In this document: positions 1 through 64,000 of the stretch, piece by piece
Numbering within the stretch: the stretch's first letter is position 1
How the letters are laid out: the number at the start of each line of letters is the position of its first letter
DNA from: Acidilutibacter cellobiosedens
Lineage (GTDB): Bacteria; Bacillota; Clostridia; Tissierellales; Acidilutibacteraceae
Length of the DNA: 64,000 nucleotides
Assembly: GCF_004103715.1 (NCBI RefSeq)
Contig: NZ_CP035282.1
Location: forward strand, 3,186,501-3,250,500
Direction: 5' to 3'
Notes under the pieces: model-generated
The model's input: only the letters and a program-made list of their open reading frames with translations
The model's database searches: none
Told to the model about the DNA's origin: nothing
Made by a program: the position numbers and the translations under genes

Positions 1-1
1 C

Positions 2-445
2 GAAAATCTTATAATCAGGCCTAAGGAAATCTATGACGGAGCCATGCCGTCGGGAAATTCCGTAGCTTTATCTGATTTAATAAGACTTAGTAAGCTCACC
101 GAAAATTCCGATTTGTATTCAAAAGCATCGAGACTTTTGGATCTTTTCGGCGGAAATATAAACAGCTCTCCCGAATCACATATAAACTTCCTGTCCGGGT
201 ATATGTTCATGAAATTAAAAGGAAGCGAGATAGTAATTGCAGGGGAACCGGAAAATCAAAATACAATAAATATGATAAATGAAATAAACAGAAGGTTTCT
301 TCCTTTTACTGTTTTTATATTAAAGGACAGCAAGCAGACAGATGCCTTTGTATCTTATAAAACCACCGCTTATGTCTGTAAAAATTTCAGCTGCTATGAG
401 CCTACCACCGATATAAAAACTTTTTGCAGACTTTTAGATGAGTAA
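2..445 (+). CDS. yyaL: YyaL-like thioredoxin-domain protein, C-terminal part (5' end outside window)
   Basis: The reading frame is open from the window edge, so only the last ~147 residues are visible. They begin with IRPKEIYDGAMPSGNSVA, which resembles the late, highly conserved block of the YyaL/DUF255 family (N-terminal thioredoxin-like domain followed by an alpha/alpha toroid). The downstream part contains alternating helices and ends in a cysteine-containing tail (YVCKNFSCYEP) as in that family. The molecular role of the family is not settled. The ATG at 44 is internal, not a start. A bidirectional hairpin terminator follows at once. Confidence 0.75.
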   Translation, partial: ENLIIRPKEIYDGAMPSGNSVALSDLIRLSKLTENSDLYSKASRLLDLFGGNINSSPESHINFLSGYMFMKLKGSEIVIAGEPENQNTINMINEINRRFLPFTVFILKDSKQTDAFVSYKTTAYVCKNFSCYEPTTDIKTFCRLLDE

Positions 446-460
446 AACTATATGTAAATT

Positions 461-494
461 AAAAACACTCCTTCGTAAAACAGGAGTGCTTTTA
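461..494. terminator. Bidirectional intrinsic terminator between convergent genes
   Basis: A 7-bp stem, cactcct (466-472) with aggagtg (482-488), is flanked by AAAAA on the left and CTTTT on the right. It can therefore terminate both the plus-strand yyaL transcript and the minus-strand propeller gene. Confidence 0.7.
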
Positions 495-500
495 AATCAT

Positions 501-1817
501 TTATTTTATCTCCATATAATCTTCCGTACTCATATGGCCGTAGTATGCCACTGACATTATATCTTTGCTGATCAACGTTTCTTTACCATTTTCAAGTTTC
601 CAAAGAGAGACGATAAAATTTTCATCATTTGATTCTTTCATATCCCATCTTAAAAATATAAGAGTTTTCCCATTATTTATATATCTCGGTCCGAAATCAA
701 ATCCGTCTTTTGCCGTAGTCAATTCCGTAACTTCCTTTGTAGCGATATTCTGAGCATATATTTTTTGTCTTCCTTTTTGGAAAAAATCTTTTCCATCGAG
801 AACATCGGTAACAGCCGGAGAAGCAGAATATACTATATATTTTCCGTCAGGTGAAAAGGTTGGTGTCATGGCATTCACATTTTTGTCGGAAAGCCTTTTA
901 AATGAATGATCTTTGACATCCAAGATTCCAACGCTGTTTCCATTCCATATCATTCTTCCCGAAGTTTGGGTAAACGCCAATTGAGTATTGATAATCGGCG
1001 ACGGTGAAATATTATCATTATTGCATGTAGTAGAAACATTATCAAAGCTTATGAATTTCTTATTCTTAACATCATATACTCCGAAGGGTACCCCGTCTGC
1101 CGACATGGAACCTGAATGAAAATGTTTAAATATATAAACATAAGAGCTGTCATATGATTTTCCGGCAATTATAGGCATCATTCCTGCACCTGTTCCTCCG
1201 TCCTCATCCCAGTCTGCAGGGATATCAGGAATAACAATTTCTTCATTTCCGGTTTTTAAATCTATGGACACTATACCGAAGCACTTAACATATCTTCCCG
1301 GATCGTTAGGTTTTGTATATTCTTTATATTTTTCTGCCAAAAGGTTATTATCGGATATATAAATCATATTGGAATAATACTCTGCTCCCTTCTTTATCGC
1401 GTTTGTAATCCCCTTTTGAACATCATAAGTATATAATCCTCCCTTTTCACTTGAATAAACTATTCGTGAATTATCAATCCAACTGTAATATTCACCGTTC
1501 ATATTCTCAAATTTACTTGATACCAAATTTAGATTTCCTTTTAGATCAGTGATACATATGGAATTACCCCGTACAAATACAACATGTTCCCCATTCGGAG
1601 AAAATTTCGGGCCAACTATCTGACCATCACAAAGTTTGGAATCAATCGCCTTATTCAAATCAATCAAATACAATCCGTCATTTTTTACAACAGCAGCACT
1701 TGTTTCCGGTTTAATTTCTGCTGATGGTGATGGACTGCTCTGAACAGGCTGAACCGACGATTGATTAATTAAAACAGATGACAAAACAATTAAAACCAAT
1801 AAATTAAACTTTTTCAA
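501..1817 (-). CDS. Secreted TolB/PD40-like beta-propeller protein
   Basis: A 438-residue protein with an N-terminal signal sequence (KKFNLLVLIVLSSVLINQ) and no lipobox cysteine, then a Ser/Pro-rich linker. After that come repeated propeller blades of the PD40 type (GPKFSPNGEHVVFVRG, TPTFSPDGKYIVYSA, GPRYINNGKTLIFLRWD). This suggests an extracytoplasmic six- or seven-bladed scaffold; no catalytic residues can be assigned. Start is TTG at 1817, chosen because GGGGGG sits 6 nt upstream. Its promoter region carries three TGTAAC-like direct repeats with 11-bp period, so it may be controlled by the neighbouring response regulator. Function is otherwise unknown. Confidence 0.7.
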   Translation of the reverse strand: MKKFNLLVLIVLSSVLINQSSVQPVQSSPSPSAEIKPETSAAVVKNDGLYLIDLNKAIDSKLCDGQIVGPKFSPNGEHVVFVRGNSICITDLKGNLNLVSSKFENMNGEYYSWIDNSRIVYSSEKGGLYTYDVQKGITNAIKKGAEYYSNMIYISDNNLLAEKYKEYTKPNDPGRYVKCFGIVSIDLKTGNEEIVIPDIPADWDEDGGTGAGMMPIIAGKSYDSSYVYIFKHFHSGSMSADGVPFGVYDVKNKKFISFDNVSTTCNNDNISPSPIINTQLAFTQTSGRMIWNGNSVGILDVKDHSFKRLSDKNVNAMTPTFSPDGKYIVYSASPAVTDVLDGKDFFQKGRQKIYAQNIATKEVTELTTAKDGFDFGPRYINNGKTLIFLRWDMKESNDENFIVSLWKLENGKETLISKDIMSVAYYGHMSTEDYMEIK

Positions 1818-1912
1818 ATAAATCCCCCCAGATCATTAAAAATTCCGTTAATATTAATTTACCACTCATATATTATTTTATATAATCCGGTTAAAAAGGT
1901 ATTTAAAAGATA

Positions 1913-1940
1913 TTTACATTATGGTTACAAATAAGTTACA
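1913..1940 (-). promoter_or_regulatory. Candidate OmpR-family response-regulator site (three direct repeats)
   Basis: On the plus strand TTTACA (1913), GTTACA (1924) and GTTACA (1935) are each separated by 5 nt, a period of 11 bp on one DNA face. This is the usual architecture of OmpR/PhoB-family binding sites. It lies about 95 nt upstream of the minus-strand propeller gene start. A similar pair is at 6776-6792 on the other side of the two-component locus. Confidence 0.45.
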
Positions 1941-1979
1941 AAATCCACGCTAAATTATTATTCGTCTAAAATACCCTGC

Positions 1980-2717
1980 TCAATTTCTTATTTTTTTTAT
2001 ACTTATTATTGACAAATATATGAAAAATACAGTAAATAATAAAGTTGAAATCAACATCTTTATATATTCCGATACTTTAAGCATTTCTGTTTCATTTGAC
2101 GACATTCCCTTTATCAATAATGAATTTGGTAAAAAATATACCAGATTTTCTCCCAAGCCCTTAAAAACATAAAATCCGATTCCGATAAAACATAAAAACA
2201 GGGCAATGCCTACAGGAACAGAAAAAGATTTTATATTCATAGATATAAAAGATTGCATGCTGCAAACAGAAATAGATATGATCCAGCTTATTCCCACCCA
2301 AATAAATACTTCAGGGGGAAATTCGGTTTTAAATCCGAATACAAATTTTCCCGTTACATAATAAAATATCAAGAATATCGCTTGAATACATAATGAAACT
2401 ATAGATATGGAGACAATTTTTGAGATAATAAGTTGTAAATATGAATAGGGTAAAGCTAAAATCCTGTTCCAATTATTATCCTTATGTTCCATTCTCCAAC
2501 TATAAGAACATATAATTGCAATGGTAATGGTATAAAAAAAGAAACCGTAAAATAAACTTACTTGAGTCCATAAAGAATACCACTCGCTTTTTAATATCTC
2601 TCTATTCAAATAGTAATTTCCGCTTCCTAAAAAAACAGAAATCATTGGTATAATAACTGCCGAAGTCCATATATTTGACTTTTTTAATTTCATAAATTCT
2701 ATTCTGATTAAATTCAT
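1980..2717 (-). CDS. Lantibiotic-immunity type ABC transporter permease (LanG/MutG-like)
   Basis: About 245 residues and six predicted membrane segments, opening with MNLIRIEFMKLKKSN as is typical of ABC-2 permeases of bacitracin/lantibiotic immunity transporters (BcrB, LanE/LanG, MutE/MutG). The reading frame is open further upstream. The ATG at 2717 is chosen because AGGAGGG at 2724-2730 sits 6 nt before it, overlapping the stop of the preceding permease gene. It is the last gene of a minus-strand operon (ATPase, permease, permease). It probably pairs with the upstream permease to expel membrane-active peptide from the cell surface; the exact substrate is not visible. Confidence 0.75.
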   Translation of the reverse strand: MNLIRIEFMKLKKSNIWTSAVIIPMISVFLGSGNYYLNREILKSEWYSLWTQVSLFYGFFFYTITIAIICSYSWRMEHKDNNWNRILALPYSYLQLIISKIVSISIVSLCIQAIFLIFYYVTGKFVFGFKTEFPPEVFIWVGISWIISISVCSMQSFISMNIKSFSVPVGIALFLCFIGIGFYVFKGLGENLVYFLPNSLLIKGMSSNETEMLKVSEYIKMLISTLLFTVFFIYLSIISIKKIRN

Positions 2718-2728
2718 CATATGCCCTC

Positions 2729-3505
2729 CTAAAAATCTAATTTTTTCAGCTTTCGGCGACTCCATACAAACACAAAGATGCCGAGTAAAGCAGAAACCAA
2801 AAGAGGATATAACCTCATAGGAACTAATTTCAGCCCCCATTGGTCTTTCCCAGTCTTAACAAATTCTGTCGATATAAGATGAGCATAATAAGAATAAAGT
2901 ATAAACCGACTAATGCCGAAGGGTAAAAGTATTCCTATAATTCCAGATAAGGAGCCGCATACACTAAGAGCTAATCCAATAAGCTGATTTTCATAACGCA
3001 TAGCCAAAAAATAATGGATAGTCATAATGGCAAAACTTATGGCTATAATGGAAATTAAAGTCACAGTTAATCTCTCTACTGGTATTGGCATAGTTATTCC
3101 GACTTTTCTTCCTACCAGCACAAGCAAAATTCCTTCCAAAATTTGAAATATAATATATTTTAGGAAGATGGATAAAAATTTAATATCAAATATTTCCTCC
3201 ATAGTCCATCCGGAAGTCTTTAACACCTTCCACATATCTCCCCTATTTTCTATATCAGCTACTCTGCTTGTAATGACTGCAAGTAAAGTCGGCATAAAAA
3301 TTGTTTTTGCTATTAAATAACTATTTATCAATTGTAACCACGAATAGCTTTCCGGTTTATTTATTGTACTCTGAAAATTCGAATCCAAAGCTGTCATAAT
3401 AACTATCCCCATATCCATAAATAAAAATAAAAGAAATATAAGCGATAGATATAGATGGCGGTATTTTTTATTTTCCACTGAAAATTTTTTTATTTTATTT
3501 ATCAC
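2729..3505 (-). CDS. Lantibiotic-immunity type ABC transporter permease (LanE/MutE-like)
   Basis: About 258 residues with six hydrophobic segments and no soluble domain, in the ABC-2 permease class of LanE/MutE. A GTG nine bases upstream (3514) overlaps the ribosome binding site AAGAGGTG. The GTG at 3505 has correct spacing and gives MINKIKKF. It lies between the ATPase gene (16 nt upstream) and the second permease gene (11 nt downstream), so the three are almost certainly one transcript and one complex. Self-protection against a peptide antibiotic is inferred from family and from the adjacent two-component system; no lantibiotic structural gene was seen. Confidence 0.75.
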   Translation of the reverse strand: MINKIKKFSVENKKYRHLYLSLIFLLFLFMDMGIVIMTALDSNFQSTINKPESYSWLQLINSYLIAKTIFMPTLLAVITSRVADIENRGDMWKVLKTSGWTMEEIFDIKFLSIFLKYIIFQILEGILLVLVGRKVGITMPIPVERLTVTLISIIAISFAIMTIHYFLAMRYENQLIGLALSVCGSLSGIIGILLPFGISRFILYSYYAHLISTEFVKTGKDQWGLKLVPMRLYPLLVSALLGIFVFVWSRRKLKKLDF

Positions 3506-3521
3506 AGAATTCACCTCTTTC

Positions 3522-4427
3522 TTATAAACTTTTCTTTCCTGTCAATTGAATAAACAACTCTTCCAATGATTTTGTCCTCTCTTCCATCCGATACAGTTCT
3601 ATTCCGCTATCAATAATTTTTTTTGCACAATAGGCAGTTTCACTATCGGATAAATCTGATATTAATACTCCTTCTTCCCTAAGTTCAGAATTTTTTTCCT
3701 TAAACAGTACAAAAGTCTTCTGCGGATTGGATGTTTTAAAATAAATACTTGGATGGTTATCTCTTTTCAGTTCTGCCAAACTTCCTTCAAAAATCATATG
3801 ACCTTTGTTTATGATACCGATACTGCTTACTACTTTTTCTACTTCATCTAAGATATGGCTGGACATCATAACTGTCATTCCGTAATCCTTGGGAAGAGTC
3901 TTTATTAACTTCCTCATTTCTTCCATTCCCGCAGGATCAAGTCCGTTGGTCGGCTCATCTAATATAATAAGCTTTGGAAAATTAGAAATGGCCATAGCTA
4001 CTCCCAGCCTTTGCTTCATGCCAAGAGAATAGTTTTTTACCTTTTTATTCATGTGGTTCTTTAGACCTACAATTTGAATAGCCTTCTCTATATTTTTTTT
4101 TGGTACATCCTTTAAAACCTGTATAATTTCCATATTCTCCATTCCCGTCAAATGAGAATAATATGAAGGGCCTTCAATCAATGAACCTATCTGTTGTAGA
4201 AGCGCTACTCTCGTATTATCATTCATTTCTCTTCCCATAATTTGAATTTTACCGTCAGTAGGTGTGACAAGAGATAAAATCATCTTCATGGTTGTAGATT
4301 TTCCGGCACCGTTTGGTCCGAGAAATCCATATATTTCTCCCTCTTTTATCCGTAAGGAATCAATATTGACAACTGTTTCTCTGCCATATTTTTTTATAAG
4401 ATTTTTAATTTCAATCATCATGGTCAT
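3522..4427 (-). CDS. Lantibiotic-immunity type ABC transporter ATPase (LanF/BcrA-like)
   Basis: About 301 residues. Walker A GPNGAGKST, signature YSLGMKQRLGVA and Walker B LIILDEPTNGLDP are all intact, followed by the C-terminal region typical of BcrA/MutF ATPases. The ATG at 4427 is preferred over the longer frame because AGGAGG lies 7 nt upstream. It leads an operon with two permeases and is divergent from the response regulator and kinase genes, an arrangement usual for peptide-sensing and detoxification modules. The promoter region carries a 10-bp direct repeat with 11-bp period (4491-4511). Confidence 0.85.
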   Translation of the reverse strand: MTMMIEIKNLIKKYGRETVVNIDSLRIKEGEIYGFLGPNGAGKSTTMKMILSLVTPTDGKIQIMGREMNDNTRVALLQQIGSLIEGPSYYSHLTGMENMEIIQVLKDVPKKNIEKAIQIVGLKNHMNKKVKNYSLGMKQRLGVAMAISNFPKLIILDEPTNGLDPAGMEEMRKLIKTLPKDYGMTVMMSSHILDEVEKVVSSIGIINKGHMIFEGSLAELKRDNHPSIYFKTSNPQKTFVLFKEKNSELREEGVLISDLSDSETAYCAKKIIDSGIELYRMEERTKSLEELFIQLTGKKSL

Positions 4428-4490
4428 TTTTATTCCTCCTTTTCTGAGACTACAGCATATCAGAAAATCCTTACACTGCCCTTGCAGCAT

Positions 4491-4511
4491 CCTTAAATTT
4501 ACCTTAAATTT
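4491..4511. promoter_or_regulatory. 11-bp-period direct repeat in divergent promoter region
   Basis: CCTTAAATTT at 4491-4500 is repeated exactly at 4502-4511, separated by one base. The period of 11 bp and the position between the divergent ABC operon and the response regulator gene suggest an OmpR-family operator. Its sequence differs from the GTTACA repeats at 1913 and 6776. Confidence 0.45.
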
Positions 4512-4570
4512 GCGAATAATTTTTTTTACAAAATAATATTATGATATAATTCCATTGGAAGGTGGTATTA

Positions 4571-5278
4571 TTGAGTAATATGGATTATCTTAAAACCAAA
4601 CATATCCTTCTTGTTGACGACGAAAAAGCATTGTTAGATCTGCTTCAGACTATTTTGCAAGAAGAAGGTTATACCAATATAGCAAAAGCAAAAAACATGG
4701 GTGAAGCTTTAAATAGTTTTTATGAGTTCAAACCGGACATAATTATTTTAGATATCATGCTGCCTGATGGAGACGGTTTTCAATTTCTAAGTAAAATCAG
4801 AAAATTATCGGATGTCCCTGTTCTCTTTTTATCAGCAAAAGATGCCATGAACGATCAATATCAGGGTTTTTCATTAGGTGCGGATGATTACATTACAAAA
4901 CCTTTTCTTCCCAAAGATTTGGTCCTCCGTCTTCAAGCTGTTCTCCGAAGAACTTATAAAGAAAAATCGGAAACTATAGTTTTAAAATATTCGGAAATTC
5001 GATTTGAAACCGGAGAGATCATAAAGGGTAAAGAGGTTTTTGTTCTTACTAAAAAGGAATTTTCCATCCTTCAAACCTTATATCAAAATTCAAACCGTAT
5101 TGTTACAATAGACGGCTTGTGTCAAGCTGTCTGGGGGGATGCTTATTTTGGATATGAAAACTCATTAATGGCACATATCAGAAGAATTCGTGAAAAAATA
5201 GAAAAAAACCCTTCCTGTCCCGAATCCCTAATCACCATTAAGGGCTTAGGATATAAGCTAATTGTGGAAAGGAGATAA
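4571..5278 (+). CDS. OmpR-family response regulator
   Basis: About 235 residues. The receiver domain begins with ILLVDDEKALL; the phospho-acceptor is about Asp61 in IILDIMLPDGDGF, with the lysine in ADDYITKPF. The C-terminal winged helix (FVLTKKEFSILQTLYQNSNRIVT ... AHIRRIREKIE) is the OmpR/PhoB DNA-binding type. Start is uncertain: GTG 4562 lies inside the GGAAGGTGG ribosome site, TTG 4571 has a 5-nt spacer, and ATG 4580 is 14 nt away. It is followed after 4 nt by the kinase gene and is divergent from the immunity ABC operon, which it probably controls. Confidence 0.9.
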   Translation: MSNMDYLKTKHILLVDDEKALLDLLQTILQEEGYTNIAKAKNMGEALNSFYEFKPDIIILDIMLPDGDGFQFLSKIRKLSDVPVLFLSAKDAMNDQYQGFSLGADDYITKPFLPKDLVLRLQAVLRRTYKEKSETIVLKYSEIRFETGEIIKGKEVFVLTKKEFSILQTLYQNSNRIVTIDGLCQAVWGDAYFGYENSLMAHIRRIREKIEKNPSCPESLITIKGLGYKLIVERR

Positions 5279-5282
5279 AAAC

Positions 5283-6677
5283 ATGCAATCTACAGTACGA
5301 TTTATCCGCAGAAACTTACTTGCTTTTTCTCTTTCCTTGTTTATTTTATTTATTATCAATTTAATATTATTCACTTATTTGAACTATAAAGCTATCAGTA
5401 TCACTGCTTCTATCATTCCTCCGGATGAACTTAGCAATAAATTAATAGATCAAATCAATCAAAATAATTCAGTTGTAGTTATAGATAAGAACGATCTTGC
5501 ACTGCTTGAAAAAAATAAAATTTGGGCTATGGTCATTGACGATAAAACCGGAAAAGTAATATGGAGTAAGGATTTACCGAAAGAAATTCCAATAAAATAT
5601 TCCATAAAAGACGTTGCTTTGTTTACCCGATATTATCTAAAAGACTATCCCGTTTTCACTTATATAAATAATAAAGGACTTTTAGTACTGGGTTATCCTA
5701 AGGACAGCTATGGAAAGATTCCTACTAATGCTTTTCACGTGCGGATAGTACAAAATTTGCCCCGAAATATAATGTATTATTTACTGTTTAATTTATTGGT
5801 TGTTTTCATCCTCTATATGATATCAAAAAGAAAACTATTGCAATCTATAAATCCCATTACTAATGCTATATGCCGGATTTCAAACGGAGAAAAAATTCAA
5901 TTGAAAGAAAATGGGGATTTGTTGGATATCAAAATAGCTGTTAATAAAACATCAAAACAGCTATTAGAAAAAGATTCCATGAGAACAAATTGGATTGCCG
6001 GAATCAGTCATGACATAAGAACGCCCCTGTCTCTGATTATAGGATATATTGATCGTCTTTCCCAAAGTAAGCATCTTGACGATATAGAGAAAAAAGAGCT
6101 GGAACTAATTCAAAGTAATAGTGTTCAAATTCAAAATTTAGTTAATGATTTAAATTTAACCTCACGATTAGAATATAATTTAGTGCCTATGAAAAAAAAG
6201 GATATTTCTATTGTAAAAATCCTGCGGGAGGTTATTGTAGATTATATGAACCATGAAATCTACAGTTCCCTGTACGATTTCAATTTTATTTCCGATAGTA
6301 TTCCTTCCTCCACTATGGTAAACGGGGACGAAAAACTATTGGAGCGAGCTTTCAGAAATCTCATTTTAAATTCCATAAAACACAATCCACAAGGGTGCCA
6401 AATTCAAATAGAAATTACTATGAATACCGCCGAAGTTAATGTTGATATTTCTGATAATGGAGTTGGCGTTTCTGAAGAAAAATTGAAGCTTTTAAACTAT
6501 TCGGTAACAGAACTTATCAAAAGAAATACTAAAACTGAAAGATCTCATGGATTAGGTTTGTTGATTGTAAAACAAATTATTGAATTACATGAGGGTTCCG
6601 TTAACTTTAGAAGTGTTGAAAGCCACGGGTTCAAAACGAGGATAACTTTGCCTTTGCATAACAAAAATAAGACCTAG
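5283..6677 (+). CDS. Sensor histidine kinase, two-component partner
   Basis: About 464 residues. Two membrane segments (about residues 12-34 and 170-188) flank a ~130-residue extracellular part. HisKA has its phospho-acceptor at about His243 in GISHDIRTPLSLIIGYIDRL. The HATPase_c N box NLILNSIKHNP, DNGVGVSEE and SHGLGLLIVKQI are present. ATG at 5283 follows AAGGAGA and sits 4 nt after the response regulator stop. The sizeable external domain suggests direct ligand sensing, unlike the short loops of BceS-type kinases; the ligand is unknown. Confidence 0.9.
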   Translation: MQSTVRFIRRNLLAFSLSLFILFIINLILFTYLNYKAISITASIIPPDELSNKLIDQINQNNSVVVIDKNDLALLEKNKIWAMVIDDKTGKVIWSKDLPKEIPIKYSIKDVALFTRYYLKDYPVFTYINNKGLLVLGYPKDSYGKIPTNAFHVRIVQNLPRNIMYYLLFNLLVVFILYMISKRKLLQSINPITNAICRISNGEKIQLKENGDLLDIKIAVNKTSKQLLEKDSMRTNWIAGISHDIRTPLSLIIGYIDRLSQSKHLDDIEKKELELIQSNSVQIQNLVNDLNLTSRLEYNLVPMKKKDISIVKILREVIVDYMNHEIYSSLYDFNFISDSIPSSTMVNGDEKLLERAFRNLILNSIKHNPQGCQIQIEITMNTAEVNVDISDNGVGVSEEKLKLLNYSVTELIKRNTKTERSHGLGLLIVKQIIELHEGSVNFRSVESHGFKTRITLPLHNKNKT

Positions 6678-6706
6678 TTCTGTAAATCGCTTGGGGTAGA
6701 ACTAGG
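6665..6706 (-). terminator. Hairpin between convergent genes, T-rich on the minus strand
   Basis: A perfect 9-bp inverted repeat, cctagttct (6673-6681) with agaactagg (6698-6706), overlaps the kinase stop codon. Read on the minus strand it is followed by TCTTATTTTTG, fitting an intrinsic terminator for a leftward transcript. On the plus strand no T-run follows. Confidence 0.45.
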
Positions 6707-6748
6707 CCAACGGCGGGCTTATTAATCTAATTTAAGCTTACTATACTT

Positions 6749-6792
6749 AGTATAACAATTATCCATATAAAAATCGTTACAAATGAGTTACA
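6749..6792 (-). promoter_or_regulatory. Candidate response-regulator-activated leftward promoter
   Basis: GTTACA at 6776 and 6787 (plus strand) form a direct repeat of 11-bp period. Read leftward, TGTAAC-N5-TGTAAC is followed after 21 nt by TATACT (6749-6754), with no recognisable -35. This is the layout of an activator-dependent promoter. It lies between the convergent kinase and cobQ genes and would transcribe toward the kinase 3' end. Confidence 0.35.
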
Positions 6793-6864
6793 AAAACTTA
6801 TACAGAAAAAATTTTTCACACTGCTCAGGTGATTTAGCATAACATGATCTTCTATACCTTTTTT

Positions 6865-8352
6865 CTAAACGAACTCCCGTCCGATTATTTTATATATCCT
6901 TTTCATATCAAGGCTGTTCCTTACTATATCCGCCAATTTATTCAATTCCTTATCTCTGAGGCTTTCATAAATATCGGATCTTCTAAGAGGAAGCCCTTTT
7001 TTGCTTCTTATATTGTTAAGTATATATTCTCTAAATTCCGTACCATCAAATATCCCGTGAATATATGTTCCCATTATATTGCCCTTTTCATTTACGGTGC
7101 CATCAGGATAATTCGCTTTTTCTCCATTCTTGTCCACAATTTCAAATAATTTTTTAGCCTTATCCCCATATTCACATATTCCCATATGTATTTCGTATCC
7201 ATAAACCTTCATATTGCCTTTCAATCCTATGGTTTCCGCTTCTATTCTGGTTGTGGTTTTTTCTTCATTAAACACAGTCCCTATGTCTAAAAGGTCCATC
7301 CCTTCTATTTCCTTTTCATCCGTTTCAACTCCATAGGGATCTTTTATCCACCTTCCAAGCATCTGATATCCTCCGCAGATCCCTATGATATTCCCGATAT
7401 TTGAATATTCCTTAATTAAATCTTCCAAGCCTGTTTTTCGCAAGGCTATAAGATCCCCTATGGTGTTTTTGCTTCCCGGTATAATAAGTATATCCGGATT
7501 CCCAAATTCTTCTTTGGATTCTATAAACCTTATAGATACATCTTTTTCGTTTTTTAACGGATCAATATCCGTAAAGTTCGAAATATGAGGAAGCTTTATT
7601 ACAGCTATATCTATAGGGGCCGTCACTTTCTTGCTGAATTCTATTGCCCCGTCTTCGTCTTCTAACATAAGCCTAAAATAAGGGACTACTCCAAGGCATG
7701 GTATATGGATAATATCTTCAAGCATGGTAAGACCGGGCTTCAATATTTCCACATCCCCCCTGAATTTATTAATTATTGTCCCTTTCACTCTCTTGCGTTC
7801 TTCATTGTTAAGTAAAAGCATAGTGCCTGCTAAAGAAGCAAATACCCCTCCTTTATCTATATCCCCTACAATAAGTACGGGAGCATTGGCTATTTCAGCC
7901 ATTCCCATATTCACTATATCCTTATCTCTCAAATTTATCTCAGCAGGGCTTCCCGCCCCTTCTATAACGACTATATCAAATTTCCTTTCCAGGTCCTCAA
8001 ATTGTTCTTTAATCATATCTTTAAACATGGATTTCATATTATGATACTCCATAGCCGTAAAATTTCCATAGACATTTCCATTTACAATTACTTGGCTTTT
8101 CTTATCCGAAGTAGGTTTAAGAAGTATGGGATTCATATAAAATTCCGGTTCCAGACCACAGGCATATGCTTGAAGTACCTGAGCCCGGCCCATCTCCTTT
8201 CCCGTTAAAGTTATATATGAATTTAAAGACATATTTTGAGATTTAAAGGGTACCACCTTAAAACCGTCCTGAGTGAATATCCTGCAAAGAGCTGCAACTA
8301 AAACACTTTTACCAACTGATGAAGCCGTCCCTTGTATCATTAATTTAGACAT
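6865..8352 (-). CDS. cobQ: Cobyric acid synthase (CobQ/CbiP)
   Basis: 495 residues, the usual length. The enzyme amidates four carboxylates of adenosylcobyrinate a,c-diamide using glutamine and ATP. The N-terminal P-loop-like domain has GTASSVGKS and [12 protein letters not shown]. The C-terminal class I glutaminase domain carries the nucleophile in [11 protein letters not shown] and the histidine in [10 protein letters not shown]. Start ATG follows GGGG with a 9-nt spacer. It stands alone, without other cob genes nearby; the corrinoid methyltransferase operon at 54.6-60 kb is the only visible consumer of the cofactor. Confidence 0.95.
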
Positions 8353-8475
8353 TTTACTTATCCCCTTTATAGTATTATATTTTCTAATATGAAACTCAAT
8401 ATTCCTTTAATTAGCTGTCAAAACCCTTTTCACCATCTTAATCTCAGCTCTATTATTAACAATCATCTTGAATTT

Positions 8476-9048
8476 TTATTTTAAACATATAGTTCCTACA
8501 ATTCCGGCAATTAATGTAAGAAGTATTGGGTTTAAATCAAACTTTATATTCAAAAAAGCTGTAACAACAAAAATTATAAGAGAAACAAAGGAAACAGTCC
8601 CCAACGGATCTGAAAATAAATTGCTTATCTGCTGCCCCGGTAATAAAATAATTCCCAAAGCAATAGTAAGAGCTGCTGCTGCAATTAATCCCACGGCGGC
8701 AGGTTTAATTCCGGACAAGATGTCATTTACCAAATGACTTTCACGATACCTGGAAAAAAAGCGCATAACTAAAACAACTAAAATAAAAGATGGCAAAGAA
8801 ACTCCCACAGTAGCAAAAAGAGCACCCCAAAAACCTTCGCTCAGATACCCTACATATGTTGCGGCATTAATTGCAATCGGTCCGGGTACTATCATATCAA
8901 GAGCATTTAAATCAGCAAATTGTTCCAAAGTAATACCAAATTTATGTGATTCGCTCAATATCATGGAAAGCATAGCATATCCGCCTCCAAAGCCGGCGAA
9001 TCCAATTTTTAGAAAACTGAGAAATAGTTCCATAAGTTCCGTAATCAT
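8476..9048 (-). CDS. Chromate transporter family protein, second half-protein
   Basis: 190 residues made of one ChrA-type domain, with the conserved opening FLKIGFAGFGGGYAMLSM and the PGPIAINAATYVGY motif in a six-helix membrane protein. It overlaps the upstream homologous gene by 4 nt (ATGA), so the two half-size proteins are translationally coupled and probably form a heterodimer equivalent to the long-chain ChrA. Whether chromate, sulfate or another anion is moved cannot be told from sequence. Confidence 0.9.
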   Translation of the reverse strand: MITELMELFLSFLKIGFAGFGGGYAMLSMILSESHKFGITLEQFADLNALDMIVPGPIAINAATYVGYLSEGFWGALFATVGVSLPSFILVVLVMRFFSRYRESHLVNDILSGIKPAAVGLIAAAALTIALGIILLPGQQISNLFSDPLGTVSFVSLIIFVVTAFLNIKFDLNPILLTLIAGIVGTICLK

Positions 9049-9617
9049 ATTCTTTTGTCTCCTCTAATCTTATTTTTCACATTTTGATATATATAGCCTG
9101 CTACCCCGGCCATAATAACAACAAATAAGGCACTTACTTGTCCAAATGCAACCATCATAAAGGCTGATATCATAACAATAACGGCAAACCTGCTCTTTAA
9201 ATTATATCTTCCAAGAGAAAAAGCGGCAGATAGTATCAATGCGGAAGAGGCTGCGCGAATCCCACGAAAGGCTCCCGCTAGAGCACCTTCCTGAGCAACC
9301 CTCTGTAACAGAATAGTAGCAACAACCATTAATACAAAAGAAGAAAATACAGCTCCCAATCCGGCGACCAGCATACCTATAATTCCTGCAGCGCTATATC
9401 CTACAAAAGATGCACAGTTTAATGCAATAACTCCCGGTAAAGTCTGGGAAAGAGTAGCATATTCCATAAAAGAATCTTTATCTAAAATTTTATATTTTTC
9501 TACAATATCCTTTTCAATGACAGGTAACATGGCAAGACCTCCTGCAAATGTAAAAGTACCTGCTTTGAAAAAAATATAGAACAATCTCCATAATATAACA
9601 GCATCTTTTTTTTTCAT
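9045..9617 (-). CDS. Chromate transporter family protein, first half-protein
   Basis: About 190 residues, one ChrA-type domain with FFKAGTFTFAGGLAMLPVIE and LPGVIALNCASFVGY. The frame is open to 9629, but that upstream TTG lies inside the ribosome binding site (TTGGAGG). The ATG at 9617 has proper spacing. It is coupled to the second half-gene by a 4-nt overlap. Short-chain ChrA pairs are common in Firmicutes. Confidence 0.9.
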   Translation of the reverse strand: MKKKDAVILWRLFYIFFKAGTFTFAGGLAMLPVIEKDIVEKYKILDKDSFMEYATLSQTLPGVIALNCASFVGYSAAGIIGMLVAGLGAVFSSFVLMVVATILLQRVAQEGALAGAFRGIRAASSALILSAAFSLGRYNLKSRFAVIVMISAFMMVAFGQVSALFVVIMAGVAGYIYQNVKNKIRGDKRI

Positions 9618-9634
9618 AGAAACCTCCAATGTTA

Positions 9635-10456
9635 TTATTGCAGCAAAGCCTTCTCATCTCTTTCTGCTAACTTTTTATAATGTTTGTACAATATTCCAAA
9701 ACGATATGGATATCCATTATGCCATGGCTTCTGTTTACCACAAAAATGCATAATGACGGTATTATAAATAATATATTCCATATTGACTTTTCCCTTTGTA
9801 CTAATTAAATATGCACTATATCGGCGGGCATCATAATTATATAAACATTCATCCAAAGGCATAATTTTATCCCAATACAAGCCGTTAAGCACATCCTGAT
9901 CCGGCAATATTAATTCACTGGCATGTTCTTCCACATAGCCTGATATCTCTGATATATCCATATCCTCACGTAATCGTTTTATATTCATTAACAGCACACC
10001 TGAATTGTAATATCTGTCTCCATCTGTTTTAAGACGTATTTTATTAATATATCCTATCATCATTTTATCATGAGCCGCAGCCGCAAATAAATAATCCCCA
10101 AGATCAATGTTGTATAATTTTTCAATTGGATTAAGTACTAAAATGTCAGGATCAAGATAAAGTACCTTATCTACTGTTGAAGGCAAAACAGTATAAGCAA
10201 AGAGGCGATAATACATTTCCTTGCTATAATAAAAATTAACAGGTGCATTAGAAAAAGTATCAGAATTAACAGGCAGTGGATATAGAGTATGACCGAAATA
10301 TTTAACAAATGCTGCAAGATCCTTTATTTCATTTTCTCCTATATCCGTATACATAATATAAATAGTCAATTGTTTCTTACAATTGTCAAATAACGAACGC
10401 AGCATGACCTTAAGTGTCGGTACATAAGCTTCATTCAACGTTACTAATAAGTTCAT
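9635..10456 (-). CDS. Glycosyltransferase family 8 protein
   Basis: About 273 residues, with the GT8 layout of lipopolysaccharide galactosyl/glucosyltransferases and general stress protein A-like enzymes. It has MNLLVTLNEAYVPTLKVMLRSL at the N-terminus, the metal-binding YLDPDILVLNP motif, and a YNSGVLLMNIKRLRED block. A TTG directly precedes the ATG and may be the real start, being better spaced from AAGGGGTG. A C-terminal HFCGKQKPW motif is typical of the family. It would transfer a hexose from UDP-sugar; the acceptor is unknown. It sits 18 nt from the chromate transporter genes but probably has a separate role. Confidence 0.85.
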   Translation of the reverse strand: MNLLVTLNEAYVPTLKVMLRSLFDNCKKQLTIYIMYTDIGENEIKDLAAFVKYFGHTLYPLPVNSDTFSNAPVNFYYSKEMYYRLFAYTVLPSTVDKVLYLDPDILVLNPIEKLYNIDLGDYLFAAAAHDKMMIGYINKIRLKTDGDRYYNSGVLLMNIKRLREDMDISEISGYVEEHASELILPDQDVLNGLYWDKIMPLDECLYNYDARRYSAYLISTKGKVNMEYIIYNTVIMHFCGKQKPWHNGYPYRFGILYKHYKKLAERDEKALLQ

Positions 10457-10882
10457 CAATACTACACACCCCTTATATCATAATGTGTTTTTTTCATAAC
10501 CCATAGGAAAGTCCTATTTGTCTTAATTATACTTGATTTTAAATGGGTTTCAAAAAAAGCTTCTTCTTTCATCTATTAATTATAACGAAACAAATATTAA
10601 AAATACCGCTACCTTTCTTTCCTATTAATTTTATCATATTTTTATTCTTTAGTGTACAGCTCACAATCGGAATTTATATATATTGTATTTAGTGTACAAT
10701 TATTTTTTATATACAGGATAATATAATAAAATTAGAGGAGTATTAGTGAAATATTAAGATTTTATTAGAATTTAAAAAATTATATAAAAGAAGGTCAGCA
10801 GAGCATTAAAGGCAAATTAATATTATAATTTTATATTAAAATTTATAGCTAATTATAAATATAGATTTTTTTAATCTTCCCA

Positions 10883-10906
10883 TCTAATTTAGTTTTACAA
10901 TTGACC
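10883..10906 (+). repeat. 24-bp dispersed repeat, copy 1 (probable mobile-element end)
   Basis: The 24-bp sequence starting TCTAATTTAGTTTTACAATT and ending GACC is repeated exactly at 14038-14061. A third, inverted, imperfect copy lies at 13997-14020. Its outer end is TTGACC, a good -35 element pointing outward. Confidence 0.6.
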
Positions 10907-10930
10907 TATTTATGATAATATTATCATAAT
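10901..10930 (+). promoter_or_regulatory. Candidate promoter with palindromic operator for the methyltransferase gene
   Basis: TTGACC (10901-10906, from the repeat end) and CATAAT (10925-10930) are 18 nt apart. Between and over the -10 lies a perfect 18-bp palindrome, TATGATAATATTATCATA (10911-10928). The downstream gene starts at 10958. Confidence 0.4.
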
Positions 10931-10957
10931 AATGTTTTTTAAAGGGAGTGATTAAAG

Positions 10958-11701
10958 TTGAAAGAAGACAGCTCAACAATTTGTTGGAATAATATTGGAG
11001 AAGAATGGGCAAAGTTTTCTGAAAATAATGATTACAGAAATTATTTTATAATGCCATATACAATCAATCTGATAGGTGACATAGGCAACAAAAAAATCTT
11101 AGATTTGGGGTGCGGAGAAGGAGAGTACTCACGAAAACTTGCAAGGAAAGGTGCTGATGTTACCGGCATCGATTGTTCATATAAATTAATCGAAATAGCA
11201 AAAACAAAATCCAAAGAGGAAAATTTGAACATTAATTATCTCGTCAGGAATAGCTGTAATTTAGAAAATATAAAAGATAATGCTTATGATATAGTCCTAT
11301 CATCTATGATGTTAATGGATTGTGAAGATCTCAAGGAAACTGTTTCTGAAATATACAGGATTTTAAAGCCCAAGGGCAGATTATTTGCAAGTATTCTCCA
11401 TCCGTGTTTCAGCGGACAAGCTGCCGGATGGAACAAAGATGACTGTGGAAATCAATTTTTTAAAATAACAGATTATTTCAATCCAAAAATTTATAAAGCA
11501 AAAATAAATAACGAATTTAGTAGTTCCGCTGTTTTCAGACATAGAACTTTAGAAGATTACTTTAAAATATTTCTGAAACACAAATTTATCCTCGTAGATT
11601 ATAATGAACCTGTTCCCGATAAAAAACAAACAGAAATTTCATATAGGATAGCAAGATTAGCGCAAATTCCTCTATTTTTGTTTATGGAATGGGCAAAATA
11701 A
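10958..11701 (+). CDS. Class I SAM-dependent methyltransferase
   Basis: 247 residues with a Methyltransf_11-type Rossmann core: motif I ILDLGCGEGEYSRKLARKGADVTGIDCS, then DIVLSSMMLMDCEDL and LKPKGRLFASILHPCFSG. The HPCF region is often seen in this clostridial subgroup. Start is TTG with GGGAGTG 7 nt upstream. The gene is alone on the plus strand; the substrate cannot be inferred. Confidence 0.85.
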   Translation: MKEDSSTICWNNIGEEWAKFSENNDYRNYFIMPYTINLIGDIGNKKILDLGCGEGEYSRKLARKGADVTGIDCSYKLIEIAKTKSKEENLNINYLVRNSCNLENIKDNAYDIVLSSMMLMDCEDLKETVSEIYRILKPKGRLFASILHPCFSGQAAGWNKDDCGNQFFKITDYFNPKIYKAKINNEFSSSAVFRHRTLEDYFKIFLKHKFILVDYNEPVPDKKQTEISYRIARLAQIPLFLFMEWAK

Positions 11702-11838
11702 TATGCCGATTTATCTTAGAAATATATTTTATGGAACAAAAGTTTTTCTCCATTCATACTTTATACTGACCCAAATAAGAGCAATACTTGCATAATGAAT
11801 TTCATACAAAAAGTCAAATTTGGAATGGAGGAAATTCA

Positions 11839-12852
11839 ATGGGAAATATAGCTTTACAAATAGAAAGAACAGCATCAGGTGCGACAGTTGCTTCTACAGC
11901 TCGTGTAGTCTTTAATAGTCTTGTATATTCAACGGGAGATATAGATTATAATCCTTCCACGGGTATTATTACCCTTAATAGTACGGGAAGATATATTATA
12001 AATTGGTGGGTTGCAATTCAGTCAACAGGATCAGCTAATGGAATGATATTCTCGCTCTTATCTTCACAATCAGATTCCATAACAGGAAGCTCCCCACAAA
12101 TCGCAGGGCAAGTTAGCGGCATCGGAATTATCGATGTAGTTTCAGCTCCTGTGACACTGTCTTTAATAAATTCAAGTACGGGTACTTTAACCTATTCAGT
12201 AGCAATGCCTGTAAAAGCAGGCCTTATGGTATTTAAAGACGAACCTTCAGGAAATTCAAATGATACTACTTCCTTATGTTTTAGTTATGCTCAGTTAGCA
12301 CATATCATTGAACAGCTCATCACTTTATATTCCGGTAACACCATGTCTGTCTTTACAACAAATGTTAATGTGATAACGGGAATACCTTCTCAATTATATG
12401 CCTCTCCTGATGGTGATAATGGAGCAATTTTTATATTAATAGACGACCTTGGGCAATTCCAAGCTGTCCCTATAACACTAATAACAGCAATTTACGTTGG
12501 AGACGGAACGGTATATGATGATTCCATCACTTATCTTACACCACCATCACCTCTCCCTAAGGGATGCGACACTGATCTTATTGCCGCTATTCGTGATTAT
12601 TTACCGCTCTCAACAGAGGTAATAATGCAGATGGGGGCTACTACTCAAGCAAGCGGGGCAATTTATAAAAATGAATATGGTATTCTTGTACTGTCTGATG
12701 AAAATGGAAACACTCCTATTTTTATTCCTGTAACCAAAATAGCAAGGATAGTAACGGCTCCCCCAACTCCGTCAAAAAAACCCACACCCGTATCTGTTAT
12801 AAACAACCCAGAATTAAATGTTCCCAGTAATCCTGATAATCCTAATGATTAA
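11839..12852 (+). CDS. BclA C-terminal-like (TNF/C1q fold) spore-surface type protein
   Basis: About 337 residues. Residues 1-130 resemble the jelly-roll C-terminal domain of exosporium glycoprotein BclA (NSLVYSTGDIDYNPSTGIITL, GRYIINWWVAIQSTG, VSAPVTLSLINSSTG), but there is no collagen-like GXX stretch. A second region (about 135-310) has an internal helix-beta pattern and then a Pro/Asn-rich tail. ATG at 11839 follows GGAGG with correct spacing; the longer frame from 11788 lacks a binding site. Location on the exosporium or coat is inferred from the domain only. Confidence 0.65.
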   Translation: MGNIALQIERTASGATVASTARVVFNSLVYSTGDIDYNPSTGIITLNSTGRYIINWWVAIQSTGSANGMIFSLLSSQSDSITGSSPQIAGQVSGIGIIDVVSAPVTLSLINSSTGTLTYSVAMPVKAGLMVFKDEPSGNSNDTTSLCFSYAQLAHIIEQLITLYSGNTMSVFTTNVNVITGIPSQLYASPDGDNGAIFILIDDLGQFQAVPITLITAIYVGDGTVYDDSITYLTPPSPLPKGCDTDLIAAIRDYLPLSTEVIMQMGATTQASGAIYKNEYGILVLSDENGNTPIFIPVTKIARIVTAPPTPSKKPTPVSVINNPELNVPSNPDNPND

Positions 12853-12892
12853 TTTTAAATATATAAGCAGATAAAAAACTTGGATATATAAT

Positions 12893-12934
12893 AACCCCTA
12901 AGGAAGCGGTAAAGTTACCGTTTCTTTAGGGGTT
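12893..12934. terminator. Long hairpin between convergent genes
   Basis: AACCCCTAAGGAA..GCGGT pairs with ACCG.TTTCTTTAGGGGTT around a 6-nt loop, giving a long stem between the BclA-like gene (plus) and degV (minus). Only short T-rich runs flank it, so it is probably a bidirectional terminator of modest U-tract quality. Confidence 0.6.
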
Positions 12935-12967
12935 GATACTTCTTTAGAAACGACTTTTAGTTCTTCA

Positions 12968-13828
12968 TTAATTATCTTTGATATCCTTCACGAATAAAAT
13001 ACCAAGAGTATTTGGACCACAATGGGAAGTTACTGCACATCCTGCCCTTGTAACAAGTATTTCCTTAAATATAAAATTTTCCTTTATGATATTTTTAACC
13101 ATTTCAATAATATCCCCATCTACGCCGGAATGAGTAATAAATATGCGGGAATAGTCTATATCTGTAGTTGTTTTAAGTCTTTCTTGAACATAATTATAAA
13201 TAGCATTCTTAAGCTTGCCTCTATACTTTTTGACTAATCTCATATTTCCTTCTAATACTTCTATGCATGGTTTTATATGTAAAATATTAGCTCCCACTAC
13301 TGTAATAGAAGAACACCTTCCTCCTTTATGTAAAAATTCCAAGCTATCTACTACAAAACTTGTATTCACACAGGGAATTAACTTTTCTAAATTTTTTACA
13401 ATGTCAGGAGCAGTCAGCCCTCTATCTCTCATTTCACATGCTTTAATAACCAAAAGCCCAATTCCTGTAGAAAGATTTAAGGAATCCAAAACATAAACAT
13501 TTGAAAGCTCTGAAGCAGCTAATGTGGCATTTTGATATACGCAAGAAACTTGACTGCTTAAACTAATATGTATAACAGAGCAGCCTTTTGCAGTAAACTG
13601 TTTAAAAAATTCTACGTATTCCAAAACATTCGTCGCAGAGGTTTTTGGTAATAGACCGGTTTTATCATAGATTCCATAAATATCATCAGGCATTAAATTT
13701 ACACAATCTTTGTAATCCTTATCTCCTATGGAAACATGCAATGGAATAATTTTGACATTATACTTATCAACAATATCTGCGGACAAATCACATGCACTAT
13801 CTGATGTTATTACAATGGCTTCACTCAC
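12968..13828 (-). CDS. DegV family fatty-acid-binding protein
   Basis: 286 residues, normal family length. It has the N-terminal ITSDSACDLS motif, TSATNVLEYVEFF, and the lipid-contacting region FVVDSLEFLHKGGRCSS. DegV/FakB-type proteins present fatty acids to a kinase (FakA) for entry into phospholipid synthesis; no fakA is in the window. Start GTG at 13828 has GAAGGTG upstream. Upstream (13829-14139) lies a region of inverted repeats. Confidence 0.9.
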   Translation of the reverse strand: MSEAIVITSDSACDLSADIVDKYNVKIIPLHVSIGDKDYKDCVNLMPDDIYGIYDKTGLLPKTSATNVLEYVEFFKQFTAKGCSVIHISLSSQVSCVYQNATLAASELSNVYVLDSLNLSTGIGLLVIKACEMRDRGLTAPDIVKNLEKLIPCVNTSFVVDSLEFLHKGGRCSSITVVGANILHIKPCIEVLEGNMRLVKKYRGKLKNAIYNYVQERLKTTTDIDYSRIFITHSGVDGDIIEMVKNIIKENFIFKEILVTRAGCAVTSHCGPNTLGILFVKDIKDN

Positions 13829-13975
13829 AAATTTGCACCTTCTTTTCTATGATATTTGATGAATCTTTTAGCCCAATATTATTATATTTTGTTATTAGAA
13901 TGAATACCACAATTTAATATTTTTAAATACATAATATCAAAAAGGCTTGCTTTAATCAATAATAAAAAATAAGAA

Positions 13976-14061
13976 CCATTGAAAGCTCTTTCAATAGTTA
14001 ATCGTAAAACTAAATTAGACCCTTTTTTGACTTAGAGTCTAATTTAGTTTTACAATTGACC
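13976..14061. repeat. Inverted-repeat cluster with 24-bp repeat copies 2 and 3 (element scar)
   Basis: ATTGAAAG-CT-CTTTCAAT forms a palindrome around 13979-13996. It is followed by two 24-bp arms, 13997-14020 and 14037-14060, inverted to each other (22 of 24 matching) with a 16-nt spacer. The right arm is identical to the repeat at 10883-10906. The arrangement suggests two abutted ends or a scar of an insertion element; no transposase is nearby. Confidence 0.5.
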
Positions 14062-14139
14062 ACTTTATTTGAAGATAATATAAAGATTTATTATGTTGTC
14101 AATTAAATTTATAATGCTTTTTCCTCTCATCTTATTTCG

Positions 14140-14592
14140 CTATTTAGGAGGTCTTGCAGAACTACGTCTGCAAATTATATTCAATGCTTTTATTTCCTCG
14201 TATACTTTTTCTACTTCCTCTTTAATCTTACTGACGTTGACATTTTTTCTGTTTAAATTATCCATAACTTCTTCAACAGCTTCTGAGTATTTTGCTTTAT
14301 ATTTTTTATTAAGCTCCGTCCAGTTAATTCCTTTAAAATAATCTATAATATCTGAATTTAATGATAATTTTTTCTGCAGCATAAGAACTGCTATTATGGG
14401 ATATCCTGCATAGCCCCTCCAATAAGAAGCATTATCATTAGACGTATAAACTCCGTTTTCCCATGTGACAGTATATTCCTTTTCTCTATTTGACGACAAA
14501 ACCGCCGCAGATTCTTTCATTAAAGTTACTCTATTATCCGCAATTGCGCTATATGCCTCATAAATTTTTTCTATAGGCGGTAATTTTTCCAT
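14140..14592 (-). CDS. Conserved-looking hypothetical protein, ~150 aa
   Basis: Mostly helical and charged, with an aromatic middle (TVTWENGVYTSNDNASYWRGYAGYPIIAVLM) and a coiled-coil-prone C-terminal half rich in Lys/Glu. ATG at 14592 is chosen because AGGAG lies 9 nt upstream; the upstream TTG at 14601 overlaps that site. No signal peptide. The middle segment suggests a small soluble protein; I do not recognise a family. Confidence 0.6.
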   Translation of the reverse strand: MEKLPPIEKIYEAYSAIADNRVTLMKESAAVLSSNREKEYTVTWENGVYTSNDNASYWRGYAGYPIIAVLMLQKKLSLNSDIIDYFKGINWTELNKKYKAKYSEAVEEVMDNLNRKNVNVSKIKEEVEKVYEEIKALNIICRRSSARPPK

Positions 14593-14632
14593 TCTCTGCA
14601 ACTCCTATCTTTATCCTTTAAAATTCAAATTA

Positions 14633-15466
14633 TCATTTCCTATATGCTTCCCGCAGCATCTTGATTTCCTCCCCATAACCTGATAATTCATTGGGAGTTT
14701 CTAAGATAAATGGCAGATGTCGCAGTTTAGGATGATTTATAATTTTAATAATTGCCTCTTTACCGATATATCCTTTTCCAATTTTTTCATGGCGGTCTTT
14801 GTGACTTGCAAATGGATTCTTGCTATCATTTAAATGGATTGCATACAATTTATCAAGACCTATAATTCTATCAAATTCATCTAAGACTCCATCTAAGTCA
14901 TTAACTATATCATATCCGGCATCATAAACATGGCAAGTGTCAAAGCATACACCCATCTTGTCCGAAAGGTCAACATCGGAAATGATTTGTTTTAGTTCTT
15001 CAAATCTGCAGCCTACCTCCGTTCCTTTGCCGGCCATTGTCTCAAGAAGAACGATAGTGGTCTGTTCAGGCCTTAATATGGTATTGAGCATATTTACAAT
15101 ATATTTTATTCCTACTTCCGCTCCCTGCTTTACATGGTTGCCTGGATGGAAATTATAAAAGTTGTTAGGCAGATATTCCATTCTGCCTAAATCCTCTGCC
15201 ATAATTTTAGTTGTAAATTCCCTTATATTTTCATCTGCAGAGCATGGATTCAATGTATATGGTGCATGTCCCAAGATTGCAGTAAATTTGTTTTTCCTTA
15301 TAATCTCTAATAAAGCTTCCATATCATTTTTATCTATTTCTTTTGCCTTACTGCCCCTGGGGTTCCGAGTAAAAAATTGAAATGTATTTGCTCCTATTTT
15401 AATAGCATCTTTTCCCATTGATTCATATCCCTTTGATGCTGATAAATGACATCCTATATTCAACAT
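14633..15466 (-). CDS. nfo: Endonuclease IV (AP endonuclease)
   Basis: About 277 residues. It begins [14 protein letters not shown] and carries the family motifs [64 protein letters not shown] and LETPNE, which supply the trinuclear zinc ligands. It cleaves DNA 5' to abasic sites. ATG at 15466 follows GGGGG by 7 nt. It lies just downstream of the ogt gene on the same strand, forming a small DNA repair cluster. Confidence 0.95.
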
Positions 15467-15506
15467 AGCTGTTCCCCCAACAAAGTTATTATATTCTCGT
15501 TTCCTT

Positions 15507-15995
15507 TTATATTTCCGACGTCCATGATGTACATCTACCATTTTTTTCTATTTCTAAAAGTTTTTCCTTTATATTCAAACCCCCTCCATATCCAACCAAA
15601 CTGCCATTAGCTCCAATAACACGATGGCAGGGAATAATGATAGGGATGGGATTTCTATTGTTTGCCATGCCTACTGCACGTGAGGCCTTAGAATTATCAA
15701 CATTTATCGCTATATCTTTGTAGCTTAGGGTTTCTCCGTAAGGAATTGCCTGCAATGCCCTCCAAACTCTTTGTTGAAACTCTGTGCCTTGAGGTACAAG
15801 GGGCAAATCAAAACTCTTTCTTTTTCCATTGAAATATTCCTGAAGTTCTCGATTTGCTTTCTTTAACAACGGAGTTTCAAAAACGTTTGTATTTTCAGGA
15901 ATCTGTTCTCCAAAATTCACACGAATAATCCCGACACCATTTTCGACAATAGTTATTTTACCGATTATCGTCTCATAACAATATGCATTATTCAT
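15507..15995 (-). CDS. ogt: Methylated-DNA-protein-cysteine methyltransferase
   Basis: About 162 residues. The C-terminal domain has [23 protein letters not shown], the recognition segment [27 protein letters not shown] with the acceptor Cys in PCHRV, and [16 protein letters not shown]. It repairs O6-alkylguanine by suicide alkyl transfer. ATG at 15995 follows GGGAGG; the longer frame is not supported. The nfo start lies 41 nt downstream. Confidence 0.95.
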
Positions 15996-16015
15996 ATTAT
16001 AAATTCCTCCCGAAA

Positions 16016-16822
16016 TTATTTTATACCAATATGCATACGATAACAAAAACATATCTCAAATTCATTATCCCCATAAATATCCATTATTTTTTTCTTAAAA
16101 GCCGTAAGATATGGAATGATTTCATCTCTGTCTGCCCTAATGCTGGCCTGTAATCCTCCATGGCTTAAAGCCATTTCTATAAATCTCTGAGCATTACAGC
16201 TTTCACAATTTGAAAAAACAATTTCTCTTGTATATCTGAATCTTCCGAGCTTTTCTATATTTGAAAGATGATTATTTTTATCCCATCTGACAAAACTATC
16301 TTTGATGTCTCCATGTGTTGACTCCATTTCTCTTACTTTCTTAAAAAGTTTTTGGTATTCAATCTCTGCCTCCCAATTACATACAGGAGGCCAATCATAA
16401 TCATAAACCGCAAAAATGCCCCTCATTTTTAATATCCTATATACTTCATTTAAAGTTGTCTCCGGATTCATCCAGTGAAAAGATTGAGAACATGTAATTA
16501 CATCAGCACAATGATCCTTAAGTCCCGTATCGTCTGAAAATGAAGAAATGAATATTAAGTTGTCTAATGCGGAAGCCTTCTTCTTGGCTTCCTCTATCAT
16601 ATCTATGCTTGGGTCAATTCCAATAACCTTATCACTTACGTTACTCCAAATTATTGTGGAAAGGCCGGTGCCGCATCCCATATCTACAACAAGAGATGGA
16701 TTATATCCTAAATATTTTAATATAATTTTCTTTACATTTTCCGGACATTTAGGCCTTCCATGATCATAAACATCTGCAAAACCTACAAATCTGTCTGCAT
16801 TAAGTTGTAAATTTTCTCCCAT
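16016..16822 (-). CDS. Class I SAM-dependent methyltransferase
   Basis: About 268 residues. Opening FVGFADVYDHGRP is typical of a Methyltransf_11/25 subgroup, then motif I VVDMGCGTGLSTIIW, VIGIDPS and TCSQSFHWMNPE. ATG at 16822 follows GGAAGG. It ends 20 nt before the ogt start and may be cotranscribed. The SQSFHWM motif is common in tRNA- or small-molecule methyltransferases of uncertain substrate. Confidence 0.85.
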   Translation of the reverse strand: MGENLQLNADRFVGFADVYDHGRPKCPENVKKIILKYLGYNPSLVVDMGCGTGLSTIIWSNVSDKVIGIDPSIDMIEEAKKKASALDNLIFISSFSDDTGLKDHCADVITCSQSFHWMNPETTLNEVYRILKMRGIFAVYDYDWPPVCNWEAEIEYQKLFKKVREMESTHGDIKDSFVRWDKNNHLSNIEKLGRFRYTREIVFSNCESCNAQRFIEMALSHGGLQASIRADRDEIIPYLTAFKKKIMDIYGDNEFEICFCYRMHIGIK

Positions 16823-17012
16823 ATAAAATAACTTCCTTCCAAATATATATGTTGAAAAATAATAACTCATCTGAAATAATTTAATCTAAATTCACTTTCA
16901 TCATTTTTATTTTCACATATATAAATTCTTTACAATTTTAGCATTAATCTAAAATTTCATGTTATTCATTTTATATATTTTATTGTACTATAAATTACCA
17001 TTATATGCAACT

Positions 17013-17753
17013 TTATAGATCAATCCCGGCCTTTTGTGCCTGTGAATGCTGAAGTTTTCTGGGAATCGTATAAAGTCTGCCGTCTTTTTGAAAATGAGCT
17101 CCCGTTTGTTTAAAATAAAACGGAACACCCTTTTGCAAACATTGTTCTCTGATGTCCAATACCCAGTCATAATTACATATACGAGCATTATCTCCGGATT
17201 CGCCGCCGACCGTAACCATTTCAATGGCGGAAGAAAGATAATCAGATAGATGAATAAATTCCAAGATTGGTTCGCATATAATACTTTTATGCTTAATCGG
17301 TTCAGCTAAAAATATGGGAAGCCGATAGTCTGCTCTGTCTTGATTTTCAACTGTACAACAAATAGAAACATTGTCATAGCCTTCTTCCCAATCGTTAGGA
17401 AGATTTACATGAAAACGATCAATTCGCTTTGTGATGATAAAAAAATGTAAGTCGTGCCTTATACGGATCATTTGCCATACTTCAGCTCTCCACGGATCTG
17501 CATCTTCAAGGAAAAAATCAGAGGTAAAACAGGTATAAACTGTTTCGTTGCCGACCAATTTATATCCTCCCGTTCTATTGCGTTTTAAAGGCAAATCAAA
17601 ATTACCTGTTTTTGCAACTACTGAACTGTTTCTTTCATACTTTGCGTCAATTCGATACACGTAACAATTTTGACATCCTGGGCTGATCTTATGGCAACCA
17701 TGCCAAGGATTCCAAGAAGACAAGCCAATCACCTTCCCCCGTATTTTTATCAT
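17013..17753 (-). CDS. DUF5131 (phage Gp37/Gp68) family protein
   Basis: About 246 residues. It shows the family's N-terminal SSWNPWHGCHKISPGCQNCY cysteine cluster (Cys-x6-Cys-x2-Cys), which resembles an Fe-S ligand set, followed by FTSDFFLEDADPWRAEVW, FFIITKRIDRF and VTVGGESGDNARI. The family is found in phages and chromosomes, and a radical-SAM-like role has been suggested but not proven. The start is uncertain: ATG 17753 gives MIKIRGKVIGLSSWNPW with a weak AGGA upstream, and ATG 17765 is possible. Confidence 0.8.
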   Translation of the reverse strand: MIKIRGKVIGLSSWNPWHGCHKISPGCQNCYVYRIDAKYERNSSVVAKTGNFDLPLKRNRTGGYKLVGNETVYTCFTSDFFLEDADPWRAEVWQMIRIRHDLHFFIITKRIDRFHVNLPNDWEEGYDNVSICCTVENQDRADYRLPIFLAEPIKHKSIICEPILEFIHLSDYLSSAIEMVTVGGESGDNARICNYDWVLDIREQCLQKGVPFYFKQTGAHFQKDGRLYTIPRKLQHSQAQKAGIDL

Positions 17754-17881
17754 TTTGTCCTGCATTAACGTCCGATAATATATTATAATAACTATAAACA
17801 TATTTAATATGAATAATTACCATATTGTATTATAGAAAAAACTTGCAATATATTCATGAAAATATTTTATGATGCAACCAA

Positions 17882-17922
17882 AAATGCCCGAAAAAACATT
17901 AAAATCATTCTTTCGAGCATTT
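17882..17922 (-). terminator. Possible terminator downstream of the acidic membrane protein gene
   Basis: AAATGC..CGAAA pairs with TTTCG.GCATTT across about 12 nt. Read leftward the hairpin is followed by TTTTGG. It is 130 nt past the gene ending at 18051. Confidence 0.4.
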
Positions 17923-18050
17923 GAAGTTAAATAATTGTTGTCACAAATATAACTTCTAACAGTTTCCATAAATATTAATAATTAGATATTACAACAGTTT
18001 ACCACATATCTCCTGTTGGATTTTAATCAATTAAAAAACTTAGTATTATA

Positions 18051-18479
18051 TTATTTATCATCATTTTTAGAAGTATCTTCTAAATCATCTTCGTTTTTTT
18101 CATCATTTTGATTCTCTTCAGGGTTTTCACCATTTTGATTTTCTTCGATTTTTTCATCATTCTGATTCTCTTCAGATAATGTTATTTGATTTTCAGCATT
18201 ATTTTCAACATTAAATTTTGTTGCTACACCAAATGAGCTTTTTTGCAATATCCATCCCAAGGTAAATAAAATAACTGCAAATGCTGCATATTGTCCGCAG
18301 TTTGACATATAAAAATTTGCTATATTATACTTATTTCCGCTGATTACCAACTGACCTTGTGAAACCATCTCAGAAATATATTTGAATGAGCTGACTGCAG
18401 ACCAAATCGTATAAATTATAAGTAATCCTGACAATACATATAAAACTAAACTTAAAACCGGAATTTTCTTTTTATTCAT
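18051..18479 (-). CDS. Small membrane protein with acidic repeat tail
   Basis: 142 residues. Two hydrophobic segments (about 8-28 and 62-80) with a short external loop. Then a very acidic, Asn/Glu/Asp-rich tail with repeats of EENQN(D/G)E-type units (SEENQNDEKIEENQNGENPEE and onward). The DNA of the tail is itself repetitive, so length variation by slippage is likely. GAGAGG precedes the ATG. No family recognised. Confidence 0.65.
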   Translation of the reverse strand: MNKKKIPVLSLVLYVLSGLLIIYTIWSAVSSFKYISEMVSQGQLVISGNKYNIANFYMSNCGQYAAFAVILFTLGWILQKSSFGVATKFNVENNAENQITLSEENQNDEKIEENQNGENPEENQNDEKNEDDLEDTSKNDDK

Positions 18480-18809
18480 ACTCCACTACCTCTCTATAAT
18501 TTTTATCCAAAATATTTTATTGCTGTAGCATTTCTGCCTTTACTTTGCAGAAAAATTTTAATATTAAATGATATACTTTTCCCTATTTAACAGACAAATA
18601 ATTAGAAGAATTTCTCTCGTTTTTTTCAGGTATACCTTTTGCCATATAAATACAGTAGTAAATTTAATATTAAATCAAATTAATAGTTAAATGATTTAAC
18701 TATTAATAATAAGCATAACAGCTTATTTTTGAAAAGTCAACATATAACATAATCTCACATAATTTCACATAATTTATATTTTTCTGTAATTAAATATAAT
18801 TGGAATCTT
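18480..18809. other. Intergenic region with palindrome and tandem repeat
   Basis: It holds a perfect 11-bp inverted repeat with a 3-nt loop (TAATAGTTAAA/TTTAACTATTA, 18681-18705) and a short tandem CACATAATTT repeat (about 18756-18776). No coding frame is supported. Confidence 0.5.
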
Positions 18810-19508
18810 CTACCAAGGTCTGCCACCCGTCAGCCATCCATTTTTCTCCCAATAATCCCTGTCAGTAGGGTTCCATTTACTTTTTTTCTGCATAAGACCC
18901 ATAATGGAAAATATAATTTTCGTCTTAAGAGTAGGTCTGGCTCTTCCAACGGATTTCTTAATCTTTCGCGAAAGATTATTAACTTCCCTTTCAATTATAT
19001 TCTTCTTTTCATGGGATATACTATCCCATCCTATAGCCTCAACGGCTTTGCCATAGGAATATATCTTTGGAACACCCCAGTAAAACAGATTATCTTTCAT
19101 ATTTTGATTGGCCTTTTTCATCCCTGCACCAGCAACAGTTGAGATTACAAGACCAACTTTGCTAAACATAGTTTTATTGGGCCTATGGGGCATCCACTGA
19201 TAGCCGAAGTGGTCAAGCAATGATTTTAACTGACCGCTGATTGAAAATACATACACCGGACTTGATAGAATGATTAAATCCGCCTTCTCCAATGATTCTG
19301 CAATGGGATGCACCTTGTCAAAATGAGGACAGGTATTCTCGCCATTAAGAAAACAAGAAAAGCAACCGCAACAATTCTGATCCATATCCCTTGGTAAAAA
19401 GAACTCATCTATTTTATCGGAATCATCAGTTAAACGATTCAAAAACAATTTGACGATATGATATGTGCTGCCCTTATGCATTACACCATAGATTACAGTA
19501 ATATTCAA
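18810..19508 (-). CDS. Flavodoxin-fold NAD(P)H-dependent oxidoreductase
   Basis: 232 residues. The flavodoxin-like fold starts MNITVIYGVMHKGSTYHIV (FMN phosphate loop). A cysteine cluster, NCCGCFSCFLNGENTCPH, resembles the iron-sulfur flavoprotein motif. SSPVYVFSISGQLKSLLDHFGYQW contacts the flavin. A basic C-terminal extension (KTKIIFSIMGLMQKKSKWN) is found in clostridial homologues. Start is TTG at 19508 with AGGAGGATAGG upstream. It may reduce quinones or nitro-compounds; the substrate is unknown. Confidence 0.85.
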   Translation of the reverse strand: MNITVIYGVMHKGSTYHIVKLFLNRLTDDSDKIDEFFLPRDMDQNCCGCFSCFLNGENTCPHFDKVHPIAESLEKADLIILSSPVYVFSISGQLKSLLDHFGYQWMPHRPNKTMFSKVGLVISTVAGAGMKKANQNMKDNLFYWGVPKIYSYGKAVEAIGWDSISHEKKNIIEREVNNLSRKIKKSVGRARPTLKTKIIFSIMGLMQKKSKWNPTDRDYWEKNGWLTGGRPW

Positions 19509-19692
19509 AATTTCTACCTATCCTCCTATCAGAAGTTAAACTTAATTGCGTTCCTCTGCCGCCACTTTTTTATATAAGAAGCCACCTTAAAAACTTTCTT
19601 AGCATAAAATCTCATCTGTTAATATCTTAATATTATTCTTAATTAATTTCTATTAAACTCTGTTTTTGTTTTTCACATTATATAAGACATAG

Positions 19693-20586
19693 TTATTTAG
19701 AGTACATAATATTTTTAACATTTTTTTCGCTAACAAAAACACCTTTAAATTTTTCTATATTAAATCTCTTTGTAAACAGATCACATTTGCATAGGAAAAT
19801 ATAATAAATGTTCTTGCCGCAGCCAAAGAGAGTCTCAAAATTTCCTTGTCCTTTTGAAATTATTAAGTCTGCATCATCAATTATTTCTTTTGATTTCATA
19901 TTTATCTTGTTCAATTGTGTGCCGGGTATAGCCGTCCCATTTTCTGCAACATTAGCTATATTGCAAAGTCCTACTTCTTTTGCATCTATAATGGTTGCAT
20001 CATTATATACAGGGTCACCTCTTACAATAACATTTATAATTATGTTTGGGTATATTCCCTTTATTATTTTAATAAATATCTTATCAAAGACTATTTCTCC
20101 GGCATTATCAATAATATATGCGATTTGTCCGGCATTTTTTAATTTTTCTACGAAACCTTCGTATTCTTCAGCATCAATTAGTTGCTGTGGAACATCCTTA
20201 ATTAACTTTCTTAATTCATCAATATCCACTTTATCCATGGCTCCAAAATCAATAAAATTGCCGATCATTGCATATTTTAAAGCCGTAAGAAGTTTATCTT
20301 CAGAGTCGTAAATAAATCCTAAGATTTCTTCCTCCATAGAAATTGCAAGAGCATTATACTCTTTTTTTACTTCATAATAAGTATCCCCTAAGTTAAACTC
20401 ATTATTTAACATTTCAATTATTTTTGAATTAAGATATGGAGAGGTATCACCTTTCTCAGACATTGAGACAACTTTAAATACCTCTTTCATAAACTTCAAC
20501 TTTTTATCCTTATCAGCCTCATACTTGCTGAATAAAGAATCTGCTTTCCTTACAATACAATAAATACATTCCAATCCTGCATCCAT
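19693..20586 (-). CDS. DUF89/ARMT1-like damage-control phosphatase
   Basis: 297 residues. N-terminal CxxC (LECIYCIVRKADSLF), then the family metal-binding core IIDNAGEIVFDKIFIK, VRGDPVYNDATIIDAKEVGL and DLIISKGQGNFETLFG. Members hydrolyse damaged or excess sugar phosphates and other phosphometabolites with Mn/Co/Ni. ATG follows GGAGG. Bacterial and archaeal forms of this length keep the N-terminal cysteines, as here. Confidence 0.9.
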   Translation of the reverse strand: MDAGLECIYCIVRKADSLFSKYEADKDKKLKFMKEVFKVVSMSEKGDTSPYLNSKIIEMLNNEFNLGDTYYEVKKEYNALAISMEEEILGFIYDSEDKLLTALKYAMIGNFIDFGAMDKVDIDELRKLIKDVPQQLIDAEEYEGFVEKLKNAGQIAYIIDNAGEIVFDKIFIKIIKGIYPNIIINVIVRGDPVYNDATIIDAKEVGLCNIANVAENGTAIPGTQLNKINMKSKEIIDDADLIISKGQGNFETLFGCGKNIYYIFLCKCDLFTKRFNIEKFKGVFVSEKNVKNIMYSK

Positions 20587-20682
20587 GATTAGCCTCCGAA
20601 TTCTATATTTATACCATATCTTTTTACTAATATCCTGCTCTTTGAAAAGTTAATTGTCCCTTCTAAAATCATAAAATAGCTA

Positions 20683-22797
20683 CTAAATACTTACTTTGTC
20701 AAGTTCTTGCAGGTTATATAGGCGAATAATTTTTATAAGTTTCATTGAATATTGAGAATCTGTAGCATACCCTGCTCTTCTTAAAGCCCATGCTCCCTGA
20801 GTGCTGTCATGCATTACCTCTCTAAAAGGCTCATATCTTTCGGCTGTAAGCAACAAATTATTATGGTCCTTCCAACTTTCCTCTACATTATTGTAAGCTC
20901 TGAATTCAGCGTCAATACGATAAGATACTCCGTTATATTCTTCCCATGTATTTGATGTAACAGAACCGGCAGTTCCAATACCTTTTACTCCGAATAAATT
21001 ATAAGAAAGTTGTCCGTCATATTTATCCACAGGTACACTCTGCCCCCAACCCGTTTCGAGAATAGCTTGAGCAGTCTGAAGTGAAGCCGACATCCCTGTT
21101 TTTTTCCATGAATCTTCAGCCATTTTTGATGCCATATCAATGAATTTATTCTTTTCAATTATCGGTAAAGCTGTATAAATTTTATCCAAATAAATCGTAA
21201 CAGGCACCTCTTCAGTTTCAATTTCCTTTCCTGACTCATATATTCCTTTAGCCTTGATTTTCCAAGTTCCGGCATCTCCTTTAACGGGAGTATAAACATA
21301 CTCTTTCAAATAGTCCTTGCCCTCGGCAACAACTTTTTCTTTCCCAGTTTTGGAATTAATCATAATATATTTAATACTGTTCAAGGAAACATTGCTAAAA
21401 ACCTTCAACTTCACAGCTCCCGTAATAACTTGATTCGGCCCTATTCCTTGTAAAAGGATTTTTGGAGTTCCAATCGGATTAACGGTAACACTGTTACTTG
21501 TGTAGGAACGTCCCGATGTATCTTTAACTCTGACAAAGAGCTCTTTCTCTCCTGATATCTCCGGCCCCGGGAACCAAGTATAATTTCCATAGCCAATCTT
21601 TGATAAAATTTTTTCTGCCCCGTTTTTAGGATCTCTCATCACATATTCGGTTTCACTTACTTCAAAATTTCTTGAAGTCGACAGCGTAACAGGATTGTCG
21701 ATTGTCTGGCCTTCCGAAACCCCTCTTAATGATAGTTTTCGTTCTATATTAATTTTAGCATCAACGGACTGGCTGGGGTAAGGATTGTCGTTAATATCAT
21801 AGGCTGTTACCTTTACAGAAACATTTCCGTTATCCTCTACCATTAAAGTCTTATTAAATATGCCTTGAGGATCTAACTCCGGAGAAGTATAAACCTTACC
21901 CTTATCTTTATTTTTTATCTCATATTTAACATAAGCTGCTGAGAAATTTAACCCTGTATTTAGCTGTATTTTGTCTTCTGTTATTACCTGGTTTTGAACT
22001 AATCCGGTTAATGATACCTGAGGAGCTATACTTACTTGTACGGGAATGGAATCCCCGGCCAAAAATTCTCCATTGGCATCATAAATTGCAGCTACAAGAA
22101 TTTTTTCTCCATTATCCTGAATACTTGGCATCCACTTATATTTATCCGTCAAGTTTTCTCCTCTAGCGATTATAAATCCCTTTGCAGTATCAGGGTTAAT
22201 CAGAAGGTATTTTATCTCTGCTGCTCCCTTCTGAAGAGTCGGAAATACTGCTTGGAGATCTGTTGTACCAGTAATAACTTGTCCGGATTTTAGAGATGAG
22301 ATTTTCATGTCAAAGAATGAGGTAATGTTAGACGTTTGTGAAGAATCAACGTAAATCGTCCTCTCTGAATCATTCCAATCAATTTTTACATTTAATGCAT
22401 TACTTATTAAGCGAAGAGGTACGTAAGTATGATTTTTTATAATACAAGGAGATACATCACTCAAATTATAAATTTTCTCCTTATTAATTTCATACTGTGT
22501 CAGTCTGCTATCAATTCTCAGCAATACCGAACGATCTCCCTTTATAATTTGCACAGTCCTATCATCATTATTCCACTTTACCTCCGCTCCTAACTGTTCA
22601 GCTACAGTACGGATGGGTACGATAGTTCTGTCATTCTTTATTACCGGCACAACGTCGGTGATATTGTGACCGTCAACTACTAATTTTACGGAACTATCGG
22701 CAAGAACTTTGGGTATAATCATCCATAAAGCCAATACGAATAACATTACCAATAAAATCAACAGATGATAATTAACCTTATTATTTTTTACTTCCAC
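20683..22797 (-). CDS. Cell-wall glucosaminidase (GH73) with copper-amine-oxidase-N domain and Ig-like repeats
   Basis: About 704 residues. An N-terminal membrane anchor/signal (YHLLILLVMLFVLALWMII) is followed by a copper amine oxidase N-terminal-like domain (about 40-150, VPIRTVAEQLGAEVKWNNDDRTV and VPLRLISNALNVKIDWNDSERTI), several ~90-residue beta repeats each opening with a G(L/V)xxxQ(V/T)I turn, and a C-terminal glucosaminidase domain (SLQTAQAILETGWGQS, FGVKGIGTAGSV, RRAGYATDSQYSMKL) with the likely catalytic Glu in AILETGWG. GTG at 22797 is preferred because AAAGGAG lies upstream. It hydrolyses the GlcNAc-MurNAc bond during wall turnover. Confidence 0.85.
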   Translation of the reverse strand: MEVKNNKVNYHLLILLVMLFVLALWMIIPKVLADSSVKLVVDGHNITDVVPVIKNDRTIVPIRTVAEQLGAEVKWNNDDRTVQIIKGDRSVLLRIDSRLTQYEINKEKIYNLSDVSPCIIKNHTYVPLRLISNALNVKIDWNDSERTIYVDSSQTSNITSFFDMKISSLKSGQVITGTTDLQAVFPTLQKGAAEIKYLLINPDTAKGFIIARGENLTDKYKWMPSIQDNGEKILVAAIYDANGEFLAGDSIPVQVSIAPQVSLTGLVQNQVITEDKIQLNTGLNFSAAYVKYEIKNKDKGKVYTSPELDPQGIFNKTLMVEDNGNVSVKVTAYDINDNPYPSQSVDAKINIERKLSLRGVSEGQTIDNPVTLSTSRNFEVSETEYVMRDPKNGAEKILSKIGYGNYTWFPGPEISGEKELFVRVKDTSGRSYTSNSVTVNPIGTPKILLQGIGPNQVITGAVKLKVFSNVSLNSIKYIMINSKTGKEKVVAEGKDYLKEYVYTPVKGDAGTWKIKAKGIYESGKEIETEEVPVTIYLDKIYTALPIIEKNKFIDMASKMAEDSWKKTGMSASLQTAQAILETGWGQSVPVDKYDGQLSYNLFGVKGIGTAGSVTSNTWEEYNGVSYRIDAEFRAYNNVEESWKDHNNLLLTAERYEPFREVMHDSTQGAWALRRAGYATDSQYSMKLIKIIRLYNLQELDKVSI

Positions 22798-22855
22798 TTT
22801 TATACTCACTCCTTTATAAATTATGTCGCCTCCGAGTTGATTTTTATTATTAATA

Positions 22856-23056
22856 CTACGCATCCACAGTAGTTTTCATGCTTATTTTCTCATTATTAAA
22901 ATGCCTTTCAGCTGTATCTTTTAAGTATCCATAATCTACATCATAAAGTATGTCTGAATATTTCGGATGCCTTGTCCCTTTCGGTCTGTCAATAATAATT
23001 TCCGATTTGGAAACTAATTCATCTAAAGCAATCCAAAAACCTTCATCTATGTCCAT
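22856..23056 (-). pseudogene. Truncated inorganic-pyrophosphatase-like small protein
   Basis: 66 residues after a good GAGGTGGACTT-ATG start. The sequence LVSKSEIIIDRPKGTRHPKY...DVDYGYLKDT matches, from memory, the first half of the short clostridial pyrophosphatase-like family (which continues with a DGGGID motif). Here homology stops at YGYLKDT and an unrelated tail runs to a stop at 22856. It is therefore probably a 3'-truncated remnant, though still translatable. Its stop overlaps the region upstream of the glucosaminidase gene. Confidence 0.55.
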
Positions 23057-23268
23057 AAGTCCACCTCTTTTTTAATGAGCTCTTTGCATAATTCAATATT
23101 CTCCATCAATGCTATACATAAATTCTTAATTTAATTCTACCATATTTTTCCCTTATAGTGAGTACCCCCACCTGAAATAAGCATAAAAATTATTATGCAA
23201 ATACTGGAATATAATGTGGTAAATAACGTAATTAACCGGTATAAACAATGAAAAACTGATAATAAATT

Positions 23269-23406
23269 CTATAATACCGGATTTAATTCAAGACATTTTT
23301 TCGGTATGATAATGTTATAAGAATATTCATAAATCAATTTTTCAAGAATGTCTTTACTTGATAATATAGATGACTCAAGAGGAAAAAATACTGCATTGGT
23401 ATCCAT
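23269..23406 (-). CDS. Small ORF, 45 aa, with strong ribosome binding site
   Basis: Begins ATG at 23406, preceded by GGAGG with an 8-nt spacer, and encodes MDTNAVFFPLESSILSSKDI... ending LELNPVL. It is too short for most gene finders. No family is recognised. It could be a small regulatory peptide or the 5' stub of a decayed gene; the excellent start argues that it is, or was, translated. Confidence 0.4.
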   Translation of the reverse strand: MDTNAVFFPLESSILSSKDILEKLIYEYSYNIIIPKKCLELNPVL

Positions 23407-23475
23407 GGTTATAACCTCCAATAATTTGGTTACCATAAACTCATTTAGAATAAAAATCCACTTTATTCAGTATGC

Positions 23476-23838
23476 CTACATTTTAATGTATTCATTTAAA
23501 ATATTGTAAGCATATTCTATTATTTCATTGCAGGATACACCTTTCTTCTTTAATTCTAAACATTCATAGGTACCATATTTTTCTTTTATTTTGTTCATGA
23601 TTTCCTTTGTATATTCTCTTGATTCATTCTTGTCACTTGACTCTTCCCTCCCTTTTATTGCCCCTAATGCCATAAGCACTCCCGTAATTGCTCCGCAGGT
23701 ACTGCCTACTGTCATACCTCTGCCAAAGGGACTGGCAATAGAAACAGGAATATTTAATTTCTTTTCTTCATTAAATGCTTTTATTATAGATTCCGCACAA
23801 TTATATCCTTGTTTATGGTATTCCAATACTTTCACCAT
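23476..23838 (-). CDS. C_GCAxxG_C_C family (redox-type cysteine) protein
   Basis: 120 residues. The family cysteines are present: YNCAESI near the N-terminus, STCGAITGVLMALGAIKGR, and the two late cysteines in TYECLELKKKGVSCNEII. This small family is widespread in anaerobes, and metal or electron-transfer roles have been suggested but not shown. A GGGGGTG element lies 13 nt upstream of the ATG; a GTG one codon later is an alternative. Confidence 0.85.
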   Translation of the reverse strand: MVKVLEYHKQGYNCAESIIKAFNEEKKLNIPVSIASPFGRGMTVGSTCGAITGVLMALGAIKGREESSDKNESREYTKEIMNKIKEKYGTYECLELKKKGVSCNEIIEYAYNILNEYIKM

Positions 23839-23955
23839 TTATTTAACTTCACCCCCTATATTTAATATATGCATATTACTCTACATATGTAAACCTCACA
23901 TGACTAAAGTCATATGTTTTGAGATCACTCTATCATTTTTCTGTTTCATTCAAAT

Positions 23956-24201
23956 TCATATTTTTGTCTTTCCTTTTATTCTTTCGTTTCCACGTTTAAA
24001 ATTACCAGTAATTTTAGCCATTATTAATTGTGATTCTTTTGCGCTTGATTTTGACATTTTAGATAAAAATTTCTCGCTTTCTCTATTTTTTAATATCATT
24101 ACTTGTTTTTTATGCCAGAAAATAAATACTTTATTATCTTTAGATACTTTGTATGAAAAAACCTCTTCATCAAGTTTATTTCGTTTATCTATATTATCCA
24201 A
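23956..24201 (-). CDS. Small conserved hypothetical protein, 81 aa
   Basis: Begins TTG at 24201 with AGAAGG 8 nt upstream. The sequence EEVFSYKVSKDNKVFIFWHKKQVMILKN... and the motif ESQLIMAKITGNFKRGNER resemble a small basic protein seen in several clostridia. A basic C-terminus (RGNERIKGKTKI) suggests nucleic acid binding, but this is inference. Confidence 0.6.
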   Translation of the reverse strand: MDNIDKRNKLDEEVFSYKVSKDNKVFIFWHKKQVMILKNRESEKFLSKMSKSSAKESQLIMAKITGNFKRGNERIKGKTKI

Positions 24202-24277
24202 TTTTTAAACCTTCTCTCTCATTTTATTATATTATACTTATCTAATAAATAATATATTTTGTGCCACCGGAAAACTT

Positions 24278-24383
24278 AAAAAAAAAAAAGTCAGTAGCTT
24301 TTCATTTCCTATCAACATTTCTCATCTGCTTACAAATCATAGCAAATAATTTAAACTGTTGATTAAAAATAATAGCTACTGAC
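24278..24383 (-). terminator. Intrinsic terminator of the marR-ABC-ABC operon
   Basis: GTCAGTAGCT (24290-24299) pairs with AGCTACTGAC (24374-24383) over a long loop. Read leftward the stem is followed at once by twelve T residues (24278-24289). Confidence 0.65.
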
Positions 24384-24389
24384 AAATCA

Positions 24390-26261
24390 TCATTCCAATT
24401 CAAAGGCTCCGGTATAAAGTTGATAATATCTGCCCTTTGCTTTTATCAATTCTTCATGGTTTCCGCATTCGATAATCCTTCCGCTATCAATCAGCATGAT
24501 AACATCAGCATTTTGAACAGTGGATAATCTATGAGCAATGACAAATACGGTACGCCCCTTCATAAGGGCATCCATACCTTGCTGTACCATTATTTCTGTA
24601 CGGGTATCAATGCTTGAGGTCGCCTCATCCAAAATAAGCACCGGCGGATTCGCAACTGCAGCACGCGCTATGGAAAGAAGCTGACGTTGCCCCTGAGACA
24701 AATCACCGCCATCATCTGTAATCATGGTATTATAGCCATTGGGCAGCATAGATATAAAACTATCGGCATTCGCAAGTTTCGCTGCTTCATATACTTCCTC
24801 ATCTGTAGCATCCAACTTACCATAGCGGATATTTTCCATAATCGTACCTGTAAACAAATGAGTATCCTGCAATACCATGGCAATGGAACGGCGAAGGTCG
24901 CTCTTTCTGATTTTTTTGATATCAATGCCATCATAATAGATTTTGCCTTCCTGTATATCATAAAAACGGTTAATCAGATTAGTGATAGTCGTTTTACCTG
25001 CTCCAGTAGCACCTACAAACGCAACTTTCTGTCCCGGTGCTGCATAAAGGCTGATATTATGAAGTGTGGTTTCTTCTTCTGTATAGCCAAAATTTACATC
25101 TATAAAACGAACGTCCCCTAAAAGTCTCGTATAAGTAACACTACCATCAGAATGAGGATACTTCCAGGCCCAGATTTCTGTACGTTCTTTTACCTCAACT
25201 ATTCTTTCTCCTTCAATTTTAGCATTGACAAGGGTAACATACCCATTATCTTCTTCCGGTTTTTCGTCCATTAATTCAAAAATCCTCTCAGCACCTGCAA
25301 AGGCCATAATAATAAAGTTAGACTGCTGAGCAATCTGCCCCAGCGGCATGGTAAAAGAACGGCTGAGCTGCAGAAAGGCTGCTATACTTCCCAATGTCAG
25401 CCCTCCCACATTCTTAATACCCATTATGCCGCCCAATATGGCAATCAAAATATATAAAAGTGTGCTTAAGTTAAACATAGTCGGCATCAATATATTTGCC
25501 AGCTTATTCGCCTGAGTCGAACTATAACAGAGTTTTTCATTAAGAACATCAAAATCCTCTTTAGCCTTTTTCTCATGGCAAAAAACTTTAACAACTTTTT
25601 GCCCTTCCATCATTTCTTCGACATAACCGTTCACCTCTCCCAAGGATTTCTGTTGCTGTCCGAAATATTTCTTACTTTTATTCCCTATTTTGAATATTGT
25701 AAGAACCATCAATCCGGTAAAAGCAGTCGCAAACAATGTCAAATGAATGCTGATATACACCATGCTGACAAATACAACAATCATGGTAACTACAGATGAA
25801 AAAACCATCGGAATACTTTGACTGATCATTTGACGCAATGTATCCGTATCATTTGTATAGCGGCTCATTGTTTCCCCATGAGTATGGGTGTCAAAATACT
25901 TAACCGGAAGCATCTCCATATGAGAAAACATGTCATCGCGAATTCTTTTAAGTACTCCCTGAGAAATAGTCGCCATTAAAAAATTATACAGATAAGTGCA
26001 GAGCACGCCAACAAGATATATCCCCACCATATATAAAATTACATGAAAGAGCGGTGTAAAATCCGGTTTCGCTTGTGATAACATGGGCGTAATATAATCA
26101 TCAATCAAAACCTGCAGAAATAGAGAGCCTATTACTCCTGCCGATGCACTTATGAGAATACTGATGCATACAAATATAAATCGTGCTTTATATGTTCCTG
26201 CGATATAACCAATCAGGCGTTTAGCCGTTTTGTTTCTTCTTGATTTCTTATTTTCCATCAT
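24390..26261 (-). CDS. Heterodimeric multidrug ABC exporter, canonical half (LmrD/YfiC-like)
   Basis: 623 residues. Six-helix transmembrane domain (about 1-330), then an insertion TEIWAWKYPHSDGSVTYTRLLGD before the ATPase that is typical of this subfamily. Walker A GATGAGKTT, signature LSQGQRQLLSIARA and Walker B PVLILDEATSSID with catalytic Glu are intact. Start overlaps the upstream exporter gene by 14 nt. It pairs with the upstream half-transporter, and MarR is at the head of the operon, so drug or lipid export under MarR control is the likely role. Confidence 0.9.
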   Translation of the reverse strand: MMENKKSRRNKTAKRLIGYIAGTYKARFIFVCISILISASAGVIGSLFLQVLIDDYITPMLSQAKPDFTPLFHVILYMVGIYLVGVLCTYLYNFLMATISQGVLKRIRDDMFSHMEMLPVKYFDTHTHGETMSRYTNDTDTLRQMISQSIPMVFSSVVTMIVVFVSMVYISIHLTLFATAFTGLMVLTIFKIGNKSKKYFGQQQKSLGEVNGYVEEMMEGQKVVKVFCHEKKAKEDFDVLNEKLCYSSTQANKLANILMPTMFNLSTLLYILIAILGGIMGIKNVGGLTLGSIAAFLQLSRSFTMPLGQIAQQSNFIIMAFAGAERIFELMDEKPEEDNGYVTLVNAKIEGERIVEVKERTEIWAWKYPHSDGSVTYTRLLGDVRFIDVNFGYTEEETTLHNISLYAAPGQKVAFVGATGAGKTTITNLINRFYDIQEGKIYYDGIDIKKIRKSDLRRSIAMVLQDTHLFTGTIMENIRYGKLDATDEEVYEAAKLANADSFISMLPNGYNTMITDDGGDLSQGQRQLLSIARAAVANPPVLILDEATSSIDTRTEIMVQQGMDALMKGRTVFVIAHRLSTVQNADVIMLIDSGRIIECGNHEELIKAKGRYYQLYTGAFELE

Positions 26262-27984
26262 ATAATGCCCCCTTTATCTGCGAATTATAAATCTCTTGAT
26301 AAATCCTATTTGTCTTCAGCAATTCCTCAGATGTTCCGATTCCGTCGATTCTGCCATCATTTAATATGATAATTTTGTCTGCATCCTCAACGGAAGAAAT
26401 ACGTTGGGCAATAATAATTTTTGTAGTATTCGGTATCTCTGTACGTAAGGCTTTACGTATAAGGGCATCTGTTTTAGTATCCACCGCACTGGTAGAATCG
26501 TCAAGAATCAATATTTTAGGTTCTTTAAGCAGCGCTCTTGCAATACAAAGTCGCTGTTTCTGTCCACCTGAAATATTACTGCCTCCTTGTTCTATATAAG
26601 TATCATAACCCTCAGGAAATGATCGGATAAAATCATCTGCCTGGGCAATTTCGCAAGCACGTATAAGTTCTTCATCTGAGGCATCTTCATTTCCCCATCG
26701 CAAATTGTCTTTAATCGTTCCCGAAAAAAGCACGTTCTTTTGCAACACCACAGCAACCTCGTTACGTAATGTGTCCATATCATAATCCCGAACATCAATA
26801 CCTCCGATTTTAACCGAACCTCCGGTAACATCATAAAGCCTTGGTATCAAATGGATCAGAGTTGTCTTGGCACTCCCGGTTCCTCCCATAATACCAACAA
26901 CTTCTCCAGAATTAATACTAATATTTATATCTTTAAGGCAAAGCTTATTTTCGTCTTTTATATAGCTAAAATCAACATGATCAAACTCGACAGAGCCGTC
27001 TTTTACACTAAATATCGGATTATTACTGTTGCGGAGATCACTTTCTTCTTCAAGAACTTCAACAATACGATTAGCCGAAGTCCTTGATATAATAATCATC
27101 ACAAAAACCATTGATATCATCATAAGACTATTTAGAATTTGCATAGTATATGCAAAAATACTCATCATTTCTCCTGTAGTCATTGTACGGGAAACAATCA
27201 TTTTTGCACCCAGCCATGAAATAAGCAAAATACAAGTATAAATACAAAGTTGCATGAGTGGGTTGTTAAATGCCAGCATCTTCTCTGCCTTTACAAAATT
27301 ATTATATATATCCGTTGAACGCTCGTGAAATTTTTCATTTTCATAATCTTCATTCACAAAAGATTTTACGACGCGGATGCTTCTGACATTTTCCTCAACA
27401 ACGGTATTTAAATTATCATATCTACGAAAAACTCTCACAAAAATCGGATGTACTTTGATTGCAATTCCAAAAAGCCCAACTGCCAGTATAGGAACAACAA
27501 ATACAAAAATAAATCCTAATCTGACATTAATATTAAAAGTCATAATCATGGCAAGAATGAGCATCATCGGAGCACGAGCCAGCATACGAATCACCATCTG
27601 ATAGGCATTTTGAACATTTGTTACATCAGTAGTCATTCTTGTAATCAAGCTGGCCGTAGAAAATTTATCGATATTTGAAAAGGAAAAATTTTGAATATTG
27701 TAATACATATCATGACGCAAATTTTTGGCAAACCCTGCGGATGCCCTTGCAGCCAATTTCCCTGAAGAAACGCCAAACAAAAATGAAGCTGCCGCCGCAA
27801 TAATTAAAATGCTTCCCATTTTCCATATATAGTTCATATCCCCAGGTTCAATACCGTTATCAATAATTTTTGCCATTAAAATAGGAATGATTACATCCAT
27901 AACCACTTCAAAGGTCATCATTATCGGTGTAAGTATGGAATCTCTTTTATATTCTCTTACACTTTTTATCAATCGTTTCAACAT
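26248..27984 (-). CDS. Heterodimeric multidrug ABC exporter, degenerate half (LmrC/YfiB-like)
   Basis: About 578 residues. Transmembrane domain then ATPase with Walker A GGTGSAKTT, signature ISGGQKQRLCIARAL and Walker B KILILDDSTSAVD. The catalytic glutamate is replaced by aspartate (DDS instead of DES/DEA), the mark of the non-catalytic half of heterodimeric exporters. ATG at 27984 is better spaced from AAAGGAG than the first ATG. It is second in the marR operon, and its 3' end overlaps its partner. Confidence 0.9.
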   Translation of the reverse strand: MLKRLIKSVREYKRDSILTPIMMTFEVVMDVIIPILMAKIIDNGIEPGDMNYIWKMGSILIIAAAASFLFGVSSGKLAARASAGFAKNLRHDMYYNIQNFSFSNIDKFSTASLITRMTTDVTNVQNAYQMVIRMLARAPMMLILAMIMTFNINVRLGFIFVFVVPILAVGLFGIAIKVHPIFVRVFRRYDNLNTVVEENVRSIRVVKSFVNEDYENEKFHERSTDIYNNFVKAEKMLAFNNPLMQLCIYTCILLISWLGAKMIVSRTMTTGEMMSIFAYTMQILNSLMMISMVFVMIIISRTSANRIVEVLEEESDLRNSNNPIFSVKDGSVEFDHVDFSYIKDENKLCLKDINISINSGEVVGIMGGTGSAKTTLIHLIPRLYDVTGGSVKIGGIDVRDYDMDTLRNEVAVVLQKNVLFSGTIKDNLRWGNEDASDEELIRACEIAQADDFIRSFPEGYDTYIEQGGSNISGGQKQRLCIARALLKEPKILILDDSTSAVDTKTDALIRKALRTEIPNTTKIIIAQRISSVEDADKIIILNDGRIDGIGTSEELLKTNRIYQEIYNSQIKGALYDGK

Positions 27985-28032
27985 AAAATTCATTCTCCTT
28001 TACTGCATACTGTAACTCTAATTAATGTTATC

Positions 28033-28061
28033 GGGCATATTGTCATACTGACAATATGCCC
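28033..28061. promoter_or_regulatory. Perfect 13-bp inverted repeat between marR and the exporter genes
   Basis: GGGCATATTGTCA (28033-28045) and its complement (28049-28061) flank a 3-nt loop. No T-run follows on the minus strand. It could be a second regulator site, an attenuator or an mRNA processing element separating marR from the exporter genes. Confidence 0.5.
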
Positions 28062-28098
28062 AAAATGAATAGTCAATTCGATTTATATATCCAATTGA

Positions 28099-28536
28099 CT
28101 ATTTAATATTATCTGAAATTTTTTCCATAACAGAAAAAAAAGTGTTGATTTCATCCTCTGTCAAATGAGCCGCAAGCTGATTTTCAACACTCTTTAGCAC
28201 ACTTATGATTTGATTATGAAGGCCAAGAGCTTTATCCGTTAAAACAATCCTCTTCAGCCTTGCATCGTATGAAACAGCCTCGCGTTTAATAAGTCCGTTC
28301 TTTTCCATTAATTTTAACATACCTGTAGCTGTAGAACGCCTAATATCAAATTCATTTTCCACGTCTCTTTGAAAGACGTCACCAGCCTTTGACTTTTCTC
28401 TGATAAAACCGAGTACGTGTCCCTGCAATCCTGTAACATCATTAGAAATGTTTGTAGATATTTGGTATTCAATTTTACGGCCTATCTGATGTGAAAGAAT
28501 TCTAATTGCAAGTCCTATTTTCCTATGCTGCTCCAT
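28099..28536 (-). CDS. MarR family transcriptional regulator
   Basis: 145 residues. Winged helix: DVTGLQGHVLGFIREKSKAGDVFQRDVENEFDIRRSTATGMLKLMEKNGLIKREAVSYDARLKRIVLT, with the characteristic DxRxK wing. C-terminal helix for dimerisation. ATG follows GGAGGAGTAAT. It is first gene of the exporter operon and has a palindrome over its own promoter start region, so autorepression relieved by exporter substrates is expected. Confidence 0.95.
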   Translation of the reverse strand: MEQHRKIGLAIRILSHQIGRKIEYQISTNISNDVTGLQGHVLGFIREKSKAGDVFQRDVENEFDIRRSTATGMLKLMEKNGLIKREAVSYDARLKRIVLTDKALGLHNQIISVLKSVENQLAAHLTEDEINTFFSVMEKISDNIK

Positions 28537-28553
28537 ATTACTCCTCCATTTAA

Positions 28554-28601
28554 TGTTAGCACCCTAACAAATAGTATATTTAAGTATTTGAATTTTGTCA
28601 A
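28554..28601 (-). promoter_or_regulatory. Sigma-A promoter of marR with overlapping MarR operator
   Basis: Read leftward: TTGACA (28596-28601), 17 nt, TATACT (28573-28578), then the palindrome TGTTAG-GGTG-CTAACA (28554-28569) at about the transcription start. The arrangement is a textbook repressed promoter. Confidence 0.75.
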
Positions 28602-28736
28602 GATATTTATAGAGCATTTCCATAACTGCTTTAAAAAATTTTCCCTAATTTAAGTACTAAAAAATTTCAATATTAATAAGTCTAAAATATAAAATATGTA
28701 TTAAGGCTTCTATAAAAATTAATATATAAAAAAAGC

Positions 28737-28930
28737 ATTGTTAAAACTTATGAATTGTGGTGTCTTTCCCGTCCTATTAGGGCCTAAGACCGAATACCTC
28801 CTCATCCGGGATATCAAATGTATTAATATTAGTCGAAAATCCGGTTATGCTAATCCCAAAAAACATCAAACTGTGTTTTTAATTTATGCTATACTGATAA
28901 TATACAAAGTAAGGGAATAAAAGCAAAATA
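28737..28930. other. Intergenic stretch without a supported gene
   Basis: A 60-codon plus-strand frame at 28738-28920 lacks a ribosome binding site and family resemblance. The wider gap 28602-28958 shows no other structure. Confidence 0.4.
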
Positions 28931-28958
28931 ATATTTTTTTATGAATTGAGGAATCTAT

Positions 28959-29569
28959 ATGAAATTTTTGATTTATGGTGCGGCGTAATTGGCAGTATCT
29001 TTGCCGGAAAACTTGCCTCATCCGGCTGTGATGTCACAGTTTTGGCCCGAGGGAAGCAGTTTAACGAACTAAAAAAACATGGGGTAATTTTAATGCGGCC
29101 GGGAGCTAAGAAACAAGAACAGGTATTTGTCAAGGTAATAGATACACTAACACCTGAGGACATAAATGGGCAGGTAAACTACTTCATAGGCAAGGGATTT
29201 ATGCGTATCTTTCAAACCACAACTTTTGCCGAGTACAGCGGAAAAATAACTCAGCGTTTAGATGTCCTTGTACAAATCTTCCGCAAAACAAGAATTCCGG
29301 CCGTCACCACTCGGAACATGGACAATTGGCAAAAAAACCACGTAGCTATAGTCACAAGCATAGGCAATGCCCTCTACAGGTATGACGGAGACAATTATGC
29401 CTTTTCCCGCTCCTATAAAGATGTACGGCTTATGATAAGCGGAATCAAAGAAGGTTTTTCCGTATTAAACCGGCTGGGCATTAAAACCACGCCGACAAAG
29501 CTGAACTTTTTCAAACTCCCGACCGGGCTGTTGGCAATTATATTTAAAGTATTCATGGGAACAATTTGA
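28959..29569 (+). pseudogene. Decayed 2-dehydropantoate 2-reductase (PanE/ApbA) gene
   Basis: ATG at 28959 after TGAGGA starts MKFLIYGA, but the frame shifts within the glycine-rich NADP loop (GCGGCGTAATTGG) and continues in another frame as GVIGSIFAGKLASSGCDVTVLARGK. A segment of roughly 60-80 residues between TPEDI and NGQVNYFIGKG is missing, and the C-terminal end after FKVFMGT is lost. Three lesions mean no active enzyme. The remaining core (FQTTTFAEYSGK, MDNWQKNHVAIVTSI) identifies the family. Confidence 0.85.
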
Positions 29570-29587
29570 TATGTCCCCAACTACACT

Positions 29588-29734
29588 TTATTTTTTAAGT
29601 CCTATTAATTTTTGTTTCAATTCATTTTCAATATTCTGAAGTTCAACCTCTGCCGATGCCCTTTTCGTTTTTCCTTCTTCCTGTAACTTCAAGGCATTCT
29701 CCTGCCTTAACAACGAAATTGTTCCTAACAGCCT
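29588..29734 (-). pseudogene. C-terminal remnant of a TelA-like (toxic anion resistance) gene
   Basis: An open minus-strand frame of 48 codons without a start ends ...ALKLQEEGKTKRASAEVELQ then NIENELKQKLIGLKK. Its charged coiled-coil pattern resembles the extreme C-terminus of TelA/TerA-linked proteins. The upstream sequence is in other frames. It is a fragment; the assignment rests on memory of the family and is moderate. Confidence 0.4.
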
Positions 29735-30027
29735 TCAATACCGCATCAAAAATTTTTGATATATGTATTTTAACATATAGATTTAAATATGTCTCCTTGT
29801 CCCATGAATGCTGCAAACTCATGATTTTTGACCGAAATCATCATTAAATACAATACAAGAGCAATTATATATAAATTCTCCAATTCAAAAAATAACATAT
29901 ACTTAACATATATTTAATATAAAATAAACTCAGAAATGTTAATTTTAAGATGTAATTAATCAAACAGTTTATATCAGCCATAAAATGTTAAAAATTAACT
30001 ATTTGAATACAGAATGGAGGAACAAAA

Positions 30028-30819
30028 TTGCCAGCTACTTATGCTCACTATATTTTTGGAGAAAAAGTATTGCAAAATCTTGACGGAGAAGTAAAAGAGT
30101 TGATATATAATAATCTCCCCTTATTCCACATTGGCCTTCACGGACCGGATATATTATTTTATTACAAGCCTTTGAGCTCAAATCCTATTAATCAAATGGG
30201 ACATCGCATTCACGAAGAGCCGGCATGTTCTTTTTTTCAAAGAGCAGAAATTATTATCAATAGTTGTACTGCCCCGGAAGCAGGTTGCGCCTATATATTA
30301 GGCTTTATCTGCCATTTTATGCTGGATAGTCAATGTCATCCCTACATTAAGAAAAAAACAGAAGAAACTAAGTTATCCCATGGGGAAATAGAAACGGAGT
30401 TTGATCGTCTATTAATGGTAGAAAATAATTTAAATCCTCTTTCTTATAAACCGACAAGTCATATTATAACAAAAATAGAATATGCGGAGTGCATTTCATG
30501 GTTTTTTGAGGAAATAAACGAAGAAAAGATACTGTCTTCTTTGAAATCAATGAAAAGATACTTAAATTTTCTGGTTTCTCCAGGAAAATTAAAAAGGTTT
30601 TTTATTGTAAAGGCGTTAAAGCTAACCGGAAATTATGAAAATATGGCAGGACTCCTTATGAATTATCAGCCCAACCCTGCCTGCGAAAATATCAGTATGA
30701 GCTTAAAGGCACTATATTCCTCAGCCATAATACCTACACGGGATCTTATAAATGAATTTTATGAAAATATTCATAGTTCAAAGTCATTAAATAGCTGCTT
30801 TCAAAGAAATTTTGTATAA
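30028..30819 (+). CDS. Zinc-dependent phospholipase C family protein
   Basis: 263 residues. The N-terminal MPATYAHYIFGEKV, then HIGLHGPDILFYYKP, AYILGFICHFMLDSQCHPYI and HGEIETEFDRLLM supply the His/Asp pattern of the Zn_dep_PLPC family. There is no signal peptide, so an intracellular phosphohydrolase is possible. Start is TTG with GGAGG 7 nt upstream. The MFS gene begins 28 nt downstream, indicating a former two-gene operon now broken by an insertion. Confidence 0.85.
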   Translation: MPATYAHYIFGEKVLQNLDGEVKELIYNNLPLFHIGLHGPDILFYYKPLSSNPINQMGHRIHEEPACSFFQRAEIIINSCTAPEAGCAYILGFICHFMLDSQCHPYIKKKTEETKLSHGEIETEFDRLLMVENNLNPLSYKPTSHIITKIEYAECISWFFEEINEEKILSSLKSMKRYLNFLVSPGKLKRFFIVKALKLTGNYENMAGLLMNYQPNPACENISMSLKALYSSAIIPTRDLINEFYENIHSSKSLNSCFQRNFV

Positions 30820-30847
30820 AATCCTACGGGAGAAGGGAGTAAAAATA

Positions 30848-31834
30848 ATGAATGGATTCGGAAATAAACTATCAAATTTAGAGAAATATTGGATTCTCTA
30901 TGATGTCGGAAATTCTGCTTTTATTCTTTTAGTATCGACTATAATACCGATAAACTTCAAAAACATAGCTCAAACTAATGGAATAATACCTTCTGATTCA
31001 ACTGCATATTGGAGCTATGCCATATCTCTGAGTACTATTATTGTCGCCATACTTGGACCTGTTTTGGGAACTCTTGCAGATACCAAAGGTTACAGGAAAA
31101 CACTGTTTGCCATATTTATGATATTTGGCGTTTTAGGATGCGCTGCCTTGTCCCTTCCCCTCTCTTGGATTCTTTTTCTCTCCATTTTTGTTTTTGCAAA
31201 AATTGGCGTATCAGGAAGTTTTATTTTCTATGATGCTATGCTCTCCGATATTACAATTGACGAAAGGATGGATCACATTTCTTCTCTCGGATATGCGTGG
31301 GGATATATAGGAAGCTGTATACCTTTTATAATAAGTCTGTTACTTATTTTATTTGCCGATAAACTTTCTTTAACCACCTCCTTCGCCACAAGTATCGCTT
31401 TCTTGTTAAATGCTGTTTGGTGGCTTTTCATGAGTATGCCCCTTATTAAAAATTATAAGCAGATATATTACGTGGAGGTCAAAGAAAATCCTCTAAAGAA
31501 CAGCTTCCGCAGACTTTATGATGTATTAAGGGATATAAAAAAACAAAAGAAAATCTTTATATTCTTATTAGCCTTCTTCTTTTATATAGACGGTGTATAT
31601 ACAATTATCGAAATGGCTACATCCTACGGAAAAGATGTGGGTATTGATGATGCAAATCTCTTGTTTGCGTTGCTCTTAACACAGATTGTGGCATTTCCTT
31701 TTGCAATTTTATTTGGAAAATTATCTAAAAAATTTAAATCCCAAAATTTAATAAGTACATGTATTTTAGGATATCTGGCAATCGCACTTTTTGCTCTTCA
31801 ACTTGATAAACCTTGGGAATTTTGGTTGCTGGCC
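30848..31834 (+). pseudogene. UMF1/Atg22-like MFS transporter, 5' part interrupted by IS21 element
   Basis: About 329 residues after ATG at 30848 (AAGGGAG upstream). The family opening LEKYWILYDVGNSAFILLVSTIIP and ~9 membrane segments are visible, ending EFWLLA at the insertion point. The frame resumes at 34611 (VCVAMFQGAVQALSRSYFAKIIPK) after removal of the element and one 6-bp target copy. The last part of the gene is missing. UMF1 members are predicted permeases of the vacuolar amino acid effluxer Atg22 type. Confidence 0.85.
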
Positions 31835-31986
31835 TGAATATTCCGTTTAGAAAGTGCACTCTTTCCGGAAATTCAGAGCACCTAAATCCGATATTTCAGA
31901 GCAGGTGTTTCCGCTGTGGAGTGCAGTCCTCTATAATGAATTTATGCACATAAAATGTGTAAATTCATTACAGGAGGTCGATAACC

Positions 31987-33537
31987 ATGACTGATTATCG
32001 AGAAATCATCAGACTAAAAAGTCTGGAGTTTAGCAATGTTGCCATTGCCAATAGTTTAAGTTGCTCTCGCAACACGGTTTCTGAAGTGATTAAGCTTGCA
32101 GAAACGCATTCTCTGGGATGGCCTATCCCTGACGCACTGACAAACAGTGACATTAAGCATCTGTTTTATCCGGACAGAGGTAACAATGAAGGAAGACGGC
32201 TCCCTGACTATGAGTATGTCTACAACGAGCTTGCCAAGCCGGGTGTAACACTTTCTCTTTTGTGGGCAGAATACTGTGCCAAATGTGAGACAGAAGATAC
32301 GATTCCGTATCAGCACACGCAGTTCAATGACAAGTACCATGCTTATGCCGCATCAAAGAAAGCAACACTCAGAATCAAGTGTAAGCCCGGAGAAACAATG
32401 GAAGTGGACTGGGCAGGTGATACCATTAAGGTTTATGATATTGCCAATACCAGTGACATATCGGCATATTTATTTGTTGCCGTACTTCCATGCAGTCTGT
32501 ACGGATATGCTGAAGCTTTTCCGGATATGAAATCCAATCACTGGATAGAGGCTCATATGCATGCGTACTCATTCTTTGGCGGTGTAACCCGTATTCTTGT
32601 TCCGGATAATCTTAAAACAGGTGTTATCAAGAATACGAGGACAGAGCTTATACTCAACCGCTCTTACCATGAAATGGCAGAGCATTATGGAACGGCAATC
32701 ATCCCTGCCAGACCGATAAAACCGAAAGATAAGCCAAATGCCGAGGGTACTGTAAGGGTACTTGAAACATGGATTCTTGCAGCGCTTCGCAACCGGAAAT
32801 TTTTCACTTTCGAGGAACTTAATAAAGCCATCCATGAAAAGCTGGAAGAGTTCAATGCAAAACCTTTCCAGAAAAAGAAAGGAAGCCGGTTAACTGCATT
32901 TATTGAAGAAGAAAAAGACTTCCTCATGCCATTACCTGCTTCCCCGTATGAAACGGCTGTCTGGTCCACTGCCACCATACAACCCGATTATCTCATAACT
33001 GTTGGGAATTGCAAGTATTCTGTTCCATATGAATTTATTGGCAAGAAAGTGGATATTCGTACTACTGAAAGCAGTATTGAAGTCTTCTATCATAACAACC
33101 GTATAGCATCGCATGTACGCAGGGCTTACTCACTGGAACCGGTTTATATGCCGGAGCACATGCCGGAAAACCACAGAAAATTTCTGGAATACAACACGGA
33201 AAGTTTTCTGAACTGGGGTAAAACAATCGGTTATTCCACCCTCATTGTGGTAAAGCATTTCTTATATATGCATAAAGTGGAACAACAGGGATATAAATCC
33301 TGTGCATCACTCATGAAGCTCGCTGACCGTTACGGTACAGAACGCTTGGAGAATGCCTGCGCCAAGGCACTTAGTTATACTCCGAGTCCAAGCCTGAAAA
33401 ATATCAGTACCATTCTGAAAAATGGTCAGGACAAAGTAGCATTATCAACTGTTCCTGCCAGTGCATCCAGTAAAGAAAGCTCCAAATATGGCATTACCAG
33501 AGGTGCCTCTTATTACGAAGGAGGCGACCGTTCATGA
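31987..33537 (+). CDS. istA: IS21-family transposase IstA
   Basis: 516 residues. N-terminal helix-turn-helix (FSNVAIANSLSCSRNTVSEVIKLA), then the DDE integrase core: Asp in MEVDWAGDTIKVYD, second Asp in ILVPDNLKTGV, Glu in KPNAEGTVRVLETWIL. A C-terminal Mu-transposase-like beta domain follows. ATG after AGGAGGTCGATAACC. Its stop overlaps the expected istB start as ATGA. Confidence 0.95.
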   Translation: MTDYREIIRLKSLEFSNVAIANSLSCSRNTVSEVIKLAETHSLGWPIPDALTNSDIKHLFYPDRGNNEGRRLPDYEYVYNELAKPGVTLSLLWAEYCAKCETEDTIPYQHTQFNDKYHAYAASKKATLRIKCKPGETMEVDWAGDTIKVYDIANTSDISAYLFVAVLPCSLYGYAEAFPDMKSNHWIEAHMHAYSFFGGVTRILVPDNLKTGVIKNTRTELILNRSYHEMAEHYGTAIIPARPIKPKDKPNAEGTVRVLETWILAALRNRKFFTFEELNKAIHEKLEEFNAKPFQKKKGSRLTAFIEEEKDFLMPLPASPYETAVWSTATIQPDYLITVGNCKYSVPYEFIGKKVDIRTTESSIEVFYHNNRIASHVRRAYSLEPVYMPEHMPENHRKFLEYNTESFLNWGKTIGYSTLIVVKHFLYMHKVEQQGYKSCASLMKLADRYGTERLENACAKALSYTPSPSLKNISTILKNGQDKVALSTVPASASSKESSKYGITRGASYYEGGDRS

Positions 33538-33570
33538 TTTCGTCAGTCAACCATAGATAAACTGCATGAT

Positions 33571-34314
33571 ATGCACTTATCTGCAATGTCAGATGCTTTT
33601 GAAAGCCAGTGTGCAGACCCTGATACCTATCATGGATTATCCTTTGAAAACCGCTTTGGTATGCTGGTTGACAAAGAATGGGATAAGCGTAAAAATACAA
33701 AGCTGCAAAAACTTATCCGCAGTGCAGAATTCCGCTATCCGAATGCATGTATGGAATCCATTGAGTATCATCCGGACAGAAATCTGGATAAAGGACAGAT
33801 GATGGAATTCTCCACCTGCAGGTACCTTTCAGATGACCACCATATCATTCTGAAAGGGGCGTCCGGAAATGGAAAAACATATATAGCATGTGCACTTGGT
33901 GTCGCAGCCTGCCGGAACTTTATCAAAGTCCGTTATGTGCGTCTTCCTGACCTTTTAAATGAGCTGGCTGTTGCTCATGGTGATGGTACACTGAAAAAGG
34001 TAATCAAGGGTTACCAGAAGATTGACCTTCTGATTCTGGACGAATTCCTGTTAAGCCCGGTATCCACAGAGCAGACACGGGAGCTTCTTGAAATTATCGA
34101 AGCCCGCAGCGTAAAAGGATCCGTGATCTTCTGTACGCAATTTGAACCGAAAGGCTGGTACAGCCGTATCGGGAGTGACTGTGATGCTACCATCTGCGAA
34201 GCAATTATTGACCGAATTATTCACAACTCCTATGAAGTGATGATAGATGGCCGCGTATCTATGAGGGAACGTCATGGCATCAAAGCTTCCCGGAAAGGAG
34301 CTGCCAATGACTAA
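33571..34314 (+). CDS. istB: IS21-family helper ATPase IstB, probable +1 frameshift near the start
   Basis: 247 residues from the internal ATG at 33571; Walker A GASGNGKTYIACALG and Walker B IDLLILDEFLL are intact. The normal start should be the ATG at 33534, overlapping the istA stop as ATGA. From there, however, the frame runs only MISSVNH and stops, while the IstB frame (RQSTIDKLHDMH) is one base away. An extra base in GATTT would explain this. Whether the internal ATG, which has no good binding site, allows expression is unknown. Confidence 0.85.
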   Translation: MHLSAMSDAFESQCADPDTYHGLSFENRFGMLVDKEWDKRKNTKLQKLIRSAEFRYPNACMESIEYHPDRNLDKGQMMEFSTCRYLSDDHHIILKGASGNGKTYIACALGVAACRNFIKVRYVRLPDLLNELAVAHGDGTLKKVIKGYQKIDLLILDEFLLSPVSTEQTRELLEIIEARSVKGSVIFCTQFEPKGWYSRIGSDCDATICEAIIDRIIHNSYEVMIDGRVSMRERHGIKASRKGAAND

Positions 34315-34504
34315 TTATTGTGCTTTCAGTAAAGACCATAAATGTATCAAGTGGATGGATTACGAATTAACCCGCCACGAATTAGAGGAAGCCGATGAAC
34401 TGTGTCATGGCAACTGGATAGAAATCCAACACCTGCGAGATTATATCAACCAGTTACAGGCACTGCTCACAGAGTACGGAATAGAGATTCCGCCTGAGGA
34501 CTAA
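34307..34504 (+). CDS. IS21 accessory small protein
   Basis: About 65 residues, MTNYCAFSKDHKCIKWMDYE... ending TEYGIEIPPED, starting at an ATG with AAGGAG upstream that overlaps the istB stop region. The Cys/His content and the charged helix suggest a small DNA-binding or assembly factor. It lies inside the element ends and is presumably part of this IS21 subgroup. Confidence 0.7.
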   Translation: MTNYCAFSKDHKCIKWMDYELTRHELEEADELCHGNWIEIQHLRDYINQLQALLTEYGIEIPPED

Positions 34505-34610
34505 ACAATTAACTGCACTCTGCTCCGGAAAGGTATGCACTGCTTTTCCGGAAAAGGGTGCGCTGAATTTCCGAAAAGTATGCACTATTGCAACGGAATA
34601 CTCACTGGCC

Positions 34611-34683
34611 GTCTGCGTTGCAATGTTTCAAGGTGCTGTTCAGGCATTATCCCGTTCCTATTTTGCTAAAATTATTCCAAAAG
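34611..34683 (+). pseudogene. MFS transporter fragment stranded between two IS21 elements
   Basis: Reads VCVAMFQGAVQALSRSYFAKIIPK in the frame continuing from 31834. It is cut at 34683 by the second element, beyond which the remainder of the gene is absent. Confidence 0.8.
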
Positions 34684-34700
34684 TGTTTGCTGTAAAATAA

Positions 34701-34765
34701 AATTACCCAATATTGCAAAGTAGAATTCCCCACTTTTGCAGAGGTAATTTCCCCAATATTGCAAA
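34701..34765. repeat. Terminal repeat array of IS21 element 2
   Basis: Three ~20-bp copies of AATTNCCCA(A/C)(T)TTTTGCA-like units at about 34701-34720, 34724-34743 and 34746-34765, presumed IstA binding sites. Confidence 0.7.
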
Positions 34766-34832
34766 TGCCATTGCAGACATCTGACCAATATATTATCCTT
34801 GTAATTGATTAGATTGCAAGGAGGAAATGGAG

Positions 34833-36359
34833 ATGCTAACAATGGCACAAATATATGATATCAGAAAACTTTACTTTGAGGAAGGGAAAAATATATCTCA
34901 AATATCCCGTGAAACCGGTTATGACAGAAAAACAATAAGGGAGTATATTAATAAAAATGATTGGAACAAGCCTGTTCCTGCAGTTAAAACAAATATGGAA
35001 TTTTCTAAACTTGATCCTTACAAGTCAATTATTACCCAATGGCTGGAGAATGATAAGAAAGCAAAAAAGAAACAACGTCATACAGCCACCAGGGTCTATA
35101 ACAGACTGAAAGAAGAAATCGAAGGTTTTGACTGTTCTTACCGGACAGTAGCGGCTTTTGTAACATTAAAGAAAAAGGAAATTTTTCATACCGAAAAAGA
35201 AGGATATTTGCCGTTGGAGCACCCTGCGGGTGAAGCACAGGTTGATTTCGGGGATGCACAGTTTTATGAAAATGGCGTACTTCATGACGGAAAATATCTG
35301 AATGTATCTTTCCCATACAGTAATCAGGGATATCTTCAGTTATTCTATGGAGAAAATATTGAATGTTTGTTGGAAGGATTGAAAGCAATATTCGAATATA
35401 TAGGAGGTGTTCCAACCCGGTTATGGTTTGACAATACGAAGACGATTGTAACCAAAATACTGAAAGAAGGAAGCCGTAACCTGACTGAAAAATTCATGAG
35501 ATTTCGGGAACATTACGGTTTTGATACTGTATTCTGTAATCCTGAGGCAGGGCATGAAAAGGGGAATGTTGAATCAAAAGTAGGATACCACAGGAGAAAT
35601 ATGTTAGTCCCCATTCCGAGATTTCAGGAATTAAGGAAATATAACGAGGAATTACTTGTCAAATGTAATGAAGACGGAAACAGGGAGCATTACAGGAAAG
35701 CAGATTTTATCAGTAAATTGTTTGAAGAAGATAAAAAGAATTTTTTACCGCTGCCTGCAACAGAGTTTGATACAGCAGGATATCATATAGTACATACAAA
35801 CGGATATGGGCGATTTTATTTAAACAATGGATTACATGAATATTCCGTTTCACCAAAATATGCAAATACCCGTGTTGTAATCAAAATTACATCTTTATAT
35901 GTGATACCTATGGATGAAAATCAAAACGAAATTGTTCGGCACAAAAGATTATACGGAGATCATAAACAGCAAAGCATGAAGTGGCTTCCCTATCTGAGGC
36001 AGCTTGCCAAACGTCCTGGGGCACTAAAATATAGTGGTATCTATAACATTATGCCGGAAGATATGAAGAAATACCTGGATAAATGTAAAAGAAGCGAGAG
36101 AGGGAAGATACTATCCGTAATAGCTTCATTAACAGAGAAAAATGGTTTTGAGAATGCAGCACAAACAGTAACCCAAGTACTATGTTATGATGCAGTGGAT
36201 GTAGACAGCCTGATAAGCATGCACAGGCATTTATGCAGTGAGATAAGGGAATTACCTCCGATGAAAACAGAAAGCAGAATACCCCGACTGAAACCTACGA
36301 AAACAGATTTATCAAAGTATGATAAGGCATTGAAAAAATGGGGTAAAAGGACATGTTAG
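34833..36359 (+). CDS. istA: IS21-family transposase IstA (element 2)
   Basis: About 508 residues. Helix-turn-helix KNISQISRETGYDRKTIREYI, then catalytic Asp in EAQVDFGDAQFYENG, Asp in LWFDNTKTIVTK, and Glu in AGHEKGNVESKVGYHRR. ATG 34833 is best spaced from GGAGG; ATG 34827 is only 2 nt away from it. Overlaps istB by 7 nt. Confidence 0.95.
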   Translation: MLTMAQIYDIRKLYFEEGKNISQISRETGYDRKTIREYINKNDWNKPVPAVKTNMEFSKLDPYKSIITQWLENDKKAKKKQRHTATRVYNRLKEEIEGFDCSYRTVAAFVTLKKKEIFHTEKEGYLPLEHPAGEAQVDFGDAQFYENGVLHDGKYLNVSFPYSNQGYLQLFYGENIECLLEGLKAIFEYIGGVPTRLWFDNTKTIVTKILKEGSRNLTEKFMRFREHYGFDTVFCNPEAGHEKGNVESKVGYHRRNMLVPIPRFQELRKYNEELLVKCNEDGNREHYRKADFISKLFEEDKKNFLPLPATEFDTAGYHIVHTNGYGRFYLNNGLHEYSVSPKYANTRVVIKITSLYVIPMDENQNEIVRHKRLYGDHKQQSMKWLPYLRQLAKRPGALKYSGIYNIMPEDMKKYLDKCKRSERGKILSVIASLTEKNGFENAAQTVTQVLCYDAVDVDSLISMHRHLCSEIRELPPMKTESRIPRLKPTKTDLSKYDKALKKWGKRTC

Positions 36360-37078
36360 ATAAAGAAATCAGAGAATGCTGTAAACGTCTCAGATTAAGT
36401 CAAAACCTGGCAGAACAGGCACAGACAACGGAAGGGGAAAATCATCAGGAATTTTTACTTAAACTACTGCAGGAAGAAATAGAACACAGAAAAACAGCAA
36501 GAATAGATAAACTAATAAGCAAGGCAGGATTCTATAGTATAAAAACATTTAACGGATTCAAGTTTGATGAAATAAGCCTGCCTCCAGGTGTTACACCGGA
36601 GTATTTAAAGGAGTTAAAGTTTTGTGAAAGCAAAACAAATATTATAATGTACGGAAATGTAGGTACAGGGAAAACTCACTTATCCATAGCATTAGGAGTA
36701 GAAGCTTGTAAAAAAGGGATGGAAACCCGTTTTTACCGTACGGCAGCATTAGTTAACAGACTGTCGGAAGCAAAGAAAGAAGGAACCTTAAGCAGTTTTA
36801 TGAAAAAGATTATGAAAGCGGAACTGATTATATGTGATGAATGGGGATATGTACCCCTTGATGTAACAGGAGCCCGGCTGTTGTTTGAACTTATATCCGA
36901 ATGCTATGAACAAAGAACACTGATTATAAACACTAATATTGAATTTTCAAGATGGATAAATGTTTTTTATGATAAAGATATGACAGCCGCAATACTGGAT
37001 AGAGTTTTACACCACTGTCACCTGCTGCTTTTCCCCGGGGAGAGCAACAGGATGAGAGAATCAAGTATTTCGGCTTAG
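36353..37078 (+). CDS. istB: IS21-family helper ATPase IstB (element 2)
   Basis: 241 residues, full length. Walker A MYGNVGTGKTHLSIALG, Walker B KAELIICDEWGYVPLD, and the C-terminal ILDRVLHHCHLLLFPGESNRMRES typical of IstB. Translation is coupled to istA by overlap. Appears intact. Confidence 0.95.
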   Translation: MLDKEIRECCKRLRLSQNLAEQAQTTEGENHQEFLLKLLQEEIEHRKTARIDKLISKAGFYSIKTFNGFKFDEISLPPGVTPEYLKELKFCESKTNIIMYGNVGTGKTHLSIALGVEACKKGMETRFYRTAALVNRLSEAKKEGTLSSFMKKIMKAELIICDEWGYVPLDVTGARLLFELISECYEQRTLIINTNIEFSRWINVFYDKDMTAAILDRVLHHCHLLLFPGESNRMRESSISA

Positions 37079-37187
37079 TAACCGCAGAATAAAAAGTTGA
37101 AAGATGGCTGCAATGATCAAAAATTCCCCACCTATGGGGTGAGGAAAAAAATTTGCAAAAGTGAGGAATTTCCTCTTGCAAAAAACA

Positions 37188-37338
37188 ACTTAATATCACC
37201 TTTGTAATATAAATAATCAAAATTTATAATTTCTACTTCATAAGTTTTACTAAGCTTATTGTATAAATTTACTGAACCAATCTGAGGCAATATATTCTCC
37301 TTTGAAAAATAAATGCTATTTATTAGCAATATATCCAT
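37188..37338 (-). pseudogene. N-terminal stub of a B12-binding radical SAM protein, cut by IS21 element 2
   Basis: 50 residues, MDILLINSIYFSKENILPQ...YLYYKGDIK, look like the first beta-alpha-beta unit of a cobalamin-binding domain of B12-radical-SAM enzymes. ATG follows AGGGGTG and lies 10 nt after the PIG-L stop, so it was the next gene of that operon. The frame runs into element 2 at 37187; the SAM domain is gone. Confidence 0.6.
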
Positions 37339-37348
37339 CTAATCACCC

Positions 37349-38056
37349 CTAATAATATAACTCATAATCAAAAATATTATCACATACCATCAGACCATCA
37401 TATAGCAATTCTTCTGCATATTCACATCCTATTAAAGCTCCATTATAAGTATCTTTAGACGTTATTTTCTGAATCATATATTTATTTAAATATGTAACTT
37501 TTGATGCCATATTCATCTTAAATTGGCTCTTATATTGTTCTAACGCTAACAACTTCTTATCATAGATATCTGTAATATCAATATATAATTTATTACAATT
37601 ATTTGATATTATATCTTGACTGTAATAATAAATATATTTACATCTATATACTGGACCAACATCTAAATATACATTTAAACTCGATTTTTTAAATGCACTT
37701 TTTATTAATTTATATGTCTCCTTATGGTCTGGATGATTATCTAACATATATGGAGAGATAATTATACTTGGACGATATTTTCTTATAGTATAAATAACCT
37801 TTTTTAGTTGCTCTGTAGAATTAGAAGATATCTCACAATCATTTATATCCAAGCAAATTCTCTCATTAATACCTAATAAAGCATTAGCTCGGTCAATTTC
37901 TTTTTGTCGTACTGTATTATTGCCATTTGCAGAACATTCACCTATAGACAAATCCACAATAATAATACTGTATTTATCCGAATGCTTAATAATTGTTCCA
38001 CCAACACATAATTCAGCATCATCAGGGTGTGGAGAGAAAACTAATATATTTATCAT
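37349..38056 (-). CDS. PIG-L/LmbE family zinc deacetylase
   Basis: 235 residues. Zinc and catalytic motifs FSPHPDDAELCVGGTI near the N-terminus, and SPYMLDNHPDHKETYKLIKSA. The length fits BshB/LmbE-type N-acetylglucosaminyl or mycothiol-like deacetylases, but such enzymes also occur in antibiotic clusters. It follows two ABC exporter genes with a 12-nt gap and precedes the truncated B12-radical SAM gene, so a role in tailoring an exported metabolite is possible; this is inference. ATG with GGAAGGG upstream. Confidence 0.85.
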   Translation of the reverse strand: MINILVFSPHPDDAELCVGGTIIKHSDKYSIIIVDLSIGECSANGNNTVRQKEIDRANALLGINERICLDINDCEISSNSTEQLKKVIYTIRKYRPSIIISPYMLDNHPDHKETYKLIKSAFKKSSLNVYLDVGPVYRCKYIYYYSQDIISNNCNKLYIDITDIYDKKLLALEQYKSQFKMNMASKVTYLNKYMIQKITSKDTYNGALIGCEYAEELLYDGLMVCDNIFDYELYY

Positions 38057-38068
38057 TTTTATCCCTTC

Positions 38069-39868
38069 CTAAGAATTAAATTTAGTATTATACTTACCAT
38101 TAAATTGGGAATAAAATAATTCATAATATCTGCCCTTATCGATCATAAGAGATTCGTGAGTTCCCCTTTCAACAATTTCTCCGTTATACAGTACTATAAT
38201 TTTTGAATAGCTGTTCGGAATAATTCTATGAGTTGAAATAATGACTGTGCGTATTTTTTTCAGTTTTTCTATCGTCAGATAAAATTGTTTTTCTCCTTCG
38301 TAATCCAAAGAACTTGTAGGCTCGTCAAAAATAATAATATCGGAATTGCTTACTAAAGCCCGGGCTATTACGATACGCTGTCTTTGCCCGAAAGATAAAT
38401 TGCTCCCAAGTTCCCCGACTGGGGTATCATATTGTTTTGGAAATTTCATTATAAAATCATGAGCGTTAGCAAGTTTTGCGGCTTTTTCAACTTCTTCGAA
38501 AGAAGGTTTTTTCCTCCTCCCCAGTGCCCCCAAAGCAATATTTTCTCCTATTGTTCTGTCAAATAGGGGAGTTTCTTGCTGAACATATGAAATATTACTT
38601 CTCCAGGAAAAAAGACTTGTATCATAAAAATTTTGTCCTTTCATAAAAATATTTCCCGATTGAGGCACCAATACCCCGAGGATTATTTTTATAAGGGTGG
38701 TCTTCCCTGAACCCGAATCTCCTACAATTGTAAGCAAATCATTTCTCATTATTTTTAGATTAATATCCTTTAGTATAAACTGACTTCTTGAAAATTTATA
38801 GTTAACATCTTTCAATTCAACCATAACATTATTAGTATAATCAATATTATCCTCTGTAATACCTTCTCTTTCTGCCCTATCGTCTTCTTGCTCCAAATCG
38901 ATGACTTCAAAAATTCTTTCTGCCGATACGCTTACGGAGACTAAATAATTCCAAAATTCGCCAATCATTTTCAGCATATTGCTGACAAGGCTTTGTATTG
39001 GAATTGCAATCATCACATCGGGAAAATAAACATATTTTTTTTGAGATAAATAAAGTCCTATCAAAATATATCCCACTATGGAAATCATCTCAAATAAACT
39101 GCTGAAGAAAATGGCCAATTGATTTTTTGTTTCTGCTTTTAAACCTATTTTTGCCGCTGAAATACATTGTGAATTCAGATCCGAAATCATTTTTTCTTCC
39201 GAACCGTAAGTTTTTATTGTTGCTATGCCTTTAATTATATCCGTAAATTTCTGGGTTGTATTTGAATGTACTTTCATTGCATCGGTTTGCAGGTTTTGTA
39301 TACTGCCTGAAAAAAATGATGAAACAGCGGCGGAGCACAGGCCAATGATCAGTGAAAATATTACCAGTCTGAAATCAATTAAAAAAATTGTAATCAAACC
39401 CAATACACCTGTTATTAAGGGTTCAATAATTTTAAGCCCAAGACCCTGAAAATAAAAATCCCCCAGTATATCACCGCAATCCTTAATTATTCTTGATAAT
39501 AAATCCCCTGTAGATATGTTATTTAATTTATTTTCATCTTTACCGATCCATTTCTGTATTATTTTTTCTTGTAATTTGCTGACAAGGCTTATGCTTCCCC
39601 AGGCGTTTAATCTATATCCGAATATATTTGGAATTCTTAATAAAATCAAGGCAATAATAATTTGTATGATAAATTTCCAAGTGGAAATTCCTCTATAAAC
39701 ATTGTCAGTTACGGTACGCATAAGTATTCCGTTTAACAAAACCGTAACATACCATGGTATTGCCGTAATAACAGCTCCCAAGACGGATATTCCAAAGGTC
39801 TTTGAATCAAAAGTACATAATCTTTTTATTAATTTATATACTCTTTTCTTAGAATATTTTTCAGTCAA
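38069..39868 (-). CDS. ABC exporter (type IV half-transporter) 2
   Basis: 599 residues. N-terminal six-helix domain and C-terminal ATPase with Walker A GDSGSGKTT, signature LSFGQRQRIVIARAL and Walker B IIIFDEPTSSLD. Start TTG at 39868 follows GGAGGAATAGAT and lies 2 nt after the preceding exporter stop, indicating coupling and probably a heterodimer with that protein. No peptidase C39 domain is present, so leader cleavage, if any, occurs elsewhere. Substrate unknown. Confidence 0.9.
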   Translation of the reverse strand: MTEKYSKKRVYKLIKRLCTFDSKTFGISVLGAVITAIPWYVTVLLNGILMRTVTDNVYRGISTWKFIIQIIIALILLRIPNIFGYRLNAWGSISLVSKLQEKIIQKWIGKDENKLNNISTGDLLSRIIKDCGDILGDFYFQGLGLKIIEPLITGVLGLITIFLIDFRLVIFSLIIGLCSAAVSSFFSGSIQNLQTDAMKVHSNTTQKFTDIIKGIATIKTYGSEEKMISDLNSQCISAAKIGLKAETKNQLAIFFSSLFEMISIVGYILIGLYLSQKKYVYFPDVMIAIPIQSLVSNMLKMIGEFWNYLVSVSVSAERIFEVIDLEQEDDRAEREGITEDNIDYTNNVMVELKDVNYKFSRSQFILKDINLKIMRNDLLTIVGDSGSGKTTLIKIILGVLVPQSGNIFMKGQNFYDTSLFSWRSNISYVQQETPLFDRTIGENIALGALGRRKKPSFEEVEKAAKLANAHDFIMKFPKQYDTPVGELGSNLSFGQRQRIVIARALVSNSDIIIFDEPTSSLDYEGEKQFYLTIEKLKKIRTVIISTHRIIPNSYSKIIVLYNGEIVERGTHESLMIDKGRYYELFYSQFNGKYNTKFNS

Positions 39869-39870
39869 AT

Positions 39871-41631
39871 CTATTCCTCCAAATATTGATCGTAATACAA
39901 CTTTTTATATATTTTATTCTCCTTAAGAAGTTCCTCGTGATTTCCCTGCCCTACAATTCTGCCTTCATACAGAACCAATATCCTGTCAACACCTGTAATC
40001 GAAGATAATCTGTGGGATATAACAACTATTGTCGAAAAGATATCTTTCTTTAATAAATTGCTGATAAATTCCTTTTCGATTTTGGAATCCATCATGCTGG
40101 TAGATTCATCAAGGAGCATCAATTTAGGTTTTCTTAATAAGGCCCTTGCCAGCAATATTCGTTGACGCTGGCCTCCCGATATATTTGAGCCGTTTTCATC
40201 TAAAATGGTATTTAACCCATGGGGAAGCTTTTCAATCATTCCTTGTAAACCGGCTTTATTTACGGCTTCGGATATTTCATCGGAAGATGCTTCGGGTTTT
40301 GACAAAACAATATTTTTTAGGATGCTTCCTGGAAAAATATAAGAATCCTGACCGACATAACTTATAAGAGTTCTTAACTGGGAAACATCACAATGTTTAA
40401 TGTCAACACCGCAGATCTTTATACTTCCTTCGTAGGAATTATATAACCCTTCCGACAGTTTGAATATTGTGCTTTTGCCTGATCCGCTTGTACCTACAAT
40501 CGCAACTTTTTCTCCTTCTTTTATTTCAATGGTAATATCCTTTAAAACAAATTGATTGTTTTCATTCCCATTCTCAGGGTATTTAAAAGAAACGCTTTCA
40601 AAAGAAAGAACCGGTAATTTCGAACTAAAATCAATAAACCTGCTTCCGCTCTTCTCCTTTTGCACATCCCACAAAGGAAACAACCTTTTGCCGTAAGCTA
40701 TCAGTCCGGGCAAATTAGCGAATACGGAATTTAAGCCCCGCAGTTCTTCCGAACCGAGGATTGAAAGGGAAAACACAGTGATGAATTTATCTACGGCAAT
40801 ATAATTATTAATTACAAGGGAAGATCCCACACCTGCTACCAATAAAGAAGGCAACTGAACGGCAACAGTTGAAGGGCTGAAAAATATGGGCAAAGACACC
40901 ATTGCCTTTGTAAATCTTTCTATGCAAACTTCAAAGATATCTTTCATCCATTTCAAAACGACATTATTCAGCTGATACGATTTTATGGCAACAACATTGC
41001 CGACAATATCATTGATTTGTGCATCCCTCCTGCCATAAGATTCTCTGTATAGGGACAGGGGCTCTTCACTATGTTTATGAGCATTTATCTGGAAAAATAA
41101 AATTGCAGGGATTGATACGAGAAAAACCAATGCTATTCTAAGATTGGTAAATAACATTACAATTACGACTCCGGAAATAACGACAATCCTCCTCATTATA
41201 TCCGGTAAAAATACCGATATAACCTGTGCCGCCCTCTCGGTATCGCTGCTGAATTTTCCGATGAGTTCACCTGTTTTCTGGCGATGAATCCGGCAGTAAT
41301 CACCATATATATAATTTTGTGCTATAAGCAATTTATAATTTACAACAGATTGTTCTTTTATGTACGAAGAGAGGATTTTATTTAATAAATTTATAAGGGC
41401 ACTTACAGACATACCTACAGCAATATAAACGATACCTTTGAATAATAGATTTTTATGAAAATCCACAGCATTGTCAATCACTATACCTAACCCATAAGAA
41501 TAGATATAACCTGAGAAAAATAATATAATATACAAAAATATTAACATTATCATCCATTTTAACATCTTCGAAGCTTTAACCAACCTCTTTATGGATTTTA
41601 CCGCTTCAAGAAAAACACCTTTATTACTCAT
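39871..41631 (-). CDS. ABC exporter (type IV half-transporter) 1
   Basis: About 586 residues. Six-helix domain, then Walker A GTSGSGKST, signature ISGGQRQRILLARAL and Walker B LMLLDESTSMMD. Two adjacent ATG codons; the second is better spaced from AGGAG. First gene of a four-gene minus-strand unit (exporter, exporter, PIG-L, B12-radical SAM stub) with its own good promoter at 41709-41737. Confidence 0.9.
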   Translation of the reverse strand: MSNKGVFLEAVKSIKRLVKASKMLKWMIMLIFLYIILFFSGYIYSYGLGIVIDNAVDFHKNLLFKGIVYIAVGMSVSALINLLNKILSSYIKEQSVVNYKLLIAQNYIYGDYCRIHRQKTGELIGKFSSDTERAAQVISVFLPDIMRRIVVISGVVIVMLFTNLRIALVFLVSIPAILFFQINAHKHSEEPLSLYRESYGRRDAQINDIVGNVVAIKSYQLNNVVLKWMKDIFEVCIERFTKAMVSLPIFFSPSTVAVQLPSLLVAGVGSSLVINNYIAVDKFITVFSLSILGSEELRGLNSVFANLPGLIAYGKRLFPLWDVQKEKSGSRFIDFSSKLPVLSFESVSFKYPENGNENNQFVLKDITIEIKEGEKVAIVGTSGSGKSTIFKLSEGLYNSYEGSIKICGVDIKHCDVSQLRTLISYVGQDSYIFPGSILKNIVLSKPEASSDEISEAVNKAGLQGMIEKLPHGLNTILDENGSNISGGQRQRILLARALLRKPKLMLLDESTSMMDSKIEKEFISNLLKKDIFSTIVVISHRLSSITGVDRILVLYEGRIVGQGNHEELLKENKIYKKLYYDQYLEE

Positions 41632-41708
41632 CATAAACTCCTATTCATGTTTTCAAAAATTTCATCCGGTCTTGTCCAAAACAAAAAAATAAATTCATTG
41701 ACATACTC

Positions 41709-41737
41709 ATTATAATATAAATATAATAACTAATCAA
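41709..41737 (-). promoter_or_regulatory. Sigma-A promoter for the exporter/PIG-L operon
   Basis: Read leftward: TTGATT (41732-41737), 17-nt spacer, TATAAT (41709-41714), 78 nt before the first exporter start. Confidence 0.6.
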
Positions 41738-41820
41738 CATAAAATTTACGTTTTTGTTATTAATTTGTGATAATACCACTTTATAATTATCCTATGGAAA
41801 TGTCATATTTTTTAGTTATT

Positions 41821-42591
41821 TCAATTTAATTTGCTTAGCTCCTCTTCAATCTCTTTTTTGTCCAATCTTTCAAATAAAATATCAAATTTAGCTATTGTAG
41901 CCCCTATTTTTAAATTAATATACTTCCAAGTTTCTGTATCACAATTCAACCAACCTTTAACTTTAGCCGATGAGAACGGTAAAAATGGCTGTAGTAAATT
42001 AGCAATATTTATTATAGCTGCTAAACAGTTATAAATAGTATTCGTACACCCAGCCCTATCTGTATTTATAGTAATCCAAGGACTCTTCTCATCAAAATAT
42101 TTATTTATGCTCTTTATAAAATCAAAAATTTCATCTATTGCTGTCTTCAGATTGCCGTTTTCGATAAGATTACCAATCTCATAGTATAAGAGTTCAATTC
42201 TTGATTTTATATGGCAATCTATCTTACCATCCGGTATTTTATTTTCAAAATATTTTTTCACGAATACCAAGGTCCTGTTTACCAAATTTCCATACACACC
42301 TAATAATTCACCATTATTTCTATCGATAAATTCTCTCCACGAAAAGTCCGCATCCCTTTTTTGAGGACTATTTGCTATAAAAAAATATCTTAATGAGTCG
42401 GCATTATATTTTTCAATTATATCCAGAACCCACACCGCCCAGTTATTACTCGTTGATATTTTTCTTCCCTCTAAGGTAATATACTCACTGGAAATTATCC
42501 TACCAGGAAATTTGTTGATTCCGAGACCACTCAACAATGCAGGTAAGATTATAGTGTGAAAAGGAATATTATCTTTTCCGTGTATAAATAG
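41821..42591 (-). pseudogene. Methionyl-tRNA synthetase C-terminal part, 5' deleted, fused to a T-box leader
   Basis: The open frame of ~256 codons starts, without a start codon or binding site, at LFIHGKDNIPFHTIILPAL and runs through the KISTS signature region (EGRKISTSNNWAVW), YNADSLRYFFIANSPQKRDADFSWREF and the anticodon-binding helical domain to the stop. The HIGH-containing catalytic half is absent. Immediately upstream lies the terminator of a T-box leader, so a deletion joined leader to gene interior. The remaining frame has no stop codons, pointing to a recent event. Confidence 0.85.
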
Positions 42592-42597
42592 TTATAT

Positions 42598-42845
42598 AAA
42601 AAAACTCCCGAACCTAAGAAAAAATTCTTAGGAACGAGAGTTGAATTTCGCGTTACCATCCTAATTTGCCTGTACCTCACGATATAAGCCTCTTCAAGTA
42701 CGTTATATAACAATGATTATACTCTATCGCTATAACGGGCAAACCCGGTGCAGCCTAAATCTAATGATCCCGGTGCACAACTCCAAGGCTATTTTCACTT
42801 CAATACCCTTTGTTTCTTCTCACCATAGGAAATTCTCTGTAAAAG
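42598..42845 (-). promoter_or_regulatory. T-box leader (tRNA-sensing riboswitch) with terminator
   Basis: On the minus strand the T-box sequence AGGATGGTAACGCG (42649-42662) precedes a terminator. The terminator stem arms are 42604-42618 and 42626-42642, and 7 T residues follow. Upstream, the stretch AGAGAATTTCC...GGTGAGAAG resembles the start of stem I. A methionine specifier is expected from the downstream gene, but I could not place the specifier codon with certainty. Confidence 0.85.
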
Positions 42846-43133
42846 TATTATTAAAGCTACTTTTCTTTGTATTTAAATTATTAGATATATTACAGTACAT
42901 GCCCTCTATTTTATTCCATATATTTTTAATTTCCTTCACAATTTAAAAAACCTGCCATAGATGATTATTGATGAAATTGTTCCTAATGATGTAACTTTAG
43001 GCTGACAAAAGCGCCCTGCCGACTGAAAATTTTTGGTAAGCAGGACGGCTTGCGCCGTGAAGATTATTTCGCATTATCTTTGATTTGGTAAAACGCTATG
43101 ATTACAAGCAAATTGATAATAATCTTGATGAAT
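42846..43133. other. Intergenic region without a recognised gene
   Basis: It contains a GC-richer hairpin-prone segment at about 43010-43065 (GCGCCCTGCC...GGACGGCTTGCGCC) of unknown meaning. No coding frame is supported. Confidence 0.35.
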
Positions 43134-43957
43134 TTATCTAAACGTCTCCCTTTTATAAAATTTATTTTTACAAAATATAACAAGAACAGCAATGAATGAA
43201 ACAGTTTGCGATATGGTTATTCTCACAATTTGCAGCTCATCTACATCTGTTATAGTGGAAATATGCAGTATATTGATAATTGTGTTGTTTAAAAAGTGAT
43301 CTGCCATTGGCAGCCACAAAGAACCTGATATTTTTGTAAGCAGACAAAATTTGACTCCGGTAATGCCTGTTGTTACAACAAGCATAAGCATCATCATAAG
43401 CGTACCGCCAAAGCTTCTTTCTGCGTTCAAAAAGCTCCGCAGGGGTGCGGCAATATGCCAAAACCCGAACAATACGGATGAAAGGATTACCGCAATTAAA
43501 AATGAATATTTCTTTTCCGCAAGTTTTAAAAACAGTCCTCTAAAAACACCTTCCTCCATAACAACATTTATAATGTTGCCGATGACACAAATGGCAAAGA
43601 ATAAGAGTCCTGTCTGATTACCTAAATTGCCATTGACAGAATAACTTGTCACATAAAGCTGCAACGATGGTGAGTTTCCTAACATAGAATGGATGGAATA
43701 CTCGATCCCATAAGCCAACATATATGCACATACTCCAAGCAGCAATCCATATAGCACATTTTTAAGAGCTTTTTGGGGTTGAAAGCCGATTTCACTTGTG
43801 CGAATATGCAGATACTTTAACGCTATAAAAAGAATTCCAATTCCCATAAGCTTGTGTATAAAAGCTTCACCAAAAATACTTTAGTCAGTTCTGATAAACA
43901 TATAAGATAAATCAACAGTATAATTCCAAACGTTGCTTGGGTGCGTTTTTTTCCCAT
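43134..43957 (-). pseudogene. CPBP intramembrane metalloprotease, single-base frameshift
   Basis: ATG at 43957 follows AGGAGG and encodes MGKKRTQATFGIILLIYL..LTKVF. The frame then shifts at a short T-run (A-run 43872-43876 on plus) into the second frame, AFIHKLMGIGILFIAL..., which continues as a full CPBP domain with MEEGVFRG (EExxxR), FGFWHIA and DHFLNN. One missing T would restore a single ~274-residue protein. Members are Abi/CAAX-like proteases, some for bacteriocin self-immunity. Either a real lesion or a sequencing error. Confidence 0.8.
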
Positions 43958-44365
43958 TAACTCAACCTCCTGAACTTATTGAATTTACTTGGATTATATA
44001 AATTTCACCCATTTCCCACAAAGTTCACATTTGCAAGAGATTACTTTCCATATCCAGCATAACACAGTTCAGCCAATTTTTCTACGCTTTTCTAGACAGT
44101 ATAGGCGGCTCATATTACGCTATGACTGGCAAAAATTAAAAATTAGCCTATCGCTGCCCAGCGAGCATGGTGCAGTACACAAGAAGAAAGGGACAAATCA
44201 AACTATTATGAATAATATGCCAGCCATGTTATATATTTTTTAGTTGAATTGTATATTCTGGCATATTATGAATGGCATGACTGAACTGTAACTTCCATCG
44301 TTCTGACATTCCTGTCCCAGCTTGATAAACTGCACTGAATCTGATACCATAAATTTACAGCTATA
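43958..44365. other. Intergenic region with no supported gene
   Basis: Short frames on both strands lack ribosome binding sites. The sequence around 44030-44160 looks like degenerate coding DNA broken by stops, but no family could be assigned. Confidence 0.3.
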
Positions 44366-44457
44366 TTATAATCCATTAATCGTGAAATCCAATTCATCCT
44401 CTGGTATTCCAATGGAATGCCCATATTCCAAGACCTTATCCCAAGTATTTTTATTTT
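44366..44457 (-). pseudogene. C-terminal fragment of a small conserved protein (partner of 54175-54462)
   Basis: In one frame it reads KNTWDKVLEYGHSIGIPEDE then LDFTINGL and stops, preceded immediately by TAA. The first codons match the last codons of the truncated gene at 54175-54462 (KNTWNKV). The two pieces together make a plausible ~118-residue protein. The shared DNA is 44433-44457 against 54179-54203, one internal mismatch. Confidence 0.65.
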
Positions 44458-44675
44458 ACACAGATCATATTTAAATCAATAATTCAATCAAAAATATGTT
44501 CTATCAATATAATTTTTTTTCAAATTTTGTACATAATAAAATATTATGATGGAAAATCAAGACCTATTAAATCAGGGAATTAACCGGATAATTTTAATAG
44601 CGTCAGTTCCTGTTTGACCATACCGACAATACTTTTTCATATCATAATAATATAAAATAAATTAGGAGGAATAAT

Positions 44676-45572
44676 ATGCTCTATTATCCGCATATAGGAT
44701 ACAAAGAAAAACGTACCACAGAACCGACTACGTTTCCGCCTCAGCATCAGACTATGCAGCCCGGATTTGAATATGTCATGTCTCCAAATCCGATTTTTGA
44801 TAATCCCAATTATGTCGGAACCGAAAAATTACGCAATAAAGTTGCTCTTATTTCCGGAGGCGACAGCGGTATCGGCAAAGCTGCAGCAATTGCCTTTGCC
44901 AAAGAAGGAGCCGACATTTCCATAGTCTACTATAATGAACATGAAGATTCCAAGGAAACAGAAAAATACATCAATAATTTAGGAAGAAAATGTATTCTGA
45001 TCTCTGGTGATTTAAGAGAAGAGGCATTTTGCAAAAAAGCAGTTGATGATACTATCGATGCTTTTAAGCACCTTGATATATTAGTAAACAATGCCGGAGT
45101 ACAGTTCCCGCAAAACAGTCTGAAGGATATAACTGCGGAACAGTTTGAACATACTTTCCGTGTTAATATTTTTTCATTCTTTTATATTACAAAAGCGGCT
45201 CTTCCTTATTTAAAAAGCGGAAGTGCTATTATAAATACAACATCAATTACTGCCTACGCAGGCGATGAATTACTGATCGACTATTCTGCCACCAAGGGAG
45301 CCATCGTAAGTTTCACACGATCATTGGCAAAATCCCTCGTAGCACAGGGAATACGTGTAAACGGTGTGGCACCGGGCCCTATTTGGACTCCTCTTCAGCC
45401 TGCAAGTTTTCCTAAAGAATATATAACAACATTCGGCACGGATACTCTTATGAAAAGAGCCGGTCAACCTGTGGAACTGGCGCCAACTTACGTTTATCTG
45501 GCATCCGATGATTCTACTTATGTTACCGGGCAAATTCTTCATGTAGACGGAGGAGCTTCTATGAGTTCTTAA
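44676..45572 (+). CDS. Short-chain dehydrogenase/reductase (GSP39/YhdF-like)
   Basis: 298 residues. An N-terminal extension rich in Pro/Gln (TTFPPQHQTMQPGFEYVM), then the SDR core: ISGGDSGIGKAAAIAFAKEGA (NAD(P) loop), DILVNNAGVQ, catalytic Ser in INTTSITAY and Tyr/Lys in DYSATKGAI, and APGPIWTPLQPA. This extended form is typical of stress-induced glucose/ribitol dehydrogenase-like proteins. ATG follows AGGAGG. Monocistronic. Confidence 0.9.
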   Translation: MLYYPHIGYKEKRTTEPTTFPPQHQTMQPGFEYVMSPNPIFDNPNYVGTEKLRNKVALISGGDSGIGKAAAIAFAKEGADISIVYYNEHEDSKETEKYINNLGRKCILISGDLREEAFCKKAVDDTIDAFKHLDILVNNAGVQFPQNSLKDITAEQFEHTFRVNIFSFFYITKAALPYLKSGSAIINTTSITAYAGDELLIDYSATKGAIVSFTRSLAKSLVAQGIRVNGVAPGPIWTPLQPASFPKEYITTFGTDTLMKRAGQPVELAPTYVYLASDDSTYVTGQILHVDGGASMSS

Positions 45573-45631
45573 CAAAAAAATAATAGGCAAAATATACAAA
45601 TTCTCCTTCTTAGCAGATATTTATTTTAATT

Positions 45632-45663
45632 ATTTCGGGCAGAACAGAATATCTACCCGAAAT
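45632..45663 (+). terminator. Hairpin after the SDR gene
   Basis: ATTTCGGG (45632-45639) pairs with CCCGAAAT (45656-45663) around a 16-nt loop; the following sequence is T-rich but interrupted. Confidence 0.45.
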
Positions 45664-45813
45664 GATTTATTGATATTTATTTTAGTATATTATTTAATTT
45701 TTTATAGAATATCCATGTGACTTTATATTTTGTCAATATAACATACCATTTGATAAAATTATACTGTTATCTTTCATCTCATATAACTTTGGAATTTTAC
45801 AATATCAGAAATT

Positions 45814-46599
45814 TCAGGAATTAAACCTGGATAAAAATGTCTGCAGCCTTGGGGTTTTAGGATTATCAAACAATTCATCCGGAGATCCTTGTTCAACTAT
45901 TACTCCTTCATCAAAGAATACTATTCTGTCGGCTATTTCTCGTGCAAAATCCATTTCATGGGTTATTAAAAGCATAGTCATATCGGTGTCGTTGCCTTCG
46001 ACAGCTATTTCTTTTATAACATCCAGCACTTCACCAACTAATTCGGGATCAAGAGCCGATGTAGGTTCGTCAAACAGCATTATTTTAGGTTTCATTACCA
46101 AAGCTCGTGCAATGGCAACTCTTTGCTTTTGACCTCCCGACAGTTGAACAGGATAAATATTTAATTTGTCTATTAAGCCGACTTTTTTTATCATAAGTTC
46201 GGCTTGTTTCTTAGCTTCTTTTTTAGACATTCCCAAAACCGTTATAGGGGCTTCCATTACGTTATTCAATACAGTCATATGGGGAAAAAGATAAAAATGT
46301 TGAAAAACCATACCAATATCCTTTCTCATTTCGTGAAGATGCTTTTCCTTTGCTCTGACTAATTTGCCGTTTATTTTTTCATGCCACAAAAGTTTGCCTT
46401 CAACTTCAATCGTACCGGATGACGGTTCTTCCAATGTCATTAAAAGTCTGGCTAAAGTCGTTTTCCCCGACCCGCTTGGCCCGATCAGAGCAACCTTTTC
46501 TCCCGGATAAATTTCAAAATCTATCCCTTTCAAAACTTTCAGATCACCATAAGCTTTAGTGATTTTATTATAACGAATTATAGGTTTTATTGTAATCAC
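45814..46599 (-). CDS. ehuA: Ectoine/polar amino acid ABC transporter ATPase (EhuA-like)
   Basis: 261 residues. Walker A GPSGSGKTT, signature LSGGQKQRVAIARAL, Walker B KIMLFDEPTSALDPE, and the H-loop ITHEMDFARE, as in GlnQ/EhuA ATPases. Last gene of the ehuBCDA-type operon. The start is odd: the first GTG (46599) overlaps the AAGGAG site, and no ATG/GTG/TTG lies at normal distance. Initiation at the overlapping GTG or at a rare ATT/ATA codon is possible. Confidence 0.85.
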   Translation of the reverse strand: MITIKPIIRYNKITKAYGDLKVLKGIDFEIYPGEKVALIGPSGSGKTTLARLLMTLEEPSSGTIEVEGKLLWHEKINGKLVRAKEKHLHEMRKDIGMVFQHFYLFPHMTVLNNVMEAPITVLGMSKKEAKKQAELMIKKVGLIDKLNIYPVQLSGGQKQRVAIARALVMKPKIMLFDEPTSALDPELVGEVLDVIKEIAVEGNDTDMTMLLITHEMDFAREIADRIVFFDEGVIVEQGSPDELFDNPKTPRLQTFLSRFNS

Positions 46600-46610
46600 T
46601 CCTTTCTTTA

Positions 46611-47264
46611 TTAAAATTTTTTATTTAATCGTACATCCAAGCTCTTTATTAATCTCGATGACGGATAGCTAAGTATAAAAAATATAATGCCTACTATTGT
46701 AAACCCTTCCAAATATTTAAAAGAACCCGCACCAATTATTTTAGCAGTCTGCAGAATTTCGACAAGTGTTATTGCAGATAATAGGGGAGTTTCCTTAAAC
46801 ATCGTAATTAAATAATTACCTAAAACGGGTAAAATAGGAGGTATCGCTTGAGGCAGTATTATCTTAGTCCAAGTTTCCATCCGTGTAAAATTTAAAGCCT
46901 TTGCTGCTTCCCACTGGCCCTGAGGCACATTTTCAATACCGCTTCTATAAACCTCTGACAAATAGGTACTATAATGAATTCCTAAACCTAAAATTCCGGC
47001 AGAAAGTGGCTCAAGTGTTAAACCGTATTCAGGAAATACATAAAAAATAAAATATAGTTGTACTAACAAAGGTGTATTTCTGATAAATAAGACTACCCCA
47101 TTAGTTAAACGAGATACTGGCTTTATTCTTGATTTGGATAAAATGGATAATACTAAACCAAATACAAGAGCAAGAAAAAATCCTGCAAAGGTTGCTACAA
47201 TAGTGATTTTTAAAGATGCCAATATTTTAGGTAGTATGTTTATAGCAAATTTCCAATCAAACAT
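46611..47264 (-). CDS. ehuD: Ectoine/polar amino acid ABC transporter permease (EhuD-like)
   Basis: About 217 residues with five membrane segments and the HisM/GlnP-type signature (GIENVPQGQWEAAKALNF, IILPQAIPPILPVLGN). ATG at 47264 follows GGAGGG, 1 nt after the previous permease stop. The longer frame has no binding site. It forms the membrane channel with EhuC. Confidence 0.85.
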   Translation of the reverse strand: MFDWKFAINILPKILASLKITIVATFAGFFLALVFGLVLSILSKSRIKPVSRLTNGVVLFIRNTPLLVQLYFIFYVFPEYGLTLEPLSAGILGLGIHYSTYLSEVYRSGIENVPQGQWEAAKALNFTRMETWTKIILPQAIPPILPVLGNYLITMFKETPLLSAITLVEILQTAKIIGAGSFKYLEGFTIVGIIFFILSYPSSRLIKSLDVRLNKKF

Positions 47265-47265
47265 A

Positions 47266-47913
47266 TTAAACCCTCCATACGGACAGCTTGCATTCCAACA
47301 TCTTAATACCATATGTTAAAGGTAAGGAAATAACAAAATATATAATTAAAAGCAAGCCGTAAATTTTTGTTGTTTCAAATGTAGAAGAATTAAGTATATT
47401 GGCGTGATATGTTAAATCAGCCAGTGTAATCATAGAAACAAGAGACGTACTTTTTAACAGCTCTATCAGCTGATTACCCAAGTTGGGCAACATCGTTACA
47501 AATGCTTGAGGTATTATAACTCTCCGCATACTTTGAAATGAAGTCATATTTAATGCTATACAAGCTTCTGTTTGCCCTTGAGGAATTGAATTAACCGCAC
47601 TTCTGACAATTTCAGAACAATAGGCACCAAAATTTAATCCTATAGCAAGAATAGCCGTAGATATCGCAGAAAATTTTATACCCAATAAAGGCAAAGCAAA
47701 ATACAACCAAAAAAGTTGAACTAATAGAGAAGTCCCACGAAAAACTTCTACATACATTCCCGATATAATCCGTAATATTTTATATTTTGATAAACGTGCC
47801 AACCCTGCAGTAAATCCCAAAATAAAAGCAAGAATTGTAGAAAATAATGTAACTATAATTGTAACTTTAAGGCCTCCCTTCAAAAGGGAGATGAGCAGCT
47901 CAAATGTGCTCAA
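47266..47913 (-). CDS. ehuC: Ectoine/polar amino acid ABC transporter permease (EhuC-like)
   Basis: 215 residues, five membrane segments, with EVFRGTSLLVQLFWLYFALP and VNSIPQGQTEACIALNMTSFQSMRRVIIPQA. Start TTG at 47913 after GGAAGGAAG. Lies between the binding protein and EhuD genes in the order B-C-D-A seen for ehu operons. Confidence 0.85.
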   Translation of the reverse strand: MSTFELLISLLKGGLKVTIIVTLFSTILAFILGFTAGLARLSKYKILRIISGMYVEVFRGTSLLVQLFWLYFALPLLGIKFSAISTAILAIGLNFGAYCSEIVRSAVNSIPQGQTEACIALNMTSFQSMRRVIIPQAFVTMLPNLGNQLIELLKSTSLVSMITLADLTYHANILNSSTFETTKIYGLLLIIYFVISLPLTYGIKMLECKLSVWRV

Positions 47914-47939
47914 CTATAACACTTCCTTCCAAATATAAA

Positions 47940-48851
47940 TTATTTAATTAAATTTTTAATTGTAATATCTCCTGGAAGTTCATTTTCAGTAAACCCAAAC
48001 GGTTCAATAATTTCAAGAAGTTTTCCTGATTCCCGAAGCTTCTTTAATTCTTTATTAAAAGCATCAACAAAATCCTGGTCTGACTTTCTGAATGCCGTTG
48101 CTCCGTAACCAATCACACTTTCACCATCAATAACAGGTTGTGTGAAATCCGTCACGCGCTCAATTTTATCATCCTCTGAAGAGTCAAGAGTGGCCTGCAG
48201 TGACGGACCTGTTGCGGTAATTGCGTCTACTCGCCCTGATTGTAAAGCCGCCAGAGCCGAAGGCATATCAGGAACAGTGACAATGCGTTTCTTATCTAAC
48301 CCGACAGCCACTAAGTAATCATATTCTATTGCTCCTCCCGGTACTGCAATTTTAGCAGAATCATGATTTGCAATGTCTTCATAACTGTGTAAGTCGAGAG
48401 GATTGCCTTTTTTCACGGCAATAGCTTCCCCAATTTTATATTCAGGATTAGCAAAACTTACATCCTTTGCACGTTCAGGTGTTACAAACATACCGGCAGT
48501 AACCATATCAAATCTTTTTGCTTTTAAGCCCGGAATTAATGAGCCGAATTCAGTCAAAATACCTTCAACCTTAGTGATGCCTAAATTCTCAAGAACTGCT
48601 CTTGCAACCTCCACCGCCTCACCTGTAAGCTTACCTTCCGCTGTTTGATATGCATATGGTTTCTCATTTGCAAACCCAATTGTTACAGAACCAAGCCTTT
48701 GCGCTTTCTCTAATGTCGTTTCGTTTTCGGGCGCCCCTTCTTTTGATTGTAAATTTTCCTTTGAATCTTGGCACCCTGTTAAAAATATTACCAGCAAACC
48801 GATTGATAATAGAACTGTTAATAAATTTGTTGCCGTTTTAAATTTTTTCAT
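47940..48851 (-). CDS. ehuB: Ectoine/hydroxyectoine-type substrate-binding lipoprotein (EhuB-like)
   Basis: 303 residues. Lipoprotein signal with lipobox VIFLTGC, then a family 3 solute-binding fold: VTIGFANEKPYAYQTAEGKLTGEAVEVARAVLENLG, GLKAKRFDMVTAGMFVTPERAKDVSFANP and SALAALQSGRVDAITATGPSL. The match to EhuB rather than to GlnH is from the FANEKPYAY and MFVTPERA patterns. ATG after AAAGGAG. The whole operon lies behind a c-di-AMP riboswitch, which fits osmolyte uptake. Confidence 0.85.
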   Translation of the reverse strand: MKKFKTATNLLTVLLSIGLLVIFLTGCQDSKENLQSKEGAPENETTLEKAQRLGSVTIGFANEKPYAYQTAEGKLTGEAVEVARAVLENLGITKVEGILTEFGSLIPGLKAKRFDMVTAGMFVTPERAKDVSFANPEYKIGEAIAVKKGNPLDLHSYEDIANHDSAKIAVPGGAIEYDYLVAVGLDKKRIVTVPDMPSALAALQSGRVDAITATGPSLQATLDSSEDDKIERVTDFTQPVIDGESVIGYGATAFRKSDQDFVDAFNKELKKLRESGKLLEIIEPFGFTENELPGDITIKNLIK

Positions 48852-48960
48852 TTTTTTCTCCTTTCTATTTTAAATACTCAATAAAAAAATACTTAAAATA
48901 TATTTTTAAGTACTCAGAAAATGCTGAAACAGCCCTATAATATTGGAATATTAAAATAGA

Positions 48961-48990
48961 AAAACAAAAAGGGCTTTTTATAGCCCAAAA
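48961..48990 (-). terminator. Riboswitch expression-platform terminator
   Basis: Read leftward: GGGCT-ATAAAA-AGCCC followed by TTTTTGTTTT. It lies between the riboswitch aptamer and ehuB. Confidence 0.8.
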
Positions 48991-49029
48991 GAAAAAACAC
49001 GCATAATTGAAAAAACAGAAATGGTTAAA

Positions 49030-49152
49030 TTTGTTTCATACGCTTACGAGGTTAGCTGACGGGTTCGGATAGAAACTACCCTATGTTTTAATAAAGCAAA
49101 ACAATGCACCCCAACGTTGGTTCCCCCGTTTTCCTTTTGGAAATTCAGCAAA
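49030..49152 (-). promoter_or_regulatory. ydaO-yuaA class riboswitch (cyclic di-AMP)
   Basis: On the minus strand the conserved blocks occur in order: GCTGAATTTCC-AAAA-GGAAAACGGGGGAACC, then GGGGTGCATT, TAGGGTAG...CTATCCGAACCCG, and TCAGCTAACCTCGTAAGCG. These match the ydaO consensus (GAACC, CCCG(A/T)CAGCTAAC). A terminator follows 40 nt later, so binding of c-di-AMP presumably switches off ehuBCDA. Confidence 0.85.
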
Positions 49153-49335
49153 ATATAACTTTACTGAGTTGTTTAACTTATAAAGATATAATTTAATAGA
49201 CATATCTTAATGGATATAATTTAATAAAAATGGTAACACATATTATTTTTAATGTCAAGGCGAAAAATTCTCCGAACATAAATTTTGTATTAAGATTTAA
49301 TCGAAATCCAATACCATTAAAATGAATTGATTATT

Positions 49336-50300
49336 CGGGTCTTTGACAGTTGAAGAATAAAAAAATCGCTAAAGTCATTGAAATGGCTTTATTTTTTTGT
49401 CAAATTTAAAATATTTATATTGCGGAATGCACCTCCTATATATAATATAATCCCGTCTCCATCCATAAATAGTCCCATTTCTACAATAGGGTTGGGTCTG
49501 TTTTCTTTACTGGGCCCGTATTGTTTGTCGCCTTCTTCTTGTTCAATTTCAAAGAAGTAGTTTGTGCAGTCGTAGTAAAGAATTTTATTGTTACGTTTAG
49601 AAACAGCAAGACTATTTTTGTAGAGCTCAGACTGTATAAAATCCGATTCCTTGGCAATTACTTCAAGAGCACGGTAAATGTGTTGTAATTCAAAATCAGG
49701 CTGCTCCAAAAAAGTTCCGGAGAGTTGATATGTATTAAGCTTTGAGCAAGGGAAAAGAATTCTTCCGTAAATCAATCTTGAGAGGATAGAATCAAGATTA
49801 AAAGAGAATTTATATCTGTCAGAAATATCTTTGCAGATTCGGTTAAGCTTCAAGTCGTGATACAATCTTTGAAGAAAAAGGTATCCCCCATTAAAAGACA
49901 CCTGTTCTCCTCTATTGATAAGTTTGGACTGTGTACGTTTTATGATGACTTGTCTGCTTTCTTCTTTTTCTTTTTCATTTAATTTTTTAACATAGTCTTT
50001 TGCCCATTCATAGGGATTCTGACCATTAAGTTTTTCACGTAGTTGTTTTTCCGTACCAAGTTTTTCAACGGTGATAGTACGTTCTTTTTTATTTTCATAA
50101 ACAGTTTTAGTAACATAGTAAGAAGCAGAATTTTTTGAACGAGATACTTTCAATCTCATAACCAACCCTCCCATACGTATATATTTTATTATAATACATC
50201 ACGCGACATCACCCAATAATTATTTTTAAAAATTGACAAAAAAATAAAGTCTTTTCAATGACTTTCGTACTTTTTTTATTCTTCAACTGTCAAAGGCCCG
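49336..50300 (-). mobile_element. IS1634-type element with internal deletion
   Basis: Both ends carry near-identical inverted repeats of about 67 bp (49336-49403 and 50233-50300), including CTTTGACAGTTGAAGAATAA and ATTGAAA..CTTTATTTTTTTGTCAA. Between them only the first ~240 codons of a transposase remain, so the element is ~965 bp instead of the usual ~2 kb. Confidence 0.8.
49389..50159 (-). pseudogene. IS1634-family transposase, N-terminal part only
   Basis: ATG at 50159 follows GGGAGGG. MRLKVSRSKNSASYYVTKTV, GGYLFLQRLYHDL and the first catalytic Asp region KILYYDCTNYFFEIE are present, then GPSKENRPNPIVEMGLFMDGDGI. After that the sequence jumps to an unrelated tail, ILYIGGAFRNINILNLTKK. 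The second Asp and Glu of the DDE triad are missing, so it cannot act alone. Confidence 0.85.
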
Positions 50301-50752
50301 AGAGGCAATTCTATTGTGGTTAAAAAATATTTCAATTGTTGTATCTGTAATACGCACATCGACTTTATTTCTGATATACTGATAGGGGACAGAGTAGTAC
50401 ATCTTATTAAACTAAATTGTATACTAATATTCTGGTATTCATGAAATAACAAAAATAACTTCTTGCTAAAAATAGTACCATTAGTAGCTACTATTAAATT
50501 AAATCCTTTATCTAAAATATATTTACATACTTCAATAAATTCTTTATATAATAATGGTTCTCCACCACTTAAAACTATGTCACTAATCCCAATTTTAGAT
50601 GCATCTTCAATTATCTTTTTCAATAAATCATATGATAACATGTGTAAATTACCTTCTCCGAATTTTCCAAAGCAATGTTTACAACGTAAATTACAATCAG
50701 AAGTTATCTCTATATAAATACTTTTAGGTTTAACTCTGGTTTCAAAATTATT
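50276..50752 (-). pseudogene. Radical SAM enzyme fragment flanked by two IS elements
   Basis: The frame reads KPKSIYIEITSDCNLRCKHC with the CxxxCxxC cluster, FGKFGEGNLHMLSYDLLKKIIEDASKIGISDIVLSGGEPLLY (SAM-binding GGEP), then VATNGTIF, and enters the IS1634-type end. No start codon or binding site is found upstream; the frame emerges from the IS982-type end. It is thus truncated at both ends. SPASM or peptide-modifying members have this N-terminal half, but the C-terminal part needed to tell is lost. Confidence 0.8.
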
Positions 50753-51935
50753 TAAATTAACTTGTTGTGCTAACAGATATATAACCCAACTGAGGGATAT
50801 TATGGCAATATAAAGATATATAGTATCCCTATATAATTAGCCGCTAAATATTTTGGATTATTTATCCAAATATAAGAGCTTTGATCCTTGAAAAATTAGT
50901 ATCTCTGCCTATAAGCATATTGATATAATAGCATAGATTATAGGCTAATAGCTTGGTTTTTATCCTTGTTATAAGACCCCAGAGCGATTTAGCACGGACT
51001 CTTTCAATATTAAGGTGCTCTGTTAGCTGTGATGTTGTAGTCTCAATCCTTCGTCTGAGTTTAAAAATTAACTGCCTGAAGGCTTTGGAATATTGAACTT
51101 TTTCATTGTCTCTTTTTAAGGGAATAAGGTCAATGTTTTTTTCTTGCTTAAGCGTAGAAACCAAATTCTTATGAGTGTACCCTTTATCACCAAGTACAGT
51201 GATTGAGGCATAGTTCTTTAATATATCCCACAAACTATCACGGTCATCAGTGTTTGATGATGTTAACTCGAAGTCTGTGATGAATCCATCAAGTGTTACT
51301 AAGAGGTGCAATTTGTAACCAAAATAAATCTCCTTTTTAGAAGGACAATTTCCATAAGTTGCACCATAACCTCTAAAAGTTTTATGAAACTTTGCTCTAC
51401 CGAATTTACACACAGGCAATGGAATACTGTCAACAATTCTAACAGGACTATTTTGGTTTCTCGTGATAGCAGATAACCGTTTACGGATTTCGTCAATAAC
51501 TGCATGCAGTGATCTGCAAGTTCTATTAAATCTAGTCCTGCCGCAAAGTTTGGGAAATAGGTCCTTGAAATTTTTCTCACAGAACCCAAGCCAAGCTTTT
51601 TCTGAATCAATAGTAAGCAGTTCACCAATGATACTTATGGTAATTATTTCACTGTCACTCAGTATAGAATCATTAGCATTTCGACGATTCTTTATATGTG
51701 TTGGAGTTATTTCTTGGTAAATGTCATCTATAATAACATAGGCAATTATTACCAAGTCTTTAAAATTTTCTATTTCTTTGATAAAATAAGATTTATGAAG
51801 CTCCGGCATATTTATAACCTCCTTAGTTGCATTATTATCTATTTAACTATACCAACTATAGGTTAACATAATATGTTGGGGCTTTTCATTTGTAAGTTTT
51901 TCCTATAAAATCAACTAGCACAACAGGTTAATTTA
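50753..51935 (-). mobile_element. IS982-type element
   Basis: A single transposase gene is bounded by a 20-bp inverted repeat, TAAATTAAC(T/C)TGTTGTGCTA (50753-50772 and 51916-51935 inverted, one mismatch). The exact ends are not certain, since the right repeat overlaps the stop of the ABC exporter gene and the left one the radical SAM frame. Size of ~1.2 kb suits the family. Confidence 0.6.
50862..51809 (-). CDS. IS982-family transposase
   Basis: 315 residues, full length. N-terminal IIAYVIIDDIYQEITPTHIKNRRNANDSILSDSEIITISIIGELL, then RTRFNRTCRSLHAVIDEIRKRL, the first catalytic Asp in VRIVDSIPLPVCKFGRAKFHK, the second in VLGDKGYTHKNL, and Glu in RRRIETTTSQLTEHLNIER. Seems intact and possibly active. 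Confidence 0.9.
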   Translation of the reverse strand: MPELHKSYFIKEIENFKDLVIIAYVIIDDIYQEITPTHIKNRRNANDSILSDSEIITISIIGELLTIDSEKAWLGFCEKNFKDLFPKLCGRTRFNRTCRSLHAVIDEIRKRLSAITRNQNSPVRIVDSIPLPVCKFGRAKFHKTFRGYGATYGNCPSKKEIYFGYKLHLLVTLDGFITDFELTSSNTDDRDSLWDILKNYASITVLGDKGYTHKNLVSTLKQEKNIDLIPLKRDNEKVQYSKAFRQLIFKLRRRIETTTSQLTEHLNIERVRAKSLWGLITRIKTKLLAYNLCYYINMLIGRDTNFSRIKALIFG

Positions 51936-53643
51936 TTTTAATATAATTATTATAATCTTCGCATTCGGATAATAATTTATAATGACTATTTATATAATAG
52001 TTACCGTTTTTACCAAGATAAATTACCAAATCAGCTTTATTCAAAATTTCAAAATTATGTGTAACAAAAATTATAGTCCTATGGCGGTTATATATCTCAT
52101 CGGATATTATTTTCTGAGATTCATTATCCAAAGCATTAGTATATTCATCCAAAAGTAAAATTTGGGGTTGTCTAATAATCGATCTCGCCAAGCCTATTTT
52201 TTGTTTTTGTCCTCCCGATAAATTAGCCCCGTTATTATGGATAATATAGCCCTTCGGTAGATCTTTGACTAAATCATTCAATTGGCATATATCCGTAACA
52301 TAATTCAGTTTGTCTTCATTATCATAATTCCCCAAAAAAATATTATTGCTTACGGTATCACTATATATATAAGATTCTTGTAATACATAACTTAAGTTAT
52401 CCCTTAATACCTTTTCGTCAATATTATTAAGTAATATATTTCCCACATAAATTTCTCCGCTGTCAGGCTTGTACAAACCTGAAATTAATTTTAACAATGT
52501 GCTTTTTCCGGTACCGTTTTTCCCAACTATGGCAACTTTACTTCCTTCCGGAATATAAAAAGACATATTATTTATAATTTTCTTACTTTGATATCTAAAA
52601 TTTACACTTTTAAACTCAATATCCCAGTTTGCTATATCGGTTTTAGCTATACGGCCTTTCTCTTCAATTTTTATATTTTTTTCATTAAAAATATCATTAA
52701 ATCTTTTTAATGAATTTTCTAATGCACTGAATATTATTACATTATTGAATACTTCCATGATTATTACAAAAATATTTCCCGTATAAAGTATTAATGATGT
52801 TATTTCCCCCGGTTTAACCATACTTTTACCGCTACCTGATAATAATAAAATTAAAGAAATAATTATTATTCCAAATAAACTTAAACTCATAACAGAAGTT
52901 GATGAGATTAAATTACACTTTAATCTGTTCTGTCCCCAATTTTCTTCTGTTTTATTATAATTATTTAGTATATACTTTTCACTATTAAATATTTTTATTG
53001 TACTAAGGCTATTTATTATTTCATGAGTAAAATCTATAAGTTTTGCATTACTTTCTATTTCTTTTTTAGAAGCATCTTTTTGTTTTTTTGAAATATATTT
53101 TGTCAGTAAAGCCATTACCAAAACAAAAGGAATTATCAAAAAAGCAATGATATAGTTAATTTTAAATATAAAATAAAAGGTAAATATAAGTACAAATAAT
53201 GACTTTCCAAACCAATAAACAATTTCTAAAATCGACTCAACCAACTCTTTTATAGCATTATAAATTCTCGTAACATATTCACTTGTTTGAAGATTGTTGC
53301 TCTCATTTAAATATTTGATATCCAATAGTTTATTTATAGATTTTATTCTTAAATTTTTTTCTAAGTTTACCCTTATACTTTCACCATAATATGTACTAAA
53401 AAAGCTGAATATTAAATTTGAAAATCTAATCAATATATAAACAAAAATTAACTTAAGTACACTACTCGTTAATCCCTTTTCTACTGTTATTAAATCAATA
53501 ATATTACCTAATAATCTATTTGGGTACACACTCAAAAATGAAATAATCATATAAACAGTAATCAAAAATAAAATTTTTTTAAGAAAAGCCTTAATTATTT
53601 TTTTAAAATCTATATGTAATCTTTTTACCTCACTAAGAAACAT
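51928..53643 (-). CDS. ABC exporter (type IV half-transporter) 3
   Basis: About 571 residues. Six-helix domain then Walker A GKNGTGKST, signature LSGGQKQKIGLARSI, Walker B ILLLDEYTNALD. ATG at 53643 follows AAAGGAG. The stop lies within the IS982-type right repeat, so the last two or three residues (KIN) may come from the element. It was probably next to the radical SAM gene now separated by the insertion, suggesting export of a radical-SAM-modified product; that is inference. Confidence 0.85.
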   Translation of the reverse strand: MFLSEVKRLHIDFKKIIKAFLKKILFLITVYMIISFLSVYPNRLLGNIIDLITVEKGLTSSVLKLIFVYILIRFSNLIFSFFSTYYGESIRVNLEKNLRIKSINKLLDIKYLNESNNLQTSEYVTRIYNAIKELVESILEIVYWFGKSLFVLIFTFYFIFKINYIIAFLIIPFVLVMALLTKYISKKQKDASKKEIESNAKLIDFTHEIINSLSTIKIFNSEKYILNNYNKTEENWGQNRLKCNLISSTSVMSLSLFGIIIISLILLLSGSGKSMVKPGEITSLILYTGNIFVIIMEVFNNVIIFSALENSLKRFNDIFNEKNIKIEEKGRIAKTDIANWDIEFKSVNFRYQSKKIINNMSFYIPEGSKVAIVGKNGTGKSTLLKLISGLYKPDSGEIYVGNILLNNIDEKVLRDNLSYVLQESYIYSDTVSNNIFLGNYDNEDKLNYVTDICQLNDLVKDLPKGYIIHNNGANLSGGQKQKIGLARSIIRQPQILLLDEYTNALDNESQKIISDEIYNRHRTIIFVTHNFEILNKADLVIYLGKNGNYYINSHYKLLSECEDYNNYIKIN

Positions 53644-53826
53644 ATTCTTCTCCTTTCTAATCAATTATATAATAATCAAGTATCTTAAATACCTAATATG
53701 TATATCGTTTTCCTGGCTTTAATCATATTACTATTCTAAAATATGTCAATCCCAATTTTACAATAATTTAAATAAACTGCCTAAAAATTAGTATGAACAG
53801 CCTTTTTGAAACCCACGTTTTTAAAT

Positions 53827-54177
53827 AAAAAACGCAAAAATTACTCTACTTCTTCGGTACTATTCAGCAATCCGACTCCCTTGTACATTGGATTACCTTG
53901 CTTTGTTATCACTTGATTTATCCTACTTCTCTGCGTAAGAGCCATAGGGTCTCCCAAGTTGACCGAATCATATCAATGTGTAGAGCGAAAAGCATTGGAC
54001 CCCGAGGAAGACAACATATTCTTGCATAGCGAATATATTGATGTTGTTTTCTGTCCTGATTGGGATTTCGAGACTCTATCCTTTTAACTAATGTTTACCG
54101 CCTACTACCTAACTGTCCACGCTTAACATCATAAGTCGCCTGACCGATGCTCAAGGCTCGCTATAAGTGGTTTGCTA
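53827..54177 (-). mobile_element. Probable group II intron remnant (5' region and start of the reverse transcriptase region)
   Basis: On the minus strand the segment contains ATAGCGAGCCTTGAGC and GGCGAC blocks reminiscent of intron domain I, then AACTTGGGAGACCCTATG. Finally GGGAGTCGGATTGCTGAATAG and TACCGAAG would read ESDCxIVPK apart from a stop, like the N-terminus of intron maturases. The ribozyme and maturase are otherwise absent. Identification is by pattern memory only. Confidence 0.4.
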
Positions 54178-54462
54178 AACCTTATTCCAAGTATTTTTAT
54201 TTTCATAATTAAATTCAAATACCTTATTTTTAAAAATGGCAATAACATCTGTTTCTTTCCAAAAATGCATATACCAATCCCCAATAATATGCTTAGACAA
54301 CTCCTGTATTTCTTCCTTTGTTACATCGACCTCATACATATGCCACCTATCGACAGGATTGGTATGTCCTGTTATCCGCATTTTTCTTACGTTCAGTTCA
54401 TTAAGTAATCTGTTGTCGTCAAGACTCTCCTCTACAATAATTCCGGTATAATCCTTTGCCAT
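54175..54462 (-). pseudogene. Small conserved protein, 3'-truncated (partner of 44366-44457)
   Basis: ATG at 54462 follows AGGAG by 8 nt. MAKDYTGIIVEESLDDNRLL, DRWHMYEVDVTKEEIQELSKHI and GDWYMHFWKETDVIAIFKNKVFEFNYENKNTWNKV are typical of a ~115-residue conserved hypothetical family. The usual C-terminal ~20 residues are missing and the gene runs into the probable intron remnant. The missing end is found at 44366-44457. Confidence 0.75.
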
Positions 54463-54640
54463 TATCTTCACTCCTTATAATTTATTCACACTTATTAATC
54501 AAGTGAAATTTTATAAAAATTTACAACTTCCAATTTTTATGTTCATTTTCATTTCGTTACAAACATATTAACATAAACTTATTACAAAACTATATATTTT
54601 ATAAATATATATAGATAAGTTCTCGTCCATATTTTCCTCT

Positions 54641-55501
54641 TCATTTAATATTGCAAACAACTACTTGATTTCTAAACCTATCCGTCTTTAAACACCAATG
54701 TCCGATAAACTTTATGTCCTTTCTTTTTAGCTTTGCATTTTGAATCATTTGAAAATAATCTTTTCCTTCCGTCTCAATTATTTCACTTTCCAACAGCCCT
54801 GTAGCCTCAAGGGAAGTAGATGTTTTCCCGCAAAGATGGACAACGGATTTTCCCAACCCTTTCTCTATTCTTTTTAATATGTTATATGTAGCCTTTCCCG
54901 ATAATTCCTTATAAATTTTAGGCCCAACTATGTCTATGGTTCCCGCCGGATCGGCAAAAGAAATAATATCCGCGCTTCGTTTTATCCCTTCCGATATGTA
55001 TTCAACCGCACTATTTTCAATCAGTTTTAACAATGAATCTATTTTATGTCTATCTTTTCGGAGAATTTTATAAAACAATTGACTGTCCATAACAGATGTA
55101 GCTATACTTATGGGACCGCCGATATTAAGCACTACATTCTCTCCATTCTTTTTTAGAATACTTACCGCTTTTAAAACCTCAGATATCCTCCCCTTATTTA
55201 AATCAATTTGCTGTATGCTGCCAATTGAATCCATATCTTCAATTCTATATTTTCCGATTCTGTTTCCTACCCTTTGATTAAATATAACTTCAGAACCAAA
55301 GGCCTCTGCTTCTACAGTATGGCAAAAAGGCAATCTGCAATATTCTTTTTTATTTTCTTCTTTAATCAATTCTGATAGCATCGCCATTTCGGAAGCCCTG
55401 TTATTTGCGGTTTCATATGATATCTTTAACTTTTCCAATAATTTATCCGGTATTATATCTATTTCATTTCCGATACATTTAAAAATATTTATAGTTTCCA
55501 T
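54641..55501 (-). CDS. UroD/MtaA-family methyltransferase, short form
   Basis: 286 residues, about 50 shorter at the N-terminus than its two paralogues in the operon, yet with a good start (AAGGTGATAAT-ATG). It keeps GGPISIATSVMDSQLFYKIL and the zinc motif VVHLCGKTS plus a late cysteine in GHWCLK. Last gene of the corrinoid operon, 11 nt after the activator gene. It could accept methyl groups from the corrinoid protein (MtaA-like) or have a regulatory role; the missing first barrel strand is notable. Confidence 0.75.
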   Translation of the reverse strand: METINIFKCIGNEIDIIPDKLLEKLKISYETANNRASEMAMLSELIKEENKKEYCRLPFCHTVEAEAFGSEVIFNQRVGNRIGKYRIEDMDSIGSIQQIDLNKGRISEVLKAVSILKKNGENVVLNIGGPISIATSVMDSQLFYKILRKDRHKIDSLLKLIENSAVEYISEGIKRSADIISFADPAGTIDIVGPKIYKELSGKATYNILKRIEKGLGKSVVHLCGKTSTSLEATGLLESEIIETEGKDYFQMIQNAKLKRKDIKFIGHWCLKTDRFRNQVVVCNIK

Positions 55502-55512
55502 ATTATCACCTT

Positions 55513-57237
55513 CTAAAAATTTAATTGGGATACGAAAACATCCTGGAAATTTTCTTTAAGGGACAATTCCAACGTCTTTACATTTTTGCTTATGTAATAT
55601 GCCTTTTTAAGGCATTGTTTATTTATCAAAACAAGTCTTGCGCCTTCTAAGGAAGTGTTCCCCAAAAATCTTATTTCTCCCCTAAATCCCTTAGGAATAA
55701 GCCCTATTGTTTTTATATTATCAGGATTAATGTGGTATCCAAAAGCCCCTGCAATATATATGGTCGATATTTTTTGTATGTTTAATCCTATTTCATCCAA
55801 GAGTAAAATCATACCTGAAGCTATGGCTCCCTTTGCCAATTGAATTTGTCTTATATCTTTTTGAGAAATATATACATCGTCTGTTATATAAAATTTCTTA
55901 TCTGCTAATCTCCAGGCTATCTTAGAATCTAAATTTTTACTCCATCTTCCGGATTTCTGAAGTATATTTCTTTTAACTAATGCTCCTACTATATCTATAA
56001 GTCCGCTCCCACAAATCCCTATGGGTTTTTCGTTCCCTATTACGGTATAACGAATATTAAATTCTTCATCTATATCAAAGGTTTCTATAGCACCTTCCTT
56101 TGCACGACATCCGCATTCTATATTCATACCTTCTAAGGCAGGCCCCGCTGCAGTAGAGGTAGATATTATATCCCCGTCTTTTAAAACCGCAATTTCTCCG
56201 TTTGTTCCTATATCTATAAAAACAGCTTCTTTATTATTTTGAAAGTCCGATGCCATGATGCCTGATACTATATCCCCTCCTACATATGAAGAAATAGATG
56301 GAATTACCGTAAGCACAGCTTCATCATTGGCTTCAATGGATATATCCTTTGCTTTGATGTCATCTGTTCTTAGAAATACAGCCCTATAGGGAAATTTAGC
56401 TAATGACTCTGGATTAATCCCAAGTAAAAGATGATTCATAGTAGTATTGGCAGAAACAGTAATATAATAAATATCATCTATATTATAAATATTTCCTGTT
56501 AAGCTTTTTATTGAATTATTTATTTCGTTAACTATAAGTTCATGGAGTTTATCTGTTCCTGATTTATTTTCCATACAGTATGTAATCCTTGTAAGCACGT
56601 CCCCGCCGTATTGAATCTGAGGATTTAAAAAGGATAATTTTTTTATTATTTCTCCATTTGACAAATCTATTAGATAGCAGGAAACACCTGTTGTTCCAAC
56701 ATCTATAGCCACCCCCAATATGTTCTTTTTATATGTTGTAATATCTAATAATTTGTTGTCATACACTATTCCCCATATTTCTTCTGGATTATTTTCTTCT
56801 ATGAGGCTTATTTTTTTATATAACTCCGGGGAATTAAAATGATATCCGAGATAATCGGCATACGGTAAAGGATTGTCTTTACAAATACCAGGAAGTTTTA
56901 TATTTTTAACAGGGCTGTCTACAGGAACATCAATACTAAAACCTTTATTTACTGTTTTTAATCTTTCTTCATTTTTTAAAATCCCTACTTGCGTATCTCC
57001 AAATACTAATGCCATACAGGACAGTCTTTCAGATTTATTTTCATCTATAATTTTTTTCTCCATTTCGCTAGGATCGGATAGCTTTCCTTTTGCAACTACC
57101 TTACATTTACCGCAAATTCCCATACCATTACATGGAGCCTCAATGCTTAATCCAGCCTTTCTGATGGCATCCAATAAAACAGTGCCTTTTTTTACTTCAA
57201 TACTTATATTCTCATTAATGAATTTAACTATGGGCAT
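55513..57237 (-). CDS. Corrinoid activation protein (RACo-type, 2Fe-2S ferredoxin plus ASKHA ATPase)
   Basis: About 574 residues. N-terminal [2Fe-2S] ferredoxin domain with APCNGMGICGKCKVV and the fourth cysteine in ERLSCMAL. Then a linker and a DUF4445/ASKHA domain (GVAIDVGTTGVSCYLIDL, VSANTTMNHLLLG, VFIDIGTNGEIAV, STAAGPALEGMNIECGC, AGAFGYHIN). The protein uses ATP to drive reduction of inactive Co(II) corrinoid to Co(I). ATG at 57237 overlaps the preceding stop by one base (TAATG). Confidence 0.95.
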   Translation of the reverse strand: MPIVKFINENISIEVKKGTVLLDAIRKAGLSIEAPCNGMGICGKCKVVAKGKLSDPSEMEKKIIDENKSERLSCMALVFGDTQVGILKNEERLKTVNKGFSIDVPVDSPVKNIKLPGICKDNPLPYADYLGYHFNSPELYKKISLIEENNPEEIWGIVYDNKLLDITTYKKNILGVAIDVGTTGVSCYLIDLSNGEIIKKLSFLNPQIQYGGDVLTRITYCMENKSGTDKLHELIVNEINNSIKSLTGNIYNIDDIYYITVSANTTMNHLLLGINPESLAKFPYRAVFLRTDDIKAKDISIEANDEAVLTVIPSISSYVGGDIVSGIMASDFQNNKEAVFIDIGTNGEIAVLKDGDIISTSTAAGPALEGMNIECGCRAKEGAIETFDIDEEFNIRYTVIGNEKPIGICGSGLIDIVGALVKRNILQKSGRWSKNLDSKIAWRLADKKFYITDDVYISQKDIRQIQLAKGAIASGMILLLDEIGLNIQKISTIYIAGAFGYHINPDNIKTIGLIPKGFRGEIRFLGNTSLEGARLVLINKQCLKKAYYISKNVKTLELSLKENFQDVFVSQLNF

Positions 57238-58244
57238 TATATACTTCCTTTCACACATTCCGTCATTGCCTTAAGGTTTTCAACAGGAGTTGACATGTCC
57301 AGTCCACACGCAGGGGACACAATATCCACTCCGGAATCTATGGCATTTTTGGTAAATGATATAATTTTTTCCAGAGGTCCGTTCTGTAACAGAAGTGTAC
57401 TTATGTTTCCCATTAATCTTGTATTAATTTTAGATTTTACAAATCTCATATTTACCATAGAATCAAAACTAAGGGCGTTTGCTTCCAGCAAATTCAAACT
57501 ATAGATTATATTTTTTGTATCACCGCATATATGAATTATTACGGGAGTATCAATATCTTTCATGACTTTTAAAAACTTAGTATACATAGGCATTGCAAAT
57601 TTATCAAAATTTCTCTTTCCCAATATTTCTCCCGTTGCCGTAGGATCCGACACGGTAATGACATCAGCTCCTGCTTTTACCATCTTTTTAGCATATTCTA
57701 TGAGATAATCATTTATATATTCAATAAATTTATATGCTCTCTCCGGTTGTTTTTTTAACATTCTGAATAACTTAAGGGGATCCACAACAGATGTGGCTGT
57801 GCTTATGGGACCCGTAATATTCCCTATAACAGGCACTTTATCGTTTTTTAACCTTCCGATAGCTTCGATTACAGTTTGGACTCTTAAATTTACCGATGAT
57901 TCCGAGTCGAAAGATTCCATTATATCTTCTACGTCTGATTGATTATACTCCACTATCTTCGGCTCATTTTCTTTGTCTCCTTCGCTGATAATTACACCGA
58001 ATGGTTCTGATTCACATGTCATACAAAAGGGAACACCGTAATTTTCAAACCCTACAATTTCATGAACCTTAATTGCAGCAGATACCATAGCATCCAAATC
58101 TGTATTATGATTAGCTTTTATCCCTTCTAAAATAGCCGTAACCGCGGCATTCATCATACCTCCGGGGCATATAACCGGGGGCCTGTCCACTTTTTCACCT
58201 CTTAAAATTTTTAATAATCTTTCCTTTTGAGTCATATTTTTCAT
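57237..58244 (-). CDS. UroD/MtaA-family corrinoid-dependent methyltransferase 2
   Basis: 335 residues. TIM barrel with TQKERLLKILRGEKVDRPPVICPGGMMN, GNITGPISTATSVVDPLKLFRML, DVITVSDPTATGEILG and the zinc motif IIHICGDT with the late cysteine in SPACGLD. The HxC...C arrangement is that of MtaA/MtbA methylcobamide:CoM methyltransferases. Methanogens use CoM; in a bacterium the partner is unknown, possibly tetrahydrofolate through another enzyme. Start ATG after GGAGATTAAGGA. Confidence 0.85.
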   Translation of the reverse strand: MKNMTQKERLLKILRGEKVDRPPVICPGGMMNAAVTAILEGIKANHNTDLDAMVSAAIKVHEIVGFENYGVPFCMTCESEPFGVIISEGDKENEPKIVEYNQSDVEDIMESFDSESSVNLRVQTVIEAIGRLKNDKVPVIGNITGPISTATSVVDPLKLFRMLKKQPERAYKFIEYINDYLIEYAKKMVKAGADVITVSDPTATGEILGKRNFDKFAMPMYTKFLKVMKDIDTPVIIHICGDTKNIIYSLNLLEANALSFDSMVNMRFVKSKINTRLMGNISTLLLQNGPLEKIISFTKNAIDSGVDIVSPACGLDMSTPVENLKAMTECVKGSI

Positions 58245-58247
58245 TCC

Positions 58248-59321
58248 TTAATCTCCATTAAATAACAGTTCTTCTTTGATAGGGTAACTTCCATATATCC
58301 TTGTTCCATCAATTAATGCTTCGATATTTTCCATTGGAGTATACATAGGTATCTCACATCCTGATGCAAGAATATACCCTTTTTTGCTGTTATAAGCTTT
58401 TCTGATACATTCTTTTACCGATTTCAGTACATCTTCCTTGGTGCCCCTCTGTATTACGTCAACAGGAGGAACATTACCCAATATTGTAACTCTGTCACCC
58501 ATTATTTTTTTGGCCTCTTCAAGATCTTCCGCATTATCTATGCTAAAACTTGAAACTCCCGTGTCCATAACCGATTCCCAAATATCTTTGCTTTTACCGC
58601 AAATATGTATTCCCATACTGTGTCCTGTTAATGACTTCATTTTATCTACATTCTTTTTAATATACGGAGCAGAAAAATTTTTAAATTGTTTGGCACTTAT
58701 TAAGCTCGTGGATGAAATAGGTTCTGATATTCCTACCCCTACACCTATATCTACAGCCTTTTCTATAAATCGATTGTTAGATTCCGTTATTATTTCAAGC
58801 AATGTATGAATCTTATCAGGGTATTTCAACATCCACTTCAATAAATTTTCAGTACCAACCACCGACGCAGCAGTAGTAAACGGCCCCGGCATAGACAATC
58901 CAACATCCACCTCATGACCAATTTCCTTAATTACAATTCTTACTGCTTTAAATACCAGCGGAAGTCTGCCGTCTTTTTCGGGGTTGCAAGGTTTCAAATT
59001 TTCTATTTCATCAATATTTTTTACAACGGGAGTATCTAAAAATGAAATATTGTTTTCCGGGTAGCAAATCTTTGAACCCATTGCTTCGGCAATTCCCCTT
59101 AAAGTAGTAGTAATACTTACTCCATCTTGTCTTAGTATTTTAAATGACTCTATTACGGCTTCTGCCATTCCCTCTGCAGAATGATAATAGTCTTTTAAAG
59201 TCATTCCTATGAGTGGAACCATGATAACTCCCATGTCCGGGACACACGGAATCCGATCTGTTTCAAGCCCTTGTGCAAAAGCCGACATCCTCTCTTTTGG
59301 TGTCATTTGATCATCTTTCAA
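58248..59321 (-). CDS. UroD/MtaA-family corrinoid-dependent methyltransferase 1
   Basis: 357 residues. TPKERMSAFAQGLETDRIPCVPDMG, LSMPGPFTTAASVVGTENLLKWML, VGISEPISSTSLIS, the zinc motif GIHICGKSKDIW, and the late cysteine in ILASGCEIP. Start is TTG with GGGGGACTAAAA upstream, 15 nt after the corrinoid protein stop. Being next to the corrinoid protein, it is the better candidate for the substrate-specific methyltransferase, but which paralogue methylates or demethylates the corrinoid cannot be decided from sequence. Confidence 0.85.
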   Translation of the reverse strand: MKDDQMTPKERMSAFAQGLETDRIPCVPDMGVIMVPLIGMTLKDYYHSAEGMAEAVIESFKILRQDGVSITTTLRGIAEAMGSKICYPENNISFLDTPVVKNIDEIENLKPCNPEKDGRLPLVFKAVRIVIKEIGHEVDVGLSMPGPFTTAASVVGTENLLKWMLKYPDKIHTLLEIITESNNRFIEKAVDIGVGVGISEPISSTSLISAKQFKNFSAPYIKKNVDKMKSLTGHSMGIHICGKSKDIWESVMDTGVSSFSIDNAEDLEEAKKIMGDRVTILGNVPPVDVIQRGTKEDVLKSVKECIRKAYNSKKGYILASGCEIPMYTPMENIEALIDGTRIYGSYPIKEELLFNGD

Positions 59322-59336
59322 TTTTAGTCCCCCAAT

Positions 59337-59984
59337 CTAATTATTTGCTGCTATAACCTTCATTTTTTTTACTGCAGAATTAGCATCAACAGCATAAGCA
59401 TCTGCCCCTATTTCGTCGGCAAACTTTTGAGAAATAGGTCCCCCGCCAACCATTACTTTATATTTGTTTCTTATATTTTTTTTCTTCAACATATCTATTA
59501 CAGTCTTCATTCCCATCATAGTAGTTGTCATCAAAGTAGACATACAAATAAAATCCGCCTTTGTCTCTTCCGCCGCAGCTATAAATCTTTCAAGGGGTAC
59601 ATCTCTGCCTAAATCATGTACTTCAATTCCTGCCGATTCGGTCATTATTTTGACTAAATTTTTCCCGATGTCATGAGTATCTCCTTCCACAACTCCTATA
59701 ACTGCTTTAATAGGATTATCTGTAATCTCGGTTTTTATATGAGGTCTTAAAATATCCAACCCTATATTCAAAGTATCAGAACAAGTAAGTACTTCAGGAA
59801 GAAAATATTCATGTTCTTCATAAAGTTGTCCGACTTTATTCATTCCTGATAATAAACCTCTTGTAATCGTTTTTTCTGCAGGAATTGAAAATGTCAAGGA
59901 TTCTTTGCAGAGTTTTTCAACTAACTCATCTTCCATATCTACTACTGCTGTACTTATTTCTTCAAATAAATGTTCTTCATTCAT
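59337..59984 (-). CDS. Corrinoid (cobalamin-binding) methyltransferase protein, MtaC/MtbC-like
   Basis: 215 residues, normal for the family. Helical cap (RGLLSGMNKVGQLYEEHEYFLPEVLTCSDTLN) then the Rossmann-like B12 domain with the cobalt-ligating His in GVVEGDTHDIGKN, the STLMTTTM region and VMVGGGPIS. It carries the methyl group between substrate and acceptor methyltransferases. First gene of the five-gene operon; ATG after GGGGGATTTTTAA. Confidence 0.95.
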   Translation of the reverse strand: MNEEHLFEEISTAVVDMEDELVEKLCKESLTFSIPAEKTITRGLLSGMNKVGQLYEEHEYFLPEVLTCSDTLNIGLDILRPHIKTEITDNPIKAVIGVVEGDTHDIGKNLVKIMTESAGIEVHDLGRDVPLERFIAAAEETKADFICMSTLMTTTMMGMKTVIDMLKKKNIRNKYKVMVGGGPISQKFADEIGADAYAVDANSAVKKMKVIAANN

Positions 59985-60035
59985 TTAAAAATCCCCCTTG
60001 CTTTTATTTCTACCTATTATTATATATAAATAAAA

Positions 60036-60064
60036 ATAATATTCTAATAGTTATAATTTATCAA
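60036..60064 (-). promoter_or_regulatory. Sigma-A promoter of the corrinoid operon
   Basis: Read leftward: TTGATA (60059-60064), 17-nt spacer, TATTAT (60036-60041), about 50 nt before the corrinoid protein gene. Confidence 0.55.
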
Positions 60065-60167
60065 TGTTTTGTTTAGTATAGAGTAAAATTATACAATAAA
60101 AACAGCACAAAAGAACCGTCCCCTTGTGCGATATGCGCATCTTGGGACAATTTGTCTCGAAGTCATA

Positions 60168-60218
60168 TAAACAAAATGCGCTTGCGGGGTATAATGCCAC
60201 GCAGACGCATTTTGTTTA
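60168..60218. repeat. REP-like hairpin
   Basis: A perfect 13-bp inverted repeat, TAAACAAAATGCG (60168-60180) and CGCATTTTGTTTA (60206-60218), surrounds a GC-richer loop. Just upstream is the AAAAGAACCGTCCCCTTGTG motif (about 60110-60128), a phrase I recall from other clostridial intergenic regions. It marks the border between AT-rich and GC-richer DNA. Confidence 0.6.
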
Positions 60219-60286
60219 CCTATATAATAACAATTTTCATATCTACTACCGGAATACCCCTGTCCAGGAACTAGGCTTTTTTTTAA

Positions 60287-62887
60287 TCAAGCCATATCAT
60301 CCCGGAGTACATCAATGATATTTTCTTTTCTGAGCTTGCTGACGGCATACATCATGGTGACAAAGATTACAAGAAGCACGCTAAACACGCTGATTCCGAT
60401 ACTGGCCCACGGCAACACAAAAATGATACCGTCCGCTCCGCCGATGAACATTCCTTTATAAATCAGCCAGGAGAAGATGATTGCCAATGGAAGCCCGACA
60501 AACAGCGCTCTTATGCCATAAAAGGCACATTCACAACGCATCATTCTATTGAAAGAGCGGTCGGACATACCCACGGACTTGAGCATGGCGAGCTCCCGTC
60601 GGCGCAGCCGGATGTTGGTGGAAATCGTGTTAAACACATTGGCAACCGCAATCAGCGAAATCATGACGATAAACGTATAAGCGAACACGTTGGAAATGAA
60701 GATATAATTCCGGTTTTCATCCATCACCTCAGACATATTCAACAGCATATACGCGGATGTAATCCCCGCACCCTGTATCATCGTTTTCATTTCAGCAACA
60801 GACTGTGACGGGTTCTCGGACTGAAAGGTCAAGCCTTTGACTCTGACATCTACAGAGGCATCAGGGGGGGCAATTTTCTCTTTCAGCGACCAAGGCGCCA
60901 TCACCTGAAAAAAATATGTCCGCTGATCGGAGACTTCTGTCGTCGGAGGTGTGTCCAGACCCACGACTTCTACACAGGTAATGCTTGCGCTTTGTCCATA
61001 ATCCTTATTCAGCTCCCCCCCATTTGTTTCGGGGATCAGGTCAGCCTCCACGGAAGAACTCTTGAACATATTACGAAACTCGTTGACTTCTTTTTTTCCC
61101 TTCTTCTCATTGCTGCCAGTCTGTATTTTGGCAACGGCAATCATTTTTGTGTTTTCCCCGGTATAGTCCTCTGCGGACAGACCCGCGCTCTTAATGAGGT
61201 TCAGATATGTGCTGTCATCAAGGAACTGGATCTCTATTGGCAGTTCTACCGTTTTGCCCGGCGAAGATCCCCCTGCGGATTCCCAGTAATCGTTTGAGAG
61301 TTCGTCTGCCTGAACAACGCAGGAATACTTCATAACAGCCTGATAGGAGCTTCCGGTAACACCATCGGCGGTTTTCAGCTTGTTATAGAGTTGAATCATT
61401 TCGCCGTCGTCCATATCCTTCGTTCCGAAACCAATGTCATAAGTGGTAACTGACAATACCTGTGCCATCGTCTGCTTCAAATCTGTTACAAAAGCACTGG
61501 TCGATATAAACAGCACGACGCTTAAAACAAGTGACAGTACAATGCTGCGGTAACGTTTTTTGTTCCTCTTGAAATTCTTCAGCGCAAGGGTTCCTTCCAG
61601 ACCGCACATGCGCTGCACCAGTTTTGATGTTTTTACGGCTCCCGCTTCCACCTGCACTTCGTTCGTCTGGCGGATACACTCCATTACCGGCGTACTGGCA
61701 GCTTTCATGGCCGGGATATAGGCCGAAATCAAAATCGTGACCAGACTAACCGTCGCTGCACCGACAATTGCGGGAACTGACACATGCAGGGTTAAGGGAA
61801 CGCCAGAGTAGAAAATGCTCCCAAAGTTCCCTGATACAACGGAAATCACAAGCCGGATGCCGCCCAAGCCTGTGAGAATGCCGATTGGGATGCCGACTGC
61901 ACCAATGCAAAGCCCTTCAAAAAGTACCGAATTCCGCAATTGCTTTGTCGTGGCCCCCACGGAGGCAAGAATCCCTATCTGCCGTGTACGCTCGTTCAAT
62001 GAGATACTGAAGGAATTGTGGATCAAAAAAACCGAGCCAATCATGATAATGGCAACCACAATGCCGCCCACTGAGTACAAGAGCGCATTAAAAATCTTAT
62101 CGGATGAATCGAGGCCCATGAAGCGCAGCACATCATGATTCAGGATGTAAGCATGGCCAGCCGCCTCAGTACTCGCGTAGGAATGAACCTGACGAGGATT
62201 CTTCAGAGTGATAAACAAGCTGAGGTCGTCTGCCGTTTCTACAGTATCCGATATTGTAATCAAAGTATATCCCGGCGCGGAGTCTTCCTCAAAAACTGGT
62301 GTTCCACAAATACCGACAACCGTATAAGTTTTCTCGCCGCGTGGTACAAGCGTTTCGGCCCCTGATGTGTACGGATCATTCTGACTGAGTTTCTTATTTC
62401 CATTCATGCGACTTCCCACAGACAAGGAAACCGTATCGCCCACCGTATAGGAAACACCGCCGTTTGTCGCAGTTTTTCCCGAGACAAGAATTTCCCCGCT
62501 GTTTTCAGGAAGTCTGCCCGAAAGTAAGGTCACGGGCAAGGCATCAAAGGTTTCCTTGCTGAATCCAGATATAAAGAGATACGGCTTATTAGGATTTTTC
62601 CCGCCGTCAAGTTTTGCATAGCCGATATTTTCAAATTTTACGGTGTTTGCAACTTTGTCGTTACTTGCCTGCTTCGCTACGAAGGAAGAATCAACATCCA
62701 GAAACGCAACGTGCCAATCGCCGTATTTTGCGGCTGCGCCCTTCGCCATATAGTCCAGCAAGGAAACACCAAAGGTAGCGACTGCCGTAATCATGGCGGC
62801 GGACAGAACAACTCCGATAATCGTGACAATCGTTCGGGTACGGCTTTTTTTCATGCTTTGCAGGGTGACTTTGTTGAAAATGTTCAT
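60287..62887 (-). CDS. FtsX-family ABC transporter permease (MacB/YtrF-like), large
   Basis: 866 residues. N-terminal membrane segment (TIVTIIGVVLSAAMITAVATFGVSLL), a ~220-residue extracellular MacB-like domain, three-helix FtsX core (HNSFSISLNERTRQIGILASVGATTKQLRNSVLFEG), then a duplicated arrangement with a second FtsX core at the C-terminus (STNIRLRRRELAMLKSVGMSDRSFNRMMRCE). Coupled to its ATPase gene by a 4-nt overlap. Such transporters often move peptides or antibiotics out of the membrane. Composition and codon use are far richer in GC than the rest of the window. Confidence 0.9.
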   Translation of the reverse strand: MNIFNKVTLQSMKKSRTRTIVTIIGVVLSAAMITAVATFGVSLLDYMAKGAAAKYGDWHVAFLDVDSSFVAKQASNDKVANTVKFENIGYAKLDGGKNPNKPYLFISGFSKETFDALPVTLLSGRLPENSGEILVSGKTATNGGVSYTVGDTVSLSVGSRMNGNKKLSQNDPYTSGAETLVPRGEKTYTVVGICGTPVFEEDSAPGYTLITISDTVETADDLSLFITLKNPRQVHSYASTEAAGHAYILNHDVLRFMGLDSSDKIFNALLYSVGGIVVAIIMIGSVFLIHNSFSISLNERTRQIGILASVGATTKQLRNSVLFEGLCIGAVGIPIGILTGLGGIRLVISVVSGNFGSIFYSGVPLTLHVSVPAIVGAATVSLVTILISAYIPAMKAASTPVMECIRQTNEVQVEAGAVKTSKLVQRMCGLEGTLALKNFKRNKKRYRSIVLSLVLSVVLFISTSAFVTDLKQTMAQVLSVTTYDIGFGTKDMDDGEMIQLYNKLKTADGVTGSSYQAVMKYSCVVQADELSNDYWESAGGSSPGKTVELPIEIQFLDDSTYLNLIKSAGLSAEDYTGENTKMIAVAKIQTGSNEKKGKKEVNEFRNMFKSSSVEADLIPETNGGELNKDYGQSASITCVEVVGLDTPPTTEVSDQRTYFFQVMAPWSLKEKIAPPDASVDVRVKGLTFQSENPSQSVAEMKTMIQGAGITSAYMLLNMSEVMDENRNYIFISNVFAYTFIVMISLIAVANVFNTISTNIRLRRRELAMLKSVGMSDRSFNRMMRCECAFYGIRALFVGLPLAIIFSWLIYKGMFIGGADGIIFVLPWASIGISVFSVLLVIFVTMMYAVSKLRKENIIDVLRDDMA

Positions 62888-63570
62888 GGTCGCACCATCC
62901 TCTCATCCCGCGTTACTTTGCCGTCTGATATGCCGATAATGCGGTCTGCTTGCAGGGCGATATTTTCATCATGGGTGACGAGGAGCAGGGTCTGCCCATA
63001 TTTTTTATTGCTTTCTTTCAGCAGTTTGATGATTTCATGTCCATTTCGGCTGTCCAAACTGCCTGTGGGTTCGTCGGCAAGCATGACAGCCGGAGCGTTC
63101 ATCAAAGCGCGTCCTATGGCAACGCGCTGTTGCTGACCGCCTGAAAGCTGATTGGGTAAATGTGTTTTGCGGTCTTTTAGCCCAAGCAAATCCAACAAAT
63201 CATTCAGCCGTTCCTCGTTGACCTTCCGTTTGTCCATCAGTATAGGCAAGGTGATGTTTTCCACCACATTCAGAGTGGGAATGAGGTTGTGAAACTGGTA
63301 AATCAGTCCGACCTGCCGCCTGCGGAAAATGGCGAGTTTTTCATTGCTTTGGGTATATACATCCTGCCCGTCCAAATACACCTTTCCGCTTGTCGGCACG
63401 TCCACGCCGCCGATGATGTGAAGCAATGTAGATTTGCCGGAACCGGATGAGCCGATGATTGCGGTAAATCCTCCTTTTTCGATTGTAAGCGAAACATGGT
63501 CAAGGGCGGTAACTTGGTTTTCGCCCTTGCCGTAGATCTTACATAGATTTTCAATTTTTAAAAACTCCAT
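62884..63570 (-). CDS. ABC transporter ATPase (LolD/SalX-type)
   Basis: 228 residues. Walker A IGSSGSGKSTLLHIIGG, Q-loop YQFHNLIPTLNVVENI, signature LSGGQQQRVAIGRALM and Walker B VMLADEPTGSLDS, with LVTHDENIA. Drives the FtsX permease encoded next. ATG after AGGAGGCTCACATA. Downstream of a sensor kinase gene with an ~80-nt gap, suggesting kinase-controlled expression. Confidence 0.95.
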   Translation of the reverse strand: MEFLKIENLCKIYGKGENQVTALDHVSLTIEKGGFTAIIGSSGSGKSTLLHIIGGVDVPTSGKVYLDGQDVYTQSNEKLAIFRRRQVGLIYQFHNLIPTLNVVENITLPILMDKRKVNEERLNDLLDLLGLKDRKTHLPNQLSGGQQQRVAIGRALMNAPAVMLADEPTGSLDSRNGHEIIKLLKESNKKYGQTLLLVTHDENIALQADRIIGISDGKVTRDERMVRP

Positions 63571-63653
63571 TATGTGAGCCTCCTTTTCTCTTGGTTCACC
63601 TATATAATAGAACCTTCAGCTTACATCTCGGTGACTTTCAGGTGAGAGATTCG

Positions 63654-64000
63654 TCACTTTGGGAAACGAATGGTAAATATCGCACCGCCCTGGGGGTGAT
63701 TTTTTGCGGTAATCGTCCCTCCCTGCCGTGTTATAATCATCTTGCAGAGAGCCAAGCCGATCCCGTATCCTGTCGCACCTGCGTTTTTCCCACGATAAAA
63801 CCTGTCAAACAGGCAAGGTAAGTCTTCTTTTTCAAAGCCTGCACCGCTGTCGTGGATGGCAATCTCGGTAAACAGTGGATTGGACCTGCAGACAATCTCA
63901 ATCTTCCCATTCTCGCCTGCGCTTTCTATACAATTTTTGATGATGTTCTGAATTGCTTCCGAAAGCCAGCCAGAATCGCCTTGAATAATTATCCCTTCCG
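63654..64000 (-). CDS. Sensor histidine kinase, C-terminal ATPase domain (5' end outside window)
   Basis: About 115 codons visible, open to the window edge: GWLSEAIQNIIKNCIESAG (N box), AIHDSGAGFEKEDLPCLFDRFYRGK and GYGIGLALCKMIITRQGGTI, ending FTIRFPK. This is the HATPase_c domain of an OmpR-partner kinase. It precedes the ATPase and FtsX genes on the same strand, forming a sensing-export module in GC-richer DNA. Confidence 0.9.
   Translation of the reverse strand, partial: EGIIIQGDSGWLSEAIQNIIKNCIESAGENGKIEIVCRSNPLFTEIAIHDSGAGFEKEDLPCLFDRFYRGKNAGATGYGIGLALCKMIITRQGGTITAKNHPQGGAIFTIRFPK

Follow-up and report, generated by a model that had tools for sequence, protein, structure and literature searches.

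Within a 64,000-nucleotide stretch of the Acidilutibacter cellobiosedens genome (contig NZ_CP035282.1; this whole stretch is hereafter called the window), a sensor histidine kinase gene and a cobyric acid synthase (CobQ) gene converge on a short region that carries a promoter and a terminator hairpin, both directed leftward (Table 1). The kinase gene closes a locus (1980–6677) that encodes a lantibiotic protection ABC transporter and a two-component system, and that is CprABC/CprRK-like. An earlier note on this DNA had described a leftward promoter with no gene behind it, composed of TGTAAC-N5-TGTAAC, 21 nt, and TATACT, followed on the same strand by a 9-bp hairpin and a T tract, and we found both as described, at 6749–6792 and 6662–6706. 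The hairpin contains a perfect inverted repeat (arms CCTAGTTCT, 6698–6706, and AGAACTAGG, 6673–6681; 100% complementary, 16 nt between them), begins about 42 nt past TATACT, and is followed by CTTATTTTTG. Allowing at most 1 mismatch, we counted 3 copies of the two-box motif in the window, where chance would give 0.19; the hairpin pattern, which was derived from the site itself, occurred once against 0.03 expected.

Promoter and hairpin together form the complete gene-less leftward unit that the note had envisaged, with a predicted RNA of approximately 79 nt that would overlap the last approximately 14 nt of the kinase gene. For this RNA, the computed fold has a free energy of -17.9 kcal/mol (z -2.05), which was matched by 8 of 200 shuffled sequences, and the longest reading frame has 2 codons. 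With its own promoter, an intrinsic terminator, and no ORF, the element has, as far as sequence can tell, the makings of a small RNA (sRNA) gene. A simple promoter and terminator scan of the window listed neither its promoter nor its hairpin, because the scan looks for −35-like hexamers and for loops 3 to 8 nt long, and the site has neither. Rfam gave no match between 6000 and 7500 at E values up to 1, and a search of the whole window placed nothing at the element. Elsewhere on the minus strand, the Rfam search detected a T-box leader, a c-di-AMP riboswitch, and a group II intron end (42627–42876, 49026–49160, and 53990–54197).

Table 1. Parts of the element and its flanking genes (window coordinates).
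Feature	Position	Strand	Basis
Direct repeat TGTAAC-N5-TGTAAC (TGTAACTCATTTGTAAC), WalR-type box	6776–6792	minus	Sequence; counterpart upstream of the lipoprotein gene of related genomes
GATTT (GAYTT in most relatives), abuts the second box and opens the spacer	6771–6775	minus	Alignment with relatives
−10 hexamer TATACT, 21 nt past the box	6749–6754	minus	Sequence and spacing in lipoprotein loci
Predicted non-coding RNA, approximately 79 nt, both ends inferred	6664–6742	minus	−10 position and T tract
What is left of the 5′ leader of the lipoprotein mRNA	6724–6742	minus	Alignment to the L063, L064, and L065 leaders
Putative deletion junction AAT, common to both ends in L063/L065-like sequence	6721–6723	minus	Alignments, by eye
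TAA that once ended the lipoprotein reading frame	6719–6721	minus	Comparison with relatives
Unpaired C-rich segment CCCGCC (CCCACC in most relatives)	6712–6717	minus	Hairpin alignment
Terminator hairpin, 11 bp including one G-U, ACCCC (6693–6697) in the loop	6671–6708	minus	Fold and alignment
Terminator T tract CTTATTTTTG	6662–6671	minus	Sequence
Sensor histidine kinase gene, stop codon within the hairpin	5283–6677	plus	Neighbor
Cobyric acid synthase (CobQ) gene, upstream of the element, same strand	6865–8352	minus	Neighbor

To trace the two halves of the element, we searched relatives of the window organism; the 60 relatives listed all belonged to the same order and none to its genus or family. 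The hairpin half at first matched a single genome and subsequently four (of genera g37 and g82, which share a family), the promoter half matched other genomes, and in the matched loci the promoter precedes and the hairpin follows one and the same gene, which encodes a predicted lipoprotein of approximately 330 amino acids. Promoter, hairpin-model, and protein searches were then run on 249 genomes of the order. An extended promoter pattern (TGTAAC-N5-TGTAACGAYTT-N14..18-TATA) gave 17 matches, one per genome, and its reversed control none; 16 of the 17 lie directly upstream of a lipoprotein gene that the protein search had located independently, and the 17th is the window. Similarly, a hairpin model (R1) gave 16 matches with E < 1e-10, 15 of which start at a lipoprotein stop codon, the 16th again being the window; R1 was built from 7 hairpins, the one in the window included, and these 7 match by construction. 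The remaining R1 hits (30 rows in all) were 4 weaker matches at lipoprotein genes (the intact paralog of the same genome, G036, G212, and G214) and 10 matches with E values of 0.001 to 0.05 away from such genes; these 10 were dismissed as chance, about 12 being expected for 249 genomes at 0.05. The window is thus the sole exception for both the promoter and the strong hairpin match, and no second strong ORF-less copy was found among the 249 genomes. A search of 391 genomes from the class, a sample that shares some members with the order set, gave R1 matches at E ≤ 0.001 only in the window's own genome. An exact hairpin pattern occurred in genome contigs of Schnuerera ultunensis only and in no viral contig, and blastn of phages and plasmids returned no match to the element. 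We discarded a mobile palindromic repeat as an explanation, since all strong copies except the one in the window sit at a single gene family.

The lipoprotein family is present in 62 of the 249 genomes (E ≤ 1e-6). We fetched 30 of its loci, of which 29 were readable (L081, matched near a contig start, was left out), and box and TATANT were 21 nt apart in 26 of these and 22 nt apart in one; L067 and L091 had no match to this pattern. The 3′ ends of several lipoprotein genes are of a different kind (e.g., L072, L074, L076–L079, L082, L087, L089, L090, and L092), so the terminator hairpin is not universal in the family. The element carries the promoter typical of the family (TGTAAC-N5-TGTAAC-N21-TATANT) and the stop codon fused to a GCCCACC..TAGTTCT hairpin and T tract that many, though not all, relatives have, and it lacks the lipoprotein reading frame. 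The only lipoprotein match in its own genome is an intact paralog (P0001, near 3506338–3507276), and we therefore regard the element as an ORF-less derivative of the family, not a member. On these comparisons, the element is shown to be an ORF-less copy of a lipoprotein gene that occurs in this order, reduced to the promoter, a leader of approximately 20 nt, the stop codon, and the terminator. The S. ultunensis lipoprotein (P0002, L048:1330–2334) is 40% identical to P0001, and neither protein reaches any Pfam or NCBIfam cut-off.

The junction could be read against the three loci that align best with the window (L064, L063, and L065, ranks 1 to 3 of 29 scored), all from one genus (g37); L063 is S. 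ultunensis, which NCBI places in the Tissierellales. Against these loci, the window runs through promoter and leader up to GATTAAT and then continues with AATAAGCCC, the lysine and stop codons followed by the terminator. The ribosome-binding site and the entire coding region are gone, and little else, as this alignment indicates. In L063 and L065, the 3 nt AAT stand on both sides of the junction. In the lipoprotein gene of S. ultunensis DSM 10521, promoter boxes, spacer, start of the 5′ leader, stop codon, and hairpin all align with the element, whereas the coding region of approximately 1 kb and the ribosome-binding site have no counterpart in it. The spacer of the window is identical to those of L063–L065 at 16 to 17 of 21 positions (17 of 21 among the three themselves) and to that of its own paralog at 6 of 21. 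Because it is far closer to the Schnuerera copies than to the intact paralog of the same genome, the element looks imported, and the alignments fit import from a Schnuerera-like donor. The most likely course of events would be the arrival of a lipoprotein unit from such a relative and its insertion between the kinase and CobQ genes, with the coding region of approximately 1 kb lost, before or after insertion, through a single deletion across the 3-nt AAT repeat.

On the kinase side, the related kinases G013, G241, and G235 (74%, 72%, and 70% identical) stop a few codons before the window kinase. In two of them, G241 and G235, the gene is followed by a hairpin of its own with CTTATTT, which begins with AATAAGCC or is located right at it; this 3′ hairpin site may have been the point of recombination. 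The final codons and stop of the window kinase (6663–6677) are encoded by the opposite strand of the imported terminator. That these relatives end in a hairpin of their own also speaks for a different explanation, by which the imported hairpin was kept purely as a terminator of the cobQ mRNA, the kinase mRNA, or both, and the promoter is dead. The neighboring genes are convergent, the minus-strand T tract (6662–6671) is strong, and the sequence directly past cobQ offers no more than one candidate structure, which is long and A/U-rich (-13.2 kcal/mol, z -2.39). Against a dead promoter stand boxes, a 21-nt spacing, and a −10 that are all intact and match the lipoprotein promoters of relatives, and we consider this explanation improbable.

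As to what would drive the promoter, its box fits the Bacillus subtilis WalR consensus TGTWAH-N5-TGTWAH, as given in PMC9210968. The genome has a WalR/WalK/YycI-like locus: a WalR-like regulator (at 3689243; 331.5 bits, just below the cut-off of 340), a kinase resembling WalK, and a protein with a YycI domain. Exact boxes occur at 5 places in the genome: upstream of the lipoprotein gene, of a polysaccharide deacetylase gene (Pfam), and of a PD40 gene in the window, near 568034, and at the element. One-mismatch boxes, 21 against 15 in the reversed control, are little above background, and the box combined with a −10 was found 14 times against 4. Some one-mismatch boxes precede a gene for an S-layer-like protein (as read by eye) and, divergently, an M23 peptidase gene. 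In Clostridioides difficile, overexpression of WalR raised pgdA 16-fold, according to the same source (PMC9210968). The box and its companion genes lead us to predict that the element switches with a cell-envelope regulon, and control of its promoter by WalR is likely on these grounds. The element thus resembles WalR (YycF) regulon promoters in its consensus box and in having companion sites at cell-envelope genes, and differs from them in that the unit has no protein product and that its control by WalR is predicted from the motif. A triple box (TGTAAC/TGTAAC/TGTAAA, 1913–1940, minus strand) lies upstream of the PD40 gene, which encodes an exported beta-propeller protein (501–1817) and is probably under the same regulator as the element.

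The earlier note had interpreted the leftward unit as feeding back on the two-component system beside it through an RNA antisense to the kinase message and induced by the local response regulator. The predicted RNA would overlap the final approximately 14 nt of the kinase gene and be complementary to the kinase 3′UTR, and 2 of the 5 exact boxes of the genome, at window positions 1924 and 6776, flank the kinase locus. However, the promoter and the terminator belong elsewhere to an unrelated lipoprotein gene, here without its frame, and the feedback loop is not supported. The related kinases G013 and G241 had no such box at distances up to about 1.5 kb (the G235 locus starts at a contig end without its upstream part, so promoter linkage was judged on these two), which makes the adjacent two-component system the less likely driver. 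The local genes moreover carry a different repeat, an 11-nt direct repeat (CCTTAAATTTA/CCTTAAATTTG, 4491–4512) in the gap that separates the lantibiotic-type ABC operon from the response regulator gene; this repeat is a candidate box for the local regulator; a simple TTAAA-N7-TTAAA pattern for it was not found in the two-component loci of relatives. The note had named lack of conservation of the −10 and repeats as grounds for refutation; both turned out to be strongly conserved in relatives, but ahead of the lipoprotein gene. The element adjoins the lantibiotic protection locus without deriving from it. Antisense feedback on the kinase ranks last, behind a transcribed scar and an incipient sRNA, and we hold it to be very improbable.

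An sRNA acting in trans deserves more weight. As a member of the WalR-type regulon born by deletion of the ORF, such an RNA would use the C-rich unpaired bulge and loop of its hairpin to pair with G-rich ribosome-binding sites. To examine the hairpin, we searched 32 sources and aligned the 20 sequences obtained, 19 of them from lipoprotein loci and one from the window. In this alignment, which was fitted to the structure and is thus biased toward pairing, 99% of the cells of the inner helix are paired and 3 pairs are changed on both sides; the stem covaries in the 3′UTRs of relatives, with CG/UA and AU/CG pairs altered on both sides. By eye, the bulge CCACC is present in 16 of the 20 hairpins (CCGCC in the window) and a CCC in the loop in 18. 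This conservation of bulge and loop is more than a mere terminator calls for and would fit the seed of an sRNA. The unit is also whole, and the deletion boundary falls exactly at the hairpin; that the deletion ends at the very edge of the conserved 3′ element suggests retention, not random loss. Against this stand the lack of the C-rich bulge in 3 of the 20 hairpins, the single strong ORF-less copy in 249 genomes, and predicted pairing with the 53 start regions tested in the window, which was no better than for shuffled sequences (equaled or exceeded by 73 of 100 shuffles for the loop and by 17 of 100 for the bulge). We regard a functional trans-acting sRNA as unlikely, though clearly less so than the two explanations above.

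Because the pairing did not exceed that of shuffles and the strong ORF-less form is single, we rank a transcribed scar first and an incipient sRNA second. We thus favor, with moderate confidence, the reading of the element as an imported lipoprotein copy that has lost its ORF and kept a WalR-type promoter. As the protein-coding middle is missing, a short non-coding RNA is the most that could be made; transcription from this promoter would yield the RNA of approximately 79 nt, stopping at the hairpin. This RNA would be mainly a by-product, and the hairpin would serve at most as an added leftward terminator between the convergent genes. Counterpoints to a scar are that the parts for transcription and folding are all intact and that the element diverges from the Schnuerera copies no further than these do among themselves, which could mean that selection is involved. 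A more speculative proposal, to which we give roughly the same low credence as to the trans-acting sRNA, is that of an sRNA gene at birth, in which the deletion fused a WalR-type promoter to the conserved, C-rich hairpin of a lipoprotein 3′UTR and created a free-standing regulated sRNA. The origin of new bacterial sRNA genes is hard to observe as it happens; among the papers listed by our literature searches, none dealt with this locus or with an sRNA born from such a fusion. Here both parents can be identified base by base in living relatives, which opens a direct test of whether a promoter–terminator fusion turns into a regulator or decays. An active element would share its logic with the CiaR csRNAs of Streptococcus pneumoniae, short non-coding RNAs driven by a response regulator, as described in PMC4507080; it differs from these in its regulator, in being one copy instead of five, and in that any target of it is hypothetical. 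If the sRNA reading were true, the lipoprotein mRNAs of the order would already carry a regulatory 3′UTR. The comparison also flags a conserved, covarying 3′UTR element in an uncharacterized lipoprotein family with a WalR-type promoter. In several relatives, the lipoprotein gene lies beside genes that we named by eye as DJ-1/PfpI-like and 3-methyladenine glycosylase-like.
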